Shown in pieces: positions 1-64,000 of a stretch of DNA of 64,000 nt; within the stretch, counting starts at the first letter, position 1, and the number at the start of each line of letters is the position of its first letter. The DNA is from Phyllobacterium zundukense (GTDB taxonomy: Bacteria > Pseudomonadota > Alphaproteobacteria > Rhizobiales > Rhizobiaceae). Under the pieces are notes generated by a model, which ran no database searches, was not told the DNA's origin, and was given only the letters and a program-made list of their open reading frames with translations. The stretch lies in contig NZ_CP017942.1 of the NCBI RefSeq assembly GCF_002764115.1, forward strand, positions 319,001 through 383,000, in the 5' to 3' direction. Made by a program: the position numbers and the translations under genes.

Positions 1-543
1 GCTGTCCGGCTCATTTCGACGATGGGCATTGGCTTTCCGCCATTCTGGCTTGCACTGATGCTTATAATCCTGTTCAGCGTCAAACTCGGCATTCTGCCTG
101 TGTCGGGCTACGGCGAGAACTTCGGCGACAAGCTGGCCCATCTCATTTTGCCCTGCCTCACAATCGCCCTGTCCCTCTCCTCGGTCCTGACCCGCAGCCT
201 GCGCGCCAGCATGGTCATTGAGCTGCAATCAGACCTTGCAACCGCGGCCCGTGCCCGCGGAATGCCCGAAAGCATCGTATTCTGGCAGCACGTCCTGCCC
301 AACTCGCTGGTCCCTGCGGTCAACCTCCTTGCCGTCAATATCGGTTGGCTGATCGGTGGAACCGTGGTCGTCGAAACAGTCTTCGCCATCCCTGGCATGG
401 GGCAGTTGTTGGTGCGGGCCATATTCTCTCGCGACTACATGGTGGTTCAGGGCGTGGCAATGGTCTTTGCCTGCGGCACGGTGCTCGTCAACTTCGTCGC
501 CGATATTCTGACAGTGACGATCGATCCACGGGTGAAGCTATGA
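1..543 (+). CDS. Peptide/nickel-type ABC transporter permease (DppB-like), 5' truncated
   Basis: This is the inner-membrane permease of a dipeptide/oligopeptide/nickel-class importer. The reading frame is open from the first base of the window, so the N-terminus lies outside; about 180 residues remain. Several hydrophobic segments are visible, with the cytoplasmic coupling (EAA) loop around TAARARGMPESIVFWQHVLP, where the permease contacts its ATPase. The C-terminus ends IDPRVKL, typical of DppB. The stop overlaps the next start as ATGA, so it is the first visible gene of a four-gene operon. The substrate cannot be told from sequence. Confidence 0.9.
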   Translation, partial: AVRLISTMGIGFPPFWLALMLIILFSVKLGILPVSGYGENFGDKLAHLILPCLTIALSLSSVLTRSLRASMVIELQSDLATAARARGMPESIVFWQHVLPNSLVPAVNLLAVNIGWLIGGTVVVETVFAIPGMGQLLVRAIFSRDYMVVQGVAMVFACGTVLVNFVADILTVTIDPRVKL

Positions 544-1391
544 GCACCGGTCACGCCTTCAGGGCGAACATTGGCTGGAGCCAGTGGCTGGGCCAGCGAT
601 TGACGCTTGCGGCAGGCATGGCCATCCTGGGACTCTTCATTTTCATGGCGATCGCAGCGCCGATGATCGCGCCTTATGATCCCATTGCTCAGAACGGCGA
701 TCTACGTCTTGTTCCTCCATCATTTCTTCATCCGTTCGGCACCGACAATTTCGGCCGCGATATTCTGTCCCGCATTATCTGGGGCGCACGCATAGATCTG
801 CAAATCGCCTTTATCGGAGTCGCCTTTCCATTCCTCATCGGAACAGTCCTCGGAACGATCTCGGGCTATTTCGGTGGAATTATCGACACCGTCTTCATGC
901 GATTAATCGATATCATTCTGGCCTTTCCCTTCCTCGTCCTGATGCTATCGATCATCGCCATTCTTGGACCGGGACTCAGCAGTTTCTATATCGCCATGGC
1001 GCTCGTCGGCTGGGTATCCTATGCCCGGCTTATCCGGACACAGATGCTTGTGCTCAAGGATAGCGACTATGCTGTCGCTGCTGTGAGCCTTGGCTTCAGC
1101 CATGCAAGGATCATGTTCCGGCACCTGCTTCCCAATGCCATGGCTGGCTCCATTGTCTTCTCCATGTCGGACGCCGTTCTCGTTCTGCTGAACGGAGCGG
1201 CCATCAGCTATCTTGGGCTCGGCATCCAGCCCCCTTTGGCCGAATGGGGCGTCATGGTTGCAGAAGGGCAGAGCTTCATCAGCACCGCATGGTGGATCAC
1301 CCTTTTTCCTGGCCTATCCATCGTTGTGCTGGCCTTTGGTTTCAGTCTCTTCGGTGACGGGCTTGGCGAAGTACTGGGGGTGCGCGAATGA
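540..1391 (+). CDS. Peptide/nickel-type ABC transporter permease (DppC-like)
   Basis: This is the second permease of the importer, 283 aa. The start at 540 was chosen because ATG overlaps the upstream stop (ATGA); a longer open frame upstream only shadows the previous gene. It shows the DppC hallmarks: an N-terminal membrane segment, then HPFGTDNFGRDILSRI, the EAA loop near AAVSLGFSHARIMFRHLLPN, and SYLGLGIQPPLAEWG near the C-terminus. It would pair with the DppB-like subunit to form the channel. The stop overlaps the ATPase start by four bases. Confidence 0.92.
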   Translation: MSTGHAFRANIGWSQWLGQRLTLAAGMAILGLFIFMAIAAPMIAPYDPIAQNGDLRLVPPSFLHPFGTDNFGRDILSRIIWGARIDLQIAFIGVAFPFLIGTVLGTISGYFGGIIDTVFMRLIDIILAFPFLVLMLSIIAILGPGLSSFYIAMALVGWVSYARLIRTQMLVLKDSDYAVAAVSLGFSHARIMFRHLLPNAMAGSIVFSMSDAVLVLLNGAAISYLGLGIQPPLAEWGVMVAEGQSFISTAWWITLFPGLSIVVLAFGFSLFGDGLGEVLGVRE

Positions 1392-3151
1392 GCACGCCCC
1401 TGCTATCAGTCCAGGAGTTGACTGTAACCGCAAGACTGGCAGGCGAAACACGCACGCTCATCGATGCCGTTTCTTTCGATCTCGCACAGGGCGAGATTCT
1501 CGGCCTTGTCGGCGAGAGCGGTTCCGGCAAGAGCATGATTTGCCGGTCGCTGGTGCAATTGCTGCCGTCCCGTGCCATCGAGATCACAGCCGGTACGGTG
1601 ATGTTCGAGGGGCGCGATCTGACAAGGCTGGACGAGGCGGCCATGCGGGCGATCCGGGGCGGCGACATCGGCATGATCTTTCAAAATCCGACCAGCCACC
1701 TCGATCCGGTGATGCGGGTGGGCGAGCAGATCGCCGAAGGTATTCGCTATCATCAAGGGGCTTCAAAGCGTGATGCGCGGAAAGCCGCCATCGAGATTCT
1801 GAGCCAGGTCGGTTTGCCAGATTCGAAGCGGCAGTACGACAATTACGCACATGAGTTTTCAGGCGGCATGCGCCAGCGCGTGATGATCGGCATTGCCCTC
1901 TCCTGCAACCCGACGATCCTGATTGCCGACGAACCCACAACTGCCCTTGACGTGACCGTACAGGCGCAAATCCTGCGCCTACTGATGGATATTCGCGACC
2001 AGCGCGGGCTGTCGATCATCCTCATCACCCACGACCTCGGCATTGTCGCACAGACGTGCGATTCCATTGCGGTACTGCGCGGGGGGAGACTGCTGGAACA
2101 CGGGCCGAAGCGATCACTGCTTGCCGCACCCAAGGACCCTTACACGATAAGTCTTATCGCCAGTCATCCCTCCATGCCGGCCGGAATCGCCGATGCGTCC
2201 GAAGAACATTCCTTGGAGCCAACGACGGATGCAATCAGTCCGCCAATCGCGCCACTGCTCGAAATCGATGATCTTGTCGTGCGTTTCCCTGCCTCTGGTA
2301 CCAGTCTCTTCAACGGTTCTGGAAAGTTCATCACTGCCGTCAATGGTGTCAGCATGCAGGTCATGGCTGGTGACACGATTGGTATTGTTGGCGAATCCGG
2401 CAGCGGCAAGAGTACCCTTGCCCGCGCCATACTCGGCCTGACACCACTCACTTCCGGGCACGTCACATTCGCAGGCGCGGATCTTGCCCTGGACCGTACC
2501 AAGGCATTGGCAAAACTACGCCGCGAAACAGCTATGGTGTTTCAAGATCCGTACAATGCGCTCAACCCACGCCTGACGATCGGCGACATGCTGGCAGAAG
2601 TTCTCAAGGTCCAGGACAAGGTTCCCGCGGACGGCATCCAGACAAGGATCCACCAACTGCTCGATCTTGTTGGACTAGAGCGTGCGTTCGCAACCAGAAA
2701 GCCGCACACCATGAGTGGTGGCCAATGCCAGCGCGCCGGCATTGCGCGCGCGCTGGCAGTCAATCCCAAACTGATTGTTGCGGATGAATGTGTCGCCGCG
2801 CTTGATGTGACAATTCAGGCACAGATCATCGATCTGTTCCGCGACCTTAAAGAGCGCATGAACCTTACGCTCATCTTCATCGCGCACGACCTCGCCATTG
2901 TACGCAATCTGTGTGAGCGGGTTGTCGTCATGTACCGGGGCGATATTGTCGAGGAAGGCCTGTCCGAAGCAGTTTTTGCAAATCCCCGTCATCCCTATAC
3001 GGCCGCGCTCATCAGTGCGATTCCGGACATCAATCCCGACAAGCGGCTACCGCGTCTGGCTGAGCAAATTCAAGCCGACCGGGCCGATATTGCAACGGGA
3101 CTAAAGCACCCGATCACCATGAACTCAACAACAAGGGAACTTCCGATATGA
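1388..3151 (+). CDS. Peptide ABC transporter, fused double ATP-binding protein (DppD-DppF)
   Basis: This 587 aa protein carries two complete nucleotide-binding domains, equal to DppD and DppF fused. Domain 1 has Walker A GESGSGKS near residue 41, signature FSGGMRQR and Walker [12 protein letters not shown]. Domain 2 has Walker [10 protein letters not shown], signature MSGGQCQR and Walker [11 protein letters not shown]. In the second domain the usual Pro after ADE is Cys and the signature starts with Met, both mild departures from family consensus; the catalytic Glu is kept. It drives the permeases at 1-1391. The ATG overlaps the upstream stop, and its own stop overlaps the binding-protein start, so translation is probably coupled. 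Confidence 0.92.
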
Positions 3152-4662
3152 ACAGGAAATGGATGAGGCTCAGCATTGTGACGACATTGGCAATGCTGAC
3201 ATTCGGTGCCAGCATCGCAGAGGCCCAGGGTGTGCTGACCATTGGCAGGCGTGAGGACAGTACGACATTCGACCCGATCAAATCCGCACAGAATGTCGAT
3301 AACTGGGTATTTTCAAATGTGTTCGACGTCCTCGTGCGTGTCGACAAAACGGGCACGAAACTGGAGCCGGGCCTTGCTGAAAGCTGGACGGTCTCTGAAG
3401 ACGGCCGCGCCTATACGTTCATAATGCGTGACGCGAAGTTCTCCGACGGCTCGCCTATTACGGCAAAGGATGCTGCCTATACCTTGCTGCGTATCCGCGA
3501 CAACAAGGGCTCGCTCTGGAGTGACTCCTACAAGGTCATAGAAACTGCCGAGGCAAAAGATGACAAGACGCTTGTCGTCAAGCTCAAGACGCCATCCGTC
3601 CCCTTCCTCTCCACCCTGGCATTGCCGAATGTATCGGTGATCTCGCAAAAAGCTATGGAAGAACTTGGCGAGGATACATTTGCCGAAAAACCGGTCGCGT
3701 CCGGCGCATTCGTCGTCAAGGAATGGCGGCGCGGTGATCGCGTCATCCTGGAAAAGAATCCGAATTTCTGGCAGGCGGACCGGGTCAAACTCGACGGTGT
3801 CGAGTGGATTTCCGTGCCCGATGACAACACCCGCATGCTGAACGTCCAGGCCGGCCAGCTTGACACTGCGATTTTCGTGCCCTTTTCCCGCGTAGAGGAA
3901 TTGAAGAAGGACGCGAACCTCCATGTCGAAATCGACACCTCGACACGTGAGGATCACCTTTTGATCAATCACGAGCATGGTGCTCTGGCCAAGAAGGAAG
4001 TGCGCCAAGCGCTGGATATGGCCATCGACAAGAAAGCCATCGTTGACACAGTGACTTTCAATCTCGGTGAGGTCGCCTATTCCTACGTTCCGAAAGGCTC
4101 GCTTTACCATTATGCCGACAATCTTCAGCGTCCCTATGATCCGGAAAAAGCCAAGCAGATGCTTGCAGATGCCGGAGCAAGCGGATTGTCGCTTAATTAT
4201 GTCGTCAATGCAGGAAATGAAACCGATGAACAGATTGCCGTTCTTTTGCAACAGCAGCTGCAGAAAGCGGGCGTGACTGTCAACCTGCAGAAGGTCGATC
4301 CAAGCCAGAGCTGGGACATGCTGATCGCCGGTGATTACGATATTTCAGTGATGTACTGGACGAATGACATTCTCGACCCGGACCAGAAGACAACATTCGT
4401 CCTAGGCCACGATACCAACATGAATTATATGACCCGTTACAAGAACGACCAGGTCAAGGATCTGGTTGCGGCGGCCCGCCTGGAACAGGACCCGAAGAAA
4501 CGCGAAGCCATGTATATAGATTTGCAGAAGATGGCCAAGGACGACGTCAACTGGATCGACCTTTACTACAGCCCCTATATCAACGTCACACGCAAGAACA
4601 TTGAAAACTTCTACCAGAACCCATTGGGAAGGTTCTTCCTTGAGGATACCGTGAAAAACTGA
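3148..4662 (+). CDS. Peptide-type ABC transporter substrate-binding protein (SBP_bac_5 family)
   Basis: This is a periplasmic solute receptor of 504 aa, normal for the DppA/OppA family. A Sec signal peptide is clear: MNRK, a hydrophobic core, then a likely cut after ASIAEA near residue 26. Family features include FDPIKSAQNVDNWVFSNVFD near the N-terminus, LAESWTVSEDGRAYTF, and GTGPF replaced here by ASGAFVVKEWRRGD. It is the last gene of the operon and is followed by a perfect hairpin. The ligand is unknown; peptides, nickel chelates and opines are all bound by members of the family. Confidence 0.92.
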   Translation: MNRKWMRLSIVTTLAMLTFGASIAEAQGVLTIGRREDSTTFDPIKSAQNVDNWVFSNVFDVLVRVDKTGTKLEPGLAESWTVSEDGRAYTFIMRDAKFSDGSPITAKDAAYTLLRIRDNKGSLWSDSYKVIETAEAKDDKTLVVKLKTPSVPFLSTLALPNVSVISQKAMEELGEDTFAEKPVASGAFVVKEWRRGDRVILEKNPNFWQADRVKLDGVEWISVPDDNTRMLNVQAGQLDTAIFVPFSRVEELKKDANLHVEIDTSTREDHLLINHEHGALAKKEVRQALDMAIDKKAIVDTVTFNLGEVAYSYVPKGSLYHYADNLQRPYDPEKAKQMLADAGASGLSLNYVVNAGNETDEQIAVLLQQQLQKAGVTVNLQKVDPSQSWDMLIAGDYDISVMYWTNDILDPDQKTTFVLGHDTNMNYMTRYKNDQVKDLVAAARLEQDPKKREAMYIDLQKMAKDDVNWIDLYYSPYINVTRKNIENFYQNPLGRFFLEDTVKN

Positions 4663-4678
4663 CCTTAAGGCAATGCTG

Positions 4679-4704
4679 ACGATCGAGCACCCCGGCTCGA
4701 TCGT
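4679..4704 (+). terminator. Perfect 10-bp hairpin after the first ABC operon
   Basis: The arms ACGATCGAGC and GCTCGATCGT pair perfectly around a six-base loop, starting 17 bases after the binding-protein stop. No T run follows, so it could be a Rho-assisted terminator or an mRNA 3'-end stabiliser rather than a classical intrinsic terminator. Confidence 0.55.
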
Positions 4705-4841
4705 CGCACTGTAGAAGCGGCGGCAGGATCGCTTCAGGTGTCGCAGCTTGCCAGCTTGCCGCCACAGGTTCATTGTACCTGGACCAGGCTCCGCTGCTAG
4801 ATATTAGATCGCACATCGGGGCTCCTGTGAGGTCGTTATCG

Positions 4842-7800
4842 ATGAACTGCACCAGTTGCGGTTTTGAAGTTCAGAGCCATTTTGCGTTTTGCCCAAAATG
4901 CGGCGCGAAACAGCCGAGTGCATGCCCCGGTTGTGGGTATTTGTGTCCACCGGACTTCGCATTTTGCCCACAATGTGGCACCCGGATCACCGGCGCACCA
5001 AACACCAGCAATCAGTCGAAACCAGGTTCCGGAATATTTTCGAGTGAGGCACCCCGCGCGCCCTCTATGCCAAGCGTAGCACCGCACCGGCCTGGGCTCG
5101 AGCCCGAGGCAGACCGGCGCACCGTGACCATATTGTTTGCCGACCTCTGTGGCTACACCACCCTGAGTGAACAGCTTGATCCGGAAGTTATGCAAACGCT
5201 CCAGAATGAACTGTTCGAGGAACTGACAGCGGCGGTACAGAGCTTCGGAGGATTTGTCGACAAATTCATCGGTGATGCCCTGCTCGCCTTGTTTGGCGCA
5301 CCGGTTGCACACGAAGACGACCCGGAGAGAGCTCTTCGCGCGGCCTTGGACATGGTCAACCGAACAGCGTGCGTGGGAGAGCGCTGGCAAGCGCGCACCG
5401 GTTCACCTCTGGTGCTGCACGTCGGCATCAACACTGGACCTGTCGTTACCGGCAAATTCGGTGCAGGCAAAAGCAAATCCTATTCAGTAACGGGCGATAC
5501 CGTGAACAGCGCACAACGGCTGCAGTCGATGGCGAAACCTGGCGAGGTCCTTGTTGGCCCGCTCACATACCGCCTCACCCGGCACATTTTCTCTTATGAA
5601 TCCCTCGGCGACCAGGCATTGCGTGGCAAAGCTGGCAGCGTACCGGTACACCGCCTGGTCGGTCCACTTGAGGCGCCGCGCGGTGCACGAGGCCTTGAAA
5701 CACTTGGCCTCAGCGCACCGTTCATCGGGCGGGACGCTGAGCTTGATCGTATGCTTGGCTGTCTTGATCTGACATGTAGTGGCACAGCCCAGCTGGTGCG
5801 ACTAATTGGCGAGGCTGGTATTGGGAAATCACGTCTTACCGAGGAATTTCTTGCTCGCGCCAGTGAAGACGTCCGTTTTGCCGAGCTCGTGGTTCGCCGA
5901 GCCTACTGTTCACCCCTAGGTGAACAGTCCTATGGTACTCTCGCCGCTGTATTACGAAGCGCTTACGAAATCGATCCAGCCGATTCATCGGACAAGACGA
6001 AGGATTTGCTCGCAGCAGGCCTTCGTGGGCTTGGTCTTTCACCTGAAGAGATTAATCAATTAACGCCACTTCTGTTCTATGTTCTCGGTCTTGATGATCC
6101 TGATGACATGCTCCGGCATGTCGAGCCAGAGCAGTTGCGCCGGCAAATTTTCTACGCGGTTCGTACGATCTTCGAACGGCGTCTGACGCGATCTCCCCTA
6201 TTGCTTGTTGTCGAAGATCTCCACTGGGCCGACACTGCCTCGCTTGAAGCGTTGCGCTTTTTGATGGACCGGATGGAACGCAGCCGCTTCATGCTCCTGA
6301 CAACACACCGATCTGCATTCAATACCGAGCTGCTTGATTCAAGCCGAACCAGCCTAACGGTATTGCGCCTCGCGCCATTGCCCGACAGCGACGGGCAAAA
6401 GCTGCTCGCGGCATTTTTCGGCTTCGACCGGAGCAGATTGTCGGTCGATCTGTGCAGCAGGATTCTCGAGCGCGCAAGCGGCAATCCCCTGTTTATCGAG
6501 GAAATCGTGCGCGGTCTCATCGAAATCGGCGCTCTGCAACGGGACGGCCCGCACTGGCGGATTGCAGCGGAGGACGCCGCTGCCGGCATTCCGGTGAATA
6601 TACAGGCACTGCTGCTCGCCCGGATGGACAGGTTATCGCCGGAAGTCCGCAGATTGGCCCAGGAGGCTGCGGTCATCGGACCCCGCTTCAACGCAACGCT
6701 ATTGAAGGCCATTTCGGCGGATCCGGCAAATGTCGAAACCGGGCTCGATCTCTTGTGTGACGCCGAGATTATCGAGGAAGTCACTGGGTCGAGTTCTGTC
6801 TCATCGCAAGATTATCGTTTCATGCAGACTCTGCTTCACGCCGTGATCTATGACAATCTCCTGATGCAAAGGCGTATCGATATGCACGGCCAGATCGGTA
6901 CTGCGATGGAGCGTTTGCACGGGCAAGATCCTGAACATCTCGAAGATTTAGCACTGCTGGGTCATCATTTCAGCCAAACCGCGGCCAGAGCCAAGGGCGC
7001 ACGCTATCTGATGGCGGCCGGCGACAGGGCTCGTAAGACATACGCCAACGACGACGCTCTCCGTCTTTACCGGCAGGCACTGGAGGCCTTGTCAGGCGGC
7101 GACCAGCAAGGGCAGGAATGGCTGCTGCTATGTGAACGAATTGCCGATCTCTGCGGCCCAACCGGTCAGCGTGAAACGGCCAAAGAACATTACTTGAAAG
7201 TCTTGAAGGAATATCGTGCCGCCGATAACCGCGCCGCTACGGCAAGGATACTCCGCAAGGTCGGGCGTATGCTTTGGGACTCAGGTAAACGCGACCAAGC
7301 AGAGGCACGCTACGCTGAGGCGACAACGCTGCTCGAAGGAATAGACCCGCTGATCGAGCACGCGCATCTCGCGCAGGAACGCGGCCATCTTGCATTTCGC
7401 ACGGGTGATCAGGCTGCTGCTGTGCGATGGGCGGACGAAGCACTGAACTATGCTCGAATTCTGGCGCCTGATAGCGGTGAAGAGGGCGAGAGCGAGGCCG
7501 CTCGGGTCACTGCCGAGGCGCTCAATACGAAAGGAGTGGCGCTGGCACGACTTGGACGGAGCGAGGAGGCAGTGCGCGAGGTCGAGCGGAGCGTCAAGGT
7601 CGCCGAAGGTGCAGACCTCCTCAACGTCGCCTGTCGCGGCTACACCAATCTTGGTGTGCTCTACACCATCGTCAATCCCGAGCTGGCGATCCAGGTGTGC
7701 CGACGCGGATTGAAAGTGGCACGCCACATTGGCGATCTTGGTTTTCAGGCGCGCCTTCTTTCCAATCTCGCGGTCGCCTACTGTACCTTCACGGACCGAT

Positions 7801-8141
7801 GCGCGAGCGAAGGCGTTCCCGCCGCCGAGAAGGCCATAGAGATCGATCGTGCGCTGGACCAGCGCGATCATTTACCCGTACCGCTCATTGTCCTCGGGCA
7901 AATCTATCAATGCCATGGTCAACCGGAACTGGCCCTCGGTTGTTATAACGAAGCACTCGATATGGCGCAGGAAACGCGCGAACCACAACTGCTGTTTCCG
8001 TGCTATGATGGTCTGGCGACGCTTAATCTCGACCTCGATGATATGGCCGAGGCGGAACGATACTTTGCCATGGCGCAAGAGGTCTGCGCAAAGCACGGTC
8101 TCGATCCAGAGGCGCTTGTTGTATTGCCATTTCTTGACTAG
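4842..8141 (+). CDS. Zinc-ribbon / class III nucleotide cyclase / AAA-type ATPase / TPR regulator
   Basis: This large cytoplasmic signalling protein has about 1099 aa. I place the start at 4842, where TGAGG lies nine bases upstream and MNCTSCGF opens directly into the zinc ribbons; an in-frame start at 4773 adds a non-conserved leader. Order: two CxxC ribbon pairs (about 1-60); a class III adenylate/guanylate cyclase domain (about 90-275) with metal-binding FADLCGYT and FIGDALLALFG; a STAND-like ATPase with P-loop GEAGIGKS and Walker B LLVVEDLHWAD; then TPR-like helices to the end. Family members are predicted to make cyclic nucleotide under control of the ATPase and TPR sensor. It appears monocistronic, with a thioredoxin-fold gene 21 bases downstream. 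Confidence 0.9.
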   Translation: MNCTSCGFEVQSHFAFCPKCGAKQPSACPGCGYLCPPDFAFCPQCGTRITGAPNTSNQSKPGSGIFSSEAPRAPSMPSVAPHRPGLEPEADRRTVTILFADLCGYTTLSEQLDPEVMQTLQNELFEELTAAVQSFGGFVDKFIGDALLALFGAPVAHEDDPERALRAALDMVNRTACVGERWQARTGSPLVLHVGINTGPVVTGKFGAGKSKSYSVTGDTVNSAQRLQSMAKPGEVLVGPLTYRLTRHIFSYESLGDQALRGKAGSVPVHRLVGPLEAPRGARGLETLGLSAPFIGRDAELDRMLGCLDLTCSGTAQLVRLIGEAGIGKSRLTEEFLARASEDVRFAELVVRRAYCSPLGEQSYGTLAAVLRSAYEIDPADSSDKTKDLLAAGLRGLGLSPEEINQLTPLLFYVLGLDDPDDMLRHVEPEQLRRQIFYAVRTIFERRLTRSPLLLVVEDLHWADTASLEALRFLMDRMERSRFMLLTTHRSAFNTELLDSSRTSLTVLRLAPLPDSDGQKLLAAFFGFDRSRLSVDLCSRILERASGNPLFIEEIVRGLIEIGALQRDGPHWRIAAEDAAAGIPVNIQALLLARMDRLSPEVRRLAQEAAVIGPRFNATLLKAISADPANVETGLDLLCDAEIIEEVTGSSSVSSQDYRFMQTLLHAVIYDNLLMQRRIDMHGQIGTAMERLHGQDPEHLEDLALLGHHFSQTAARAKGARYLMAAGDRARKTYANDDALRLYRQALEALSGGDQQGQEWLLLCERIADLCGPTGQRETAKEHYLKVLKEYRAADNRAATARILRKVGRMLWDSGKRDQAEARYAEATTLLEGIDPLIEHAHLAQERGHLAFRTGDQAAAVRWADEALNYARILAPDSGEEGESEAARVTAEALNTKGVALARLGRSEEAVREVERSVKVAEGADLLNVACRGYTNLGVLYTIVNPELAIQVCRRGLKVARHIGDLGFQARLLSNLAVAYCTFTDRCASEGVPAAEKAIEIDRALDQRDHLPVPLIVLGQIYQCHGQPELALGCYNEALDMAQETREPQLLFPCYDGLATLNLDLDDMAEAERYFAMAQEVCAKHGLDPEALVVLPFLD

Positions 8142-8162
8142 CCAAGCAGAGGAGGATGACAC

Positions 8163-8843
8163 ATGTCGGAACCTCACACTGAAAGACCGTTACAGCCGGG
8201 CGACCGGGCACCGAATGTTGTGCTCGATGCAATCACACGCCAAGGCAAGGTCGCCATTGATGACTTTCGCGGCCACAAGCCCGTATTGGTCGGTTTGTTT
8301 CGCGGTTTGCATTGTGCGTTCTGCAGGCGCCAGATTGCAGCCATGTCGCAACTTGAAAGCGCCTTGCGTGAGAAGGGCATCGACAGCTTGACTGTCGTCA
8401 ACACGCCCATCGAACGTGCCCGCTTATATTTCCGTTACCACCCACTGCCCAACCTGTTGGCAGCATCCGATCCCGAACGGGTCTCCCATCGCGCATTTGG
8501 CTTGCCCAAACTCGAATTCACTGAAACTGAAACCAACTGGCCTTACAAGCTCAGTAACGATGCGGTGATGTCCATGCGGATCGATCTGCCGGGAGAATTG
8601 CCTGAACCTATGGACCCAAGAGCAGCTACAACTTATCTCGATGAAGTGGATGGCTATGAATTTACCGAAGCCGACAAGCAGATGATTGCGACCGGTGAGG
8701 GTCAGCTTGTCGGTCAGTTCCTCCTCGACCGCGACGGTGTTGTGCGCTGGAGCTTCACCGAAGTTCCCGAAGGAGGCCGCTATATGTTCGGGGTGCCAAC
8801 GCCACAGGAGTTGATGTCTGCTGCGTCGCAGGTTGCAGGGTAG
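8163..8843 (+). CDS. AhpC/TSA-type thioredoxin-fold protein
   Basis: This 226 aa protein has the peroxiredoxin/thioredoxin fold. The N-terminus carries GDRAPNVVLDAITRQG, typical of AhpC/TSA proteins, followed by a CxxC motif in LHCAFCRRQ (Cys51 and Cys54). The CxxC resembles thioredoxin more than a classical peroxiredoxin PxxxTxxC site, so a thiol-disulfide or redoxin role is likelier than proven peroxidase activity. There is no signal peptide, so it is cytoplasmic. A GAGGATG ribosome site precedes the ATG. It lies 21 bases after the cyclase gene and may be cotranscribed with it. Confidence 0.8.
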   Translation: MSEPHTERPLQPGDRAPNVVLDAITRQGKVAIDDFRGHKPVLVGLFRGLHCAFCRRQIAAMSQLESALREKGIDSLTVVNTPIERARLYFRYHPLPNLLAASDPERVSHRAFGLPKLEFTETETNWPYKLSNDAVMSMRIDLPGELPEPMDPRAATTYLDEVDGYEFTEADKQMIATGEGQLVGQFLLDRDGVVRWSFTEVPEGGRYMFGVPTPQELMSAASQVAG

Positions 8844-9206
8844 GCCAACGAGAGAGCAGTCAAGTTCGAGTTGCGGACTTTACTGCGGGTTGTGGACGAC
8901 CGTGCCGTGCCACGGAATGGCTTTGCAAATTCCGTCGCAATTCGAAATTTGCCAACTAAATAACAAGCTAATATTTGACTATTCTGCTCAAGACTCAAGA
9001 TCGATCCCGAAATATAAGGTGTTTAATCAAAATATTAGATATCAATCATAAGTATTATAGCCAATTGTCATAAAGATTAATGTGGTCTTAAGGCGCTTGA
9101 CACTGCTTTTGGCAAGGTGCTTTCATTCAAAAAGTAAGACGCTAATAGCTCTCTACAGCTTGTATTTTGGCCTCGGCTCTCACAGAGGACTCGGAAAGGT
9201 GTAATC
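8844..9206 (+). promoter_or_regulatory. AT-rich intergenic region before the TackOD1 operon
   Basis: No gene is seen in these 363 bases. The stretch 8930-9090 is much richer in A and T than its surroundings. A TTGACA lies at 9097-9102, with a weak TTTCAT 18 bases on, as a possible promoter for the gene at 9207. GGAAAGG just before 9207 is the ribosome-binding site for the GTG start. Confidence 0.35.
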
Positions 9207-10604
9207 GTGTTAAGTAGTAACGTTTCGCTGATTGAATCGTCGATTGCACCCGATAGCAGCCCCATAGCAGAGAAGCACACGGCAATCGATCATTGTCATG
9301 CTGTGTGGCATCAATTTGGACTGCGGATTCCGCGGGTAGCGCTTTTTCCTGACGCAGTAGTTCCTCACTCGCGCTACCTTCGCGAAGTTTTTGATGTTGT
9401 CGACAATAGCGATGTTGATGCAGTCTTGCTCACCAACGACAAGCAGCTGTTCGCGCTGGATAAGTTTCGCAGCGCGCGCGACCTGTTCCTCGTCCCGGTT
9501 ATAAATGTGACCGGGAAATCCAGTCCCGCTGCGGATGTCGCTTTCAATTTGAGAAATCCACAATCCTGGGTCGAAACAGCGGCTCGCATCAAGCAGTTCT
9601 CCGACCGCAGAAGCCGCTTGTCATACCGGTTTCTCTCGCCAAGCTCGCCGGCCGTGCGAATGCTCGCCTACCTGTTTGTATCAGGCGATGACCTCACTCC
9701 GATCAGGCAGCCGGACTCTCCATTTTATTTTGCATATAGAGCGTTTCCAAATACCCGTTCGACCATGTTGATCGCTGAGGCCCTCGCCGATAAGGGGTGG
9801 CTTGAGCGCAACTTTTTTGACCGGCATCACGAATGCGCCGCATGCCATTCTCATCGTTTGATTGTCAGGGAGGAATGTCCCGCTTGCCATTCGCCACATC
9901 TATCGGAAACGGATCTGATCCACCACTATAGTTGCGCGCAGCTGAGCCCAGAAGCTGATTTTCGCCGGGGGACCGCGTTGGTTTGTCCGAAATGCAGCAA
10001 GCAACTGCGTCACTACGGCAAAGACTATGACAAACCAGGGCGCGTTGAGATCTGCGGTCGATGTCAGAAGACTACCTCTGAGCCAGCCATCGGCTTTGTA
10101 TGCCAGGATTGTGGAATGCGGGTGGATGGGGACGCGGTCAACGTATCGGACGTTTTCTCTTATTCCCTTTCCGCTCAAGCTGGCGCCTTGTTAGCTAACG
10201 ATACTGTCGAAGTCGAGTATTTCCCGAGCGCTCTGTTGCAGAATCTTCCAGAGGAACTCCAAAGGAGGGTCCGGCAGCTCTCCAACCCCAAGGAAAGCGC
10301 ATCGGATTTCGTCGTCGCTGAGATACAATACGGTGCGCGCGAACTCTTATTGGAGAAGAAAGGTGAAGCCGCATTTTATTCAATGCGAAAGCTCTTAGCC
10401 GACAATCTTCAGGGCATTCTGGGAGATAATGCGTCCGTTCACTCGTCCAATGATCGCGATTATGTGCTTTTTCTCGGTGTTACCGAAAGCAGCCTCAGCG
10501 CCTACGCGCAGAAGATACTGGATCACTCCGAATCCATCTTGTTCGACAAACTGTACCCGACATTGCTTGTTTTGTGGGCGGGTCGTGAAGGAACGAGCCG
10601 GTGA
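9207..10604 (+). CDS. TackOD1 zinc-ribbon protein with receiver-like N-terminus and degenerate GGDEF-like C-terminus
   Basis: This 465 aa protein starts at a GTG with a GGAAAGG site. Residues 1-190 resemble a degenerate response-regulator fold. Residues 195-305 hold eleven Cys, ten of them in CxxC pairs (210/213, 224/227, 260/263, 283/286, 299/302), plus LIHHYSC and LRHYGKDYDKPG. That pattern matches the TackOD1 (Thaumarchaeal output domain 1) metal-binding domain. Residues 345-460 have the spacing of a GGDEF domain (a basic Gly-rich helix, then RDYVLFLGV where GGDEFLIL would be), but the catalytic GGDEF is missing; this is my inference. Its stop overlaps the glycosyltransferase start, suggesting it regulates or scaffolds that enzyme. 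There is no signal peptide. Confidence 0.75.
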   Translation: MLSSNVSLIESSIAPDSSPIAEKHTAIDHCHAVWHQFGLRIPRVALFPDAVVPHSRYLREVFDVVDNSDVDAVLLTNDKQLFALDKFRSARDLFLVPVINVTGKSSPAADVAFNLRNPQSWVETAARIKQFSDRRSRLSYRFLSPSSPAVRMLAYLFVSGDDLTPIRQPDSPFYFAYRAFPNTRSTMLIAEALADKGWLERNFFDRHHECAACHSHRLIVREECPACHSPHLSETDLIHHYSCAQLSPEADFRRGTALVCPKCSKQLRHYGKDYDKPGRVEICGRCQKTTSEPAIGFVCQDCGMRVDGDAVNVSDVFSYSLSAQAGALLANDTVEVEYFPSALLQNLPEELQRRVRQLSNPKESASDFVVAEIQYGARELLLEKKGEAAFYSMRKLLADNLQGILGDNASVHSSNDRDYVLFLGVTESSLSAYAQKILDHSESILFDKLYPTLLVLWAGREGTSR

Positions 10605-11881
10605 GCGATCTCGACATCGGTTTGTCGTTTCTTCTAACCCAAACTGTCGCAAGTTTAGTCGCGATTTTTTGGTACACACTCATCTTTGACATTCCAAGAT
10701 ACGTCCTACCATTTGCGTTTACCGCAGTCACCATGCGCAACCGTTCCTCAAACAACGCAACAGCGCCAACCTTGCGAGAGATCGCACCGGCAGGAGTGAG
10801 CATTGTTCTCATTGGCCATAACGAAGCGGATTCCATCGGGGCGTGCGTTCGCTCGTTAAAGGAACAGTCCTTTTCGGATTTTGAGATTGTTATCGTCAGC
10901 GACGGCTCGACGGATGGAATGAGCAAGGTCGCACAGGAAATGGTGCGCAACGGCCTGGCGACCTGCATTCTTACTACGGGCATCAGGGGTGGAAAGGCGA
11001 GCGGAACCAATCTCGCATGCGAAATCGCGCGAGGAGACATCATCATCAACATCGACTGCGATTGTTCGTTTGACCGGTTTGCGATTGAACATCTCTTGAT
11101 ACCATTCGAGGACGAAAGAGTTGGCGCGGCCTGCGGTGACATCGCACCGCGCAACGCCCATGCAAGTGTTATCTCACAATTTCAGGAAATCGAATATCTG
11201 GAGTCGATTTCGGTCGGCAAGCGCTTCAGTGCAGCGATTAACCAAGTGACTTGTGCGTCCGGTGCTTTCAGCGCGTTTCGCAGAACAGCCTTGCGCCAAG
11301 TGGGCGGTCTGGACGTTGGCGGGGGTGAGGATCTCGATGTTACGTTGCGGCTGCGGCGAGCAGGCTGGCGCATTGCCTATGTGCCGGATGCTGTGTGCTA
11401 TACGGATGTCCCCACCACTGTTTACAACTACATCCGGCAACGCCTGCGCTGGGAGCGCGATGCTGTATGGATCCGGTTTCGGAAACACCGCCGGCTGCTC
11501 AATCCCTTCGATCCGAAGTTTCGACTCGCCGAAGCGTTACATCAGTGCGATTTCGTGCTGTTCAATATTGTCGGGACCTGCATATTCCCCGTTTACGTTG
11601 CCTGGCTTGCAATCAACTTTGGTTCACTCGCTATTCCAATCCTTATTGCGATGCAGATCGCGCTTCTGATTCTGGACGCTCTGATGCTCGCGTTAGCGTG
11701 CTGGACAACGGGCCGCCCCAATTTCTGGCGCAACCTGGCGTTCCTTCCCGGCTACTCAATCTTCATGTCCTATGTGATGCGAGGCGTGCGCCTGATGGCT
11801 TACGTCGATGAGTGGTTTCTTTCAGGATCCCACAGGGACAACTACACCCCGATTAAAGTTCGCCACGAACGCGCCTGGTGA
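10601..11881 (+). CDS. Processive family 2 glycosyltransferase (cellulose synthase/Alg8-like)
   Basis: This 426 aa membrane glycosyltransferase starts at a GTG that overlaps the upstream stop. An N-terminal membrane segment (about 8-40) is followed by a GT2 catalytic domain with SDGST (Asp101), DCD (152-154), GGED (241-244) and QRLRW (280-284). The last is the QxxRW signature of processive polymer synthases. Further membrane segments lie at about 310-400. It should polymerise a nucleotide-sugar-derived glycan and export it through its own channel. It sits between the TackOD1 protein and an HlyD-like protein, an arrangement like Alg8/Alg44 or other synthase-dependent systems. The sugar is unknown. 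Confidence 0.88.
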   Translation: MSDLDIGLSFLLTQTVASLVAIFWYTLIFDIPRYVLPFAFTAVTMRNRSSNNATAPTLREIAPAGVSIVLIGHNEADSIGACVRSLKEQSFSDFEIVIVSDGSTDGMSKVAQEMVRNGLATCILTTGIRGGKASGTNLACEIARGDIIINIDCDCSFDRFAIEHLLIPFEDERVGAACGDIAPRNAHASVISQFQEIEYLESISVGKRFSAAINQVTCASGAFSAFRRTALRQVGGLDVGGGEDLDVTLRLRRAGWRIAYVPDAVCYTDVPTTVYNYIRQRLRWERDAVWIRFRKHRRLLNPFDPKFRLAEALHQCDFVLFNIVGTCIFPVYVAWLAINFGSLAIPILIAMQIALLILDALMLALACWTTGRPNFWRNLAFLPGYSIFMSYVMRGVRLMAYVDEWFLSGSHRDNYTPIKVRHERAW

Positions 11882-11890
11882 GGTCTTCAA

Positions 11891-12901
11891 ATGAAATATA
11901 TCCGGAAACGTCCCCGCATAGATAACCTCGACAGGCAACAGAGATCGGCCTCCGGTCGACTTGGCAGATCAGTGTACCTCGCGTTTCTGGCGGGGCTTGT
12001 GCTCTTGCTCGGCAACTACCTGGTCGGCGGGATGTTCATATTGTCGGCGGATGGCATCGTGCTCAATCAGCGGTTCGTCGTTTCTGCCAGTTATCCGGCG
12101 ACAATCACCAAGGTGCTGGTCAGCGAAGGCGACAGTGTCACCGAAGGAACGCCGCTCGTTGAACTCGAATCTTTCGAGATGGTGAAGGAGATCGCAGACC
12201 TTTCCGTGCGCACAAGTGAACTTGCAGTACGGGAAGGCGAGTTGCGCGGGAAGGCCTCGACGATTACGGAGCTCTTGCCCCTCGCACAGCGCTCTGCACG
12301 TGAAAGCAACGATGCCGTCGCTCGACTTGACCGGGTTTCTGCACGAGGGCTCGTTCTCGGGACAAGGCGAGATGAGGCGCTGACAGCCAACTTTCAAGCC
12401 GCAGAACGTTACACTGAACTGACTGCGCAAGCCGGGGTCACTGAAAATGAGCTTCGGGTCGTAGAAGAGTCCAGGCAAGTGGCTAGCAATGCGGTCAGCA
12501 AAATGAACGCAATTTATAATCAGGGCAAGATACGGGCAGTGGTTGCAGGGGTCGTTGGCTCCAAAATTCCTGTCCCGGGACAGGTCGTGCGCTTGGGCGA
12601 CGAATTGCTGCAGATCAATGGAGGGAAGGCCTACCTGTTTGCCTATCTGCCCGATCAATATCTGTTTTCGATCACTAAAGGTATGAAAGTTGAGGTTCGC
12701 GGCGGAAATGAGAGTTCAATAGGAACAATTGAAAAGGTATTGCCGATTGCGGATGCTCTGCCGGCAGAATTTCAGAATATGCTGCGGCCGCGTGATCGAT
12801 CTCGCCTGATCCGCATTGCACTTCCCGAAAAGCATCCCTTTGCGGTGACCCAGAAGGTGGTCATTCGCGGCTGCATAGCTGGCTGGTGCTGGGTGCGGTG
12901 A
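11891..12901 (+). CDS. HlyD/Alg44-like membrane-fusion protein
   Basis: This 336 aa protein begins nine bases after the glycosyltransferase. A short cytoplasmic tail is followed by one membrane segment (about 27-50) and a biotinyl-lipoyl-like half (PATITKVLVSEGDSVTEGT). A helical hairpin region (about 85-185) and a second lipoyl half (RAVVAGVVGSKIPVPGQVV) follow. This is the periplasmic-adaptor architecture of HlyD and of the co-polymerase part of Alg44. It probably couples the glycosyltransferase to export across the periplasm. No PilZ domain is present, unlike Alg44. The C-terminus ends GCIAGWCWVR. Confidence 0.82.
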   Translation: MKYIRKRPRIDNLDRQQRSASGRLGRSVYLAFLAGLVLLLGNYLVGGMFILSADGIVLNQRFVVSASYPATITKVLVSEGDSVTEGTPLVELESFEMVKEIADLSVRTSELAVREGELRGKASTITELLPLAQRSARESNDAVARLDRVSARGLVLGTRRDEALTANFQAAERYTELTAQAGVTENELRVVEESRQVASNAVSKMNAIYNQGKIRAVVAGVVGSKIPVPGQVVRLGDELLQINGGKAYLFAYLPDQYLFSITKGMKVEVRGGNESSIGTIEKVLPIADALPAEFQNMLRPRDRSRLIRIALPEKHPFAVTQKVVIRGCIAGWCWVR

Positions 12902-13110
12902 CCTGGAAGAAATTCTTCCGTTGGGTCACTCGGCTCCTTATCTTCATGCAAAGGCAGTCGCCAAAAATTCAACGCCGATTGACACCGATGTGTTCACTTG
13001 AGGCTGCTCGTGATAGGTTCGAGAACTGACATTGAAATGGGGCCAGGTGTATTGTTCGGCTCGCATTGCTTTCGATGTAGACCAATCTAAGAAAAAGCTG
13101 GAGAACTGCG

Positions 13111-13770
13111 ATGGGCCTTCGTATCAACGATACTGCACCGGATTTCACCGCTGAAACAACGCAGGGCGAAATCCATTTCCATGATTGGATCAAGGACAGC
13201 TATGCAGTGCTGTTCAGTCATCCAAAGAACTTTACCCCGGTCTGCACGACCGAGCTCGGATATATGGCCGGTCTTGCCCCGGAATTCGCAAAACGAAATG
13301 CCAAAATCATTGGCATTTCCGTCGATCCCGTTGAAAGCCATGACAAATGGAAGGCGGACATCAAGACGGCAACCGGTCATGAGGTCGACTATCCCCTCAT
13401 CGGTGACCGTGACCTGAAGATTGCAAAACTTTACGACATGCTGCCGGCTGAGGCAGGCGACACGTCGGAAGGGCGCACGCCCGCCGACAACGCCACCGTG
13501 CGTTCTGTCTTCATTATCGGGCCCGACAAGAAGGTGAAACTTACCATCACCTACCCGATGACTACAGGCCGCAATTTCGATGAGATTCTACGTGCCATTG
13601 ACAGCATTCAACTGACCGCAAAACATCAGGTCGCAACGCCTGCCCAATGGAAACAGGGAGAGGATGTCATCATCACGGCTGCTGTATCGGACGAGGATGC
13701 CACACAACGCTTCGGTGGGTTCGAGCGTGTGCTGCCGTATCTCCGTAAAACCAAGCAACCGGCGAACTGA
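13111..13770 (+). CDS. 1-Cys peroxiredoxin (Prx6 family)
   Basis: This 219 aa thiol peroxidase carries the Prx6-type active site NFTPVCTTELG with the peroxidatic Cys at about residue 45. The Prx6 C-terminal extension (GEDVIITAAVSDEDA) is also present. The length matches the 1-Cys class (about 220). It reduces peroxides in the cytoplasm. A GGAG site lies before the ATG. It appears to be a single-gene unit: a 210-base gap lies upstream, and a weak 8-bp hairpin at 13796-13829 lies downstream. Confidence 0.93.
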   Translation: MGLRINDTAPDFTAETTQGEIHFHDWIKDSYAVLFSHPKNFTPVCTTELGYMAGLAPEFAKRNAKIIGISVDPVESHDKWKADIKTATGHEVDYPLIGDRDLKIAKLYDMLPAEAGDTSEGRTPADNATVRSVFIIGPDKKVKLTITYPMTTGRNFDEILRAIDSIQLTAKHQVATPAQWKQGEDVIITAAVSDEDATQRFGGFERVLPYLRKTKQPAN

Positions 13771-13921
13771 GCACAATCAATCTTCGATATGGAAATGCTG
13801 CCGGGTGAAACGGACATAGCTCGGCAGCAATGATCGGATGCAAAAATCTGATAGCGGAGGAACCGTGCTGCTCATTTGAAAAGGCGAACCTGGCTTATCA
13901 ACTTTCCTGAAAGGTGCAGGA

Positions 13922-15754
13922 ATGGCAAAGAAAAGCAGAGACTTGCAGATTACTCGAATTGAGCGAACCGGTCTCTACGCAGCGCGCCAATTTCTGGACA
14001 GCGCCCTTGAGGAAGCGCTGCTGCTTCGCATTCCCTTCGATTTTTACTTTCAAGATCCCCTGGTTGCTGCTGAAAACCCCAAGCTGGCTTTCGACGAGGA
14101 TGCTTTCGTTCCATGGGAACCGGGGATAGGAGATGGCCCCACCAGCGCGCGTTTCGTAATAGTTGATTATGACGGAGGCACGGAAACCCTCGTCCCCCCG
14201 GCACGTTGGGACGAAAAGGCCAGCGCATTCGTCGATACAAAGGGCAAGGCTCTCAATCGGACCAACAAGGAATCACTGCAATTTCACCAGGTCAATGTGT
14301 GGGCGGTATTGCAACGTGCATTGGACTTCTTCGAGAACGGCTTTGGACTTGGCCGGCGAATTTTGTGGGGTTTTGAAGGCAGCCGGCTGATCGTCGTTCC
14401 ACACGCCGGCTATGGTGAAAACGCTTTCTACGACCGGCAGAGCAAATCGCTGCAGTTCTATTATTTCGACCGCGACAAGGAACGTATCTTTACGTGCCTC
14501 TCGGCAGACATCATCAATCACGAATTCGGTCACGCAGTGCTCGATGGTATCCGACCGCATTTCATCGAATCCGTTCTTCCGGAGACCGCTGCATTCCATG
14601 AATTCATGGGTGACCTTACAGCCATTCTGATCGCATTTCGAAACAACGCCTTTCGTCAGCAGCTCATCGCTGAAACGAAGGGGAATCTGGAGAGCGAAAG
14701 CACACTTTCAAAACTGGCAGAGCAGTTCGGCAAGCACGTGACCGATAAACCTTATCTTCGCAGTGCCCGCAACAACCTGACATACAAAGATATCGCGAAT
14801 GATCAGCGCCCGCACTACATGTCGCAAGTGCTGACGGGAGCCATGTTTGACATCATTCTTCGCTTGTCAAAATACTATGTTGTCAAAAGAAATCGCACCG
14901 TACCCCAGGCGTTCTGGGACACTATTCAGCGTATGCAACATATGGCCATTCAGCCGCTCGATCTGCTCCCGCCCGTCGACGTTACTTTTCGCGACTATGT
15001 ATTGGCCGTGTTGCGCGCTGAGGAGATAGCCAATCCAACAGACCCGGACGGTTATCGCGGCATGATGCTCGATGTGTTCGAGCGTAGAGGACTTATCAGC
15101 GCCTCAGAGGTTACCGAGCTTAAAGCTTCGCGTCACATATTCGATCGTCTGCAATTGGAGGTATTTCACGATATCGATACGATCGCGAGCTCGCGCGCCG
15201 ACGCCTACCGTTTTCTCGATGACAACCGCAAAGCTCTTTTTATTCCCTACACCGCCGACATCACCGTTTCGGATCTTTGCACGGCGCAGAAACTCACTCG
15301 TCAGGCGCGTCGACAGCCGAAACAGGTTCTTCTTCAATACATCTGGCGTGAAGACCTCGTTCTCAAGGGAGCGCAGTTCGGCCAGTTCAACGGTAAGATA
15401 GCGAGTCTGCTTTGCGGAGGTACGCTCGCGTTCGACGAAAACGGCAACGTGCTGGCATGGGCACGTAAGCCCGGTACGCTGCCCCTCGCCGGTACAGGCA
15501 AGGCAGTTATCGAGGAGGCAATTGAAGGCAAGAAACGCCACGACGCATTCCTTGCCGCTTTGGTCCAGCGGATAATGGCCGGGCGAATAGGCACAGCTAT
15601 CGGTGGTGAAAGAGGCTTGCTTGCGAAAAGTGTACCACCGCTTACGTCCCGGGTCGTCGACGGAACAGTTCGATTCGAACTTTCGCCCCATCTTGGCATC
15701 CACGACGATGAACACGATGTTCTAGGAGGCCGGCCATGGCAGATAAGCTCCTAG
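13922..15754 (+). CDS. Thermolysin-like (gluzincin) metallopeptidase, cytoplasmic, unknown role
   Basis: This 610 aa protein carries HEFGH at 200-204 and a second motif AAFHEFMGD with Glu227. That is the HExxH plus distal Glu arrangement of thermolysin-type (M4-like) gluzincins, where thermolysin has NEAISD. There is no signal peptide or propeptide and no membrane segment, so unlike secreted thermolysins it should act inside the cell. The region after about residue 400 is not recognised. AAGGTGCAGGA precedes the ATG. The last 19 bases overlap the downstream MBL-fold gene in another frame, which implies coupled expression of the two proteins. Target and trigger are unknown. Confidence 0.75.
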   Translation: MAKKSRDLQITRIERTGLYAARQFLDSALEEALLLRIPFDFYFQDPLVAAENPKLAFDEDAFVPWEPGIGDGPTSARFVIVDYDGGTETLVPPARWDEKASAFVDTKGKALNRTNKESLQFHQVNVWAVLQRALDFFENGFGLGRRILWGFEGSRLIVVPHAGYGENAFYDRQSKSLQFYYFDRDKERIFTCLSADIINHEFGHAVLDGIRPHFIESVLPETAAFHEFMGDLTAILIAFRNNAFRQQLIAETKGNLESESTLSKLAEQFGKHVTDKPYLRSARNNLTYKDIANDQRPHYMSQVLTGAMFDIILRLSKYYVVKRNRTVPQAFWDTIQRMQHMAIQPLDLLPPVDVTFRDYVLAVLRAEEIANPTDPDGYRGMMLDVFERRGLISASEVTELKASRHIFDRLQLEVFHDIDTIASSRADAYRFLDDNRKALFIPYTADITVSDLCTAQKLTRQARRQPKQVLLQYIWREDLVLKGAQFGQFNGKIASLLCGGTLAFDENGNVLAWARKPGTLPLAGTGKAVIEEAIEGKKRHDAFLAALVQRIMAGRIGTAIGGERGLLAKSVPPLTSRVVDGTVRFELSPHLGIHDDEHDVLGGRPWQISS

Positions 15755-17076
15755 TCAGAGCCTACAACGTCGAGGTCGGCGATTGCATCTATTGCCGGAT
15801 CCCAAAAGCGCACAGGCTCGACAATATGGTCGATGATTTTCATATTCTGATCGATTGCGGGTCTGTCGGCGGAATCGGTCATTTAAAGGCCGCAGTCGAC
15901 AATCTGAAAACCATGTTGCCCGATACAGTGGACGGCAAGAAACGCCTTGATCTGTTGGTCGTTACTCACGAGCACAAGGATCATATTGCCGGCTTTGATC
16001 CGGAACTCTTCAGGCGGATCAAGATAGACAATATATGGATGAATGCGGCGATGAATCCCCAGCATCCGCAGGGGAGCGGAGTACAGCAACTACACGACTT
16101 GGCCACAATTGCGATGCGGAACATTGCGAGCATGAATATCGCCTTGAGCTCCGAATTGCAGGATCTCGTCGCGCTCTACGGGATCGACAATGACGGCGCA
16201 ATGGAGGCGCTCCGCACGACCCTTCCCGAAAGCAATGGCATTGCACCGAATTATGTTCACGCAGGGATGACGCAAGCAGACCTCGGGCTAACGTCGCTGG
16301 TCGGCGCGACAATCAAAGTGCTCAGTCCCGAGAAAGATATCGATCACTTCTATCTTGGCAAGGAACTCGACGAGACGCTGCACGGCCTTTCTTCCACGAT
16401 TGCACTCTTCCGGAAAGCATCGAACAAGAAACCAAGCGCTTACCCTTTAAGTATCAGCAAATCCGACTTTCACACGTTGCAATCCCGTATGATGTCGGGG
16501 GCTTTCGCGTTCGCGGAGCTATCGAGCACAGTGACGAACAATACCAGTATTGTCCTTCTCATCGAGTGGAACGGAAAGCGGCTGCTGTTCGTCGGCGACG
16601 CGGAATGGAATACCGCCTTCAAAGCCGGAAAATCCAACGGCGCGTGGAATGTCATGTGGCATCGGCGGCGGGCCGAATTGAACGCTCCAATCGACTTCCT
16701 TAAGATCGGCCATCATGGCAGCGAAAATGCGACACCCTGGAATGACCAAGCCAATGGGCAGGTGACCGAGCCGAGTATTATCCTCGACGCCATCTTACCT
16801 GTGCCGGCTAATAGTTCTCACCCTAAGGCAAAGGCTGTCGTCTCGACCAAGCGTAAAAATTACGAAACGATCCCTCGGTCAGAGCTTCTGGTGGAGCTTG
16901 GCCGGCGCGTTCAGAGCGTACGTAACTATCAACAGCGGCTTGGCGTCGCCGCCTTCAACCTTCCAAAATATGATGAGTTTGAAAAGAACTGGCTCAATAC
17001 GCCACAGCCCTGGCGAACAGACTGTGAGCATGCCCTGAGCGGCAAGGATTTTGTCGATGTTGAGATTGAAGCCTAG
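15736..17076 (+). CDS. MBL-fold metallohydrolase (ComEC/Rec2-like beta-lactamase domain)
   Basis: This 446 aa soluble protein has an intact metallo-beta-lactamase signature: HILIDCGS near 37, HEHKDH (HxHxDH, 78-83), LLFVGDAEW and LKIGHHGSEN. The last two resemble the hydrolase domain of ComEC/Rec2. No membrane segment is present. It could be a nuclease, phosphodiesterase or lactonase. An AGGAGG site sits six bases before the ATG, inside the end of the upstream peptidase gene, so both proteins are probably made together. An in-frame extension has no support. Confidence 0.85.
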   Translation: MADKLLVRAYNVEVGDCIYCRIPKAHRLDNMVDDFHILIDCGSVGGIGHLKAAVDNLKTMLPDTVDGKKRLDLLVVTHEHKDHIAGFDPELFRRIKIDNIWMNAAMNPQHPQGSGVQQLHDLATIAMRNIASMNIALSSELQDLVALYGIDNDGAMEALRTTLPESNGIAPNYVHAGMTQADLGLTSLVGATIKVLSPEKDIDHFYLGKELDETLHGLSSTIALFRKASNKKPSAYPLSISKSDFHTLQSRMMSGAFAFAELSSTVTNNTSIVLLIEWNGKRLLFVGDAEWNTAFKAGKSNGAWNVMWHRRRAELNAPIDFLKIGHHGSENATPWNDQANGQVTEPSIILDAILPVPANSSHPKAKAVVSTKRKNYETIPRSELLVELGRRVQSVRNYQQRLGVAAFNLPKYDEFEKNWLNTPQPWRTDCEHALSGKDFVDVEIEA

Positions 17077-17201
17077 CTCCATTAGAGGCTGGCTTGGTGC
17101 TAGTGCCGTGTGCCGATCTGCATATATATTTGACAAGCTTGCGTTGAAGGCTGCAGTGATGGTCCCATCATCCGTACATCCAACGGTTGAATGAGGACTT
17201 T

Positions 17202-18110
17202 ATGAATTTCAGACAGCTCGAAGTTCTGAGGACACTACTGGTCACGGGCTCGACGACGGCTACTGCGCGGGCAATGGGGCTCAGTCAGTCAGGTGTCAGC
17301 CGCTTGCTGCAACAGCTTGAATCCGATCTGTCGCTGCAATTGTTCGCGCGGGACAAGGGCCGCCTCATTCCAACACCAGAGGCGGAAAAACTAGCCTATG
17401 ATGCCGAACTCGTCCTCTCCAGCATTGATCGTTTCAGCAACCTCGCGCAGGATCTGCGTAGCGGCGCCGTCGGCCCGGAATCCATACGCATGGCATTGCC
17501 CCACAGTCTCGCCGATCATCTGACACCGGCGTTGCTTGCTGACTTCGACAAAGCGTTTCCAAGGGTGCGCATCGAGACCTTTTTCGACACCTCAATGTCG
17601 ATTACCCGGCTTGTCGAACAGCGGACGGTAGATTTCGGCTTTCTGCGCTATGAGGGTCAGCAAAGTGCTGGCGTTGAACTGGAGAAGGTCGCAAGCGGAC
17701 GCAAAGTCTGCGTCATCCCCAGTGGGCACGCCTTGGCTGAATTGGAAAAGATCACGCCAAAGGAGTTGCGCGGCATTCCCTTGATCCTCATCGGCCGCAA
17801 CCGGCCCAACCGTATGAAACTCGACGAGGTTTTCCGGCGCGCAGGCGTGCCGCAGAATGTAAAGATCGAAACTCACAGCAACAATTCTGCCTTTGCCTTT
17901 GCGGCACATGGTCTCGGTGTCGCAATTATCAGCAGCTTCTTCGCCAATCTTACCCGGGATCCGAAAGTGGTCGTCCGGCCGTTTGACCCGCCTCTGACGC
18001 AAGAGTTCGGTCTCGCCAAGGCCGCAGGAGTTCCGCTCTCCATTGCGGCAGACGCCTTGATCAAGCGTTTGAAACAAATGCTGATTTCAATGGAACAGGA
18101 AACCGCTTGA
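17202..18110 (+). CDS. LysR-family transcriptional regulator
   Basis: This 302 aa regulator has an N-terminal winged helix-turn-helix (about 2-60: FRQLEVLRTLLVTGS, MGLSQSGVSRLLQQLE) and a LysR-type periplasmic-binding-like effector domain. A TTG at 17187 is also in frame, but GAGGA at 17193-17197 lies just upstream of the ATG at 17202, which therefore is the better start. It reads into the peptide ABC operon starting at 18314. A dyad with T-N11-A lies between them, so it most likely controls that operon in response to its substrate. Confidence 0.9.
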   Translation: MNFRQLEVLRTLLVTGSTTATARAMGLSQSGVSRLLQQLESDLSLQLFARDKGRLIPTPEAEKLAYDAELVLSSIDRFSNLAQDLRSGAVGPESIRMALPHSLADHLTPALLADFDKAFPRVRIETFFDTSMSITRLVEQRTVDFGFLRYEGQQSAGVELEKVASGRKVCVIPSGHALAELEKITPKELRGIPLILIGRNRPNRMKLDEVFRRAGVPQNVKIETHSNNSAFAFAAHGLGVAIISSFFANLTRDPKVVVRPFDPPLTQEFGLAKAAGVPLSIAADALIKRLKQMLISMEQETA

Positions 18111-18186
18111 CATAGCAGGGATACGTTTCCGCTCCTTTCCATACTTCGGAGGAGTCTCCGTTGGCCAGAACCTATACGCATACACC

Positions 18187-18203
18187 TATGACGATTACTC
18201 ATA
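18187..18203 (+). promoter_or_regulatory. Candidate LysR operator (TATGACGATTACTCATA)
   Basis: The 5-bp arms TATGA and TCATA surround seven bases and contain the LysR-family T-N11-A pattern. The site lies in the only gap between the LysR gene and the ABC operon, about 110 bases before the first permease start. Confidence 0.45.
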
Positions 18204-18313
18204 ATATTGCGCGATGTTCTTACATATGCTCATAGATAGGGCTCAACAGGCCAAGCGGCGGCGTAGCTCACGACTGTGACAAGCGTCTGTCAAAAGAGCA
18301 GAATGGGAACCAG

Positions 18314-19258
18314 GTGTTAAAGTTTATCCTCAGCAGAATGCTGATGGCCGTGCCGACAATAATCATTGTCGCTGTCACGGTTTTCGCACTTATTCGCCTT
18401 ATTCCAGGCGATCCGGCAGCACTGATGCTCGGTGATCTGGCAGAGCCGCAACAGATTGCGGCACTCCGCTCATCCCTGGGTCTCGATCAGAGTATCCCGG
18501 TTCAGTTCATGATCTGGGTCGGCAATCTGTTTTCAGGCGATTTCGGCAAATCGATCGTCACCGGCGAGCCTGTACTTCATCTTGTCCTGTCACGCTTTTT
18601 CATCAGCGCCCAGATCGTCGTGCTTGCCGTGTTTATCGCCAGCCTGATTGCCGTACCAGCTGGCGTCATTGCCGCATGGAAGCAAAACAGCCTGACTGAT
18701 CTTGCCCTTGTCGGCACCGCAACCGTGCTTCTCTCTATTCCGACCTTCTGGCTCGGCCTGTTGTTATTGCTGTTCTTTGGGTTGAAGCTCGGCTGGGTAC
18801 CTGTCCTTGGCTATATCTCGGTGACGACAGACTGGAAAGCTGGTCTGATCTATATGGCGCTGCCGGTCGCCACGCTGTTCATTCACGAAATGGGTGTCCT
18901 CATCCGCATGGCTCGCGCCTCCACGCTCGAAGTGCTGCGGCTCGACTATATCACCCATGCCCGTGCCAAGGGGCTTTCCGAACAGGCTGTCCTGTGGCGC
19001 CATGCTTTCAAGAATGCGTTCGGCCCGACATGGACAATGATCGGCCTGATCCTCGGCAATTTGCTCGGCGGCATTGCCGTCATCGAGACCGTGTTCTCTA
19101 TCCCCGGCCTTGGCCGACTCCTCGTCGACAGCATCTTTCAGCGTGATTACCCCGTCATCCAGGGTTGTCTGCTGCTGGTCGCCCTCGCCTATGTCCTGGT
19201 CAACCTGATTGTCGACCTCCTTTATCCGCTTTTCGATCCGCGAGTGGCAGCAGAATGA
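18314..19258 (+). CDS. Peptide-type ABC transporter permease (DppB-like)
   Basis: This 314 aa inner-membrane permease starts at a GTG; MLKFILSRMLMAVPTIIIV is the usual DppB opening. It has about six membrane segments, FSGDFGKSI in the first periplasmic loop, the coupling loop near THARAKGLSEQAVLWRHAFKN, and the C-terminus LYPLFDPRVAAE. It heads a second peptide-type operon (permease, permease, fused ATPase, binding protein, M20 amidohydrolase). The stop overlaps the next start (ATGA). Confidence 0.92.
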   Translation: MLKFILSRMLMAVPTIIIVAVTVFALIRLIPGDPAALMLGDLAEPQQIAALRSSLGLDQSIPVQFMIWVGNLFSGDFGKSIVTGEPVLHLVLSRFFISAQIVVLAVFIASLIAVPAGVIAAWKQNSLTDLALVGTATVLLSIPTFWLGLLLLLFFGLKLGWVPVLGYISVTTDWKAGLIYMALPVATLFIHEMGVLIRMARASTLEVLRLDYITHARAKGLSEQAVLWRHAFKNAFGPTWTMIGLILGNLLGGIAVIETVFSIPGLGRLLVDSIFQRDYPVIQGCLLLVALAYVLVNLIVDLLYPLFDPRVAAE

Positions 19259-20073
19259 ACCGTTTCACATTTAACGGTGTCATTGGCGGCACCATCATCG
19301 CACTTCTGTTCGTCGTCGCGGCAACCGGCCTGTTCTGGACACCGTTCGATCCGATGACATTAAGCTTCACGGCCCGGCTCGCGCCGCCAAGCGAATTGCA
19401 TCTGCTGGGAACCGACGAGTTTGGCCGCGACGTGCTGAGCCGTATCATGGTTGGCGCCAGGGCCAGCGTATGGATCGGCGTTGCCACGGTGTTTTTTGCA
19501 GTTACCGCCGGTACATTGATCGGCCTGCTCAGCGGATACGCGAGAGGCTGGGTCGATAGCGTCATCATGGCATTCAACAATGCGCTGCTTGCCTTTCCCG
19601 GCATTCTGCTGGCGCTCGGCCTTCTCGCCGTCTTCGGTGCAAATCAGTACGGCATTATATTCGCACTCGGGATCGCCTACACGCCGTCCATGGCGCGCAT
19701 CGTACGCGGCGCTGTGCTGTCGCTGCGCGAGAAGGAATTCATCGAAGCGTCAAAGATCATGGGCAACAGCGAAATCTACACGATGTTCCGCCATGTCCTC
19801 CCTAACTGCCTCGCGCCGATCACTGTACTCGGCACATCCATGTTCGGCTGGGCGATCCTGTCGGAAAGCGCGTTGAGCTTTCTTGGCCTTGGTGTGCCAC
19901 CTCCCGCGCCAACATGGGGCAATATGCTTGCAGCCGGCCGGCCCTTCATCGAGCAGGCGGCCTGGCTCGGGTTCTTTCCCGGTCTCTGCATTGCCCTGAC
20001 GCTTCTTGGTATCAACCTCCTTGGCGATGCACTGCGCGACAAGCTCGATCCCCGCATGAAAGGTCTGAAATGA
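19255..20073 (+). CDS. Peptide-type ABC transporter permease (DppC-like)
   Basis: This is the 272 aa partner permease. The start at 19255 overlaps the upstream stop, and a longer frame from 19165 only shadows the previous gene. The DppC motifs are LLGTDEFGRDVLSRIMVGAR, the coupling loop IEASKIMGNSEIYTMFRHVL, and SFLGLGVPPPAPTWGNML. It forms the channel with the product of 18314-19258. The stop overlaps the ATPase start by four bases. Confidence 0.92.
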   Translation: MNRFTFNGVIGGTIIALLFVVAATGLFWTPFDPMTLSFTARLAPPSELHLLGTDEFGRDVLSRIMVGARASVWIGVATVFFAVTAGTLIGLLSGYARGWVDSVIMAFNNALLAFPGILLALGLLAVFGANQYGIIFALGIAYTPSMARIVRGAVLSLREKEFIEASKIMGNSEIYTMFRHVLPNCLAPITVLGTSMFGWAILSESALSFLGLGVPPPAPTWGNMLAAGRPFIEQAAWLGFFPGLCIALTLLGINLLGDALRDKLDPRMKGLK

Positions 20074-21701
20074 GCGACCAAAAGCAACTTCTGAGCGTTC
20101 GCGATCTATCGCTCAACGTCGCGCATAGCGGGATGCCGGTCGTCAAGAACGTCAACTTCGACGTCGCACCGGGTGAAATCGTTGGGATCGTCGGTGAATC
20201 CGGTTCTGGCAAGACGCTGGCAACGCGGGCCATCATTGCTCTTATTCCACCCGGTATCCGTCATGCGGGCGGTTCCATCTTCTACAAGGGGAAGGATGTC
20301 CTCAAGGCCAAGGAGGGTGCCCTGCGCCAATTGCGCGGCGGCGAAATCGGCGTTGTCTTCCAGGAACCGATGACTTCCCTCAACCCATCGATGACCATCG
20401 GCCGGCAGCTTGAGGAAGGGCTCATTCTCCACACAAAGCAAAGCCCTACCGAGCGCCGCGAGAATATCCTGAGCATGCTGACCCGTGTCGGACTGAAGGA
20501 TCCCGCGGCTACGCTGACCGCCTACCCCCACGAGTTTTCGGGCGGCATGCGGCAGAGGATCATGCTGGCGTCGGTCATGCTGCTGAAGCCAGCCTTGCTG
20601 ATCGCGGATGAGCCGACAACGGCGCTTGATGCGGTGATCCAGCGAGACGTCATGGAATTGATGGTGGAGTTGACCCGTGCCGAAGGCACCGCTGTTCTTC
20701 TGATCAGCCATGACCTGCCAATGGTCGCGCGCTACACCAACCGCTTCGTCGTAATGGAGCGCGGCGTGGTTGTCGAACAGGGTACGACAGAGAAAATCCT
20801 CACCAAGCCCGAGCACCCATATACACGCAAGCTCCTGTCATCCCTGCCGTTCCGTGGTCATGTGCGTTGCATCGACAAGGTAACGGCGCCGATGATCTCG
20901 GCGCGGGATATCGTCGTCGACTATCCTGGGCGCAAGAGCCTGTTCAAGAAAGGTGCCGCGAAGCGGGCATTGCACGGCATCAGCGTCGATATTCATGTCG
21001 GAGAGGTCGTAGCGCTAGTTGGCGGCTCCGGTTCCGGCAAGACGACGCTTGGACGTACGATTGCCGGTCTGGTGCAGGAAAGCAGCGGCGAAATCCTCTT
21101 TCAAGGCAAGAGCTGCAAGAGCGACTGGTTCGACTATCGCATGAATTGCCAAATGGTATTCCAGGATCCCTATTCCTCACTCGATCCTCGCATGACCATC
21201 TTCGCTCTTGTCGAAGAAGCTCTACGACTGGTTCCTGATCTCAGTGCTGCGGAAAAGAAAAAGCGCGCACTCGACACGCTTGAGGAAGTCGGCCTCGGTG
21301 ACACCTTTGCCGATCGCTATCCGCACCAGTTATCTGGTGGTCAGCGCCAGCGCGTGGCCATCGCCCGTGCCATAGCGCGCCGCCCGAAATTCCTGATTGC
21401 CGACGAGCCGGTCTCCGCCCTTGATGTCACCGTGCGTGCGCAGGTCCTCGAACTCTTTTCAAACTTGCAGAAGCGTTACGGCTTCTCGTGCCTGTTCATC
21501 AGCCATGATCTTGGCGTGGTTGAACAGGTCGCCGACCGCGTGATCGTCATGCAGGACGGCCGGATCGTTGAACAGGGTGATCGCGACACGATCTTCGACG
21601 ATCCGAAGAACGCCTACACGCGCAAACTGCTCTCGGCGATTCCGGCGCTCGATCTCAACGGCAGCGGCGGCGTCACGCTGAAATGGCGTCTTGACGCCTG
21701 A
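20070..21701 (+). CDS. Peptide ABC transporter, fused double ATP-binding protein
   Basis: This 543 aa protein holds two ATPase domains in one chain. Domain 1 has [16 protein letters not shown] and [11 protein letters not shown]; domain 2 has [17 protein letters not shown] and [11 protein letters not shown]. All the ATP-binding and hydrolysis motifs are intact. The start at 20070 overlaps the permease stop. It is organised like the fused ATPase at 1388-3151, but its second domain keeps the canonical ADEP. It energises the permeases upstream. Confidence 0.92.
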   Translation: MSDQKQLLSVRDLSLNVAHSGMPVVKNVNFDVAPGEIVGIVGESGSGKTLATRAIIALIPPGIRHAGGSIFYKGKDVLKAKEGALRQLRGGEIGVVFQEPMTSLNPSMTIGRQLEEGLILHTKQSPTERRENILSMLTRVGLKDPAATLTAYPHEFSGGMRQRIMLASVMLLKPALLIADEPTTALDAVIQRDVMELMVELTRAEGTAVLLISHDLPMVARYTNRFVVMERGVVVEQGTTEKILTKPEHPYTRKLLSSLPFRGHVRCIDKVTAPMISARDIVVDYPGRKSLFKKGAAKRALHGISVDIHVGEVVALVGGSGSGKTTLGRTIAGLVQESSGEILFQGKSCKSDWFDYRMNCQMVFQDPYSSLDPRMTIFALVEEALRLVPDLSAAEKKKRALDTLEEVGLGDTFADRYPHQLSGGQRQRVAIARAIARRPKFLIADEPVSALDVTVRAQVLELFSNLQKRYGFSCLFISHDLGVVEQVADRVIVMQDGRIVEQGDRDTIFDDPKNAYTRKLLSAIPALDLNGSGGVTLKWRLDA

Positions 21702-21742
21702 GACGACGAAATTCCGAACAATCAAACAAGAAGAGTGGAACC

Positions 21743-23287
21743 ATGAAAAAAATACTTCTCTCAGGAACAATCCTCATGATGGCATTCGGTATTGCCGAAG
21801 CGCGTGAGATCAATGTCGCGCAAAGCTCCGATATCCGCAGCAATGTGCCCGGCGTCAACCGTGACGGCAATACGGACTCCGTGATCTTTCATCTCGTTGA
21901 AGGTCTCGTGGGCTACACCGAAAACGGCGATGTCAAGCCGCTCCTCGCCGAGTCCATAGCAGTCTCAGAAGACGGGCTCACCTATACATTCAAGCTGCGC
22001 GACAACGTGAAATTTCACAATGGCGATGCACTGACTGCTGAAGATGTGGTCTGGAACTGGAACCGCTATATGGCGGAAGATACCAAATGGACCTGCCGTT
22101 CCGATTTTGACGGCAGCCGGGCTGTGAAGGTGACCGGTATTGAAGCAACCGATGCACGCACGCTCACCATGAAGATCACCGCACCTTCTGCCGTTTTCCT
22201 GGGCCTCATGGCTCGTCCGGAATGCGGCTATACCGGCATCATCAGTCCGAAATCCATCGCGGCGGATGGTACTTTCATCGCCCCCATTGGCACCGGCCCC
22301 TTTAAATGGGGCGAGTGGAAACGCGGGGAGTATGTCCGCTTGACCAAGTTTGACGACTATGTGTCGCCGCCCAATGACGGTAAGCCCGACGGCATGGTGG
22401 GATCCAAGCGGCCACTGGTGGATGGCGTCAAGTTTTCCGCGATTCCGGATGCATCGACCGTCAAGGCCGGTCTTCAGTCCGGTGCGCTCGACGCTGCCGA
22501 AGTATCGGCGGACCTGGTGGCCGAGTTCAAGGACAATGCTGCCGTTCAGCTGATCATGCAGCGCAACAACGGCAAGAACCTTCTCTATATGCAAACGCGC
22601 GATCCAGTCCTGAGCAACGTCGGCGTCCGCCGTGCCATGGCCGAATCCCTCGACCTAGACCAGCTCGTCGTAGCCGTTTCCAACGGAACCGGGGCAGCAA
22701 ATCCTTCGATGGTTTCGATGGACTCGATCTATTACTCAGACGTTCAGAAGAAAAAAATCTCGATGGATCTCGAAAAGGCCAAGAAGGACCTGGCGGACTC
22801 CGGCTACAAGCGCGAGCCGATCACAATCATCGCCAACAAACGCGGCAATGTGCCAAGCTACCCGGCTGCCGTTGTTGCCCAGGCTATGATGCAGCAAGTC
22901 GGCCTGAACGTGCAGATCGAAGTTCTTGACTATGCGACACAGGTGGATCGCCGCCGGAGCGGCAAATATCAGGTTATCTCCCAGTCGGTGACACCTCGCC
23001 TCGACCCGGCGCTGATGTACAGTTTCTACGTTGGTAACAAGGACAAGAATGCCTCGCTGATGTGGGACAATCCAAAAGCGATCGAGCTGATGGAAGCCGC
23101 CTACAAGGAAGCCGACCAGACCAAGCGGCAGGCGATCTTCAACCAGTTCCACGAGCTGATGCTTGAGGATGTGCCCGGCATATTCCTGTACGATCTCATC
23201 GACATATGGGGCGCTTCGAAGAAACTGCATGGCACACCCGTGTGGCAGTCGAATGTACGCGTTTGGGAAGTTTCACTTGATAACTAA
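21743..23287 (+). CDS. Peptide-type ABC transporter substrate-binding protein
   Basis: This 514 aa periplasmic receptor is of the SBP_bac_5 family. The signal peptide has a cut near IAEAREINVAQ. Family signatures include LAESIAVSEDGLTYTFKL, KFHNGDALTAEDVVWNW and GTGPFKWGEWKRGE. It follows the ATPase by 41 bases. The downstream M20 amidohydrolase suggests the ligand may be an amide-bonded compound such as an N-acyl or aminobenzoyl amino acid; this is inference from context only. Confidence 0.92.
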   Translation: MKKILLSGTILMMAFGIAEAREINVAQSSDIRSNVPGVNRDGNTDSVIFHLVEGLVGYTENGDVKPLLAESIAVSEDGLTYTFKLRDNVKFHNGDALTAEDVVWNWNRYMAEDTKWTCRSDFDGSRAVKVTGIEATDARTLTMKITAPSAVFLGLMARPECGYTGIISPKSIAADGTFIAPIGTGPFKWGEWKRGEYVRLTKFDDYVSPPNDGKPDGMVGSKRPLVDGVKFSAIPDASTVKAGLQSGALDAAEVSADLVAEFKDNAAVQLIMQRNNGKNLLYMQTRDPVLSNVGVRRAMAESLDLDQLVVAVSNGTGAANPSMVSMDSIYYSDVQKKKISMDLEKAKKDLADSGYKREPITIIANKRGNVPSYPAAVVAQAMMQQVGLNVQIEVLDYATQVDRRRSGKYQVISQSVTPRLDPALMYSFYVGNKDKNASLMWDNPKAIELMEAAYKEADQTKRQAIFNQFHELMLEDVPGIFLYDLIDIWGASKKLHGTPVWQSNVRVWEVSLDN

Positions 23288-23300
23288 CAGGCAAGCATTT

Positions 23301-23324
23301 CTCCCGGGCACAGCCGCCCGGGAG
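23301..23324 (+). terminator. GC-rich hairpin between binding protein and amidohydrolase
   Basis: The perfect arms CTCCCGGGC and GCCCGGGAG enclose a six-base loop, starting 13 bases after the binding-protein stop, with no T run. It probably stabilises the upstream mRNA end or attenuates transcription into the amidohydrolase. Confidence 0.5.
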
Positions 23325-23348
23325 CCCCATGCCCAAGAAGGATAAAAC

Positions 23349-24788
23349 ATGAATACCAAGCCATCCGTTGCAGCTATCGCTGCGGCCGTCGACAGGCTGC
23401 AGCCCGAATTTGCTGCGATGAGCAATGCGATCTGGGATTATGCGGAGCTGAGCTTTGCCGAGCACCAATCCGTGAAAACACAGATTTCCATGCTGGAAAA
23501 ATACGGTTTTGGCATTCAACGCAATATTGCCGATATCGAGACGGCCTTCATCGGCGAAGCCGGCAGCGGCAAACCGGTCATTGCCTTCCTCGGCGAGTTC
23601 GACGCTCTCGCTGGCCTTAGCCAGCGGGCCGGGATTGCCCGGGAGGAACCGGTTACGCCCGGCGCAACAGGTCATGGTTGCGGCCACAATCTGCTTGGGA
23701 CAGGTTCGATGCTGGCGGCAGTAGCGCTTGCCGGCCATCTCAAGGCAAATAACCTCCCGGGTACTGTCCGTTATTATGGTTGCCCCGGTGAAGAAGGTGG
23801 ATCGGGCAAGACTTTCATGACGCGGGCTGGCGCTTTCAACGATGTCGATGCAGCTCTGACCTGGCATCCCGCGCCCTTCAATGGCGTACGTTCCACGAAC
23901 AATCTCGCGGTGTTGGAAATCTATTACCGCTTCAAAGGTATCGCTGCCCATGCCTCTAACGGTGCTCATCTCGGCCGTAGCGCCCTCGACGCACTTGAAC
24001 TGATGAACGTCGGCGTCAATTTCCTGCGCGAGCACATGCCGCAGGATTGCCGTGTGCACTACGCCATCACAGACGCTGGCGGAAAGGCAGCAAATGTCGT
24101 GCAATCCCGGACGGAAGCGCTTTACTTGGTCCGAGCGCCGGAAATGCCGACTGCACTGGAGCTGGCGAGCCGCGTCGATCGTATTGCCAAGGGTGCAGCA
24201 ATGATGACGGACACGGAAGTCGAGATTGTCTTCGACCGCGCGGCCACCAACCTTCTGCCGAATATCGCGCTCGAAAGCGCGATACACGCTAATATGGTGC
24301 AGCTTGGACCCGTGCCGTTCGATGAGGCCGATATCGCCTTTGCAAAGCAAATCCAGGACACACTGACCCAGGAAGCCATCAAGAGCAGCGTCAAACTCTA
24401 CCAGATCAAGTCCGACGTGTTTCTCAACAGCAAGGTGGACGGATCAACGCCGCTACATTTGGGCTTGCGTGACTTCGAAGGTGAATCGCATTTTCGCGCT
24501 GGGTCGACAGATGTCGGTGACGTGAGTTGGGTCACGCCAACCGCACAATGCTGGGCGCCGGCATGGGCTATCGGCACCGCACCACACACGTGGCAAGTGG
24601 TTGCGCAGGGAAAGAGCCCGGCTGCCCACAAAGCCTTTGCCCACGCGGCAAAATCGCTGGCAACCACGGGACTTGGCCTGATCCTAAACCCCGACCTTTT
24701 GGCAAGCGCCAAGGCGGAATGGCTGGAGAAAACCGAGGGCCGTCCCTATCAGTGCCCGATACCGGCGCACGTCGGACCGAAACTATAG
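23349..24788 (+). CDS. M20-family amidohydrolase (AbgB/aminobenzoyl-glutamate hydrolase-like)
   Basis: This 479 aa cytoplasmic metallohydrolase has the M20 features FLGEFDALAGLSQ, GATGHGCGHNLLG (metal-binding His/Cys region) and YGCPGEEGGSGKTF (catalytic/metal Glu pair), with a dimerisation lid in the middle. Overall it resembles AbgB, which cleaves p-aminobenzoyl-glutamate. An AAGGA site precedes the ATG. As the last gene of the ABC operon it likely hydrolyses an amide bond in the imported compound. The true substrate is unknown. Confidence 0.88.
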   Translation: MNTKPSVAAIAAAVDRLQPEFAAMSNAIWDYAELSFAEHQSVKTQISMLEKYGFGIQRNIADIETAFIGEAGSGKPVIAFLGEFDALAGLSQRAGIAREEPVTPGATGHGCGHNLLGTGSMLAAVALAGHLKANNLPGTVRYYGCPGEEGGSGKTFMTRAGAFNDVDAALTWHPAPFNGVRSTNNLAVLEIYYRFKGIAAHASNGAHLGRSALDALELMNVGVNFLREHMPQDCRVHYAITDAGGKAANVVQSRTEALYLVRAPEMPTALELASRVDRIAKGAAMMTDTEVEIVFDRAATNLLPNIALESAIHANMVQLGPVPFDEADIAFAKQIQDTLTQEAIKSSVKLYQIKSDVFLNSKVDGSTPLHLGLRDFEGESHFRAGSTDVGDVSWVTPTAQCWAPAWAIGTAPHTWQVVAQGKSPAAHKAFAHAAKSLATTGLGLILNPDLLASAKAEWLEKTEGRPYQCPIPAHVGPKL

Positions 24789-24842
24789 AATCAACTTCAG
24801 CGATACCTCGATGAGCGGACAAGAGAGCGTTGGACGTGCTGT

Positions 24843-25649
24843 TTAGTGGTGCTTGCGGGCTCTGATCGCGTAGCGATGCTGAGACGCCCTCGCCCAGCCT
24901 TTCAGTAGACTGAAGCTTTTGGCCTGCATGCGATGGATCGCACGCATGTCTGTATCGATTGTGACATCAACGAAGCCGGCCTGCCGTAACAGATCTGCGA
25001 CGGCTTCAGCACGCGCGCCCTGTGAGAAATAAACGCGCGAAAGGATGCTGCGGTGCGTTTCCATAAGCTCAGCTGACGATCGTGCCGGTTCGCCCTTCAT
25101 AAGTCCCACGCGCTGGCAAATATCGGACAAACTGATGATTAGCCGCTCCAATCGGTTCGAATTGACGAAATCGCCATCGACGATCAGTACTGCACCCCCG
25201 GGTTTGAGCACGCGCAGCCATTCGGTGAAAGCGGTCGCTGGATCTACCAGCGTCCAGACCAGATGCCGATTGATGATGACATCATAATGGTTGGATGGCT
25301 CCATGGTATTCTCGGCATCACCCAGGCGAAAGGCAATCTTTCGTCCTCGCGCCTTCGCCTTGGCGCGGGCAAGCTCGATCATTGGGTCTGCCCAATCTAT
25401 CCCGGTCACCTTGAAGCCGAGATCGTCCATCAGGTGCGATACGACGCCCGTGCCGCTGGCAAGGTCAAGCGCGGCACGCCCCTTGCCCTCCCCCAAATGC
25501 CTGAGAATGAGTTTATGCCATGCGGCGCGTTCGGCTTCGGAGAAAATCTCGTGTCCCGGCGACTGATCAAAGCCCTCCGCCCGCTCCGACCAATAGGCCT
25601 TGATTTCATCACGAAGATTGAAGTTCGATCCGTCTGCTAGGCTGTCCAT
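24843..25649 (-). CDS. Class I SAM-dependent methyltransferase
   Basis: This 268 aa protein has the Rossmann methyltransferase motifs: ALDLASGTGVVSHLMDDLG (motif I), VTGIDWADPMIELARAKAK (acidic loop), and VLKPGGAVLIVDGDF (post-motif III). It belongs to the broad UbiE/Methyltransf_11 type. It diverges from the iron-type importer at 25756, with which it shares a 106-base promoter region. A role in siderophore or metallophore modification is possible but unproven. It converges with the amidohydrolase gene. Confidence 0.85.
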   Translation of the reverse strand: MDSLADGSNFNLRDEIKAYWSERAEGFDQSPGHEIFSEAERAAWHKLILRHLGEGKGRAALDLASGTGVVSHLMDDLGFKVTGIDWADPMIELARAKAKARGRKIAFRLGDAENTMEPSNHYDVIINRHLVWTLVDPATAFTEWLRVLKPGGAVLIVDGDFVNSNRLERLIISLSDICQRVGLMKGEPARSSAELMETHRSILSRVYFSQGARAEAVADLLRQAGFVDVTIDTDMRAIHRMQAKSFSLLKGWARASQHRYAIRARKHH

Positions 25650-25697
25650 CGTGGCTGTCCCGTGAATTTACTTGGAAGCGTTCTAAAAGATAAATGT

Positions 25698-25712
25698 TGA
25701 CTGATAAAGTCA
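25698..25712 (+). promoter_or_regulatory. Candidate iron-responsive (RirA-type) operator, TGA-N9-TCA
   Basis: TGACTGATAAAGTCA matches the rhizobial iron-responsive operator pattern TGA-N9-TCA and is partly palindromic (TGACT/AGTCA). It lies 43 bases before the first binding-protein gene, between divergent genes, and could serve both. No second box is obvious. Confidence 0.45.
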
Positions 25713-25755
25713 TCAAATAATAAAACGCACCAGCTTTCCACTGGAGTTACGAAGA

Positions 25756-26889
25756 ATGCGGTTGTTTGACAAGGCAGCTTTAGCCGCCATGGGTCTATGC
25801 GTTTTCTTTTCCGCCAATGCATTCGCGGAAAAGATCACCATCAAGGATGTGACCGGGCGCAATGTCGAAGTAAATGCGCCTGTCAAGCATGTGATACTTG
25901 GCGAGGGCCGGCAGATTTATTTCGCCGCTGTGCTCGACCGGGATGAACCGTTCAAGCGTATCGTCGGCTGGCGCGATGATCTGCCAAAGGCAGATCCGGA
26001 AAGCTACGCTGCCTACCTCGCGAAATATCCCGAAGTTGCCAAGCTGCCAACCTTCGGCGGCATGAAAGATGGAACGTTCGATGTAGAACAGGCGGTTGCA
26101 CTCAAACCGGACGTCATCATTATGAATGTCGACGCAAAGACCGCGACCGAAGAAGCGGGATATATCGAAAAACTTGGCAAGGTTGGTATACCTTTGGTCT
26201 ACGTGGATTTCCGTGAGAAGCCCATGGAAAACACAGAGCCGAGCATGCGCATCATCGGCAAGCTTTTCGGCAAGGAGGAGAAGGCTGAGGAGTTTATCAA
26301 GTTCCGCGCCGACAGCATCGCCAAGGTCACAGACGTTCTTGCCCGGGAAACCCCGGCAAAGCCGCTTGTCTTCGTTGAGCGCGCGGGCGGTTATTCCGAC
26401 GATTGCTGCATGTCATTCGGCAATGAAAACTTTGGCAAGATGGTCGAATTCGCCGGCGGCACCAATATGGCCAAGGATATTATTCCTGGCACATTCGGCA
26501 CTGTGAACCCGGAACAGATTATCGCATCCAACCCGGATCAGATTATTATTACCGGCGGCAACTGGCAGGGTTATGTGCCTGGCGGCAACTGGGTCGGTGT
26601 CGGCTACGGCGCCGATGAGACGGAAGCGCTGCGCAAACTGGAAAATCTGACGAAGCGCCCGGCATTCACCGGTGTCAAGGCCGTCCAGGACGGCAATGTC
26701 CACGCCATCTGGCACCAGTTCTATAACAACCCCTATCAGTTTGTCGCCATTCAGGAGATTGCCAAGTGGCTGCATCCCGACCTGTTCAAGGATCTCGATC
26801 CCGAGATGACATTCAAGGAGCTGCACGAACGTTTCCTGCCGCTTCCCTATAAGAGTGGCTATTTTGTATCGCTGCGCGCCGAGGGCTAA
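25756..26889 (+). CDS. Iron/siderophore-type ABC transporter substrate-binding protein 1
   Basis: This 377 aa periplasmic receptor is of the FepB/BtuF (Peripla_BP_2) type. The signal peptide ends near SANAFA. Features are ITIKDVTGRNVEVNAPVKHV at the start of the mature protein, FDVEQAVALKPDVIIMN, and PEQIIASNPDQIII. An unusual adjacent Cys pair occurs in DDCCMSFG, conserved in the next gene. It is the first gene of an importer operon with a second binding protein, one permease and one ATPase. The ligand is inferred to be iron-related from the family and upstream box. Confidence 0.88.
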   Translation: MRLFDKAALAAMGLCVFFSANAFAEKITIKDVTGRNVEVNAPVKHVILGEGRQIYFAAVLDRDEPFKRIVGWRDDLPKADPESYAAYLAKYPEVAKLPTFGGMKDGTFDVEQAVALKPDVIIMNVDAKTATEEAGYIEKLGKVGIPLVYVDFREKPMENTEPSMRIIGKLFGKEEKAEEFIKFRADSIAKVTDVLARETPAKPLVFVERAGGYSDDCCMSFGNENFGKMVEFAGGTNMAKDIIPGTFGTVNPEQIIASNPDQIIITGGNWQGYVPGGNWVGVGYGADETEALRKLENLTKRPAFTGVKAVQDGNVHAIWHQFYNNPYQFVAIQEIAKWLHPDLFKDLDPEMTFKELHERFLPLPYKSGYFVSLRAEG

Positions 26890-26925
26890 TCGACTTTCGG
26901 CATTTTCGAACGAGGTTTTCAGACG

Positions 26926-28068
26926 ATGATTTTGAACAGAGCTATTTTGGTGCTTACCGCTGCTTTACTCTTGACGGCAACGCCGGCGGTAGCTGACAAG
27001 ACAACAATTACCGACGTCACGGGCCGGCAGGTGGAACTTGACCTACCCGCAAAGCGCGTCCTTGTCGGCGAGGCGCGGCAGATTCACGTGATCGCCGCGC
27101 TAAAGGGCGAGCATCTGTTCGACACGATCGTCGGCTGGCGCGATGACATGATCAAGAAGGATCCGGATTCCTACGAAGCTTACCGCGAACGCTTTCCGGC
27201 GCTCGAAAGCCTGCCGCAAACCGGCTACATACCCAGCGGGACATTCAGCCTGGAGGGAGCTATTGCCCTGAAGCCGGATATCCTGACCCTGAACCTCGAG
27301 GCGCAGAAATCCGCACAGGAATCCGGTATCGAGGAAAAGGCTGCCGCCGCAGGTATTGCGATCGTTTACCTCGATTTCCGGGTTGATCCGGCGAAGAACA
27401 GCGAGAAGAGTATCGAGCTGCTTGGCAGCATCTTCGGCGAGAAGACAAAGGCGGCGGAGTTCATCGCCTATCGCCGTGCCCAGATTGCACTTGTCACCGA
27501 ACGCCTCGCCAAGGCGGGGAACATCGTGCGCCCCAAAGTCTTCATCGAGCGCTCGCCCGGCATCTCGGGCGACAATGTGTGCTGCCGAACTTTCGGCCCT
27601 GCCAATTTTGGTGAGATGGTCGAACTGGCAGGCGGCCATAACATTGCAACCGACGTCATCAGCACCACTTTTGGCGATCTCAATCCCGAGCAGATCGTCG
27701 TAAGCAATCCGGACCACGTGATCGTCACGGGCGCGAACTGGGCCGCAGAATCGGATATCAACCAGTTTGTGCATGTCGGGCGCGGTGCTGACCCGGAAAA
27801 CGCCCGTACAAAACTCGAAGCGTTGATGGAACGCCCCGCCTTTTCCAGCCTCGCCGCGGTCAAGAATGGCAAGGTGCACGCCGTTTGGCACCAGTTCTAC
27901 GGCGTTCCCTATGAGTTCGTTCCGATCCAGCAATTTGCCAAATGGTTCCATCCCGATCTGTTTGGCGATCTCGATCCAGACAAGACGTTCAGGGAGTTTC
28001 ATGAACGGTTTTTGCCGATCATCTACCGTCCAGGCTATTTCGTCTCACTTCCTGCAGGCGAAGAGTGA
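26926..28068 (+). CDS. Iron/siderophore-type ABC transporter substrate-binding protein 2
   Basis: This 380 aa protein is a paralogue of the preceding gene. It shares ITDVTGRQVELDLPAKRV, VGWRDDMIKKDP, FSLEGAIALKPDIL, a Cys-Cys pair in DNVCCRTFGPANFGEM, and VHAVWHQFYGVPYEFV. The signal peptide cut is probably near TPAVA. The tandem copies probably arose by duplication and may widen ligand range or deliver different chelates to one permease. The stop TGA overlaps the permease ATG by one base. Confidence 0.88.
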   Translation: MILNRAILVLTAALLLTATPAVADKTTITDVTGRQVELDLPAKRVLVGEARQIHVIAALKGEHLFDTIVGWRDDMIKKDPDSYEAYRERFPALESLPQTGYIPSGTFSLEGAIALKPDILTLNLEAQKSAQESGIEEKAAAAGIAIVYLDFRVDPAKNSEKSIELLGSIFGEKTKAAEFIAYRRAQIALVTERLAKAGNIVRPKVFIERSPGISGDNVCCRTFGPANFGEMVELAGGHNIATDVISTTFGDLNPEQIVVSNPDHVIVTGANWAAESDINQFVHVGRGADPENARTKLEALMERPAFSSLAAVKNGKVHAVWHQFYGVPYEFVPIQQFAKWFHPDLFGDLDPDKTFREFHERFLPIIYRPGYFVSLPAGEE

Positions 28069-29135
28069 TGGTCACGGTGCTAGATAAAGTGGCGGGTATC
28101 GAGGGGCACGGACGTTACCGTGCCCTTGTCTTGCGTCGGCTGCTGTTGATCGGCGGGCTGTGCGTCGCGTTGTTCCTTTCCGTCGCCATCGACATGGCTC
28201 TCGGGCCCGCAAATTACGCGCTTTCCGATGTGCTCAAGGCCCTGTTCCAATCCGATGCGGTCAGCGATCAACTCCGAGTTGTCATCTGGGATATCCGTAT
28301 GCCCATTGCACTGATGGCGGTGACCGTTGGTGCCTCGCTTTCGGTCGCGGGCGCGCAGATGCAAACCATTCTCGCCAATCCCCTGGCCAGCCCATTCACG
28401 CTTGGCATTTCGGCGGCGGCTGGCTTTGGTGCCGCACTTGCGCTGGTTGGCGGGATCGCGGTTTTTCCTGTCGCTACACAATTCATGGTGCCGATCAACG
28501 CCTTTCTGATGGCAATGCTGGCAGCACTCTTCATCCATTTTGCTTCAACCATGCGCGGTGTCACTGTCGAAACAATTGTCCTGCTTGGCATTGCCCTTGT
28601 CTTTACGTTTAACGCGCTGTTGTCGCTGCTTGAATATCTGGCCTCGGAGCAGGCACTTGCCGCTGTCGTGTTCTGGACCATGGGCAGCCTCACCAAGGCG
28701 ACATGGCCAAAGGTCTGGGTCACCGCTACCGTCCTGGTTGTCACCGTTCCGTTGTTTGCCCGCCGCGCCTGGGCACTGACGGCCTTGCGGCTCGGCGAAG
28801 ACAAGGCAGCCAGCTTCGGCATCAATGTCCGCCGCTTGCGGCTTGAGACCATGCTGACCGTGAGTCTTCTGGCTGCCATCCCCGTTTCTTTTGTCGGCAC
28901 GATAGGCTTCGTCGGTCTTGTTGGCCCGCACATCGCGCGCATGCTGGTTGGCGAAGATCAACGTTTCTTCCTGCCCGCATCGGTCATCTGCGGCGCATTG
29001 CTCCTGTCGACCACGTCCGTCGTCAGCAAGACGCTCATTCCGGGAGCTGTTCTTCCGATCGGCGTCATAACGGCGCTGGTCGGCGTACCATTCTTCTTCG
29101 CCCTCATTTTCACGCACCGGAGGCGTTCATGGTAA
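28068..29135 (+). CDS. Iron/siderophore ABC transporter permease (FecCD family)
   Basis: This 355 aa inner-membrane permease has about ten hydrophobic segments. FecCD motifs are RMPIALMAVTVGASLSVAGA, ANPLASPFTLGISAAAGFGA and FVGTIGFVGLVGPHIARML. The ATG at 28068 is preferred over a GTG three bases earlier because it sits in a TGATG stop-start junction. A single permease serves two binding proteins, so it presumably works as a homodimer. Confidence 0.92.
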   Translation: MVTVLDKVAGIEGHGRYRALVLRRLLLIGGLCVALFLSVAIDMALGPANYALSDVLKALFQSDAVSDQLRVVIWDIRMPIALMAVTVGASLSVAGAQMQTILANPLASPFTLGISAAAGFGAALALVGGIAVFPVATQFMVPINAFLMAMLAALFIHFASTMRGVTVETIVLLGIALVFTFNALLSLLEYLASEQALAAVVFWTMGSLTKATWPKVWVTATVLVVTVPLFARRAWALTALRLGEDKAASFGINVRRLRLETMLTVSLLAAIPVSFVGTIGFVGLVGPHIARMLVGEDQRFFLPASVICGALLLSTTSVVSKTLIPGAVLPIGVITALVGVPFFFALIFTHRRRSW

Positions 29136-29884
29136 GCTTGACGCTCGACGGCCTTGGAGCCAAGTACGGAAAACATACGGTACTGTCAGGTGTAACCACG
29201 GGATTGCTGACCGCCGGCGGTATGACCGCCATTATCGGCCCTAACGCCGCAGGTAAATCAACTCTGTTCAAGCGGATTGCTGGGCTCATTTCGGGACCTG
29301 GTCTGGTGCATCTCTCCGAAACAGCCAAGGGCGATGAAACCATCTGCTACATGCCGCAGGATACGGATGCCAACGCGGTGCTTACCGTTTACGAATCCGT
29401 TCTGCTCGCATCCAAGCAGGGTTCGGGCTGGAAGGTCCATGACAGCGAGTTGCAGGAAATCGACCGGATACTGGGAGCGCTCAGGATCGACGATCTCGCA
29501 TTCCGCAGCCTTGGCGAACTATCCGGCGGCCAGCGCCAGCTGGTGTCGATTGCCCAGGCCCTGGTGCGTAAACCCGAAGTTCTGCTGATGGACGAGCCGA
29601 CGTCGGCGCTGGACCTGTTCCGCCAAATCGAGGTCCTCAGTTTCATGAAGAGCCTTTCGGCCCGGTCGAACATGGCCGTGATGATTGCACTGCATGATCT
29701 GAATCACGCATTGCGCTACTGCGACAACACGATCGTCATCGCCAACGGAACAATGATAGCCAGTGGTCCAACTCGCGAAGTGATTACACAAGCTCTGCTG
29801 CGTGATATTTACCGCGTCGATGCCCGGATCGAGCACTGCTCTCAGGGACGGCCAATCATCATTGTCGACGGGTCGCTCACCTGA
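29129..29884 (+). CDS. Iron/siderophore ABC transporter ATP-binding protein (FecE/FhuC-like)
   Basis: This 251 aa ATPase has Walker A GPNAAGKST, signature LSGGQRQLVS, Walker B LLMDEPTSALD and the switch His in MIALHDLNHA. A GGAGG site lies inside the end of the permease gene, which it overlaps by seven bases. It completes the importer with the three genes upstream. It converges with the glycosyltransferase at 29903, leaving only 18 bases between stops. Confidence 0.93.
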   Translation: MVSLTLDGLGAKYGKHTVLSGVTTGLLTAGGMTAIIGPNAAGKSTLFKRIAGLISGPGLVHLSETAKGDETICYMPQDTDANAVLTVYESVLLASKQGSGWKVHDSELQEIDRILGALRIDDLAFRSLGELSGGQRQLVSIAQALVRKPEVLLMDEPTSALDLFRQIEVLSFMKSLSARSNMAVMIALHDLNHALRYCDNTIVIANGTMIASGPTREVITQALLRDIYRVDARIEHCSQGRPIIIVDGSLT

Positions 29885-29902
29885 TGGGTCTGCAATCAGG
29901 CC

Positions 29903-31867
29903 TCAACCAAACAATCGTGCGAATACCCTCTTCATCACGGTACCCGTTTTGATTGTCACAATCGAGGATTGGAACTTGCCGGAATAAACGTACCGCACCA
30001 TCGCTGCACGCGCCACGATGGTGTTCTCTATCACAATGGCGAAATCCACCTCCGATTGCCTGGCAATTTGACCATGTAGCAATGATGTACCGAGTTGAAG
30101 GGTAACGCCTGCACCGACATTTGCCGGTGCTGTGCCGAGCAGCCTCGCTCCGGTAATGGATATATCAGCCATGAGAAAAACCCCTCGTCGATCGCCTGCA
30201 GTTACCACGATTGGATCGTTGCAGCGCAGTCGTTCGTTCTTTCTGACACGCGGGCGCTCGACACAAACCGCTATGGCAGTAAGAAGAATCGTGATGTTGT
30301 ACCAGCACCAGTAGAGGGCAATCGCACTTGAATCCTGAAGCGATCCGTTGCTGTGAACAGAGAACGACATGAAAATGCCGAGGATCGTGAGCGCCAGCAA
30401 CGCAGCAAACAGCGCCATCATGCGCCATTGAATGATGGTTTTGCTGCGATCACCACCCTTGGCAGTTACCTTGAATTTCCGCCCGCGCGGGCGAAACAAA
30501 CCCACGACAACGGCAGTTAAAACTTCTCGCGCCGTCAGAACCTGCGAAAGATCGGTCAGGATTGGCAACACGCGCTGGTTCGACAGCCAGGCGATGACTC
30601 CAATGTTCACAAGATAATAGGGAAGGAAATGCCGGATACCGTCGGCTGCATCGACATTGACGGCACGGATATCGAAAAGCAGATAGAAGATTGGCACCAA
30701 GAAGCCCGACATGCGGAACGCATAGGCTGCACTCCAATAAAGGAGGGTTTCGATCAGACTCATCCGGTCGAGAAATGACAGGCCGTTTTTCAGATTGAAC
30801 GGCCCATCCGGACCTCTGACAATCTGCATGAATCCCAGACACCAGCGGCTTCTTTGAGTGATATATTCCTGCAGCCCTTCAGGTGCCAGTCCGAGGGACA
30901 GTTGTTCGTTGAGATAAACCGTCCGGTAGCTGTGCCGCTTCAGGCGTAGTGTCAGCAGATAATCTTCGGTCACAGAATCCGTTGGGAAACCGCCTGTTCG
31001 GGCTAATGCGGTCATGCGGATGACCGACGATGTACCACAGCAAAACGCGGTTCCCCAATCATCCTTCGACGGCATAAGAACCTCGAAGAAATAGCGCTGC
31101 TCGTCCGGCCAGGCATCAGCTACACGCAGGTTGGCTTGGATAGGATCGGGATTGATGAAATGTTGTGGCGTCTGCACGATACCGACATCGTCTTCGCGAA
31201 ACAGCGTCATTGTCCGTGATAAAAAATGCCGGGCAGGCACGAAATCGGCATCGAGAATAGAGATGAAATCCGGAGGCGTCGCAAGACCGGCAACATGTTT
31301 CAACGCATGGTTGATGTTACCTGCCTTTGCGTGGTTATTGTCGGGCCGTGCCAGATAGTGGCAGCCCAGTTCCTTTGATAATTGGCAAAGCCAATCCCGG
31401 CGGCTGTCATCGAGAATCCAGACTCGAAAATTAGGATAATCCATCGCCATTGCACCGAGGATGGTGCGGTCCAGGATTTCTCTGTCTTCATTGTATGTGC
31501 AGATAAAAACGTCAACCAGCGGCATGGTCCGGTGGGAGAAAAGCCATTCATGGTTGGCATCGGCCTCCGCCGTGCGACTGCGAACCCGAAGCAGGGTCAC
31601 ATAGGAGAGGATCGATCCAGTAACCGCTATAAACTCGATAGCAAAGAACAGACAGCCAAAGGCAAAATTGCTGAAGTCCGCCATTGGGGGAATTGTGACG
31701 GTGGCGCGCCAATGCAAATAGTGCAAGGTCAAGGTCAGCGTCGCGGCTATCGGAATGACGCGCCATCGGCTGTCGCGAGACAGCCATGGCAAGATGACGA
31801 GCATTGCGCCGGCCACGAGAAGACCCGGTACCGCACCTTCTAACAAGGTAGAGATGATCGGGTTCAT
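29903..31867 (-). CDS. BcsA-like family 2 glycosyltransferase with C-terminal PilZ domain
   Basis: This protein has about 654 aa from the ATG at 31867; the frame is open to 31978 and earlier starts overlapping the HlyD gene are possible. It has N-terminal membrane segments, then a GT2 domain with DDS (153-155), DAD (206-208), AFCCGTSSV, TED (300-302) and QRSRW (338-342). More membrane segments follow, then a PilZ domain with RKNER (RxxxR) and DISITG (DxSxxG), the c-di-GMP-binding motifs. It should be a c-di-GMP-activated processive polysaccharide synthase. The usual cellulose partners bcsB and bcsC are absent; its partner is the HlyD-like gene upstream, so the polymer may not be cellulose. 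Confidence 0.9.
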   Translation of the reverse strand: MNPIISTLLEGAVPGLLVAGAMLVILPWLSRDSRWRVIPIAATLTLTLHYLHWRATVTIPPMADFSNFAFGCLFFAIEFIAVTGSILSYVTLLRVRSRTAEADANHEWLFSHRTMPLVDVFICTYNEDREILDRTILGAMAMDYPNFRVWILDDSRRDWLCQLSKELGCHYLARPDNNHAKAGNINHALKHVAGLATPPDFISILDADFVPARHFLSRTMTLFREDDVGIVQTPQHFINPDPIQANLRVADAWPDEQRYFFEVLMPSKDDWGTAFCCGTSSVIRMTALARTGGFPTDSVTEDYLLTLRLKRHSYRTVYLNEQLSLGLAPEGLQEYITQRSRWCLGFMQIVRGPDGPFNLKNGLSFLDRMSLIETLLYWSAAYAFRMSGFLVPIFYLLFDIRAVNVDAADGIRHFLPYYLVNIGVIAWLSNQRVLPILTDLSQVLTAREVLTAVVVGLFRPRGRKFKVTAKGGDRSKTIIQWRMMALFAALLALTILGIFMSFSVHSNGSLQDSSAIALYWCWYNITILLTAIAVCVERPRVRKNERLRCNDPIVVTAGDRRGVFLMADISITGARLLGTAPANVGAGVTLQLGTSLLHGQIARQSEVDFAIVIENTIVARAAMVRYVYSGKFQSSIVTIKTGTVMKRVFARLFG

Positions 31868-31913
31868 GATTGGGAAGCCCTGTCCGCGCACCCGGTATCG
31901 AGCCGAAAGTAGC

Positions 31914-33473
31914 TCAACCGGCAACCTGATCATGCTGGAAGACGACGCGTCCGGTCCGCCCCACCAGGCATTGCCCACTGGCGGCTATATCCGGAACAGA
32001 AACCGTCACCCGGTAGGATTGCTTGGTCAGCGCAGACGGCAGAATGGCGAGATTGGCTGCTACAGATGCAACGCCGCTTAACTGTACCACTTTGCCCTGG
32101 TGTTCAGGCCCGCCTTCCCTAAAAATGAAACGAGCTGGCGTGCCAACGCTTAACCGGTTGTAGACGGCTTCACTGACCGTCGCCGTTACTACCGAATTGG
32201 AACAATCAAGAAGCCGCATCAAATCCTGTCCAGCGACGACCTGCTCGCCAGGCGATGCCAGCACTTCCCAAATCTGCCCGACGACCGGCGCGCGGATCGT
32301 GACCTCGCTTGCGGCGGCAAACAGTGCTTTCTCGCGAGCAACCGCAATCTGCGAGTTCGCATGGCGGAGATCCTGCCTTCGCAGATCGGCTGTGGCTACC
32401 GCAATAGTTTGCATGATTTCATCGAGACGCTGCGCCGACCGTGGCTGATCATTATAGCTGTCTCCTATGAAAACGCCACGGGCTAATGCATCCAGTTCGA
32501 CAGTCGCGCTATCGCGTTTCGCGGTTGCGCCCCTGACGGCCTCCTCCGCAACGCGCGCGCTACGAACAGCCTTGTCCAATTCGGACTGTGACAGAAACCC
32601 CTTTGTTTGGAGTGCTTCGACACGTGCACGCTCCACTTGCGCCTTGTCGTTTTCAACATTTGCCGAAGCCACTAACGCGTCAGTTTCTGCGACCCGCGCT
32701 TGCAATTGACGCATACGCCCTTCCTGGAAGGCCGCGACCTGAACCTGCAAATCGTTGCGGAGCTTTGTCAATTGTTCAACCTGTTCTGTAAGGGAAGCCC
32801 GTTGCTCCAGCGTCTGATCCAGATCGCGCCGGGCATCGTTCAACCGGCTCTGATCTACTCTCGAATTCACGATATGAACGAGGGGCGCATTCTGCTGAAC
32901 GCTATTGTCCGTACCATCCAGAATCATATCCTTTTCGATGAGACCGCCAATCGGCGCTCTCAAAGTCACCAGCCGCGCATTGACAACAGCCTCGACGCTC
33001 GAGACCTGAAAGAGCCTCTGAACCGGTATCCAGCCAACTACGATCAGGAGGGCGACGCCCGCAAGGCTCCTGATCGCCCTACCCCGCCACGGAACCGCCT
33101 GCTTCTGACGAATAGCGTTTTGAGAATTCGGCTCTTTCCCGACCAAAGGCAAACCGTGCTCGCCAGGTTGGTATTCTTCCTGGAGCAGTCGATGCAGAAC
33201 CGGTGCGCCCCCTGCAGCATCCGACACCGGGATATCGCTGGCGCCTTGTTCCGATATTTCCCGCAACGAGGGTGTTCGACCGAGCTCGCTCTTGTTTCGA
33301 TGTGACGCCATTTGCCGATTTGCCCCCAAGCCCTTGAACACTGTAAAGGCCCTGGGGCCACATACACTGGTCGTGGTCGCGTCGAGCTTTTCAATATTCA
33401 TTATTTGGATAGGCGATTGAGATTCAGTAAATGCCGGCCCAAAGCGTAGGTCTTTAACGCTGACCGCGTACAT
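31914..33473 (-). CDS. HlyD/Alg44-like membrane-fusion protein
   Basis: This protein has up to 519 aa; starts at 33473 or at the ATG 33401 (MNIEKLDATT) cannot be separated because neither has a strong ribosome site. A long basic cytoplasmic part of about 130 residues precedes one membrane segment (SLAGVALLIVVGWIP). It is followed by a lipoyl-like half, a long coiled coil (about 210-350) and a second lipoyl half (TIRAPVVGQIWEVLASPGEQ). It is the first gene of a two-gene unit with the PilZ glycosyltransferase. It parallels the pair at 10601-12901. Confidence 0.85.
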   Translation of the reverse strand: MYAVSVKDLRFGPAFTESQSPIQIMNIEKLDATTTSVCGPRAFTVFKGLGANRQMASHRNKSELGRTPSLREISEQGASDIPVSDAAGGAPVLHRLLQEEYQPGEHGLPLVGKEPNSQNAIRQKQAVPWRGRAIRSLAGVALLIVVGWIPVQRLFQVSSVEAVVNARLVTLRAPIGGLIEKDMILDGTDNSVQQNAPLVHIVNSRVDQSRLNDARRDLDQTLEQRASLTEQVEQLTKLRNDLQVQVAAFQEGRMRQLQARVAETDALVASANVENDKAQVERARVEALQTKGFLSQSELDKAVRSARVAEEAVRGATAKRDSATVELDALARGVFIGDSYNDQPRSAQRLDEIMQTIAVATADLRRQDLRHANSQIAVAREKALFAAASEVTIRAPVVGQIWEVLASPGEQVVAGQDLMRLLDCSNSVVTATVSEAVYNRLSVGTPARFIFREGGPEHQGKVVQLSGVASVAANLAILPSALTKQSYRVTVSVPDIAASGQCLVGRTGRVVFQHDQVAG

Positions 33474-33577
33474 TTACCGCATGACTAAACTGTAATCTCA
33501 CAGCCAGTTTCCAACGGATAATTCGCCGCTCGGCACTCAGGAATATGAATCTCTCAATTACTCATTGCGGGCTACGG

Positions 33578-34507
33578 TCAGATGATAATCTCGCTCAATT
33601 CCTGTTTTGCGATGCCCCTCAACCGCTCTGCCTCACTGTCTGGGATCCAGCGGTAGGGAAAACGGAGCCGCGTTCCGACAGGTCCCCAATTGCCTACGGC
33701 GGCAAGCAATTTGTCGAGCGCAGCATTTGAATATCCCAAATTTTGCCTGAACGGCACGATATGCTCATCCATGAACCTGCAGATCCGCTGTTCAATTTCG
33801 AGAGCCACGCCAATGTCGGTTTGCATCAGATCGGTCCACCGTTGAGCACCGCCCGGACTGAGACACGCAACGTTGGAGAATGATCCCGCCGCGACACCTT
33901 CATTGACACCAGTGGCGAGATGATGCCCGGGTACGAAAAGCGAAACACCGTGCAGATGTGCGCGGGCATCCGCATACCAGTCCTTGCCGCCATCGGCCAA
34001 TTTCACGCCTGTTACGCCGGGTGCTGAAGCCAGTATTGTTGCGAGTTCCGTCGATGCGAGAACGCGCTTTGCATGTGGGGGATTGTAGAGGATCAGGGGA
34101 ATGCCGCTTGCAGTGTCGGACGCCCTGTTGAGGAAATCGATTGCTTCCGAATCGGTCAGCGGCCACCAGTCCGGCAATATGACCTGAATGGCAGCGGGCA
34201 TATGCGATGCGGCACGGCGCACACGATTGAGCATGATCGCCGGATCGGGCTGACACGCCCCGATAATGAATGGCATCCCTGCCCTTTGGCACCGCTCAGC
34301 TAACACAAACTGTATTTTGTCGAATTCCTCCTCGGTCTGATTGTGGAATTCGCCGGCCGTGCCGTTCGAATAAATGCCGTCGACACCCGCATCGACCAGA
34401 ATATCGATCTCGTCGCCCAGCTTATTGAACTCTATATTGTCGTCTGCCTCTATAGGCAGGAGCAGACTGGCCCAATTGCCGCTGATTGCGTGTTTTCCCG
34501 ATTTCAA
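33578..34507 (-). CDS. DapA-family (dihydrodipicolinate synthase/N-acetylneuraminate lyase) aldolase, copy 2
   Basis: This 309 aa TIM-barrel lyase has VDGIYSNGTAGEF near the N-terminus, the active-site Tyr in IPLILYNPP, and the Schiff-base Lys in GVTGVKLADGG. The start is a TTG at 34507 supported by AGGAG seven bases upstream; no ATG is nearby. Family members cleave or form 2-keto acids (KDG, sialic acid, hydroxyproline-derived compounds). It is the last gene of the operon, next to the ATPase gene. It differs clearly from the copy at 36507, so the two probably act on different intermediates. Confidence 0.88.
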   Translation of the reverse strand: MKSGKHAISGNWASLLLPIEADDNIEFNKLGDEIDILVDAGVDGIYSNGTAGEFHNQTEEEFDKIQFVLAERCQRAGMPFIIGACQPDPAIMLNRVRRAASHMPAAIQVILPDWWPLTDSEAIDFLNRASDTASGIPLILYNPPHAKRVLASTELATILASAPGVTGVKLADGGKDWYADARAHLHGVSLFVPGHHLATGVNEGVAAGSFSNVACLSPGGAQRWTDLMQTDIGVALEIEQRICRFMDEHIVPFRQNLGYSNAALDKLLAAVGNWGPVGTRLRFPYRWIPDSEAERLRGIAKQELSEIII

Positions 34508-34522
34508 GGCAAGCTCCTGGGC

Positions 34523-35479
34523 TCAGTTCAGATCATCGCGGATACAGGCCTTGAACTGGCCTGGTCCAACTTCGCGCAATTGCGGGATCGTTTGAGCGCA
34601 GGCGTCCAATGCGTTGGGACAACGCGTACGGAACACGCAACCGCTGGGCGGATTGGCTGGGCTCGGTATATCCCCCTTCAGGATTTGGCGGTTGCGCGGC
34701 GCGTCTGGATCCGATGACGGGATTGCCGACAAAAGGGCCCGTGTATAGGGATGCTGCGGCTTCGAATACAGATCGGCACTGGAGGCAATCTCCATGATGC
34801 GTCCGAGGTAGAGCACGATTACCCGGTCACAGATATATTCCACGACCGCGAGGTCGTGCGAAATGAACAGCATAGTGAGGCCCAGCCGCTGCTGCAGATC
34901 GCGCAGAAGATTGATCACCTGCGCCTGGATCGATACATCAAGTGCCGATACCGGCTCGTCTGCGACGATGAATTCCGGTGCAAGCGTCAAAGCGCGCGCA
35001 ATGCCGATGCGCTGGCGCTGCCCACCGGAAAACTCATGCGCATACCGGTTGATCGCTTCGGCCGGAAGATCGACCTGTGCCAGCGCTGTCCGAGCCCGGT
35101 CGAGGCGTTCCTGACGTGTGCCGATGCCCTGGATTTTCAAGCCTTCAGTCAAGATCTCGCCTATGGTCATGCGTGGTGAAAGGCTCGCAAAGGGATCCTG
35201 AAAAATATACTGCATGCGCGGCCGCGCCCGCCGCATCTGCGAAGCCGAGAGCAGGGTCAGTTCCGTGCCGTCGAATTTCACACTACCGGACGAAGGCTCG
35301 ACCAACCGCAATACCGAACGGCCAATCGTGGTCTTGCCGCTGCCGGATTCGCCGACAAGGCCGACTACTTCGCCCTTGGCAATATCGAAAGAGATGCCTT
35401 CGAGGATATTGAGTTTCGTTCCTCGGGAAACGTAGTGCTTCGCCAAATCGCGGACGACGAGGAATGGAGCGGCGCTCAT
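34523..35479 (-). CDS. Peptide-type ABC transporter ATP-binding protein (DppF/OppF-like)
   Basis: This 318 aa ATPase has Walker [10 protein letters not shown], signature FSGGQRQR, Walker [11 protein letters not shown] and the OppF-type C-terminal Cys-rich tail ([14 protein letters not shown]). The start at 35479 has a GAGGTGAG site; an upstream extension in the same frame shadows the neighbouring gene. It overlaps the DppD-like gene by four bases. Here the two ATPases are separate proteins, unlike the fused ones in the other two peptide operons. Confidence 0.93.
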
Positions 35480-36498
35480 CGTCTCACCTCCTGCCACCGA
35501 ATGCAGCGGCTGCGATGCACCGCATTTACTTCGGAAAGTAGTGGCACCGCTATCCGGCAGGCATCGATCGCATAGCTGCAGCGCGGAGAAAAAGCACAAC
35601 CAACGGGCATATCCGCGAGGCTCGGCACAACACCGGGGATGGCCGCCAGTTTCTCTCCGGCCTGCTTCATGCGAGTCGCATCGCCAAGCCGCGGCATTGA
35701 TGCGAGAAGGCCGAGCGTATAGGGGTGACGAGGATTACGGAAAACTTCGCCGACCGGTCCTTCCTCTACGATCCGCCCCGCATACATGACCGCGACACGA
35801 TGGGCTATTTCAGCGACCACTCCAAGATTGTGTGTGACGAAAAGCATGCCCATACCGCGCTCTTGCTGGAGCCTGAGCAGAAGGTCGAGGATTTGCGCCT
35901 GGATCGTCACATCCAGTGCAGTTGTTGGTTCGTCGGCGATCAGCAATGTCGGATCACAGGCCAGCGCCATGGCGATTGTCACACGCTGACGCATGCCACC
36001 GGATAGCTCGTGCGGGTATTGCCCAGCCCGGCGTTTCGCATCAGGTATGCCGACCTGATCGAGGAGCGCGATTGCAGCAACCATGGCCGGCTTCCGGTCG
36101 GCATTGCGATGGATGCGGATAGGCTCCGCGATCTGGTCCCCCACCGTAAATACCGGGTTCAGACTGGACATCGGCTCCTGGAACACCATGCCGATATCAT
36201 CCCCGCGGATCGTCCGCATCTGTTCCTCACCCAGCGTGACGAGATCACGAACCGCACCATCCTTGCTCTTGAACCGGATGCTCCCCGCCGCAATAGCCCC
36301 GACGTTGTGGGTCAACAGGCGCATGACCGACAGGCTGGTCACGGATTTGCCTGAACCGGATTCGCCGACAAGCGCTACCGTCTCACCGGCTGCTACGGCC
36401 AGGTCGATGCCGTTGACAGCCGTGATCTCGCCGCCGCGGGTGCGGAAGATTGTCCGCAATCCTTGAATGTCGAGAATTGGTTCGATGCGCTTGTCCAT
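35476..36498 (-). CDS. Peptide-type ABC transporter ATP-binding protein (DppD/OppD-like)
   Basis: This 340 aa ATPase has Walker A GESGSGKS, signature LSGGMRQR, Walker [12 protein letters not shown] and the OppD-type tail [14 protein letters not shown]. In OppD-like proteins this Cys cluster can bind an iron-sulfur cluster. The start lies eight bases after the first DapA-family gene. It works with the DppF-like partner and the permeases at 37445-39279. Confidence 0.93.
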
Positions 36499-36506
36499 TT
36501 TTGCCC

Positions 36507-37424
36507 TCAGCCGAGCAGGCCGGTGGAGCGCAGAATCGCATCGATCTTTGTGGTTTCCGTATCATTCAGTGCCTGCCGTGGCCGCGGCATGACGTTCGTA
36601 TCGATGATGCCCAGGCTGCGCATCGCAGTCTTGAATCCGCCCACGCCCGAAGCACCGCCGCTGACGCGGCCCTGCGCGACCCATACGATTTCAAACAGCT
36701 TGCAGAGCCGTTCCTGCTCCTTGCGCGCCGCGACCCAGTCGCCGCGTTGCGCGGCGTCCCACAGCCGGACATAGCCATGCGGATCGACATTGGCGAGGCC
36801 CGGAACGACGCCGTGAGCACCCATCTGCAGTGCATTGTCGACGACGATCTCCGAGCCGGTCATCAGGAACATTTCCTTGTATTCAGCGAGATCAAGCAGG
36901 GCATAACGGAAATTGCCGTCATCGCCGCTGGAATCCTTGAGACCGATGATGACGCCTTCCTTGGCCAGTGTCGTCACTGTCGAACGCGCAAGTTTGGCAT
37001 GCACGCAAACGGGGATGTCGTAGGCGACTAGCGGAATATCGACCGCATCCTTGATATATCGGAAATGGTCCATCGTCTCAGCCTGACTGGTGACGGTATA
37101 GAACGGCGCGGTTACGACCACGGCGGCGGCCCCGGCAGCCTTCGCGACCTTGGTATGATTGATAACGCGATCGGTCGTCGGATCGACGACGCCAGCGATG
37201 ACGGGCACGCGACCGTTGACCACCTTCACCGTATGTTCGAGGATCTGTTGCCGCGTCCTTTCGTCGTGGAACACTACTTCACTCGTCGAGCCGAGCACGA
37301 ATACGCCGTGGCACCCTGCCCCGATCAGGTGTTCGAGCACCTTTGTATAGGACGAATAATCAACCGTGAAGTCCAGATTGAGCGGTGTTACGACGGGAGG
37401 AACAACACCATGGAATTTTGTCAT
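36507..37424 (-). CDS. DapA-family aldolase, copy 1
   Basis: This 305 aa TIM-barrel lyase has [14 protein letters not shown] near the N-terminus, the active-site Tyr in IPLVAYDIP, and the Schiff-base Lys in [13 protein letters not shown]. The start at 37424 ([14 protein letters not shown]) matches the family opening; the frame continues upstream into the permease gene without support. It sits between permease and ATPase genes, so a 2-keto-acid lyase step is built into this uptake operon. The substrate is not identifiable. Confidence 0.9.
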
Positions 37425-37444
37425 TTTCGTTTTTCTTTCGCTTG

Positions 37445-38320
37445 TCAGTTTAGTTCGGCGCGAGGATCGAAGGCATCTCTCAGACCATCGCCAATGAAGT
37501 TGATCGCAAGGACAGCAAGCACCAGCGCCCCGCCAGGGAACAGCCATTGCCAGGGAAATTGTTCGAGAACTGCAGTGGATCGGGCGGCATTCAGCATGTT
37601 GCCCCAGCTTGCGGCGGGAGGTGCGATGCCTAGCCCTAGGAAAGACAGGCCCGCCTCCAGCAGGATCGCATTGGCGATTTGCAGGGTCGCATATACGACG
37701 AGAATATCGATCGAGTTCGGCAGGCCATGCCGGAACAACAGGTGAGCAAGCCCTGCCCCCATGCCGCGCGAGGCCACGACGAAATCCCGTTCACGCAGCT
37801 CAAGCAGGCGCGAACGGATCATGCGTGACAATAGCGGCCACGACAGCAGCGAGATGACCAGGACCGTCGGCCATATGCCGGTACCGGCAATCGACGCGAG
37901 TACCAGCAGAAAGATAACGGGCGGCAACGTCATCACCAGATCGACGAAGCGCATGGTGACCGCGTCGGCCCAGCGTCCAGCAAGCGCCGAGATGGCGCCG
38001 ACCAGAAAACCGATGGTCGCCGAGACTATCGTCGATGCAACTGCTACCAACAGCGAAATGCGCCCGCCTTCGAGAACGCGGGCAAACACGTCGCGGCCCA
38101 CACCGTCGGTCCCGAACCAGTGTGTGGCGGTGGGACTGCTGTTCATGGCCAGAAGATCTATGTCGTTCGGCCTGAAGGTCCACCACAGCGGGTATGACAG
38201 GATCAGCATCAACATCGGCACGATCGCGCAAAGGCCGAAAATCGCTGCTCTGTTGTGGCCGAAGCGATGCAGTGCTCTGGCTGTCGGACCCGGGCTGGGA
38301 GAAGGAGTACGCGCCAGCAT
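37445..38320 (-). CDS. Peptide-type ABC transporter permease (DppC-like)
   Basis: This 291 aa inner-membrane permease has [19 protein letters not shown], the coupling loop [20 protein letters not shown], and [18 protein letters not shown]. The ATG shares a base with the upstream stop (TGATG). It forms the channel with the DppB-like gene at 38320-39279. Confidence 0.92.
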
Positions 38321-39279
38321 CAGCCCACCTTGATGCGCGGGTCAATGACCGCATAGGTTATGTCGGTCAGGAGATTGACGACGATCACACAAGCGCCGAT
38401 GACCAGCGTGGCGCCCATGATTACGGGGTAATCGCGCGTCTCTACGGCGTTGACCAGCAACAGCCCCATGCCGGGCCAGTTGAACACGCTTTCGATGAAG
38501 ATAGCACCTCCAATAGCCAAGCCGATGGTCGACCCGATCAGTGTCACGACTGGCAGTAGTGCATTGCGCAGGGCATGCTTGGCGATGACCCAGAATTCCT
38601 TGACCCCCTTTGCCCGAGCGGTGCGCACATAATCCTGGTTGAGGACTTCCAGCAGCGAGGCGCGCATGTAGCGCATGATCAACGCCGCCTGGGCAATCGA
38701 AAGAAGCGCGGCAGGCATGATCAGGTGCCACAGTAGATCGCCGATCGAAAATTCTGTTCCGGGCGTCAGCATACCCCCGGATGGTGCCCATTTCAGGCGT
38801 ACTGCAAAAACATAGAGGCCGATCAACGCACTAAGAAATGGCGGACTGGAAATCCCGATGACAGCGAACACGGAGAACGACAAATCGGCCGCAGAATTCC
38901 GGCGCACCGCGCTGACGACGCCCGTCGCGATGCCGGCTACGATAGCGATCATGAGAGCGGATCCCATTAACAATACTGTCGGCCCGATCCGCGACAGTAC
39001 CAAGCCCAACACCGGTTGGTCCTGGCGCTTGATCGAAAAGCCAAGGTTACCAGTCACAGCCTGTTGCAGCCACGCCAGGTATTGCACAGGCAAAGGTTTA
39101 TCTAGCCCGAGCTGGCTGCGCAGATCGACAAGTTGCGTTGGCGACATGGGGATATTCGGATCGATATAGGCATCGATCGGATCGCCCGGCGTGAGACGGA
39201 GCAGCAGGAAGATAAGCATGCTCAATGCGACGAGCATGCCGGTTCCTATCATCAGGCGTCGAAGACTATAATGAAGCAT
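38320..39279 (-). CDS. Peptide-type ABC transporter permease (DppB-like)
   Basis: This 319 aa permease starts [19 protein letters not shown] at 39279; the longer frame to 39327 would run through the intercistronic hairpin and is rejected. DppB motifs are [16 protein letters not shown], the coupling loop [20 protein letters not shown], and the C-terminus [11 protein letters not shown]. It lies 57 bases after the binding-protein gene. Confidence 0.92.
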
Positions 39280-39296
39280 CTTGATTCCGCTTTGTG

Positions 39297-39316
39297 GGGG
39301 TGACCGAAGCCACCCC
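39297..39316 (-). terminator. Intercistronic hairpin after the binding-protein gene
   Basis: GGGGTG and CACCCC pair around an eight-base loop between the binding-protein stop and the DppB-like start. It is likely an mRNA-stabilising or attenuating hairpin that favours the binding protein over the rest of the operon. Confidence 0.35.
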
Positions 39317-39336
39317 GCTTTAAGCAAACGAACGGT

Positions 39337-40920
39337 CTATTCAGCGATCGACCATTTTTCCGGATGAGCCTGGTACGGTCCGCCACCCGGGGCCGGCGTC
39401 CAGGTGAAATCCTTCAGCTTTGCCGACACGACACCATAGCGGTTTGCCACCCACAGGGTTGCCCAGGGCAGATTTGCGTTCATCACCTTGCAGACATCCT
39501 GATAGTGGGCGACACGTTTGGAAGCGTCAGGCTCCGCTAGTGCTGAATCCAGAGCTTTATTGAGGTCAGGCATTCGGGCACGCACGACATTTGGACCCGC
39601 TGGCGGGATTTGCTTTTCATTGAGGCCAACATTGATACTGCCTGCGTCAGGTCCATTCTGCAGACCGGCATAGACCATCTGGAACTGTGCCACATCCGGT
39701 GTCGGGTTGAGTACAATGCTGTTGTATGTCGGCGTATCAACAGCCCGCGGCACGACATTTATCCCCACCTGCGCCAGCATGGCCTGCACAGCTGCTAGCA
39801 CATTGGTAGCCAGCGGCGTGGTATAGTAAGTCAGAAGCGTGATCGGCTTGTCGCCATTAATCTGCGCCCATCCGGCTTCTTCGAGCAGTTTTTTTGCCTT
39901 TTCCGGATCATACGCATACGTGTCAACGCCCTGCGGCACCAACTGGTCGACTACATAGGCGCAATTGGCTGGTTTGGCGGCACCGCCATAGAGGCTTTTG
40001 ATGATCGCGTCGCGGTTGATGGCATACATCACGGCCTTGCGGACGCGAATATCTTTCCAGATCGGCGAGTCATGATTGAAGCCGAGATAATTCACGACAA
40101 AGGAGTCGCCTTCGATCACCTTGAATGCTTCGTCGCCCTTGAACGTCGAAACGTCATTGGAATCAACATAGGTGAACTGTATTTCACCTGCACGCAGCGC
40201 GGCGATGGCCGCGGCCGGATTGGCAAAGTAGCGGTTGATTACACGCTCGAGCGCCGGCTTGCCGCCGCGATAGTCGGTGTTGGCAGCGAGTTCGACATAT
40301 TGATCGGTGACATATTTGGTGAACTTGAATGGGCCGGTGCCGATGGGCGTTGTTGACCACCAGCTGTTCTTGGCGAGCTGATCCGCGGGGATGGATGCCA
40401 ACGCATGTTCAGGCAGCATCATCACCTTGGTCATCGTATCTAGGGTGCTCGCGCTCGGAGCACTGAGCTTGATGACCAAAGTGTGTTCGTCCGGCGCTTC
40501 AACGGATGCAACCGCCTTCAAACGGGCAGCAAGAACCGAACCGGATTTGGCGTCCTTGGCTAGTTCAATGGTGAATTTTGCGTCCCTGGAGGTGAACGGT
40601 TTGCCGTCGTGCCATTTTGCATCCGCCAGCTTGAACGTATAGGTCAGCTGGTCCGGACTGACTTCATAGGTATCCGCAAGGGCGCCGACGACTTTCTGCA
40701 GCTTCTCGTCATAGCTGACAAGTGGCTCGAAATAGACACTGAGCCAGGTGAACCCGGCCGTGGCCGCCAGCGGATTGAAATTGCCCTGGAACCCTCCCGG
40801 CCCCACATCAAATCCACCTGACAAGGTCGCTGCTTGCGCCGCCGGTGCCATTGATACGGCGCCAGCGCTTAAAAGCGCCGCGGATATAGCCAGTGCCGAG
40901 GCTATCATTTTCAGTTTCAT
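39337..40920 (-). CDS. Peptide-type ABC transporter substrate-binding protein
   Basis: This 527 aa periplasmic receptor is of the SBP_bac_5 family. The signal peptide ends near PAAQAATLSGG. Signatures include YEVSPDQLTYTFKL, KWHDGKPFTSRDAKFTI and GTGPFKFTKYVTDQ. A GGGAGGA site precedes the ATG, which overlaps the FadR-type regulator's stop. It supplies the permeases just downstream. Confidence 0.92.
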   Translation of the reverse strand: MKLKMIASALAISAALLSAGAVSMAPAAQAATLSGGFDVGPGGFQGNFNPLAATAGFTWLSVYFEPLVSYDEKLQKVVGALADTYEVSPDQLTYTFKLADAKWHDGKPFTSRDAKFTIELAKDAKSGSVLAARLKAVASVEAPDEHTLVIKLSAPSASTLDTMTKVMMLPEHALASIPADQLAKNSWWSTTPIGTGPFKFTKYVTDQYVELAANTDYRGGKPALERVINRYFANPAAAIAALRAGEIQFTYVDSNDVSTFKGDEAFKVIEGDSFVVNYLGFNHDSPIWKDIRVRKAVMYAINRDAIIKSLYGGAAKPANCAYVVDQLVPQGVDTYAYDPEKAKKLLEEAGWAQINGDKPITLLTYYTTPLATNVLAAVQAMLAQVGINVVPRAVDTPTYNSIVLNPTPDVAQFQMVYAGLQNGPDAGSINVGLNEKQIPPAGPNVVRARMPDLNKALDSALAEPDASKRVAHYQDVCKVMNANLPWATLWVANRYGVVSAKLKDFTWTPAPGGGPYQAHPEKWSIAE

Positions 40921-41648
40921 GGAGTCCTCCCATTGGATGGATTGGTCTTGTTGTGTTCAATCACCCGAGCAATCCCCTCGTAGTGACTGTCGAGACGCTT
41001 GCGTGCGTCTTCGAGATTTCGCGTTTCGACCGCATCGACGATCGCTTCATGATCGCGCCAGGTGGCCATCGGGTCGGTGTTTTCGAGATTGACGAAGTCC
41101 GACGCCTTGTAGAAAGCAAGCCAGAACACTTCGATGAGCCTCACCAGGGTTTCATTTTCCTGGCAGCGAAATAGCAATCTGTGAAATAGCCGGTCTTCAT
41201 CGACGAAGGCTTCGTTGCGCTCGGCGTGAACACGCATCCGCGCCACCACCTGCCTTAGCTCCTGAATGTCTTCGTCGGTAATTCTTTCCAGGGTCTTGCC
41301 GATAAGGCCGACCTCCAGCGTCCGGCGTATCTCGAGAACCTCCTCGATCTGGCGCAGTGCTCCTCCGAGGCCATAGGCCAGATTGTCTAGCAGCGGCTCA
41401 AAGGAGAAAGCCTTGACGAAGACACCCACCCCTCGCCTCGACTCCAACACGCCAACTGACTCCAGCGCCTTGATGCCTTCGCGAAGCGAGTTCCTGCTGA
41501 CGCCAAGCTGGCTGGCAAGCTCACCTTCCGGTGGCATGGGCGCACCGGCTTCAAGGCCATTTTCATTGATATAAGCGCGCAGACTCTCCTGCACGGAAAC
41601 ATGGAGCAAAGGCGCCCGGTACAATGGCTTGAGCGATTTGAAGGACAT
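40917..41648 (-). CDS. FadR/GntR-family transcriptional regulator
   Basis: This 243 aa regulator has an N-terminal winged helix (LASQLGVSRNSLREGIKALE, then SRRGVGVFV) and an all-helical FCD ligand-binding domain with metal/ligand-type His residues. It is the first gene of the eight-gene uptake and catabolic operon ending at 33578, and its product probably represses that operon. An operator-like dyad overlaps the -35 of its own promoter. Confidence 0.92.
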   Translation of the reverse strand: MSFKSLKPLYRAPLLHVSVQESLRAYINENGLEAGAPMPPEGELASQLGVSRNSLREGIKALESVGVLESRRGVGVFVKAFSFEPLLDNLAYGLGGALRQIEEVLEIRRTLEVGLIGKTLERITDEDIQELRQVVARMRVHAERNEAFVDEDRLFHRLLFRCQENETLVRLIEVFWLAFYKASDFVNLENTDPMATWRDHEAIVDAVETRNLEDARKRLDSHYEGIARVIEHNKTNPSNGRTP

Positions 41649-41691
41649 TGATGAATCCGCTCCAATGATCGTCAGTAATCTTGCAGCGAAT

Positions 41692-41720
41692 TAGATAACC
41701 ACTTGTAGGATATCTGTCAA
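41692..41720 (-). promoter_or_regulatory. Sigma-70-type promoter with operator-like dyad for the FadR operon
   Basis: On the minus strand TTGACA (41715-41720) and TATCTA (41692-41697) are separated by exactly 17 bases, about 45 bases before the regulator start. The dyad CTGTCAACAG overlaps the -35, and AGGATAT occurs twice 15 bases apart, as expected for repressor control. Confidence 0.6.
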
Positions 41721-41876
41721 CAGGATATTTCGTTTGAAGGACGGTACGACCGCACTGCAGTCCGCAGAAACAGTTCATTCATTCGAAATGATATCGCTGG
41801 TACGGAATCAGCGAGAACTAGTAGTACTCAAAACTCGATCTGATAGAGTTGGATCAAACGACGCCTGGGAGGAATA

Positions 41877-43076
41877 ATGACCAGCAAGAATGTTGAGCCG
41901 CTACGCCCCATTGGCCGCGCATCAGGAACACTGATTTCGCCGGCATCCGCCGCGCGCTGGCTAATCGTTGCCATCATCGTTGCAGGCATCTATTTCTTTC
42001 ATGGATTTCTGGTTCCCGTTCTTGCGGCGCTCGTCATTGCATTTGCCAGCTGGCCCGTCTTCACTCGTCTACGGACGGCCTTGGGTGGCAACAAAACCGT
42101 CGCTGCTTTTGCCGCTATTCTCCTTCTTCTCGCATTCATTATTGTTCCGGTCGCCTTCGCTGGAGCATATGCCGCCAATGAAGTCGGCGAGTGGATCAAA
42201 TGGGCCGTCGAGGTGAACCGCGATGGCGCACTTCCGCCGCAATGGATCGCCGGATTGCCGTTAATTGGTGAATGGCTGAGTCAGATGTGGATTCAGCACG
42301 TGGGGCCTCCAGGGGCACTTGGCCATCTCTTGCAGATCGGCACAGGCGCGAATTTCGGCAGCATCTACCGGGCGGTGGTGATAGCAGGCGGCGGTGCGTT
42401 CACACTGCTTTTGACCGCGATATTCATGCTTATCGCGCTTTTCTTCATCTTCAAGGACGGAGAAGCATTCGCCAGGCAGATCGATCGTTTGGGAGAGCGT
42501 CTGTTACCCACACGCTGGGAGCGGATCTCTCGCGTTGTTCCAGCAACGATCAGTTCGACAGTCACAGGAATGACAATCATCGCGATCGGTGAAGGTGTCG
42601 TGCTCGGAGGGGCTTACTGGATAGCGGGCGTCCCCTCACCGGCGACTCTCGGCGTCATTACAGCAGTCATGGCCCTCGTCCCGGGCGGCGCGCCCCTGTG
42701 CTTTACACTGGTTTCTCTCTATCTTGTCGGAAGCGGATCGCAGCTGGCCGGCTTGTTGTTGTTCATCTGGGGTGCAACGGAATTGTTCATCGTCGACAAA
42801 ACGTTGCGACCGAAACTTGTTGGTGGTCCCGTCAAATTGGCTTTCCTTCCAACCTTTTTTGGGCTGATTGGCGGCGTAAAGACAATGGGCTTCCTTGGCC
42901 TGTTCATAGGGCCAGTCTTGATGGCATTACTCGTCGCAATCTGGCGGGAATGGTTGCGGGAGATTGGCGCTGAAGAGCAGGACGAACCGGTCGTTGATGA
43001 AATAACGCTTAATTTGCCTGATCCAAATAGCAACATCAAAGAACTGAGCACCGGATATCAAAGAAAGGGGGACTGA
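41877..43076 (+). CDS. AI-2E family transporter (PerM/YdiK-like membrane protein)
   Basis: This 399 aa integral membrane protein has about eight hydrophobic segments, the family region near FKDGEAFARQIDRLGERLLP, and a Pro-Gly-rich loop VMALVPGGAPLC before the last helices. Family members export small molecules such as AI-2 or act in sodium/proton antiport; the substrate here is unknown. GGGAGGAATA precedes the ATG. It is a single-gene unit divergent from the FadR operon and convergent with the sugar ABC operon. Confidence 0.88.
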   Translation: MTSKNVEPLRPIGRASGTLISPASAARWLIVAIIVAGIYFFHGFLVPVLAALVIAFASWPVFTRLRTALGGNKTVAAFAAILLLLAFIIVPVAFAGAYAANEVGEWIKWAVEVNRDGALPPQWIAGLPLIGEWLSQMWIQHVGPPGALGHLLQIGTGANFGSIYRAVVIAGGGAFTLLLTAIFMLIALFFIFKDGEAFARQIDRLGERLLPTRWERISRVVPATISSTVTGMTIIAIGEGVVLGGAYWIAGVPSPATLGVITAVMALVPGGAPLCFTLVSLYLVGSGSQLAGLLLFIWGATELFIVDKTLRPKLVGGPVKLAFLPTFFGLIGGVKTMGFLGLFIGPVLMALLVAIWREWLREIGAEEQDEPVVDEITLNLPDPNSNIKELSTGYQRKGD

Positions 43077-43145
43077 TTGTCGCCCCCCGTGCCAGCACGC
43101 ATGTCTCAACCAAGTAAAAAAGAAACTGGTTTTCGGTAGAACCGG

Positions 43146-44237
43146 CTACCGGCCGATGGCCTCGCCCGTGCTCTTCAGAAAGAAGTGCATCTTGTCAGGC
43201 TCGATCGGCACGTTGATGACATCATCGTGGGCGATTCTCGAGCCAGCAGACACCTGAGCCGTGAAGGCTGCGGTGCCGGCCTTGCCAATGGCCAGTGTAT
43301 GAGGCCCAAGCGGTTCGATATCAGCGACCTTCAATGGGATCGTCGGGAAGGAGGAATCGACGGTCATTGTGTGCTCAGGGCGAATACCGAGCACAACAGG
43401 TTGCCCGGTTGCTTCGGCCAGCTTGGCCACCCGGTTTTCCGGGATGGGGATTACCACATCGCCCGTGGTACGGAACCCCATGGCAGTCCCGTTGCGCTCC
43501 AATGAACCCTCGATGAAGTTCATGCTTGGTGCGCCGATAAATGCTGCTACGAAGAGATTTTTAGGCAACTCATAAAGCGTGATAGGATCAGCGGCCTGCT
43601 CGATACGGCCCTGATTCATCACAACAACACGATCTGCCATCGTCATCGCTTCCACCTGATCATGTGTTACGTAGACGATGGTCGTCTGCAAACGGCGATG
43701 CAGCAATTTGATTTCGGTGCGCATTTCAATACGCAGCTTGGCGTCGAGATTGGACAGTGGTTCATCGAACAGGAACACATCCGGTTGCCGGACGATAGCG
43801 CGGCCGATGGCGACGCGCTGACGCTGTCCCCCCGAAAGCGCGCTTGGCTTGCGGTTGAGGTAGGCACCAAGGTTGAGGATACGGGCAGCTTCCGCAACAG
43901 CCTTGTCAATTTCGGCCTTGGTTGTGCCGCGCACTTTCATGCCGTAGCCGATGTTTTCAGCAACCGTCATATGTGGGTAGAGGGCGTAATTCTGAAACAC
44001 CATGGAGCAATTGCGCAAGCCAGGGCGAAGAGATGTGACGTCGCGGTCGCCGATGCGGATTTCGCCTGAGGTCGCCTGTTCCAGTCCGGCGATCATCCGC
44101 AAGGTGGTCGTCTTACCACAGCCGGAAGGGCCGACGAGAACCACAAACTCCTTGTCCGCGATCACCAGATCAAGCGGTGGGATAACCGAAACGCCACCGA
44201 AGGATTTGGTGACTTGTTCCAAACGCACTTGGGACAT
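43146..44237 (-). CDS. CUT1 sugar ABC transporter ATP-binding protein (UgpC/MalK-like)
   Basis: This 363 aa ATPase has Walker [10 protein letters not shown], signature [15 protein letters not shown], Walker [15 protein letters not shown], switch His in [14 protein letters not shown], and a C-terminal TOBE-type domain ([10 protein letters not shown]). The start at 44237 ([14 protein letters not shown]) is chosen over a longer frame. It is the last gene of the sugar operon, separated from the binding protein by a strong hairpin. Confidence 0.93.
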
Positions 44238-44266
44238 GCTTTGCCCTTTTCCGAGAGAGTTAAAAG

Positions 44267-44292
44267 CCCGCCCCGGCAATATCCGGGGCGGG
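44267..44292 (-). terminator. Strong hairpin between binding protein and ATPase
   Basis: CCCGCCCCGG and CCGGGGCGGG form a perfect 10-bp stem with a six-base loop just past the binding-protein stop. On the minus strand it is followed by CTTTTAACT, so it may act as a partial intrinsic terminator giving more binding protein than ATPase. Confidence 0.6.
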
Positions 44293-44307
44293 GAAGACGT
44301 TGCCCGC

Positions 44308-45762
44308 TTATTTCAGCGGCAGGCCCATGGATGCCCGGTAAGCCGCAAGCTGCTTGTCGCGTCCAAATTCATCCGTCAGCTTGTTCCACTGCTCGGCGAC
44401 ACTGTCGAGCGCCTGTTGCGGTGTAGATTCGCCGGCAAGCGCCTTGGAAAGCTCGATTTCGAGGATTTCCGTGTACGAGAAGTAGCCGGGCAGACGCATA
44501 TCGAGAGCGACGTTCTTCGCCGTCACTGAATCCTTCTGGGCGCCGAGATATTCTTTTGCTTCGCGCTCGCTGAATAGCTTCGACCAAAGATCCAGATTGG
44601 TCGTGTGCGAAATGCGGTAGGGATTTACCCCGGTTCCGCCAGTGATCGCTGCCTGACCGGAAACCTCGGGGCTTGTCAGATATTTGATATAGTCCCAAGC
44701 CGCTTCCTGCTTCTTGGAGGAAGCTGGAACCGCAGCCTGCCAGCCGCCAAACGCCATGAAGGGAGATTCGACGACATGGTCGAACTTGTCCCATTTCTTG
44801 GTCTTGTAGTTCCAGATCTCATCGGAACCAGGGAGCATGGCCGATCCAACATTGCCCGAGACTTTTGACTGCTTTGGATCGGCAGCGATCACGCCAGTAT
44901 CACCCCAGCCGATCGACTCGGCCGCCTGGCCGCCGGCAAAGGCCGCATTCACTTCGCCGAAGGAGAAGTTCAGAGCATTTGGCGGCGCCAGCTTTGACGA
45001 CCGAATATACTCCTCAAGGCCGCGCACCCAGCCGGGGTTGTTGATCTGTGCATCCATTGTGTCGGGATCAAAGAACATGGAGCCCTTGTGGTCAGGGTGA
45101 TTGGTATAGCCCGCCGCATGGCTGAAGAAGAACCAGAACTGCTGGCCGCCACGACGAAAGGCCTCAGCGGTACCCCAGATACCCTTGTCGGGCTGCTGGA
45201 AGAATTCGGCAATATCGAGATATTGCTTCCAGGTCTTCGCCGGGGCCAGATCATAGCCATACTTTTCTTTGAAGGCCTTCTGGTTGTCCGGGTTTTCGAA
45301 GAGATCGATGCGATAGGTGTAGGTGTGGACGTCGCCATCCATGGTCTGTGACAGAACCTTGCCATTCCAGACCATCAGGGACTCACGATAGACAGGCGCA
45401 ATGTCCTCCCAATCAGGCCCCGACTGCATGGCTTTCGGCATTTCCGAAAGATAATCAGTGAAATCTGGCGCCCAGGCCGGAGCGAAGGCGATCACGTCGA
45501 ACGTGTCCTCGCCCGACGTCAGCGTCGTGACGATCTTTGGATAAAGTTCCGACCAGGGGAACTCCACGACGTTGACCTTGCCGCAAGTCTTTTGCTCCCA
45601 ACCCTTGGCAGCGAGCTGCAATGCCGAAGCAATGTAAGGGCCAGTTTGCGTGGTGGCCGACAGCGTCACGCCAGTATAGTCCGGATCGCACGCAAAGGCT
45701 GATGTGGCACCGGACATTGCGAGCAATGCCATGGCTGTTGAACCAATTAGAAATTTTCTCAT
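44308..45762 (-). CDS. CUT1 sugar ABC transporter substrate-binding protein
   Basis: This 484 aa periplasmic receptor is of the SBP_bac_1 family. The signal peptide ends near ATSAFA. Features include [34 protein letters not shown] and a C-terminal cluster of helices ([13 protein letters not shown]). GGGAGGAA lies before the ATG. The nearby mutarotase suggests a monosaccharide or small glycan ligand. Confidence 0.9.
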
Positions 45763-45806
45763 GTGTTCCTCCCTGGATTAGAATGATGACTGTGCATGGT
45801 GGACGG

Positions 45807-46835
45807 TCACTTGATCGCTCCCAAAAGCAGGCCAGACCGCATCAGCCTACTCAAAATCCCCGCCATGATGACCATAGGTATGATCGCGACCAAAGCGGCT
45901 GCCGATATTGCCCACCATTCGTCGCCCCGCTGGCTGTTCTGCCCGGCGACCAGAATGGGAAGGGTTTGCCATTTCGAACTGGTGAGGAAGAGTGCGAAGA
46001 GAAACTCGTTCCAGACAAAGGCGAGCGTAATCATGAATGTGGCGATCAGGCCTGGTGTGGACATGGGAACCACAATCCCGAAGAAAATCCGCCATGACGG
46101 CACATTGTCAACCATTGCCGCCTCTTCGACCTCGATCGGCAAGGCTTCGAAAAAGTCGCGCATCAGCCAGATCACGATCGGAAGCGAGAATGCGACATAG
46201 GCGAAGGTCAAGCCGAAATAGGTATCCACCAGCTTCACACCCATCTTGCCCATTTCAGTGTACATCAGGAACAAGGCGAAGGCGGCAACGATGGGCGGAA
46301 ACATGCGTTGGCTGACAAACCAGAAAACAATATCGTTATTGCCGAGGATGGGTCCGGGGAGTCGAAACCTGCTGGATGCTATCGCAAGTGAGAGCGCTGC
46401 CACGAAGGCATAGATCAGCGATGGCCCCTGACGAAGGCCGAAAACATTGTAACCAATCAGATAACCACCAAAAGCAACGATCACGAAAAGCACGGCTGAC
46501 AGAAGCTTTAATTCGAAAGTAAATCGAACAAGGGCATAGGCAGCCATTGATCCGATCGCCGTCGCCAGCAGCGACGCGGACAGACCGACGATCGTGGATG
46601 CTATGAAGGTATTGTAGAACTGGCCGCGCTGACCGGAGAGAAGGTCGCTCCAGGCCGACAAGCTCGGTTCAAAATCGACAAATGGTATGTAGGTCGGCCC
46701 GCCAACCACCCCGAGCGGCGTCTTGAAGGATGTGATCGCCACCCAGTAGAGCGGGAAGAACGTAAAGGCCAGCCAGAGCAAGCAGCCCGCGAGAGCCCAC
46801 CAGCGGCCGTTTCCTTTGAGGGCTCGCACGCTCAT
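45807..46835 (-). CDS. CUT1 sugar ABC transporter permease (MalG-like)
   Basis: This 342 aa inner-membrane permease has the coupling EAA loop in EALPIEVEEAAMVDNVPSWR and several membrane helices. The family C-terminus is RLMRSGLLLGAIK. The ATG overlaps the MalF-like stop by four bases. With the MalF-like protein it forms the sugar channel. It is somewhat longer than typical MalG (about 280-300 aa) because of extra hydrophobic sequence in the first third. Confidence 0.9.
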   Translation of the reverse strand: MSVRALKGNGRWWALAGCLLWLAFTFFPLYWVAITSFKTPLGVVGGPTYIPFVDFEPSLSAWSDLLSGQRGQFYNTFIASTIVGLSASLLATAIGSMAAYALVRFTFELKLLSAVLFVIVAFGGYLIGYNVFGLRQGPSLIYAFVAALSLAIASSRFRLPGPILGNNDIVFWFVSQRMFPPIVAAFALFLMYTEMGKMGVKLVDTYFGLTFAYVAFSLPIVIWLMRDFFEALPIEVEEAAMVDNVPSWRIFFGIVVPMSTPGLIATFMITLAFVWNEFLFALFLTSSKWQTLPILVAGQNSQRGDEWWAISAAALVAIIPMVIMAGILSRLMRSGLLLGAIK

Positions 46836-47707
46836 TTGTGCTTCTCCAGATAGGGTTTCAGGATGGCGAGGTAAACGAGGCCGATAACGGTGATCAAGAT
46901 GAGGAACAGGAAGGATAGAGCCGAGGTGTAACCAAGATTGAACTTCTTGAAACCTTCCTGATAGGCGAAGAGCGTCAATGTTTCAGTGGATATGCCGGGC
47001 CCTCCCCCGGTCATCACAAAGACCGTGTCGATAATCTTGTAGCTCTCGATCAACCGGATGAACACGACCGCGACAGAGATCGGCAGCATCATGGGAAACG
47101 TGATGCCCCAGAACTGCTGCCACGGACTTGCATTCTCCAAAGCGGCCGCCTCATAGACATCATCAGGCAGGGTTTGGAGTCCGGCGAGCAGCATCAGGAT
47201 GACGAAGGGTGTCCATTGCCACACCTCGACAGAAATAATCGCGCCGATGGCCCATTTCGTTTGCGTTAGGAACGGGAGATTAGGAAATCCGAAAAAAGTC
47301 ATAAGCTCGTTGAGTGGCCCCATGGTCGGATTGAGAATCTGACGCGCGATGAGGGCCACGGCGACCGGTGCCACCAGCATCGGCAGCAAGAAACCAACAC
47401 GAAAAATGCCTTCACCAGGAACTCTGGCGTTGAGCGCCAGCGCAATGGCAAAACCGATGACATATTGCAACGCGACCGCGATAAAGGCGATAATTGACGT
47501 CGTCCAGGCGACATGCCAAAAGCGCGGATTCTGCAAAAGTTCCGTATAATTTCCGAATCCAACGAAGCGCGGTGGAATTGGTGGCACGAGCCGCAGACTC
47601 ATGAAGCTCGTTGTCAGTGAGTAGATCAACGGGAAAATCGAAATGACCAGCACTATCAAAAGTGCAGGCCAGATGAAGACATGTTTGATCGGGTCATTCC
47701 GAGTCAT
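46832..47707 (-). CDS. CUT1 sugar ABC transporter permease (MalF-like)
   Basis: This 291 aa permease has the coupling loop DDVYEAAALENASPWQQFWG and VMTGGGPGISTETLTLFAY, the latter a MalF/UgpA signature. A GAGGTG site precedes the ATG. It lies 12 bases downstream of the RbsD/FucU mutarotase gene and overlaps the MalG-like gene. Confidence 0.92.
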   Translation of the reverse strand: MTRNDPIKHVFIWPALLIVLVISIFPLIYSLTTSFMSLRLVPPIPPRFVGFGNYTELLQNPRFWHVAWTTSIIAFIAVALQYVIGFAIALALNARVPGEGIFRVGFLLPMLVAPVAVALIARQILNPTMGPLNELMTFFGFPNLPFLTQTKWAIGAIISVEVWQWTPFVILMLLAGLQTLPDDVYEAAALENASPWQQFWGITFPMMLPISVAVVFIRLIESYKIIDTVFVMTGGGPGISTETLTLFAYQEGFKKFNLGYTSALSFLFLILITVIGLVYLAILKPYLEKHK

Positions 47708-47719
47708 GCTGCACCTCGA

Positions 47720-48175
47720 TCAGACGGATTCCGGCGGAATCACGCCCTTGGTGAAGAGGAAGCAACCGTAGAAGCGGGTTTCTCCCGTGGTAATTACGCA
47801 ATAAGCGTTTTTGGCCTCCTCGTAGAAGGCAAAACGCTCGATGCCATACATAGGTGCCGGCTTACCCTCGGCTTCATCGATTGCGATCTGTGCTTCACTC
47901 TGAACGGGTGGAATTTCATTAGGAGCACCCATGATTTCCATGCGGCCGGCTGATGGTTGGAGCGGCGTATCCAGAGGCATGACTGACAGGATAGCCTTGA
48001 TCGCGCGAGCGGCAGAGACATTATCGATTCGCAGGAGCTTGCCGAGCCTAGTCTGTCGCGCAATCGCGTCAGAGGGGAAATTAGTGTCGGACACGACAAG
48101 CGTGTCCCCATGCCCCATGGAACGAAGCGCATGCAACACGTCCGCATTGAGAGCTGGGTCGATATTCTTGAGCAT
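47720..48175 (-). CDS. RbsD/FucU-family sugar mutarotase
   Basis: This 151 aa protein starts at 48175 (MLKNIDPALNADVLHALRSM) with GGAGGA seven bases upstream. Family motifs are the N-terminal His in LHALRSMGHGD and, near the C-terminus, FYEEAKNAYCVITTGETRFY. FucU and RbsD interconvert sugar anomers or pyranose forms. Length and the C-terminal Tyr motif fit FucU better than RbsD. It is the first gene of the sugar-import operon, hinting at fucose- or ribose-like substrates; the exact sugar is inference. Confidence 0.85.
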   Translation of the reverse strand: MLKNIDPALNADVLHALRSMGHGDTLVVSDTNFPSDAIARQTRLGKLLRIDNVSAARAIKAILSVMPLDTPLQPSAGRMEIMGAPNEIPPVQSEAQIAIDEAEGKPAPMYGIERFAFYEEAKNAYCVITTGETRFYGCFLFTKGVIPPESV

Positions 48176-48226
48176 AGAAGTCCTCCCTGATACGTCGTAC
48201 CCCGGCAAATCGTGCCGAAGAGCAAT

Positions 48227-48236
48227 TTTTCGAAAA
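48227..48236 (-). promoter_or_regulatory. TTTTCGAAAA palindrome upstream of the sugar operon
   Basis: This perfect 10-bp palindrome lies 52 bases before the mutarotase start. Several DeoR-family regulators recognise TTTCG/CGAAA half-sites, and a DeoR gene is adjacent, so it is a candidate operator. Confidence 0.3.
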
Positions 48237-48333
48237 TAACTGGCCGCGCCGAGTACGGCTGCTGGCAATGCATCGCGTCTTGATCACCTGACCTCTGCGA
48301 TCGGTTCTGCCGCCGGATTGGCTGCGCAGATTC

Positions 48334-48489
48334 CTATTCGCCGTAAGGAATCCAGATCCTCTTCACATCAATCGCGCGGGTAGGTACAGTGCGCCCTCGG
48401 CGGCCGTTCTGTCCATCCAGTCGATTGCCTTGCCGTAGTCGACAAAAGGTACGTTTCAGATTGCCGGCAGACAACTTTTCAACCATCAT
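48334..48489 (-). pseudogene. Small ORF or frameshifted gene remnant
   Basis: A 51-codon frame starts ATGATG with AGGAG seven bases upstream and ends AIDVKRIWIPYGE. Its middle reads poorly (many Arg and Gly), while the next frame over the same bases reads VPFVDYGKAIDWMDRTAAEG, which looks far more protein-like. The simplest reading is a short old coding segment with two compensating indels; a genuine small protein is possible. I do not recognise the family. The rest of the 624-base gap 48176-48799 shows no gene. Confidence 0.3.
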
Positions 48490-48799
48490 CGAAAGCTCCT
48501 GTTGTCCCGAAAGCTCACAGTGCCATCGACATCATTATTTGCTGAGAGGGTATGCACGGGCAAATTCAGGCACCGCCGGTCTCACACCAATGATCTCTGA
48601 TCTCCACACAAACCTCCGCCCAGTATCTGCAACATGGCCCCGCAATCGGAGAACAGCGATCTGCTATGGCGTCCAACTCACTGCTCTTCGTGGGTATTTG
48701 TTACATTTCTCCCATTAATGGTGTTATGCTTCCATCAAAGCAGGCGACGGTCAAGTCTCTGTACAAAAATTTCCCATCTCTGACTTTTGTGCACTTGCG

Positions 48800-49534
48800 T
48801 TACTCGGTATGCGCAATGTTCGTTTCGCCTGCCTCGGTAATGATCGATTGGAACGCCTCGATTGGCGCAAAAAAAGCCGGCTTTAGCTTGCCTATCTTGC
48901 TGCTATCCACCACCAAATAGCATTTCTGCGCTAGCGATATCACCTTCTGCTTCACCGGTGCTTCATGGAAATGCGCGCATGATGCCCCCCTGCCCAGATC
49001 TACCCCCGCCGCAGAAATGAAAGCAGTATTGATACCGAGATGGTTCAACGTATCAAGCCCGGACGCCCCGGAAAAGGAGGCGGAGGACGGATAGTAAAGG
49101 CCCCCAAGCATTACGACACTGATATTTGCCCTTCGAGTCAGTTTCTCGGCAATATTAAGAGCGTAACATACTGCTGTTATTGAATAATCTTCTGGGATGT
49201 AGTCAATCAGACTGGTAAGCGTCGTGCCGCAGTCGATGAATATCGTTTCATCCGGGCGAATGTGTTTGGCAGCGTGCGCGCAAGCCTCTCTCTTGGCAGT
49301 CGCGTGACTGTCCGCTGCCTTCGTCAATTCGTACGGAACGTCACTTTCAATATCAGCTGCAGATACGATATGGCCACCAAGATAGCCAAACTGGCCAGGA
49401 TTTTCCGCGACATCACGACGAACCGTCATCTCGGAAACGTTGAGAAGCAGGGCTGCCTCCTTCAGATGGAGGACCCTCCTCTCTACGAGAGCCTCAGAAA
49501 GATCGATAATTCGTTTTGCCTTCCGGCTAGCCAT
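48800..49534 (-). CDS. DeoR-family transcriptional regulator
   Basis: This 244 aa regulator has an N-terminal DeoR helix-turn-helix (LKEAALLLNVSEMTVRRDVA) and a sugar-phosphate-sensing DeoRC domain (IFIDCGTTLTSLIDYIP, VMLGGLYYPSSASFSG, KCYLVVDSSKIGKLKPAFFA). AGGAGAGGG precedes the ATG. It lies upstream of and in the same direction as the sugar operon, so it probably represses that operon until a sugar phosphate accumulates. Confidence 0.92.
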   Translation of the reverse strand: MASRKAKRIIDLSEALVERRVLHLKEAALLLNVSEMTVRRDVAENPGQFGYLGGHIVSAADIESDVPYELTKAADSHATAKREACAHAAKHIRPDETIFIDCGTTLTSLIDYIPEDYSITAVCYALNIAEKLTRRANISVVMLGGLYYPSSASFSGASGLDTLNHLGINTAFISAAGVDLGRGASCAHFHEAPVKQKVISLAQKCYLVVDSSKIGKLKPAFFAPIEAFQSIITEAGETNIAHTE

Positions 49535-49586
49535 GTAACCCTCTCCTTTGAATACCAGGGCAGGCGCGCGAGCCCATTCGAGGATC

Positions 49587-49616
49587 TGTAATAATATTCA
49601 GCGATTTGTAATAAAT
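49587..49616 (-). promoter_or_regulatory. Repeated TGTAATAA half-sites upstream of the DeoR gene
   Basis: TGTAATAA occurs at 49587 and 49607, exactly 20 bases (about two helical turns) apart, in an AT-rich stretch 50-80 bases before the DeoR start. This fits an autoregulatory operator or promoter. Confidence 0.35.
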
Positions 49617-49794
49617 ATAACAAACTAGGAGCAAGCTGCAACTTGTAACAGGGACAGTACTTGAAAGATCGTGTCGTTCACATCTCGCCTCCAGGGATCT
49701 GGCTACACACCACGCGGGCATCAATTACTCATCGTCATGAGCTTGCAAAGAAACCCGGGCCTCGCTGAGACCGGATACGGTAATGCAGACGGCT

Positions 49795-49995
49795 TCACCA
49801 ATATCTGGCTGACGGGGGCACGGCAATGAAGAGGACTGGATCTGTCGACCCAAGGCTCGACCGACTTTCTGCAGACCCTTTCAGAAATGATCTCGTCGAT
49901 GAGATCAATGTTTCGATCGTTCCAATCGTGCTTGGAAAGACGCTTACCGAAGAACTGACTTTCGCTAGTTTGGACGGCCTGTTCCCGTCCTTCGT
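49795..49995 (+). pseudogene. RibD/dihydrofolate-reductase-like remnant
   Basis: The frame from 49826 reads NDLVDEINVSIVPIVLGKTL, which matches the C-terminal core of RibD/DHFR-fold reductases (LVDE..V.I.PVLLG). The bases just before encode NIWLTG in another frame, matching the preceding I/VWxxGG strand. The gene's start and NADPH site are missing and frames are broken, so this is a decayed fragment. The rest of 49535-50146 shows no other gene. Confidence 0.4.
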
Positions 49996-50146
49996 CTGTT
50001 CGACGCGGCCTCTCTGGGTTGGAGCCGGACGCCCCCGTTCGAAAGCTGCGGATGGAACGCCGCCCATTTCAACAAAATGGCATGGCCAGGCGACCTGTCC
50101 GGCGCCAGAACCTTGGAAAGCTTTCCGCCCTTCGCCCACTGTCGGG

Positions 50147-50947
50147 TCAGGGAACGATGCCCCGGCAGGCCCAGGCGACGTTTGCAAAAGACCTCGGGCC
50201 GTCGGGCCGGCCGGCCTCGTAGGCGTCACGCACGGCGGCGTCGGTGCGCGCCCGCTCCACGGCGTCGAGCGTGGCCACATATTTGCCGAGCGGCCCTTCA
50301 CCCGCCGCAATCGGCGCCCAGTAGTCGTCGAAGTTTTGGTAGTCCATGCGGATCATAAGCTGGGTTTGTGTAACGTCCACGAGTTCCTGCTCAACAAAAG
50401 TCCGTTTCATTTCGCCGGGCTGCATCATAGGCTGGAAGCAATAGCGTCCGCGCAGCTGGCGCCCACCTTCGCTGAGTGCCGCCACCGTGTCGACCATCAT
50501 GCGCATGCCGGGCATGCCGCCGAGATGATCCCACACGGCCGCCGCGACCACGCCGCCCGGCCGCGCTACGCGACGCATCTCGGCGACTGCCTTGCCTGCC
50601 TCGGGCACGAAGTGGAGCACGAGAAGCGCCAAGGCGCGGTCGAACATGCCGTCCTCGAAGGGCAAGGCGCAGGCATCCGCCTGCCGGATCGTTATGTGCG
50701 GGTCGGTGTTGCGCCGGATCGCCTCCTCGACGAAGACGGGCGAATAGTCGATCGCAACGATCTCGCCAAGATCGGCGGTCCTGGCGAGCGCAAAGGTCAG
50801 GCTGCCGGTGCCGCAGCCGACGTCGAGAATTTTTTCGCCGTCGGCCAGCCCCACGAAGTCGATGAACAGGGGCGCGAGTTTTTGGCTCCAGCGGCCCATG
50901 AGTTGCTCATAGCCGGCCGCATCGTGGACGTTGAAGCTTGAGGTCAT
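50147..50947 (-). CDS. Class I SAM-dependent methyltransferase (UbiE/Coq5-like)
   Basis: This 266 aa protein has motif I ILDVGCGTGSLTFALA, the acidic loop IVAIDYSP, and the region VARPGGVVAAAVWDHLGG. The start at 50947 has GGAG six bases upstream; a GTG at 50959 is also in frame. It is distinct from the methyltransferase at 24843. The C-terminal half resembles small-molecule methyltransferases; the substrate is unknown. It diverges from the ftsZ-like gene. Confidence 0.87.
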   Translation of the reverse strand: MTSSFNVHDAAGYEQLMGRWSQKLAPLFIDFVGLADGEKILDVGCGTGSLTFALARTADLGEIVAIDYSPVFVEEAIRRNTDPHITIRQADACALPFEDGMFDRALALLVLHFVPEAGKAVAEMRRVARPGGVVAAAVWDHLGGMPGMRMMVDTVAALSEGGRQLRGRYCFQPMMQPGEMKRTFVEQELVDVTQTQLMIRMDYQNFDDYWAPIAAGEGPLGKYVATLDAVERARTDAAVRDAYEAGRPDGPRSFANVAWACRGIVP

Positions 50948-51391
50948 CGAAGTCTCCACACACTGAGCGTATGCTAGACCTCGATGGGGTACTTGCCAAG
51001 GCGCAGGAGCAAAGCTGTTGTTCGGATAACCGTTGACGAAAGGCTGCTTTTGGCGCGTGCCGGTCAGTTCGGACTTTTCGGCTTGGATTCCCTTAAGTTA
51101 GCCTCGAGTTGCGAGACCAAGCAACATCCTACCAGGGTCCAAGTGGTTCTGTGCAAAATCGATCTGCGGTCCGCAGTTTGCACGATGTGGTAAAATCCGC
51201 AAAGGGTGGGGACGACCTGAGGAATAAAACTAGTTTGTGAGAAGCCAAAAAGGTTGCGCCAACCACCCTTGTCTGATTCATATCCCTTGCTCGGGATGAG
51301 CTGATTTTGATTCGTTTTCGGTACTTCATCCGGCAATCCCATCCCGTGTCAAAGTGCAGTCAGTTTGCTGCAGGCAAGGAAGGACAGCGTG
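50948..51391. promoter_or_regulatory. Divergent intergenic region with nested inverted repeat
   Basis: No gene is supported in these 444 bases between the divergent methyltransferase and ftsZ-like genes. A nested dyad lies at 51151-51183: GTGCAAA...TTTGCAC arms enclose a perfect CTGCGGTCCGCAG palindrome (51164-51176) with six unpaired bases on the left. It could be an operator or RNA hairpin. Confidence 0.35.
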
Positions 51392-52420
51392 ATGTCGAGC
51401 AACCTAAAGCATCCGGAAATCACCGAAATGAAGCCGAATATTACCGTGATTGGTGTCGGCGGTGGTGGCGGGAATGCCGTCAACAATATGATCCGCGAGG
51501 GCCTTCAGGGAACTGAATTCGTGGTCGCAAATACTGATGCCCAGGCACTGACGATGTCGAAGGCCGGCCGTTTGATTCAGCTCGGCGTGAATCTGACGCA
51601 AGGCCTTGGTGCCGGATCGCACGCGGAAATCGGGCGGGCGGCTGCCGAGGAGAGTATCGACGAGATCATGGACCATCTCAACGGCACCCACATGTGTTTC
51701 GTAACAGCCGGCATGGGGGGCGGTACCGGAACAGGCGCAGCACCTGTTATAGCCCGTGCAGCGCGCGACGCTGGCATATTGACGGTCGCCGTCGTGACCA
51801 AGCCGTTCAATTTCGAAGGCACGCGTCGAATGACGTTCGCCGAGGACGGGTTGAAACAGTTGCGCGACAGTGCTGATACCCTGATCGTTATACCGAACCA
51901 AAACCTATTCCGAGTAGCGGATGCATCCACCACGTTTGCTGATGCATTTGCCACGGCGGACCGTGTTCTTTATTCAGGCGTTGCGTGCATTACAGATCTG
52001 ATGATTCGAGAGGGGCTGATCAATCTCGACTTTGCCGACGTTCGGGCGGTCATGCGCGACATGGGCCGCGCTATGATGGGCACCGGGCAAAGTTCAGGCA
52101 CCGGCAGAGCTATAGCAGCAGCTGAAGCAGCCATTGCCAACCCACTGCTGGATGTGGCGTCTATGAAGGGCGCGAAAGGCGTCCTGGTGTCTATTTCAGG
52201 CGGTAGAGATATGACCTTGTTCGAAGTCGATGAGGCAGCCACGCGAATTCGCGAGGAAGTGGACGACGAAGCCAACATCATTCTTGGGGCAACGTTCGAC
52301 AACGCTCTCGAGGGAACGTTCAGGGTCTCCGTTGTTGCTACCGGCATCGATCAAGATGGCTCAGAAGCAGCTAGCTCGATGACGGCCAATAGCAGAAACG
52401 TCTCATCGTTGCCTCGGTAG
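51392..52420 (+). CDS. ftsZ2: FtsZ paralogue lacking the C-terminal tail (FtsZ2-like)
   Basis: This 342 aa tubulin-like GTPase has the tubulin signature GGGTGTGA near 109-116, an N-terminal [13 protein letters not shown] nucleotide loop and the T7 loop [11 protein letters not shown] with its catalytic Asp. The start at 51392 has AAGGAAGGA upstream. The protein stops soon after the core domain ([10 protein letters not shown]), so the linker and the conserved C-terminal peptide that binds FtsA and other partners are missing. Short second FtsZ proteins are known in rhizobia. It likely modulates, rather than replaces, the main FtsZ; there is no dcw cluster here. Confidence 0.9.
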
Positions 52421-52679
52421 TACGCAGGATATCGACCGCGATGCATTTTGCCCGCTCGTCCACCGGTCGGCATCGATAGGCGACACATCGACCTTGTCGC
52501 CCTCGACCGAGCTGAAGACCCAATCGAATCTGCATGTACTTGGCCCTCATGCTCTTGATCGCCATGCTCGGCGTAGTCGGCTGATTGACGAACGTCTGGG
52601 CGATGCGACGTTGATCGCTAGCTGCAATAAGCTCGCGATCTGGTAAGTTCTTGGGTTGCTTCCCAAAGTTCTTCGACAA

Positions 52680-53027
52680 CTAGCAGCTTGATTCAACATC
52701 TGTAGCAACTGCGATAGGAAAGTCCGCTTCCTGATGCCGATCCCACTTTGATTGCAGGACGAACCACAGATCCGGCATGATGCCGAGCGTTCGGTCTATG
52801 CGCACGGCGATATCGTATGTGATCGGATACCGGCCAGCGATGATGGCATCTAGTGTCGCCGTTGGTATCTCTGTTAACTGCGCAAATGCTTCCACCGACA
52901 AGCCATGGGACTCAATGCACTCAAGCAAATGCTGGCCGGGGTGGATCGCCCAATGCGGCGTCCACCGATTTGCCGATGTGTTCATTTTGCTTTGCCATTC
53001 GGGTTTCGTATCAGATGGCCGAACCAT
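52680..53027 (-). CDS. HigA/VapI-type XRE-family antitoxin-like regulator
   Basis: This protein has up to 115 aa; the ATG at 52985 (MNTSANRW) is an equally likely start and neither has a strong ribosome site. The core reads HPGQHLLECIESHGLSVEAFAQL, a HigA-family helix-turn-helix, followed by TLDAIIAGRYPITYDIAVRI. HigA proteins pair with a HigB ribonuclease encoded just upstream, but no HigB is visible, so this is an orphan antitoxin or a stand-alone regulator. Confidence 0.8.
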   Translation of the reverse strand: MVRPSDTKPEWQSKMNTSANRWTPHWAIHPGQHLLECIESHGLSVEAFAQLTEIPTATLDAIIAGRYPITYDIAVRIDRTLGIMPDLWFVLQSKWDRHQEADFPIAVATDVESSC

Positions 53028-53183
53028 AAACTGACTACATGTCAGACGAATGAAAAAACAGTGGCGTCAAAGCGGCTCTGCCTTGTTTCCGCCGCCAAAG
53101 GTTCATGAAGCCGGTATTGATTGTGACAGATATTTTACAGATATGTGACGGCACTAGTTGTGAAACCAACACCGGGAACCGTC

Positions 53184-53378
53184 ATGCGCATTAGAGAACT
53201 GCACGAAATCAGATACGAAGAAGAGACCGCAAACCTCAAGCTTTCAGGTCTCAACCCCTTCAAGCAAGCCAAGAGCGTCAATATCTCCATCGACAATCCC
53301 GAAGAATTCCTCAACGCAATCAAGACTGCGCTGGCAGATGCCGAAGGCAAGAGAATCAGAATTGGCAAGGCCAAATGA
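53184..53378 (+). CDS. Small hypothetical protein
   Basis: This 64 aa protein starts at 53184 (MRIRELHEIRYEEE), with GGGAA upstream; a GTG at 53145 is possible. It is charged, with NPFKQAKSVNISIDNPEEFLNAIKTAL suggesting a small alpha/beta fold. I do not recognise the family. It converges with the phosphatase-like gene 18 bases downstream. Codon usage looks normal. Confidence 0.5.
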   Translation: MRIRELHEIRYEEETANLKLSGLNPFKQAKSVNISIDNPEEFLNAIKTALADAEGKRIRIGKAK

Positions 53379-53396
53379 TCGCCACCCCGCGGCTCA

Positions 53397-53900
53397 TTAT
53401 TCACTCTTTGACTGGCCTATTTCATCGACATGGCTTTGGATGCTGAGCCGGTCAAGCGAGCTGAGCGGAAGATTGATGAATATCTTCAGGCGGCGATCGA
53501 GTTCCGCCATTGCGCGCGAGAACGCTTGCTTTCGCTCCCACGGCTCGCCCGTTGCCTTTACCGGATCCGATGAGGCCCAATGTGCACTGACCGGCAGGCC
53601 CGGCCATTCGGGCAACGACTCGCCGGCTGCAGTGTCACTCAAGGTAAAGACGAAATCGAGATTCTGGGCATCGACGGCGCTAAAATCCCGGTAGTGCTTC
53701 GGGTGAAGCTCTCCCGCTGGATAGCCCATTGCTTCGAAAAGCTCGCGCGTCTCCGGCTCGATGTCGCCTGCCGGATCAACGCCGGCACTGTAGGCAACAA
53801 AGTGCGGATGCCCGATGCGGTTAAGAATTGCTTCGGCCATCATGCTTCTGGCCGAATTGCGCTGCGACAGGAACAACACGTGAAAGACCTTGTCACTCAC
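53397..53900 (-). CDS. Low-molecular-weight phosphatase/ArsC-like protein without catalytic Cys
   Basis: This 167 aa protein starts at a GTG (53900) supported by GGAGGTG six bases upstream; longer ATG starts lack support. It has the LMW-PTPase/arsenate reductase fold with P-loop FLSQRNSARS. The family motif is CX5R, but the first position is Ser (TCG codon, residue 12), so the nucleophilic Cys is absent, while Arg18 and the distal AHWASSDPVKATG acid loop are kept. It may be a pseudoenzyme or bind phosphate or arsenate without catalysis. Confidence 0.8.
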   Translation of the reverse strand: MSDKVFHVLFLSQRNSARSMMAEAILNRIGHPHFVAYSAGVDPAGDIEPETRELFEAMGYPAGELHPKHYRDFSAVDAQNLDFVFTLSDTAAGESLPEWPGLPVSAHWASSDPVKATGEPWERKQAFSRAMAELDRRLKIFINLPLSSLDRLSIQSHVDEIGQSKSE

Positions 53901-54115
53901 AGCCCACCTCCATGGTCGGTTGACGGATGGATGAAGTGTCTCGCCTAGAATGCAGGCAGAATGTGACAATTGCGTAACAAAGGGTGCATTGATCCTCCAT
54001 CTTTCGATCTATGGATTGCTTCAAATTTACATAAAATTACGCCCTTATTTCATGGAAGAAAGTCGCCTCTGATGTATGGCAACTGCCGTCAAAGCACTGA
54101 CAGGGGTAAATCCGA

Positions 54116-54694
54116 GTGGCCGAGATCAACAGATTCAGCAAGGCGGCAGTGGCGGCGCAGGTCCGTGACGCTGCATGGCTTGCGCATATCAAACCAATCC
54201 GCAGACAGATGTCTTTTTCGCAAGGCAAGGCGCTTGTCCACCAGATTTTCGACGATGCAGAAGTTGCCCGTCCCTTTGTAAAATGCTTGCCAGCGCACCA
54301 TAGAACACGGGGATTTACCACCCAGGAACACGAAATCTTCCTTCAGGATACGACCTGGGATGACACCGTCATTCAATGTGCTTCGGAGCTATTGCTCGGT
54401 AGCGTCAATACCCAGACGATCAGCAACAGGGACAGTGTCGGATACGAGGAACTGGAGAACTATCTGCATCTCGCAACGTGCTACACCGGAATGAACCGTT
54501 ACACGCTTGACGCCTATGCTGCTGAACTCTCCGCGATCGCCGGTCTCAATGTTCGGCCCCGTCTGACAATCGGCCAAACGCATTCCTCCTGGGCGGAGGT
54601 CAAGCCTGGCGACAGGCTTTATGAAACAGCCATCGGCACCGGGTGCCGGCTTTACAAACGCTATGGCGAACCGCAGCCACTGCGCGATGCGTAG
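54116..54694 (+). CDS. Hypothetical protein
   Basis: This 192 aa protein starts at a GTG with AGGGG about nine bases upstream. There is no signal peptide or membrane segment. It contains HQIFDDAEVARPFVKCLPAH, EHEIFLQDTTWDD and VKPGDRLYETAIGTGCRLY. I do not recognise the family. The 115-120 nearly gene-free bases on each side suggest its own promoter. Some similarity to regulatory or acyl-carrier-type proteins was considered but not supported. Confidence 0.6.
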   Translation: MAEINRFSKAAVAAQVRDAAWLAHIKPIRRQMSFSQGKALVHQIFDDAEVARPFVKCLPAHHRTRGFTTQEHEIFLQDTTWDDTVIQCASELLLGSVNTQTISNRDSVGYEELENYLHLATCYTGMNRYTLDAYAAELSAIAGLNVRPRLTIGQTHSSWAEVKPGDRLYETAIGTGCRLYKRYGEPQPLRDA

Positions 54695-54882
54695 TAGGAA
54701 ACTGCGTTGCTTGTCGGATGTAAGACTTCTCAGCAGAGCCTGAACTAAGCCGCCCGTGTGAACTTGCGCAAGGCTGCGGTTCGTGTCGTAGCGGCGGCAG
54801 AATTTTTGCCCGAGCGCTGGACAATCCATTTCGCATCGTCGACAGTTCTCCACCAGTAGAGGTGTAGAGGGGGAACTTTCCG

Positions 54883-55530
54883 ATGGATTTCACTGTCATT
54901 GACGCCACGCTCGTGGCAAAGCTTCTCCTGCTCCTGCTGATTGGCATGGGACCGAAGATCGCACTGGTGCCTTTTCTTGAAAAGACCCATGCCTTTGACG
55001 CCGAAACCAAAAACAGGATAGGCCGCCAGATGGTTTTGACGGCGGTTGTCACGGCTCTGATCCTTTTTGCCACTGGCGCTCTGCTGATGCGACTGCTGCA
55101 TATCACTGGCGGCGCGGTTGCGATCGCTGGCGGCGTTATCTTAGCGCTCCTCGCGATCAAGATGGCGGCTGGACCGACCGAAAAGCCCAAGGATGAGCTG
55201 GGCCTGCCGATAGATCCAGCAAAAATCGCCGTCTTTCCCCTTGCTGTCCCCTACTTGCTGAATCCCGTCGGCATCACGGTCATTATCATTGCCTCCGGCG
55301 AAGTTGTCTCGGTTGCAAGTGCAGTACTCGTCGTGGGGTTGATCCTGCTCGTCGGTGCATTGGATTATCTGGTGTTCACTAATATCGACAAACTGGCAAA
55401 GCGAATGAAGCCAGCTAGTCTTGTCGTCTCGGAGGTTGTCTTCGGCATTCTCCTAACCGCGGTAGCCGTCCAACTAATCGTTAGCGGACTTGTCAATCTA
55501 GGAATCATCACCGCGACCGTCCCGCATTGA
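54883..55530 (+). CDS. MarC-family integral membrane protein
   Basis: This 215 aa protein has about six hydrophobic segments and a family-typical start VAKLLLLLLIGMGPKIALVPF. MarC proteins were once linked to multiple antibiotic resistance, but their function is not established. A GAGGGGG site lies upstream of the ATG. It is a single-gene unit followed by a decayed ssuD fragment. Confidence 0.85.
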   Translation: MDFTVIDATLVAKLLLLLLIGMGPKIALVPFLEKTHAFDAETKNRIGRQMVLTAVVTALILFATGALLMRLLHITGGAVAIAGGVILALLAIKMAAGPTEKPKDELGLPIDPAKIAVFPLAVPYLLNPVGITVIIIASGEVVSVASAVLVVGLILLVGALDYLVFTNIDKLAKRMKPASLVVSEVVFGILLTAVAVQLIVSGLVNLGIITATVPH

Positions 55531-55584
55531 TTCCCTACTGGTTGACGCAGCCTGCAGGCGTGGCCAAAATACGACGCAAGATTA

Positions 55585-55800
55585 GTTGGCGGCGCAGCTA
55601 CAATAGCCGAGCGCATGGCCGAAATACAGCCGTATCGGTATCGACACTTTTATCCCCTCCGGTTACCCTCACCTTGAAGAGACCTATCGTTTCGGTGAGC
55701 TGGAGCTTCCGAACTTGCCGCTCGACCATGAAATTCCATCGAGCTCGACGTCAGTTAATATGGGACAGTTTGACGAGACTGTCGCCGGTGTCCATCGCCC
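55585..55800 (+). pseudogene. ssuD-like (alkanesulfonate monooxygenase) C-terminal remnant
   Basis: One frame reads [15 protein letters not shown] and the next frame, from 55631, reads [20 protein letters not shown] then [20 protein letters not shown]. Together these match the C-terminus of FMNH2-dependent alkanesulfonate monooxygenase ([22 protein letters not shown]). A frameshift separates the two parts and the catalytic N-terminal two thirds are gone, so it is a relic. Confidence 0.65.
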
Positions 55801-55823
55801 GGCAAGATTGAGGGCAAGCCATT

Positions 55824-57225
55824 GTGACAGAGCCAGTTATCGTTGCGATCATTGGCGGTGGTTTCTCCGGAACCGCCATCGCCTATCATTTGGCTGCACA
55901 GACACGGCACAGCGATATTGAGATCGTCGTGATTGAACCGAGGGAGCGGCTCGGCGATGGTCTGGCCTATTCAAGCAAGGATCCCGCTCACCGGATCAAT
56001 GTCCCGGCTGCCAAAATGACGATGGTCTCTGCGGAGCCGGATCATTTTACCCGGTGGCTAGCAACCGACGCGATCAGTGCCGGAGATGTTCTAGCACGGA
56101 CGACCAAGGGCGATGAATTCCCGCAGCGTTCGGTATTCGGGCGCTATGTTCACAACCATGTCGAGCCTTTCCTCCATACGGACAGCATTCGTCACGAGCG
56201 GGCAACAGCACTGAGCATTACACCTGGCTGCGAGCGATATTCAATTGTCCTGACCGACGACAAGAATGTCGACGCCGATATTGTTGTCGTTGCCACCACG
56301 CATCCACTACCCTCAGTGCCGAGGGCCTTCCTACCCTTGATTGGCGGGCCTCGTTTCATTGCCGATCCCTATGCTGGGGATGCGCTACAGGAAATCGAAC
56401 AGGATCATGCGGTTCTTGTCGTCGGGACAGGTCTCACCGCCGCCGACGTGATCGCCTCGCTCGACAAAAACGGGCATCGCGGCGCCATTGTCGCGCTCTC
56501 ACGTCACGGTTATCGCTCTCGTGGACACGCCACACAAGCCGCGGAGCCATTCGGCAGCTTCGGCGGATGATGAAACCGCCTCCAGTTTATTGAAAACAGT
56601 GCGTCAGACACTAAAGGAAGCACAGAATCGGGGCCTGACCTGGCACCCCGTCCTTGATGCGCTGCGCGATCAGGCTCCTGTAATCTGGGCGGCGTTGCAT
56701 TCTGACGAGCGACGGCGTCTGGTGCGGCATCTGAGGGCACTTTGGGATGTCCACCGCTTTCGCGTGGCTCCACAAGTGAAGGATGTGCTTGATCGCCGTT
56801 TGCGTGAAGGCACACTTGAGATTATCGCAGCTTCACTACATTCAGCGCACGAAACGAGCAGACGATTCAAGGTCTCATATCGACGCCGATACACACAGAG
56901 CCTTGAACGCGCAGGCTTCGATGCGATTGTCATCACCACTGGTCCTGCCCATGCCGCAATTATTCAAAGCAATCCGGTGGTTCGGTCGCTGTTTGATCAG
57001 GGCCTGCTCGCTTCTGACCCGGTAGGGCTTGGCCTTCATACGGCAAAGACCGGTCAGGCAATCAGCAAGAAGGGCGAGATCATCGACAATCTCTTCATCG
57101 GTGGGCCGCTCGCGCGTGGTACCTTCGGTGAATTGATGGGCGTGCCGGAGGTCACCTGTTACGCCGAGTTCATAGCGGCACGTGTCAGAAAAGCCATTGA
57201 AATTATCATCCAACGGAAGCGCTAA
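55824..57225 (+). pseudogene. FAD/NAD(P)-binding protein (YdhS-like) split by a frameshift
   Basis: Two frames together make one protein of the FAD-NAD(P)-binding family. The first (55824-56570, GTG start) has [18 protein letters not shown], a Rossmann FAD site, and HRINVPAAKMTM. The second (to 57225) continues from ETASSLLKTVRQTLKEAQ to the C-terminal LFIGGPLARGTFGELMGVPE, a family signature. The break is around 56555-56570, where FGSF in frame 1 should join ADDETASSLL in frame 2; one extra base explains it. It is either inactive or a sequencing error. Confidence 0.75.
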
Positions 57226-57664
57226 GCCAGCTGACGCTGCTGGGCGACAGCGTCAAGGGCGCTCCTACAACCCGCATCTATTTACTTTTCGACCGCCATT
57301 CACGTTGGTTTCACGCTAGAATGACAGATGAAATATATGGTTCAGTCGTAAATTTTTTGGCATAGCAAATGATTTCGCACATGCAGCCAGAATGAGGTCG
57401 AAAGTATCCGTTTTGGGTGCACGGTTTAAGAGAAATGTTTGAGATTTCGGCCGTCATGGGATTTGTAAATGACAATGGAGAATATTTTTCTACATTTTCG
57501 CTCTGTCAAAAATCACCGGAACCGATCAGACCGATTGCGATCGAACAGGTACGTCCAAACCGTTGAAAAAGGATCGATGCACCAAAGCCACCACGGGGCA
57601 TTATAAGAGGAACAATCTGGGTCGCGGTCTGTAAGGAGTAACAGGGAAAGCGTAGGGGGGATCA
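57226..57664 (+). promoter_or_regulatory. Long upstream region of the LuxR-type gene, with repeat copy A
   Basis: No gene is seen in these 439 bases. The repeat element at 57261-57332 is followed by an AT-rich leader of about 330 bases and an AGGGGGG ribosome site just before 57665. A long untranslated leader suggests extra control after transcription. Confidence 0.4.
57261..57332 (+). repeat. 72-bp regulatory repeat, copy A, with 11-bp-phased TTCACG hexamers
   Basis: It matches copy B (60695-60766) at 63 of 72 positions without gaps. Inside lie TTCGAC (57288), TTCACG (57299) and TTCACG (57310), each 11 bases apart, one DNA helical turn. Such phased direct repeats are typical of OmpR/SARP-type winged-helix activators. 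Confidence 0.7.
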
Positions 57665-58537
57665 ATGTCAGTCTCATTTGCTGCCGAAGTGCACGGCTTC
57701 AATAATATGCGAAGCACTGTCAGCGAACATACTTCAATTGTCATTATTGATTGCCAGACCTTGTCGCGAAGTTGTCTCATTCGCGCCCTGCAAGGGGAGC
57801 TTCCCGAAGTCGCCATCCACGACATTGCCAAACCGGACGGGCTGGTTGGTGTTATTGAGAAAAATATCAATCTTGCTGTTCTGAACATAGAAAACTGTAG
57901 CCTCACCGATGAGTGGGTCTCGGTAAATCTCGCATATATTCACCAATTGCGGCCAGAAACATCGCTTATGCTGCTGACCCAACGCGATGAGGCATCGATA
58001 ACCGATGCGACTGTTTCAGAAGTCGCCAGATTGGGCGTAAAGGGCTATACGACAAATACCGCGCCGATCTCAGTCGTCCTCGCAGCCATCCGCCTGATTC
58101 TGGCCGGTGGTACTTACTATCCGCGGTCAATGGTAATTGACCACGGGGACTGTGCGAATTCGGCGTCTTGTACGTCTGATACGATCAATGTGCTGCCAAT
58201 GCCCGTCGCAAAGGGTGAGGTCGATGAAACACTCGCGGTGACCAAAGCGTCAACGATTGCCTTCACTGAGCGCGAGCGGCAGGTACTGGCAACCTTGCGG
58301 CGCGGCCTGCCCAACAAGATCATCGCCAGCGAGCTGGATTTGTCGGAGAATACGATCAAGGTCTATATCTCGCACATCATGCGGAAACTCAACGCTACAA
58401 ACCGGACCGAGGCAGTGATTTTTTCCCAGCAATTTTTGTCCGTTAACAACTCCAGCCGCATCCATGCACCAGAGCCGCGGGTCACTCCACGATACGATCC
58501 GCCACGCTTCCGTGACGTGTTGCAAGGCTTGGGCTGA
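57665..58537 (+). CDS. LuxR/NarL-type regulator with degenerate receiver domain
   Basis: This 290 aa protein has an N-terminal receiver-like domain (about 22-145) and a C-terminal LuxR helix-turn-helix (about 200-254: FTERERQVLATLRRGLPNKI, SELDLSENTIKVYISHIM). The phospho-acceptor position is Asn74 in LAVLNIEN rather than Asp, so phosphorylation is unlikely and control probably comes through ligand, partner or expression level. The conserved Lys position appears within GVKGYTT. The AGGGGGG site supports the ATG. The shared upstream repeat ties it to the SARP-like gene at 60982. Confidence 0.88.
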   Translation: MSVSFAAEVHGFNNMRSTVSEHTSIVIIDCQTLSRSCLIRALQGELPEVAIHDIAKPDGLVGVIEKNINLAVLNIENCSLTDEWVSVNLAYIHQLRPETSLMLLTQRDEASITDATVSEVARLGVKGYTTNTAPISVVLAAIRLILAGGTYYPRSMVIDHGDCANSASCTSDTINVLPMPVAKGEVDETLAVTKASTIAFTERERQVLATLRRGLPNKIIASELDLSENTIKVYISHIMRKLNATNRTEAVIFSQQFLSVNNSSRIHAPEPRVTPRYDPPRFRDVLQGLG

Positions 58538-58905
58538 CCATTTTTTCGTCAGAGGAAGGCATAGACCGGTTCACCCAAAATGCCAGCGGGAAACGCGAAA
58601 GCATCAATGGATTGGTGGCCTTGGCCTTTCAGCCGAGCGGAGCCAAGCTTCTTCAATTTCGGATTCAAACCCGACTAACTCGCCAGGTAGACATATCAGG
58701 GCCGTGCACGTCCCGCTCCATTTGCTTATTGTTTCATGCGGTCCATCGCTGTTTGCACCTCACTGATCGCCTTGAGCAGACCGGCTCGTGCTGTGGGATT
58801 GCGGAAGTAGGGCATTTCCATCGCCGACATGGCGCTGGAACGAAGTGTCCAACCACCGCAAAGCCAGCTATAATTGCGCCATCGGCGCACTCTGGGGGAA
58901 CGAGC
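58538..58905 (-). other. Intergenic gap with a possible coding remnant
   Basis: No intact gene is seen in these 368 bases. On the minus strand, about 58727-58830 encodes MSAMEMPYFRNPTARAGLLK and a further helical stretch ending in MDRMKQ and a stop. This reads like the C-terminus of a lost protein, family not recognised. Confidence 0.25.
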
Positions 58906-60495
58906 ATGACCGACACATTCGACCAAGGCACCAGGCGTATCCGCTTCTTCAGCCTCCAATCTTTTTTATTCACCGCCGTGCTGACGGGAATCGTGCCGCC
59001 TGCCGCTAACGCCCAATCCTTCGAACATGCGACAAAAGACAAAGTGATTGCTGCTCTCCCTGCGCTGGACAAGATGGCCCAGCGCATCGTGGATGGCGAC
59101 AAGGTTCCGGGTCTGTCGATCGCTATCGTCTATCAGGACGAGGTGGTCTATCTGAAAGGCTTCGGTGTCAGGGAAGAAGACAGGCGCGAGCCGGTCGACG
59201 CCGATACGGTGTTCCAGCTTGCCTCGTTCTCCAAGCCGATGGCCTCGACCGTCGCGGCGGCGATTGTGAGCGAAGGGATGGCGAGTTGGGATTCGCGGAT
59301 CGCCGACATCGACTCATCCTTCCAGCTTTACGAGGCCTATCCGACCGCACAGGTGACCCTACGCGATCTCTTCTCTCACCGCAGCGGCTTACCTGGAAGC
59401 GCCGGCAACGAGCTGGAGGAGCTCGGCTACGACCGCGATACGATTCTTCAACGGCTCCGCCAGGTCACGCCGTCGAGCAGCTTTCGATCGGGCTACTCCT
59501 ACAGCAATTTCGGCCTTACCGCTGGCGCGGTCGCTGTGGCCAAGGCGGCTGGCATGAGCTGGGAGGATGCGGCGGAGGCGAAGCTCTACAAGCCGCTTGG
59601 AATGTTATCGACCAGCTCGCGCTACGCCGATTTCCTAATGCACACGAACCGGGCCACCCTCCACGCACAGCTCGACGGCAAATGGCAAGCGCTTGCCAAG
59701 CGCGATCCCGACCCGCAGTCGCCGGCCGGCGGTGTCAGCTCCAATACGCGCGACCTAGCCCAATGGATGCGTCTTCAGCTTGGCAACGGCAAATACAACG
59801 GCAAGCAGCTGATCAAGGAAGAGGCAATCGGCCCGACGCATGCTCCCCTCATGCCGCTCGGTAAGAACCCCATCACCGGGACGCCGGTCTTTTATGGTCT
59901 CGGCTGGAACGTGGATTATGGCCACTATGGGGAGGTCTGGGGCCATGCCGGCGCCTTCAGCGTTGGCGCGCGCACTGTCGTCAGCCTTCTACCATCCGAA
60001 GGTCTTGGCATCGTCGTGCTCTCGAACGCGTTCCCGACCGGCGTTCCGGATGGCCTTGCCAATGCGTTCTTCGACCTAGTAATGACGGGAAAGGCAGCCC
60101 GCGATTGGGTCGCTGATTGGGACCAAATCTATGCAGGCTTGTTCGGGCCTGCCGTCGAGGCGGCTGTGGCCCGCTACGGCACGGCACCTGCCTCACCATT
60201 ACCTGCGCTGCCGCTTTCGGCCTACACCGGGACCTACGGCAACCCCTATATCGGCAGGGCAGTGGTTGCCGAAAAGGACGGCGCACTGGAAATCCGTATC
60301 GGGGCGGAAGGCAAGGCGGTTTTCCAGCTCAGCCATTTTGACCGGGACCTCTTCACCTACCGCCCATACGCGGAGATGCCGACGATGCCATTTGTCGTGA
60401 GCTTTGCCATTGGACCAGACCAGAAGGCGATACAGGTCACGATCGACAACCTGAACGAGCTCGGGCTCGGCATGCTGAAGCGCACTGAGGACTGA
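58906..60495 (+). CDS. Secreted serine hydrolase (beta-lactamase/class C, PBP4*-like)
   Basis: This 529 aa protein starts at 58906 with GGGGGAA upstream; the frame continues to 58612 without support. A signal-type hydrophobic segment ends near PPAANA. Catalytic motifs of the SxxK family are SFSK (Ser107, Lys110), YSN (199-201) and WGHAGAF (HxG-type third motif). A C-terminal beta-rich domain (about 425-529) follows, as in esterase/D-aminopeptidase-like members. It acts in the periplasm on esters, D-amino peptides or lactams; the substrate is unknown. Confidence 0.88.
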   Translation: MTDTFDQGTRRIRFFSLQSFLFTAVLTGIVPPAANAQSFEHATKDKVIAALPALDKMAQRIVDGDKVPGLSIAIVYQDEVVYLKGFGVREEDRREPVDADTVFQLASFSKPMASTVAAAIVSEGMASWDSRIADIDSSFQLYEAYPTAQVTLRDLFSHRSGLPGSAGNELEELGYDRDTILQRLRQVTPSSSFRSGYSYSNFGLTAGAVAVAKAAGMSWEDAAEAKLYKPLGMLSTSSRYADFLMHTNRATLHAQLDGKWQALAKRDPDPQSPAGGVSSNTRDLAQWMRLQLGNGKYNGKQLIKEEAIGPTHAPLMPLGKNPITGTPVFYGLGWNVDYGHYGEVWGHAGAFSVGARTVVSLLPSEGLGIVVLSNAFPTGVPDGLANAFFDLVMTGKAARDWVADWDQIYAGLFGPAVEAAVARYGTAPASPLPALPLSAYTGTYGNPYIGRAVVAEKDGALEIRIGAEGKAVFQLSHFDRDLFTYRPYAEMPTMPFVVSFAIGPDQKAIQVTIDNLNELGLGMLKRTED

Positions 60496-60632
60496 GCGCC
60501 GCAGCAACCGGCAGACTTGGCCAAGGATGCGCGAGGACTGCGGTAATAGCTAGAGCTTTAGCCGCAGGCTGGGCTGAGATTGAAAAATTGCAGCCCAAGG
60601 CGACATTTTTCAGACGCTGGACGGAAACAACA

Positions 60633-60704
60633 ATGGAAGCAGGCCGCCGTCTAGTGCGGGTCGGTATTATCTGTGTAATCCTGGCGCTGATCTTGCTCCT
60701 ATAA
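60633..60704 (+). CDS. Possible 23-aa membrane microprotein
   Basis: ATG at 60633 with ACGGAAAC upstream opens MEAGRRLVRVGIICVILALI and ends ILLL then TAA. It has two Arg-rich positive turns followed by one hydrophobic helix, typical of small membrane proteins. The frame is open far upstream, so it could instead be the tail of a lost gene. Evidence is weak. Confidence 0.25.
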   Translation: MEAGRRLVRVGIICVILALILLL

Positions 60705-60766
60705 CCCGCACCTACTTACTTTTCCACTACAATTCACGTTTGTTTCACGCTGGAATGACAGATGAA
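60695..60766 (+). repeat. 72-bp regulatory repeat, copy B
   Basis: This is the partner of copy A (57261-57332), at 63 of 72 identical positions. The phased hexamers are TTCCAC (60722), TTCACG (60733) and TTCACG (60744). It lies 42 bases before the longest possible start and 216 bases before the preferred start of the SARP-like gene. Confidence 0.7.
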
Positions 60767-60981
60767 CTGTATTCCCTCCAATTAGGCCGAACCATCTGGC
60801 AGCAAACATGGGAGCGGAAATCGTGCACAATCTTTCGGAAATAAGCGTTCCTGTTTACCCGCGTGGGCTCCCAATACACGCAGACATGTTGCCAAAGTTG
60901 TGTTTTGTGCCACACTTCGGGCGAGAGCCTGACTTTAAGGAAGATAAAGCAACCCACGACGCTACTCCGGGGCTAATCCTG

Positions 60982-62802
60982 ATGGACCGCAGTCAGCAGC
61001 ACGAAGCGGCTTATCGCATGTATCTTATTGGACCCTTCGCGATCACTGATCCGTCGGGCAAGGCTTTGACGCCAAAATCCCAAAAGTCCCAGGCTGTCCT
61101 TGCCATGCTGGCTCTTTCCCTAAGGGGATCACGTTCAAGAGTTTGGCTCCGTGACAAGCTTTGGAGCGACCGGCCTGAAGATCAGGCGTCTGCCAGTCTT
61201 CGCCAGGCATTGCTCGATATCCGTAAATGTCTGGGTGACGCACGTGATATCCTGTTGGCTGACAAGAACACCGTCTCGCTCCGCATGGACCGCATACGGC
61301 TGGATATTGACGAAATCCTCACCGAAGGCCATTCAACAGGAAATGACGAACTAGCGGCGGAACATTTTCTTGAAGGGGTCGACGTCAGAGATCCCGAATT
61401 CGAGGAATGGCTGACGCTTGAGCGACAGGTCTGGCAGCGTCGGTTTGATGAGGGACAGCTCCAGCATAAATTCGAACCAAAGCTCGAACTGGCGCGTGAG
61501 CATCGGCAACAGTCTCCTCTTGTTCCTTTGACGGCAATAAATCCGGACAACAAGAATGGCGGGACTGCAAATGAGCCGTCGGACGACGAGATCGTTTCCC
61601 GCGGCTCGAGACAATGGGTCGTCGCGATCTTGCCCTCGCGCGTCGCCGGACAAAGTGAAAATGGACAGATTCTAGCTTCGGAAGTGACCAGCCTCATCGC
61701 AAAATCACTCGTCGAGGGAACTGATATCCGTGTCACCGACTTTTCTTTCGGCGGAGGACCCTGGGCGAACTCGCAAAACGACAACCAACCGGGCGGTGAA
61801 ATCTCACTGGCAACGCCCATCGGCATTCAGCTGGAACTAACTCTCGCAAGTCAGACCGTTCTTGTCGTGGTGAGCATTTTGCGTTTGGCCGATTACAGCC
61901 TGATCTGGAAAGACAGTTGCATTGCCGATCGGCAACTCCTTGAAAGAGGTGAAAGCAATCAGTTGCATGCGCTGATCAATCACGTGGTGGATGAAGTCAA
62001 TGGTTGCTTTCTTTTCCGCGCTGAAGGCGGAAAGTTGGAACGCGAAGCCACTATGATCGAGGCGGTCAATTCGGTCTTTCGATTGTCCCGGGACGATCTC
62101 GATCGTGCGGAACGCATCCTCCATAACATTGCGGCTGACCGGCCCTCCTCCTCTGTCTATGCATGGCTCGCTTTTATCAGAACCTTTCGGGTTGGGCAGC
62201 GTTTCAATCCCTATGACTCAGCAATTGTCGAAGAAGCCCAATTCTACGCCCGAAAGGCGCTGGAGTTGGATGTCAACAATTCCATAGCTCTTGCGCTCGT
62301 TGGACACGTCCATTCCTTCTTGTTTTGCGAGTACGACTATGCCGCCGGATTGTTCGAGAGAGCCATAAGGCTCAATCCAGCACAACCACTCGGGTGGGAT
62401 CTCTACTCCATGCTCCATTGCTATGCTGGCCAGCCTGAGAAGGCGATGGCGATTGCCAACTGGGTTCAAAACCTGGGTTTTTACAGCCCGCACAAGTACT
62501 ATTTCGATACCACGAAATGCATCAGTGCCGCTCTGGCCGGCGATCACGCAGCGGCCATTTCTGCGGGTGAAGAGGCACTCAAGATGCGGCCGGATTTCAA
62601 TTCTCTCTTGCGCTATCTGGCAGCAAGCCACGCGCATCGCGGCGAGATGGAAATGGCACGAAAATGTGTAGAGCGACTTGAGACGGTCGAGCCGAATTTC
62701 TCGATCGCGTCCCTCCAGGACAATCGGTACCCGCTATTAAACACTGGGGGAGGCAAGATGCTGATCGCCGGCCTTACGAAAGCCGGCGTCAAGCTCCGGT
62801 AG
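60982..62802 (+). CDS. SARP-like winged-helix regulator with TPR-type C-terminus
   Basis: This protein has about 606 aa from the ATG at 60982 (MDRSQQHEAAYRMYLIGPF); the frame is open from 60808. The N-terminal OmpR/SARP-type winged helix covers about 12-95 (SQKSQAVLAMLALSL, RDKLWSDRPEDQASASLRQA). It is followed by a bacterial-transcriptional-activator-like helical part. A middle domain (VVAILPSRVAGQSE) has a TolB-like start, and TPR-like helices span about 380-600. It should bind phased direct repeats. The 72-bp element before this gene and the LuxR gene is its natural candidate target. Confidence 0.8.
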   Translation: MDRSQQHEAAYRMYLIGPFAITDPSGKALTPKSQKSQAVLAMLALSLRGSRSRVWLRDKLWSDRPEDQASASLRQALLDIRKCLGDARDILLADKNTVSLRMDRIRLDIDEILTEGHSTGNDELAAEHFLEGVDVRDPEFEEWLTLERQVWQRRFDEGQLQHKFEPKLELAREHRQQSPLVPLTAINPDNKNGGTANEPSDDEIVSRGSRQWVVAILPSRVAGQSENGQILASEVTSLIAKSLVEGTDIRVTDFSFGGGPWANSQNDNQPGGEISLATPIGIQLELTLASQTVLVVVSILRLADYSLIWKDSCIADRQLLERGESNQLHALINHVVDEVNGCFLFRAEGGKLEREATMIEAVNSVFRLSRDDLDRAERILHNIAADRPSSSVYAWLAFIRTFRVGQRFNPYDSAIVEEAQFYARKALELDVNNSIALALVGHVHSFLFCEYDYAAGLFERAIRLNPAQPLGWDLYSMLHCYAGQPEKAMAIANWVQNLGFYSPHKYYFDTTKCISAALAGDHAAAISAGEEALKMRPDFNSLLRYLAASHAHRGEMEMARKCVERLETVEPNFSIASLQDNRYPLLNTGGGKMLIAGLTKAGVKLR

Positions 62803-62849
62803 CCCTTCCCTTATTCAAATTCGGTTCGAGCACATGAAGGATATGCGAA

Positions 62850-63806
62850 ATGGTGGACGAAGCGACGCAATCACCGCTGATACAGTTCATGAACAGTTTT
62901 CGATTTGAGATCGATGCCGATCATGTATCACCTTGCCCTCCTTTGCCGGTTGTCAAAGCGGACCCGCAATCAGTACCCGCGGCAGTGGACGGACCCGGTG
63001 TCAACAGCCCGGCGTCACCGATGGCGGGGGCTGCTGTGGCAGGTGGCGGCGTTGCCAATAAGACGGTGTTGAACAAGTCCTCGCTGAACAAGAACAAGAA
63101 TAAGAACAAGAACAAAGCCTCATTCGGGGGAATCAGCACGGGTGATTCACAACTGATACCTGCGTTCCAGTTGCGCCGGCTACACCAACAACCTTCCCGG
63201 AACGCCTTTACTGCTGCTGCACGATTCACATGGGAAATGCTCGACATCACTCCACCACCGGGGCCGGATTTCACTCGCCTTGAAACCAAAGTGCTCCTGT
63301 CGATGCAGAAGCGCGACCGGGAACGCGCCAGACGGCTACCGGATATTCAGCAGGAAGCGTCGCTATCTGTCACCGAGTTTACGCGACCTCTCTATATCGA
63401 GAATATAGCCGGGTTCGAACAGACCGAGGGGCTTTTTCAGAATATCCTGACAGCATGCGAATATGTTGGGCTCATTTACAAAAGCAAGTTCAATCGCATA
63501 CGACCTCATCAGTTCGAACCGCGGCTTCGGCCCCTTCTGGCAGTTCCGGCGACCGAATCGTACCAAAGCAATCATGCATTTCAATGCTTTTCCGTCGCGT
63601 TTGCATTCAACACGATCCTGCCGGAGCATCCCGCGACCGAACAGTTGGCCCGAATAGCGCAAAATGTTGCAGAAAATCGTGAATGGGCAGGCCTTCATTA
63701 TCCTAGCGACACGAAGGGAGGACGTGAACTGGCCCGCAGGTTTGCTCCTTATCTGAGAGATGCGTTCGCCACGACGTACAACGCGGTACACAAAGAATGG
63801 GTGTGA
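62850..63806 (+). CDS. PAP2/vanadium-haloperoxidase-fold protein
   Basis: This 318 aa protein has the three phosphatase/haloperoxidase motifs: KSKFNRIRP (K211-x6-R218-P219), YQSNH (S240, H242) and REWAGLHYPSD (R277-x5-H283-x3-D287). The middle motif is SNH rather than PSGH. There is no signal peptide. A low-complexity run of Lys-Asn repeats lies near 80-89. AAGGA lies upstream of the ATG. The closest fit is PAP2-type acid phosphatase or vanadium-dependent haloperoxidase; which one is open. It follows the SARP-like gene by 47 bases and may share its transcript. Confidence 0.75.
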   Translation: MVDEATQSPLIQFMNSFRFEIDADHVSPCPPLPVVKADPQSVPAAVDGPGVNSPASPMAGAAVAGGGVANKTVLNKSSLNKNKNKNKNKASFGGISTGDSQLIPAFQLRRLHQQPSRNAFTAAARFTWEMLDITPPPGPDFTRLETKVLLSMQKRDRERARRLPDIQQEASLSVTEFTRPLYIENIAGFEQTEGLFQNILTACEYVGLIYKSKFNRIRPHQFEPRLRPLLAVPATESYQSNHAFQCFSVAFAFNTILPEHPATEQLARIAQNVAENREWAGLHYPSDTKGGRELARRFAPYLRDAFATTYNAVHKEWV

Positions 63807-63856
63807 AGAACATGCATTCACCTTCAGTGATTCCTCTAGCGTAAATGAGGTTGTAG

Positions 63857-64000
63857 ATGCCCCCCCAATCAGAAAACACAAAGCCGCCGGCTGGATACTA
63901 TTATCTTTGGCATCTGGCTGCGTTAAGGGTAATTGATGCGGATTTCGGACCCTTGACTAGACCGCTCCCCTCCAACAATGAAAGTGCTCTTCGCAACGCC
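63857..64000 (+). CDS. Hypothetical protein, 3' end outside the window
   Basis: ATG at 63857 with GAGG six bases upstream opens 48 codons without a stop to the window edge: MPPQSENTKPPAGYYYLWHL and onward. The family is not recognised. It lies 50 bases after the PAP2-like gene in the same direction, so it may belong to the same operon. Confidence 0.55.
   Translation, partial: MPPQSENTKPPAGYYYLWHLAALRVIDADFGPLTRPLPSNNESALRNA

Follow-up and report, generated by a model that had tools for sequence, protein, structure and literature searches.

An operon of Phyllobacterium zundukense encoding TackOD1, GT2 and HlyD-type proteins: a probable distant relative of the Mxd polysaccharide machine

A three-gene operon in the window (the whole stretch of DNA analysed, 64,000 nucleotides of P. 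zundukense contig NZ_CP017942.1) is, judged by sequence comparison, best described as a distant alphaproteobacterial Mxd-type polysaccharide machine. The best explanation of the operon, which we put at a probability of about 0.7, is a machine of this type for a surface polysaccharide, with a changed signal input. The join between TackOD1 and Mxd predicts workings of each, and makes the binding target of TackOD1 and the change of signal at the synthase questions that can be tested directly in two non-pathogenic organisms. The finding also points to a widespread polysaccharide.

The operon and its distribution

The genes for the TackOD1 protein, a QxxRW glycosyltransferase and a HlyD-type protein are tightly coupled (Table 1), and the reading frames, the four-base GTGA overlap and the gap of nine bases are as given in the preliminary description. 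TackOD1 was called by Pfam only, GT2 and the HlyD-type adaptor by both Pfam and NCBIfam. A profile search of the genome found a single TackOD1 match. Scans for promoter-like sites (3 versus 2.8 expected) and terminator-like sites (7 versus 4.3 expected) were both uninformative.

Table 1. Features of the operon (9207-12901; window coordinates)
Feature	Position	Strand	Details
TackOD1 gene (MxdA-like regulator)	9207..10604	+	465 aa, GTG start; PF18551 E 2.3e-46
Receiver-like (pseudo-REC) domain, modelled	9324..9596	+	residues ~40-130; AlphaFold2 model; structural alignments to PleD, DgcR and WspR spanning REC and GGDEF
TackOD1 zinc-ribbon domain	9642..10169	+	residues 146-321; five CxxC and one HxxC
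Degenerate GGDEF-fold domain, modelled	10230..10601	+	residues 342-465; without GGDEF motif and RxxD I-site
GTGA stop/start overlap, genes 1 and 2	10601..10604	+
Membrane-integrated GT2 synthase gene (MxdB-like)	10601..11881	+	426 aa, GTG start; GT2 Pfam E 3.9e-28
QRLRW (QxxRW) motif of GT2	11438..11452	+	residues 280-284
9-base gap, genes 2 to 3	11882-11890
HlyD-type membrane-fusion/adaptor gene (MxdC-like)	11891..12901	+	336 aa, ATG start; HlyD_3 E 1e-12

Co-occurrence of the three genes beyond this genome, which the preliminary description had raised, was borne out, and they form a conserved module. PF18551 matches were found in 17 of 99 genomes of relatives, 16 of them above the cut-off. 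The 20 loci from this search comprise 16 rows of a long form (15 places, one in an interrupted gene), in all of which a GT2 gene adjoins TackOD1, three of a short form, and a chance match in a reading frame that we take to be ribonucleotide reductase-like (L017), which was dropped. Sampling one genome per species yielded 56 TackOD1 loci in Alpha- and Gammaproteobacteria; a GT2 gene follows downstream on the strand of TackOD1 in 52 of them and a HlyD gene in 50. These loci were counted using tblastn because some reading frames had been fused or omitted in the first gene calling. Four of the six loci without HlyD are at contig ends: the contig stops within 5 bases of the TackOD1 match in L069 and L074, and is too short downstream to include HlyD in L054 and L055. 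L071 and L076 have enough downstream sequence, yet lack both GT2 and HlyD, and the gene order in L058 is TackOD1-HlyD-GT2. As it is conserved far beyond this genome, the three-gene arrangement is not due to chance. The closest named TackOD1 relative of the window protein is in P. brassicacearum (87 %).

The short form, a GT2-HlyD-zinc ribbon operon, is present in three same-genus genomes (G008, G014 and G019) and in Sinorhizobium medicae. Its last reading frame, of 81-109 aa, corresponds solely to the central part of TackOD1. When the window HlyD protein was compared with 72,556 plasmid records, only nine matched (E up to 1e-3). Eight of these carry the TackOD1-GT2 module and the ninth has the short form, and the adaptor is therefore confined to this system at that sensitivity.

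Correspondence with the Mxd system of Shewanella

On plasmids of Plesiomonas and Aeromonas, the TackOD1 gene carries the annotation diguanylate cyclase, and a Pfam GGDEF match follows TackOD1 (E 1.4e-10 and 1.6e-8). The GT2 and HlyD genes of the Aeromonas operon are separated by a TolC gene. These TackOD1-GGDEF operons resemble mxdABCD of Shewanella oneidensis, and Shewanella genomes were therefore searched, with PF03882 used solely to find an Enterobacterales-like genome as the search centre. A Shewanella TackOD1 query matched 19 of 129 Shewanella-group genomes at E 0.001, three of these matches (G1284, G1330 and G941) being confined to the GGDEF-like tail. The priming parts of five published Pmxd primers (PMC3691769) map exactly upstream of the TackOD1 gene in one genome, and one of the five (15 bases) recurs in one other of 196 loci scanned. 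Because the primers match exactly, the TackOD1 gene downstream of their sites is mxdA. In Pfam, MxdA matches TackOD1 (E 4.7e-71) and GGDEF (E 1.1e-4).

The operon had been proposed as a possible new polysaccharide secretion system. This does not hold, as it matches the genetically characterised mxdABC of S. oneidensis gene for gene and in order. In both the window and MR-1 (mxdA is SO4180), three matching proteins are encoded on a single strand in the order A-B-C, with TackOD1 and a GGDEF-like fold in A, a GT2 in B and a membrane-fusion protein in C, and the A and B genes overlap by 4 bases. The window A protein is 24 % identical to MxdA over 325 aa (E 4e-24) and the window GT2 35 % identical to MxdB over 250 aa (E 5e-44). 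The HlyD-type protein and MxdC are 22 % identical (BLASTP E 7e-5), and their profiles match with 99.1 % probability over 291 columns (hhalign E 2e-18). The Mxd-type assignment arises from the combination of TackOD1, gene order, pairwise matches and profile matches. The systems differ in the RxxD I-site, which is present in MxdA and lost in the window protein. An mxdD gene was not identified in the MR-1 locus in a reading frame and Pfam scan.

Sections of PMC3691769 report that mxdA and mxdB mutants of S. oneidensis do not aggregate and that mxdB mutants stay at the monolayer stage without a three-dimensional biofilm. In sections of PMC7666153, MxdA is described as an effector of c-di-GMP with CheY3 and PdgA as binding partners. 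In these sections, the biofilm phenotype and the binding of c-di-GMP and CheY concern the Mxd system of S. oneidensis only. Among the papers searched, mostly open ones, the single paper that names TackOD1 contains no mention of mxd or Shewanella, and the connection may already have been published elsewhere. The literature searched also contained neither the term 'thaumarchaeal output domain' nor the combination of glycosyltransferase, HlyD, zinc ribbon, response regulator and exopolysaccharide. The terms HlyD, diguanylate, mxd, GGDEF and 'glycosyltransferase family 2' do not appear in the sections retrieved of the paper on the scv locus of Vibrio parahaemolyticus (PMC8941931).

The TackOD1 regulator and its signal input

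As modelled, the window TackOD1 protein consists of a pseudo-receiver, a zinc ribbon and a dead GGDEF fold, and this domain picture is new here. The cysteine pattern of the zinc ribbon agrees with the TackOD1 description in the retrieved part of PMC5847659. Pfam REC had no match in the protein up to E 1. Foldseek with the whole model gave one match below E 0.001, and this match is a GGDEF protein too. The GGDEF-fold reading rests on VIA structural alignments, and the absence of other folds from those lists is uninformative. The preliminary description overlooked both the N-terminal receiver-like domain and the C-terminal GGDEF-fold domain. It had the zinc ribbon taking the place of PilZ or BcsB; the position as regulator stands, but the replacement is too simple, since this is a degenerate response-regulator/GGDEF protein with an inserted zinc ribbon, and a GT and HlyD-like pair without a PilZ protein (bgsBA) was already known.

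Signal input was compared in an alignment of 267 proteins from family-seeded searches (120 of 399 and 120 of 158 matches listed), which is not a random sample. The alignment was filtered by gene call length (400-700 aa) and E-value, and proteins shorter than 400 aa were left out. Twelve of the 56 loci (L026, L032, L033, L039, L045, L048, L054, L059, L064, L068, L074 and L076) are outside it, as are the receiver-bearing L081 and L082. Among the matches listed, the RxxD I-site is retained in 174 of 178 proteins on the MxdA side; the figures are 12 of 89 for the window side and three of 76 for the window's Rhizobiales-rich branch. The window protein has GDNA at this position and no fused receiver. 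That the I-site is mostly lost on the window side, where 30 of the 89 proteins among the matches listed have a fused receiver, is new here, and the signal input of the TackOD1 regulator seems to have been swapped during evolution. Because both the I-site and a fused receiver are missing, the input of the window protein is likely to be a separate partner. Protein fusions often mirror protein contacts, and the alphaproteobacterial fused receivers therefore fit the published contact between CheY3 and MxdA.

The GG[D/E]EF motif was found in none of the 267 aligned proteins among the matches listed, MxdA and the window protein included, which speaks against an active diguanylate cyclase. The missing motif, absent from MxdA as well, is not decisive on c-di-GMP sensing. 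The window genome contains 20 GGDEF matches above the cut-off and c-di-GMP is probably made in this organism; together with the retained GGDEF fold and the reported binding of c-di-GMP by MxdA (PMC7666153), this would suit a window protein that belongs to the same module and still senses c-di-GMP via another GGDEF-like surface, with no swap. In view of the GDNA at the I-site and the near absence of RxxD from the Rhizobiales-rich branch among the matches listed, we regard this as improbable.

Zinc ribbons often bind nucleic acid, and the TackOD1 protein could regulate the operon by binding DNA or RNA rather than the synthase by contact. Such a role is in keeping with the archaeal proteins of the REC-TackOD1 and REC-wHTH-TackOD1 types (PMC5847659, in part). 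We nevertheless consider it unlikely: the TackOD1 protein remains coupled to GT2 across two classes, the short-form ribbon comes third in its operon, after GT2 and HlyD, and MxdA reportedly binds both CheY3 and c-di-GMP (PMC7666153). Under the preferred reading of a contact regulator, the zinc ribbon, retained in every form seen here, is therefore the best candidate for the part that touches the synthase. More broadly, and with somewhat less than even confidence, TackOD1 may be a clutch dedicated to one family of hyaluronan-synthase-like synthases, with exchanged triggers. In Gammaproteobacteria the trigger would be c-di-GMP at the I-site of a dead cyclase; many Alphaproteobacteria would use a fused phospho-receiver and the window's lineage a separate partner, and the short operons would have the bare zinc ribbon alone.

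The synthase and comparison with other systems

In a 28-row GT2 alignment that includes the window protein, the Q, R, R and W of QxxRW and D152 and D154 of the DCD motif are invariant. The GT2 model superposes on hyaluronan synthases over nearly its full length, membrane helices included. The earlier designation as a processive-type synthase is supported by the resemblance of the model to hyaluronan and cellulose synthases. These features, and the lack of three-dimensional biofilm and aggregation in mxdB mutants (PMC3691769), make it quite improbable that the GT2 is not a polymerase and instead produces a glycolipid or short glycan exported with the aid of the HlyD protein.

Gene order, homology, domain content and motif loss are observed here; polymer synthesis and its gating in the window organism are inferred. 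The inner-membrane GT2 would polymerise a UDP-sugar and pass the chain through its own transmembrane bundle, which in the model resembles that of hyaluronan synthase. The HlyD-type adaptor would cross the periplasm and join the GT2 to a TolC-type outer-membrane channel presumably encoded elsewhere in the genome. The TackOD1 protein would be a cytoplasmic switch, with its receiver-like head and dead GGDEF-like tail flanking a zinc ribbon, the probable point of contact with the synthase. In Shewanella, the switch would respond to c-di-GMP, probably through the conserved I-site, and to phospho-CheY3. The I-site is mostly gone from the window's branch, where a fused receiver domain would often replace it. 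The window protein itself would most likely take its signal from a separate partner, for example a CheY-like protein that acts on the pseudo-receiver.

BgsBA, Bcs, PgaC, NodC and Alg8/Alg44 were each rejected as a sufficient explanation of the operon. Scores were 144.7 bits for the PNAG synthase PgaC/IcaA (TIGR03937, cut-off 422.3), 99.3 bits for NodC (TIGR04242, cut-off 550) and 32.9 bits for the CelA model (cut-off 699). In BLASTP, the window GT2 scored 146 bits with MxdB, 110 with PgaC, 49 with BcsA and 35 with BgsA, and the HlyD protein matched BgsB at E 0.06. Support for grouping window-type synthases with MxdB was 60/59 in a GT2 tree with NodC and 94/89 in an earlier tree without it, and a tree without BcsA and BgsA drew PgaC in with the MxdB group. 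By itself, the GT2 tree does not settle the common descent of window-type and MxdB synthases. We know of no TackOD1 in NodC, PgaC or bgsBA systems. A relationship with one of these rather than with Mxd, to which the PgaC and NodC scores, the placement of PgaC in one tree and the rhizobial GT and HlyD-like pair might point, is very unlikely given that order of bit scores, the distance from the cut-offs and the presence of TackOD1.

The Alg8/Alg44 and Bcs synthases, which are PilZ-controlled, also pair an inner-membrane GT2 with a periplasmic partner. In Alg8/Alg44, PilZ is fused to the membrane-fusion protein. None of the three window proteins, including the HlyD protein, matched PilZ at E 0.01, and Alg8/Alg44 was set apart on this ground. 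The bgsBA system of Sinorhizobium and Rhizobium, which makes a mixed-linkage beta-glucan, likewise combines a GT with a HlyD-like protein (PMC9495663, in part). It differs in gene order, with the HlyD-like gene first, and in its CesA-like GT of 664 aa, whose own C-terminus binds c-di-GMP. No TackOD1 gene is annotated next to bgsBA, and the sequences are barely similar. The diguanylate cyclases PleD, WspR and DgcR align structurally with the window protein in the receiver-like head and GGDEF-fold tail, whereas the window-type protein has an inserted zinc ribbon and lacks the GGDEF motif. Archaeal TackOD1 response regulators (PF18551) share the 11-cysteine domain, often with REC, but are reported near type IV pilus loci, with no GT partner mentioned in the retrieved part of PMC5847659. 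The same part describes methanogen proteins in which REC is fused directly to a BcsA-like GT (PF13641).

TackOD1 proteins named as diguanylate cyclases

Among the matches listed (P0049-P0168, 120 of 399, mainly from Vibrionaceae), many TackOD1 proteins carry the name diguanylate cyclase. These names are likely to be misannotations, as the GGDEF motif was missing from all 267 aligned proteins of the TackOD1 family.

Operon layouts and plasmid copies

An operon resembling mxdABC of Shewanella oneidensis lies on a plasmid from Aeromonas caviae (L078; see table), which is 29 kb and mobilizable by typing. On the Alisedimentitalea plasmid (L080), where the MxdA homologue is split, the ORF for the TackOD1 part precedes that for the GGDEF-like part, and galE follows. 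The GT2 encoded by L080 is 62 % identical to MxdB despite the alphaproteobacterial host, which suggests transfer.

In the short operons (L086, L087, L088 and L205), which were found in three genomes of the genus Phyllobacterium and in Sinorhizobium medicae, the order is GT2-HlyD-zinc ribbon, and the zinc-ribbon ORF (81-109 aa) covers only the central part of TackOD1. At L033 and L059/L089, the TackOD1 gene is interrupted (two ORFs) and a GT2-HlyD pair lies downstream. Neither gene was found downstream of TackOD1 at L071 and L076, where 3.9 and 7 kb, respectively, were available. A TackOD1-like stretch is also present in a haloarchaeal gene on a Haladaptatus plasmid (L085), and the adjoining genes include no annotated glycosyltransferase.

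Locations of features in the window and at other TackOD1 loci
Locus	Position	Feature
Window	4773-8141	Large protein: N-terminal double zinc ribbon, class III cyclase domain, AAA ATPase, TPR repeats
Window	8163-8843; 13111-13770	Peroxiredoxin-type genes, one either side of operon
L078	7707-13529	Mxd-like operon, A. caviae plasmid; TolC gene between GT2 and HlyD genes
L080	6947-11601	Alisedimentitalea plasmid; MxdA homologue split over two adjacent ORFs
L054	4017-9240	Microbulbifer contig; GT2-HlyD pair upstream of second TackOD1-GT2 pair
L086	2733-5456	Short operon
L205	3007-5598	Short operon
L065	10432-11727	Sugar genes directly downstream of operon
L070	11650-12660	Sugar genes directly downstream of operon
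L057	6331-6738	CheY-like gene upstream of TackOD1 gene
L046	9400-10593	Histidine kinase or HPt genes near receiver-bearing TackOD1 gene

Sugar and signalling genes near the operons

The sugar genes at L065 and L070 encode a UDP-GlcNAc dehydrogenase (TviB-like) and a TviC/GalE-like epimerase, a possible clue to the sugars of the polymer. The TackOD1 gene at L057 lacks a receiver domain. The receiver-bearing TackOD1 genes at L046, L081 and L082 are surrounded by histidine kinase or HPt genes. PMC5847659 describes methanogen proteins in which a receiver domain is joined directly to a BcsA-like glycosyltransferase, and these offer an independent precedent for a synthase under phospho-control.
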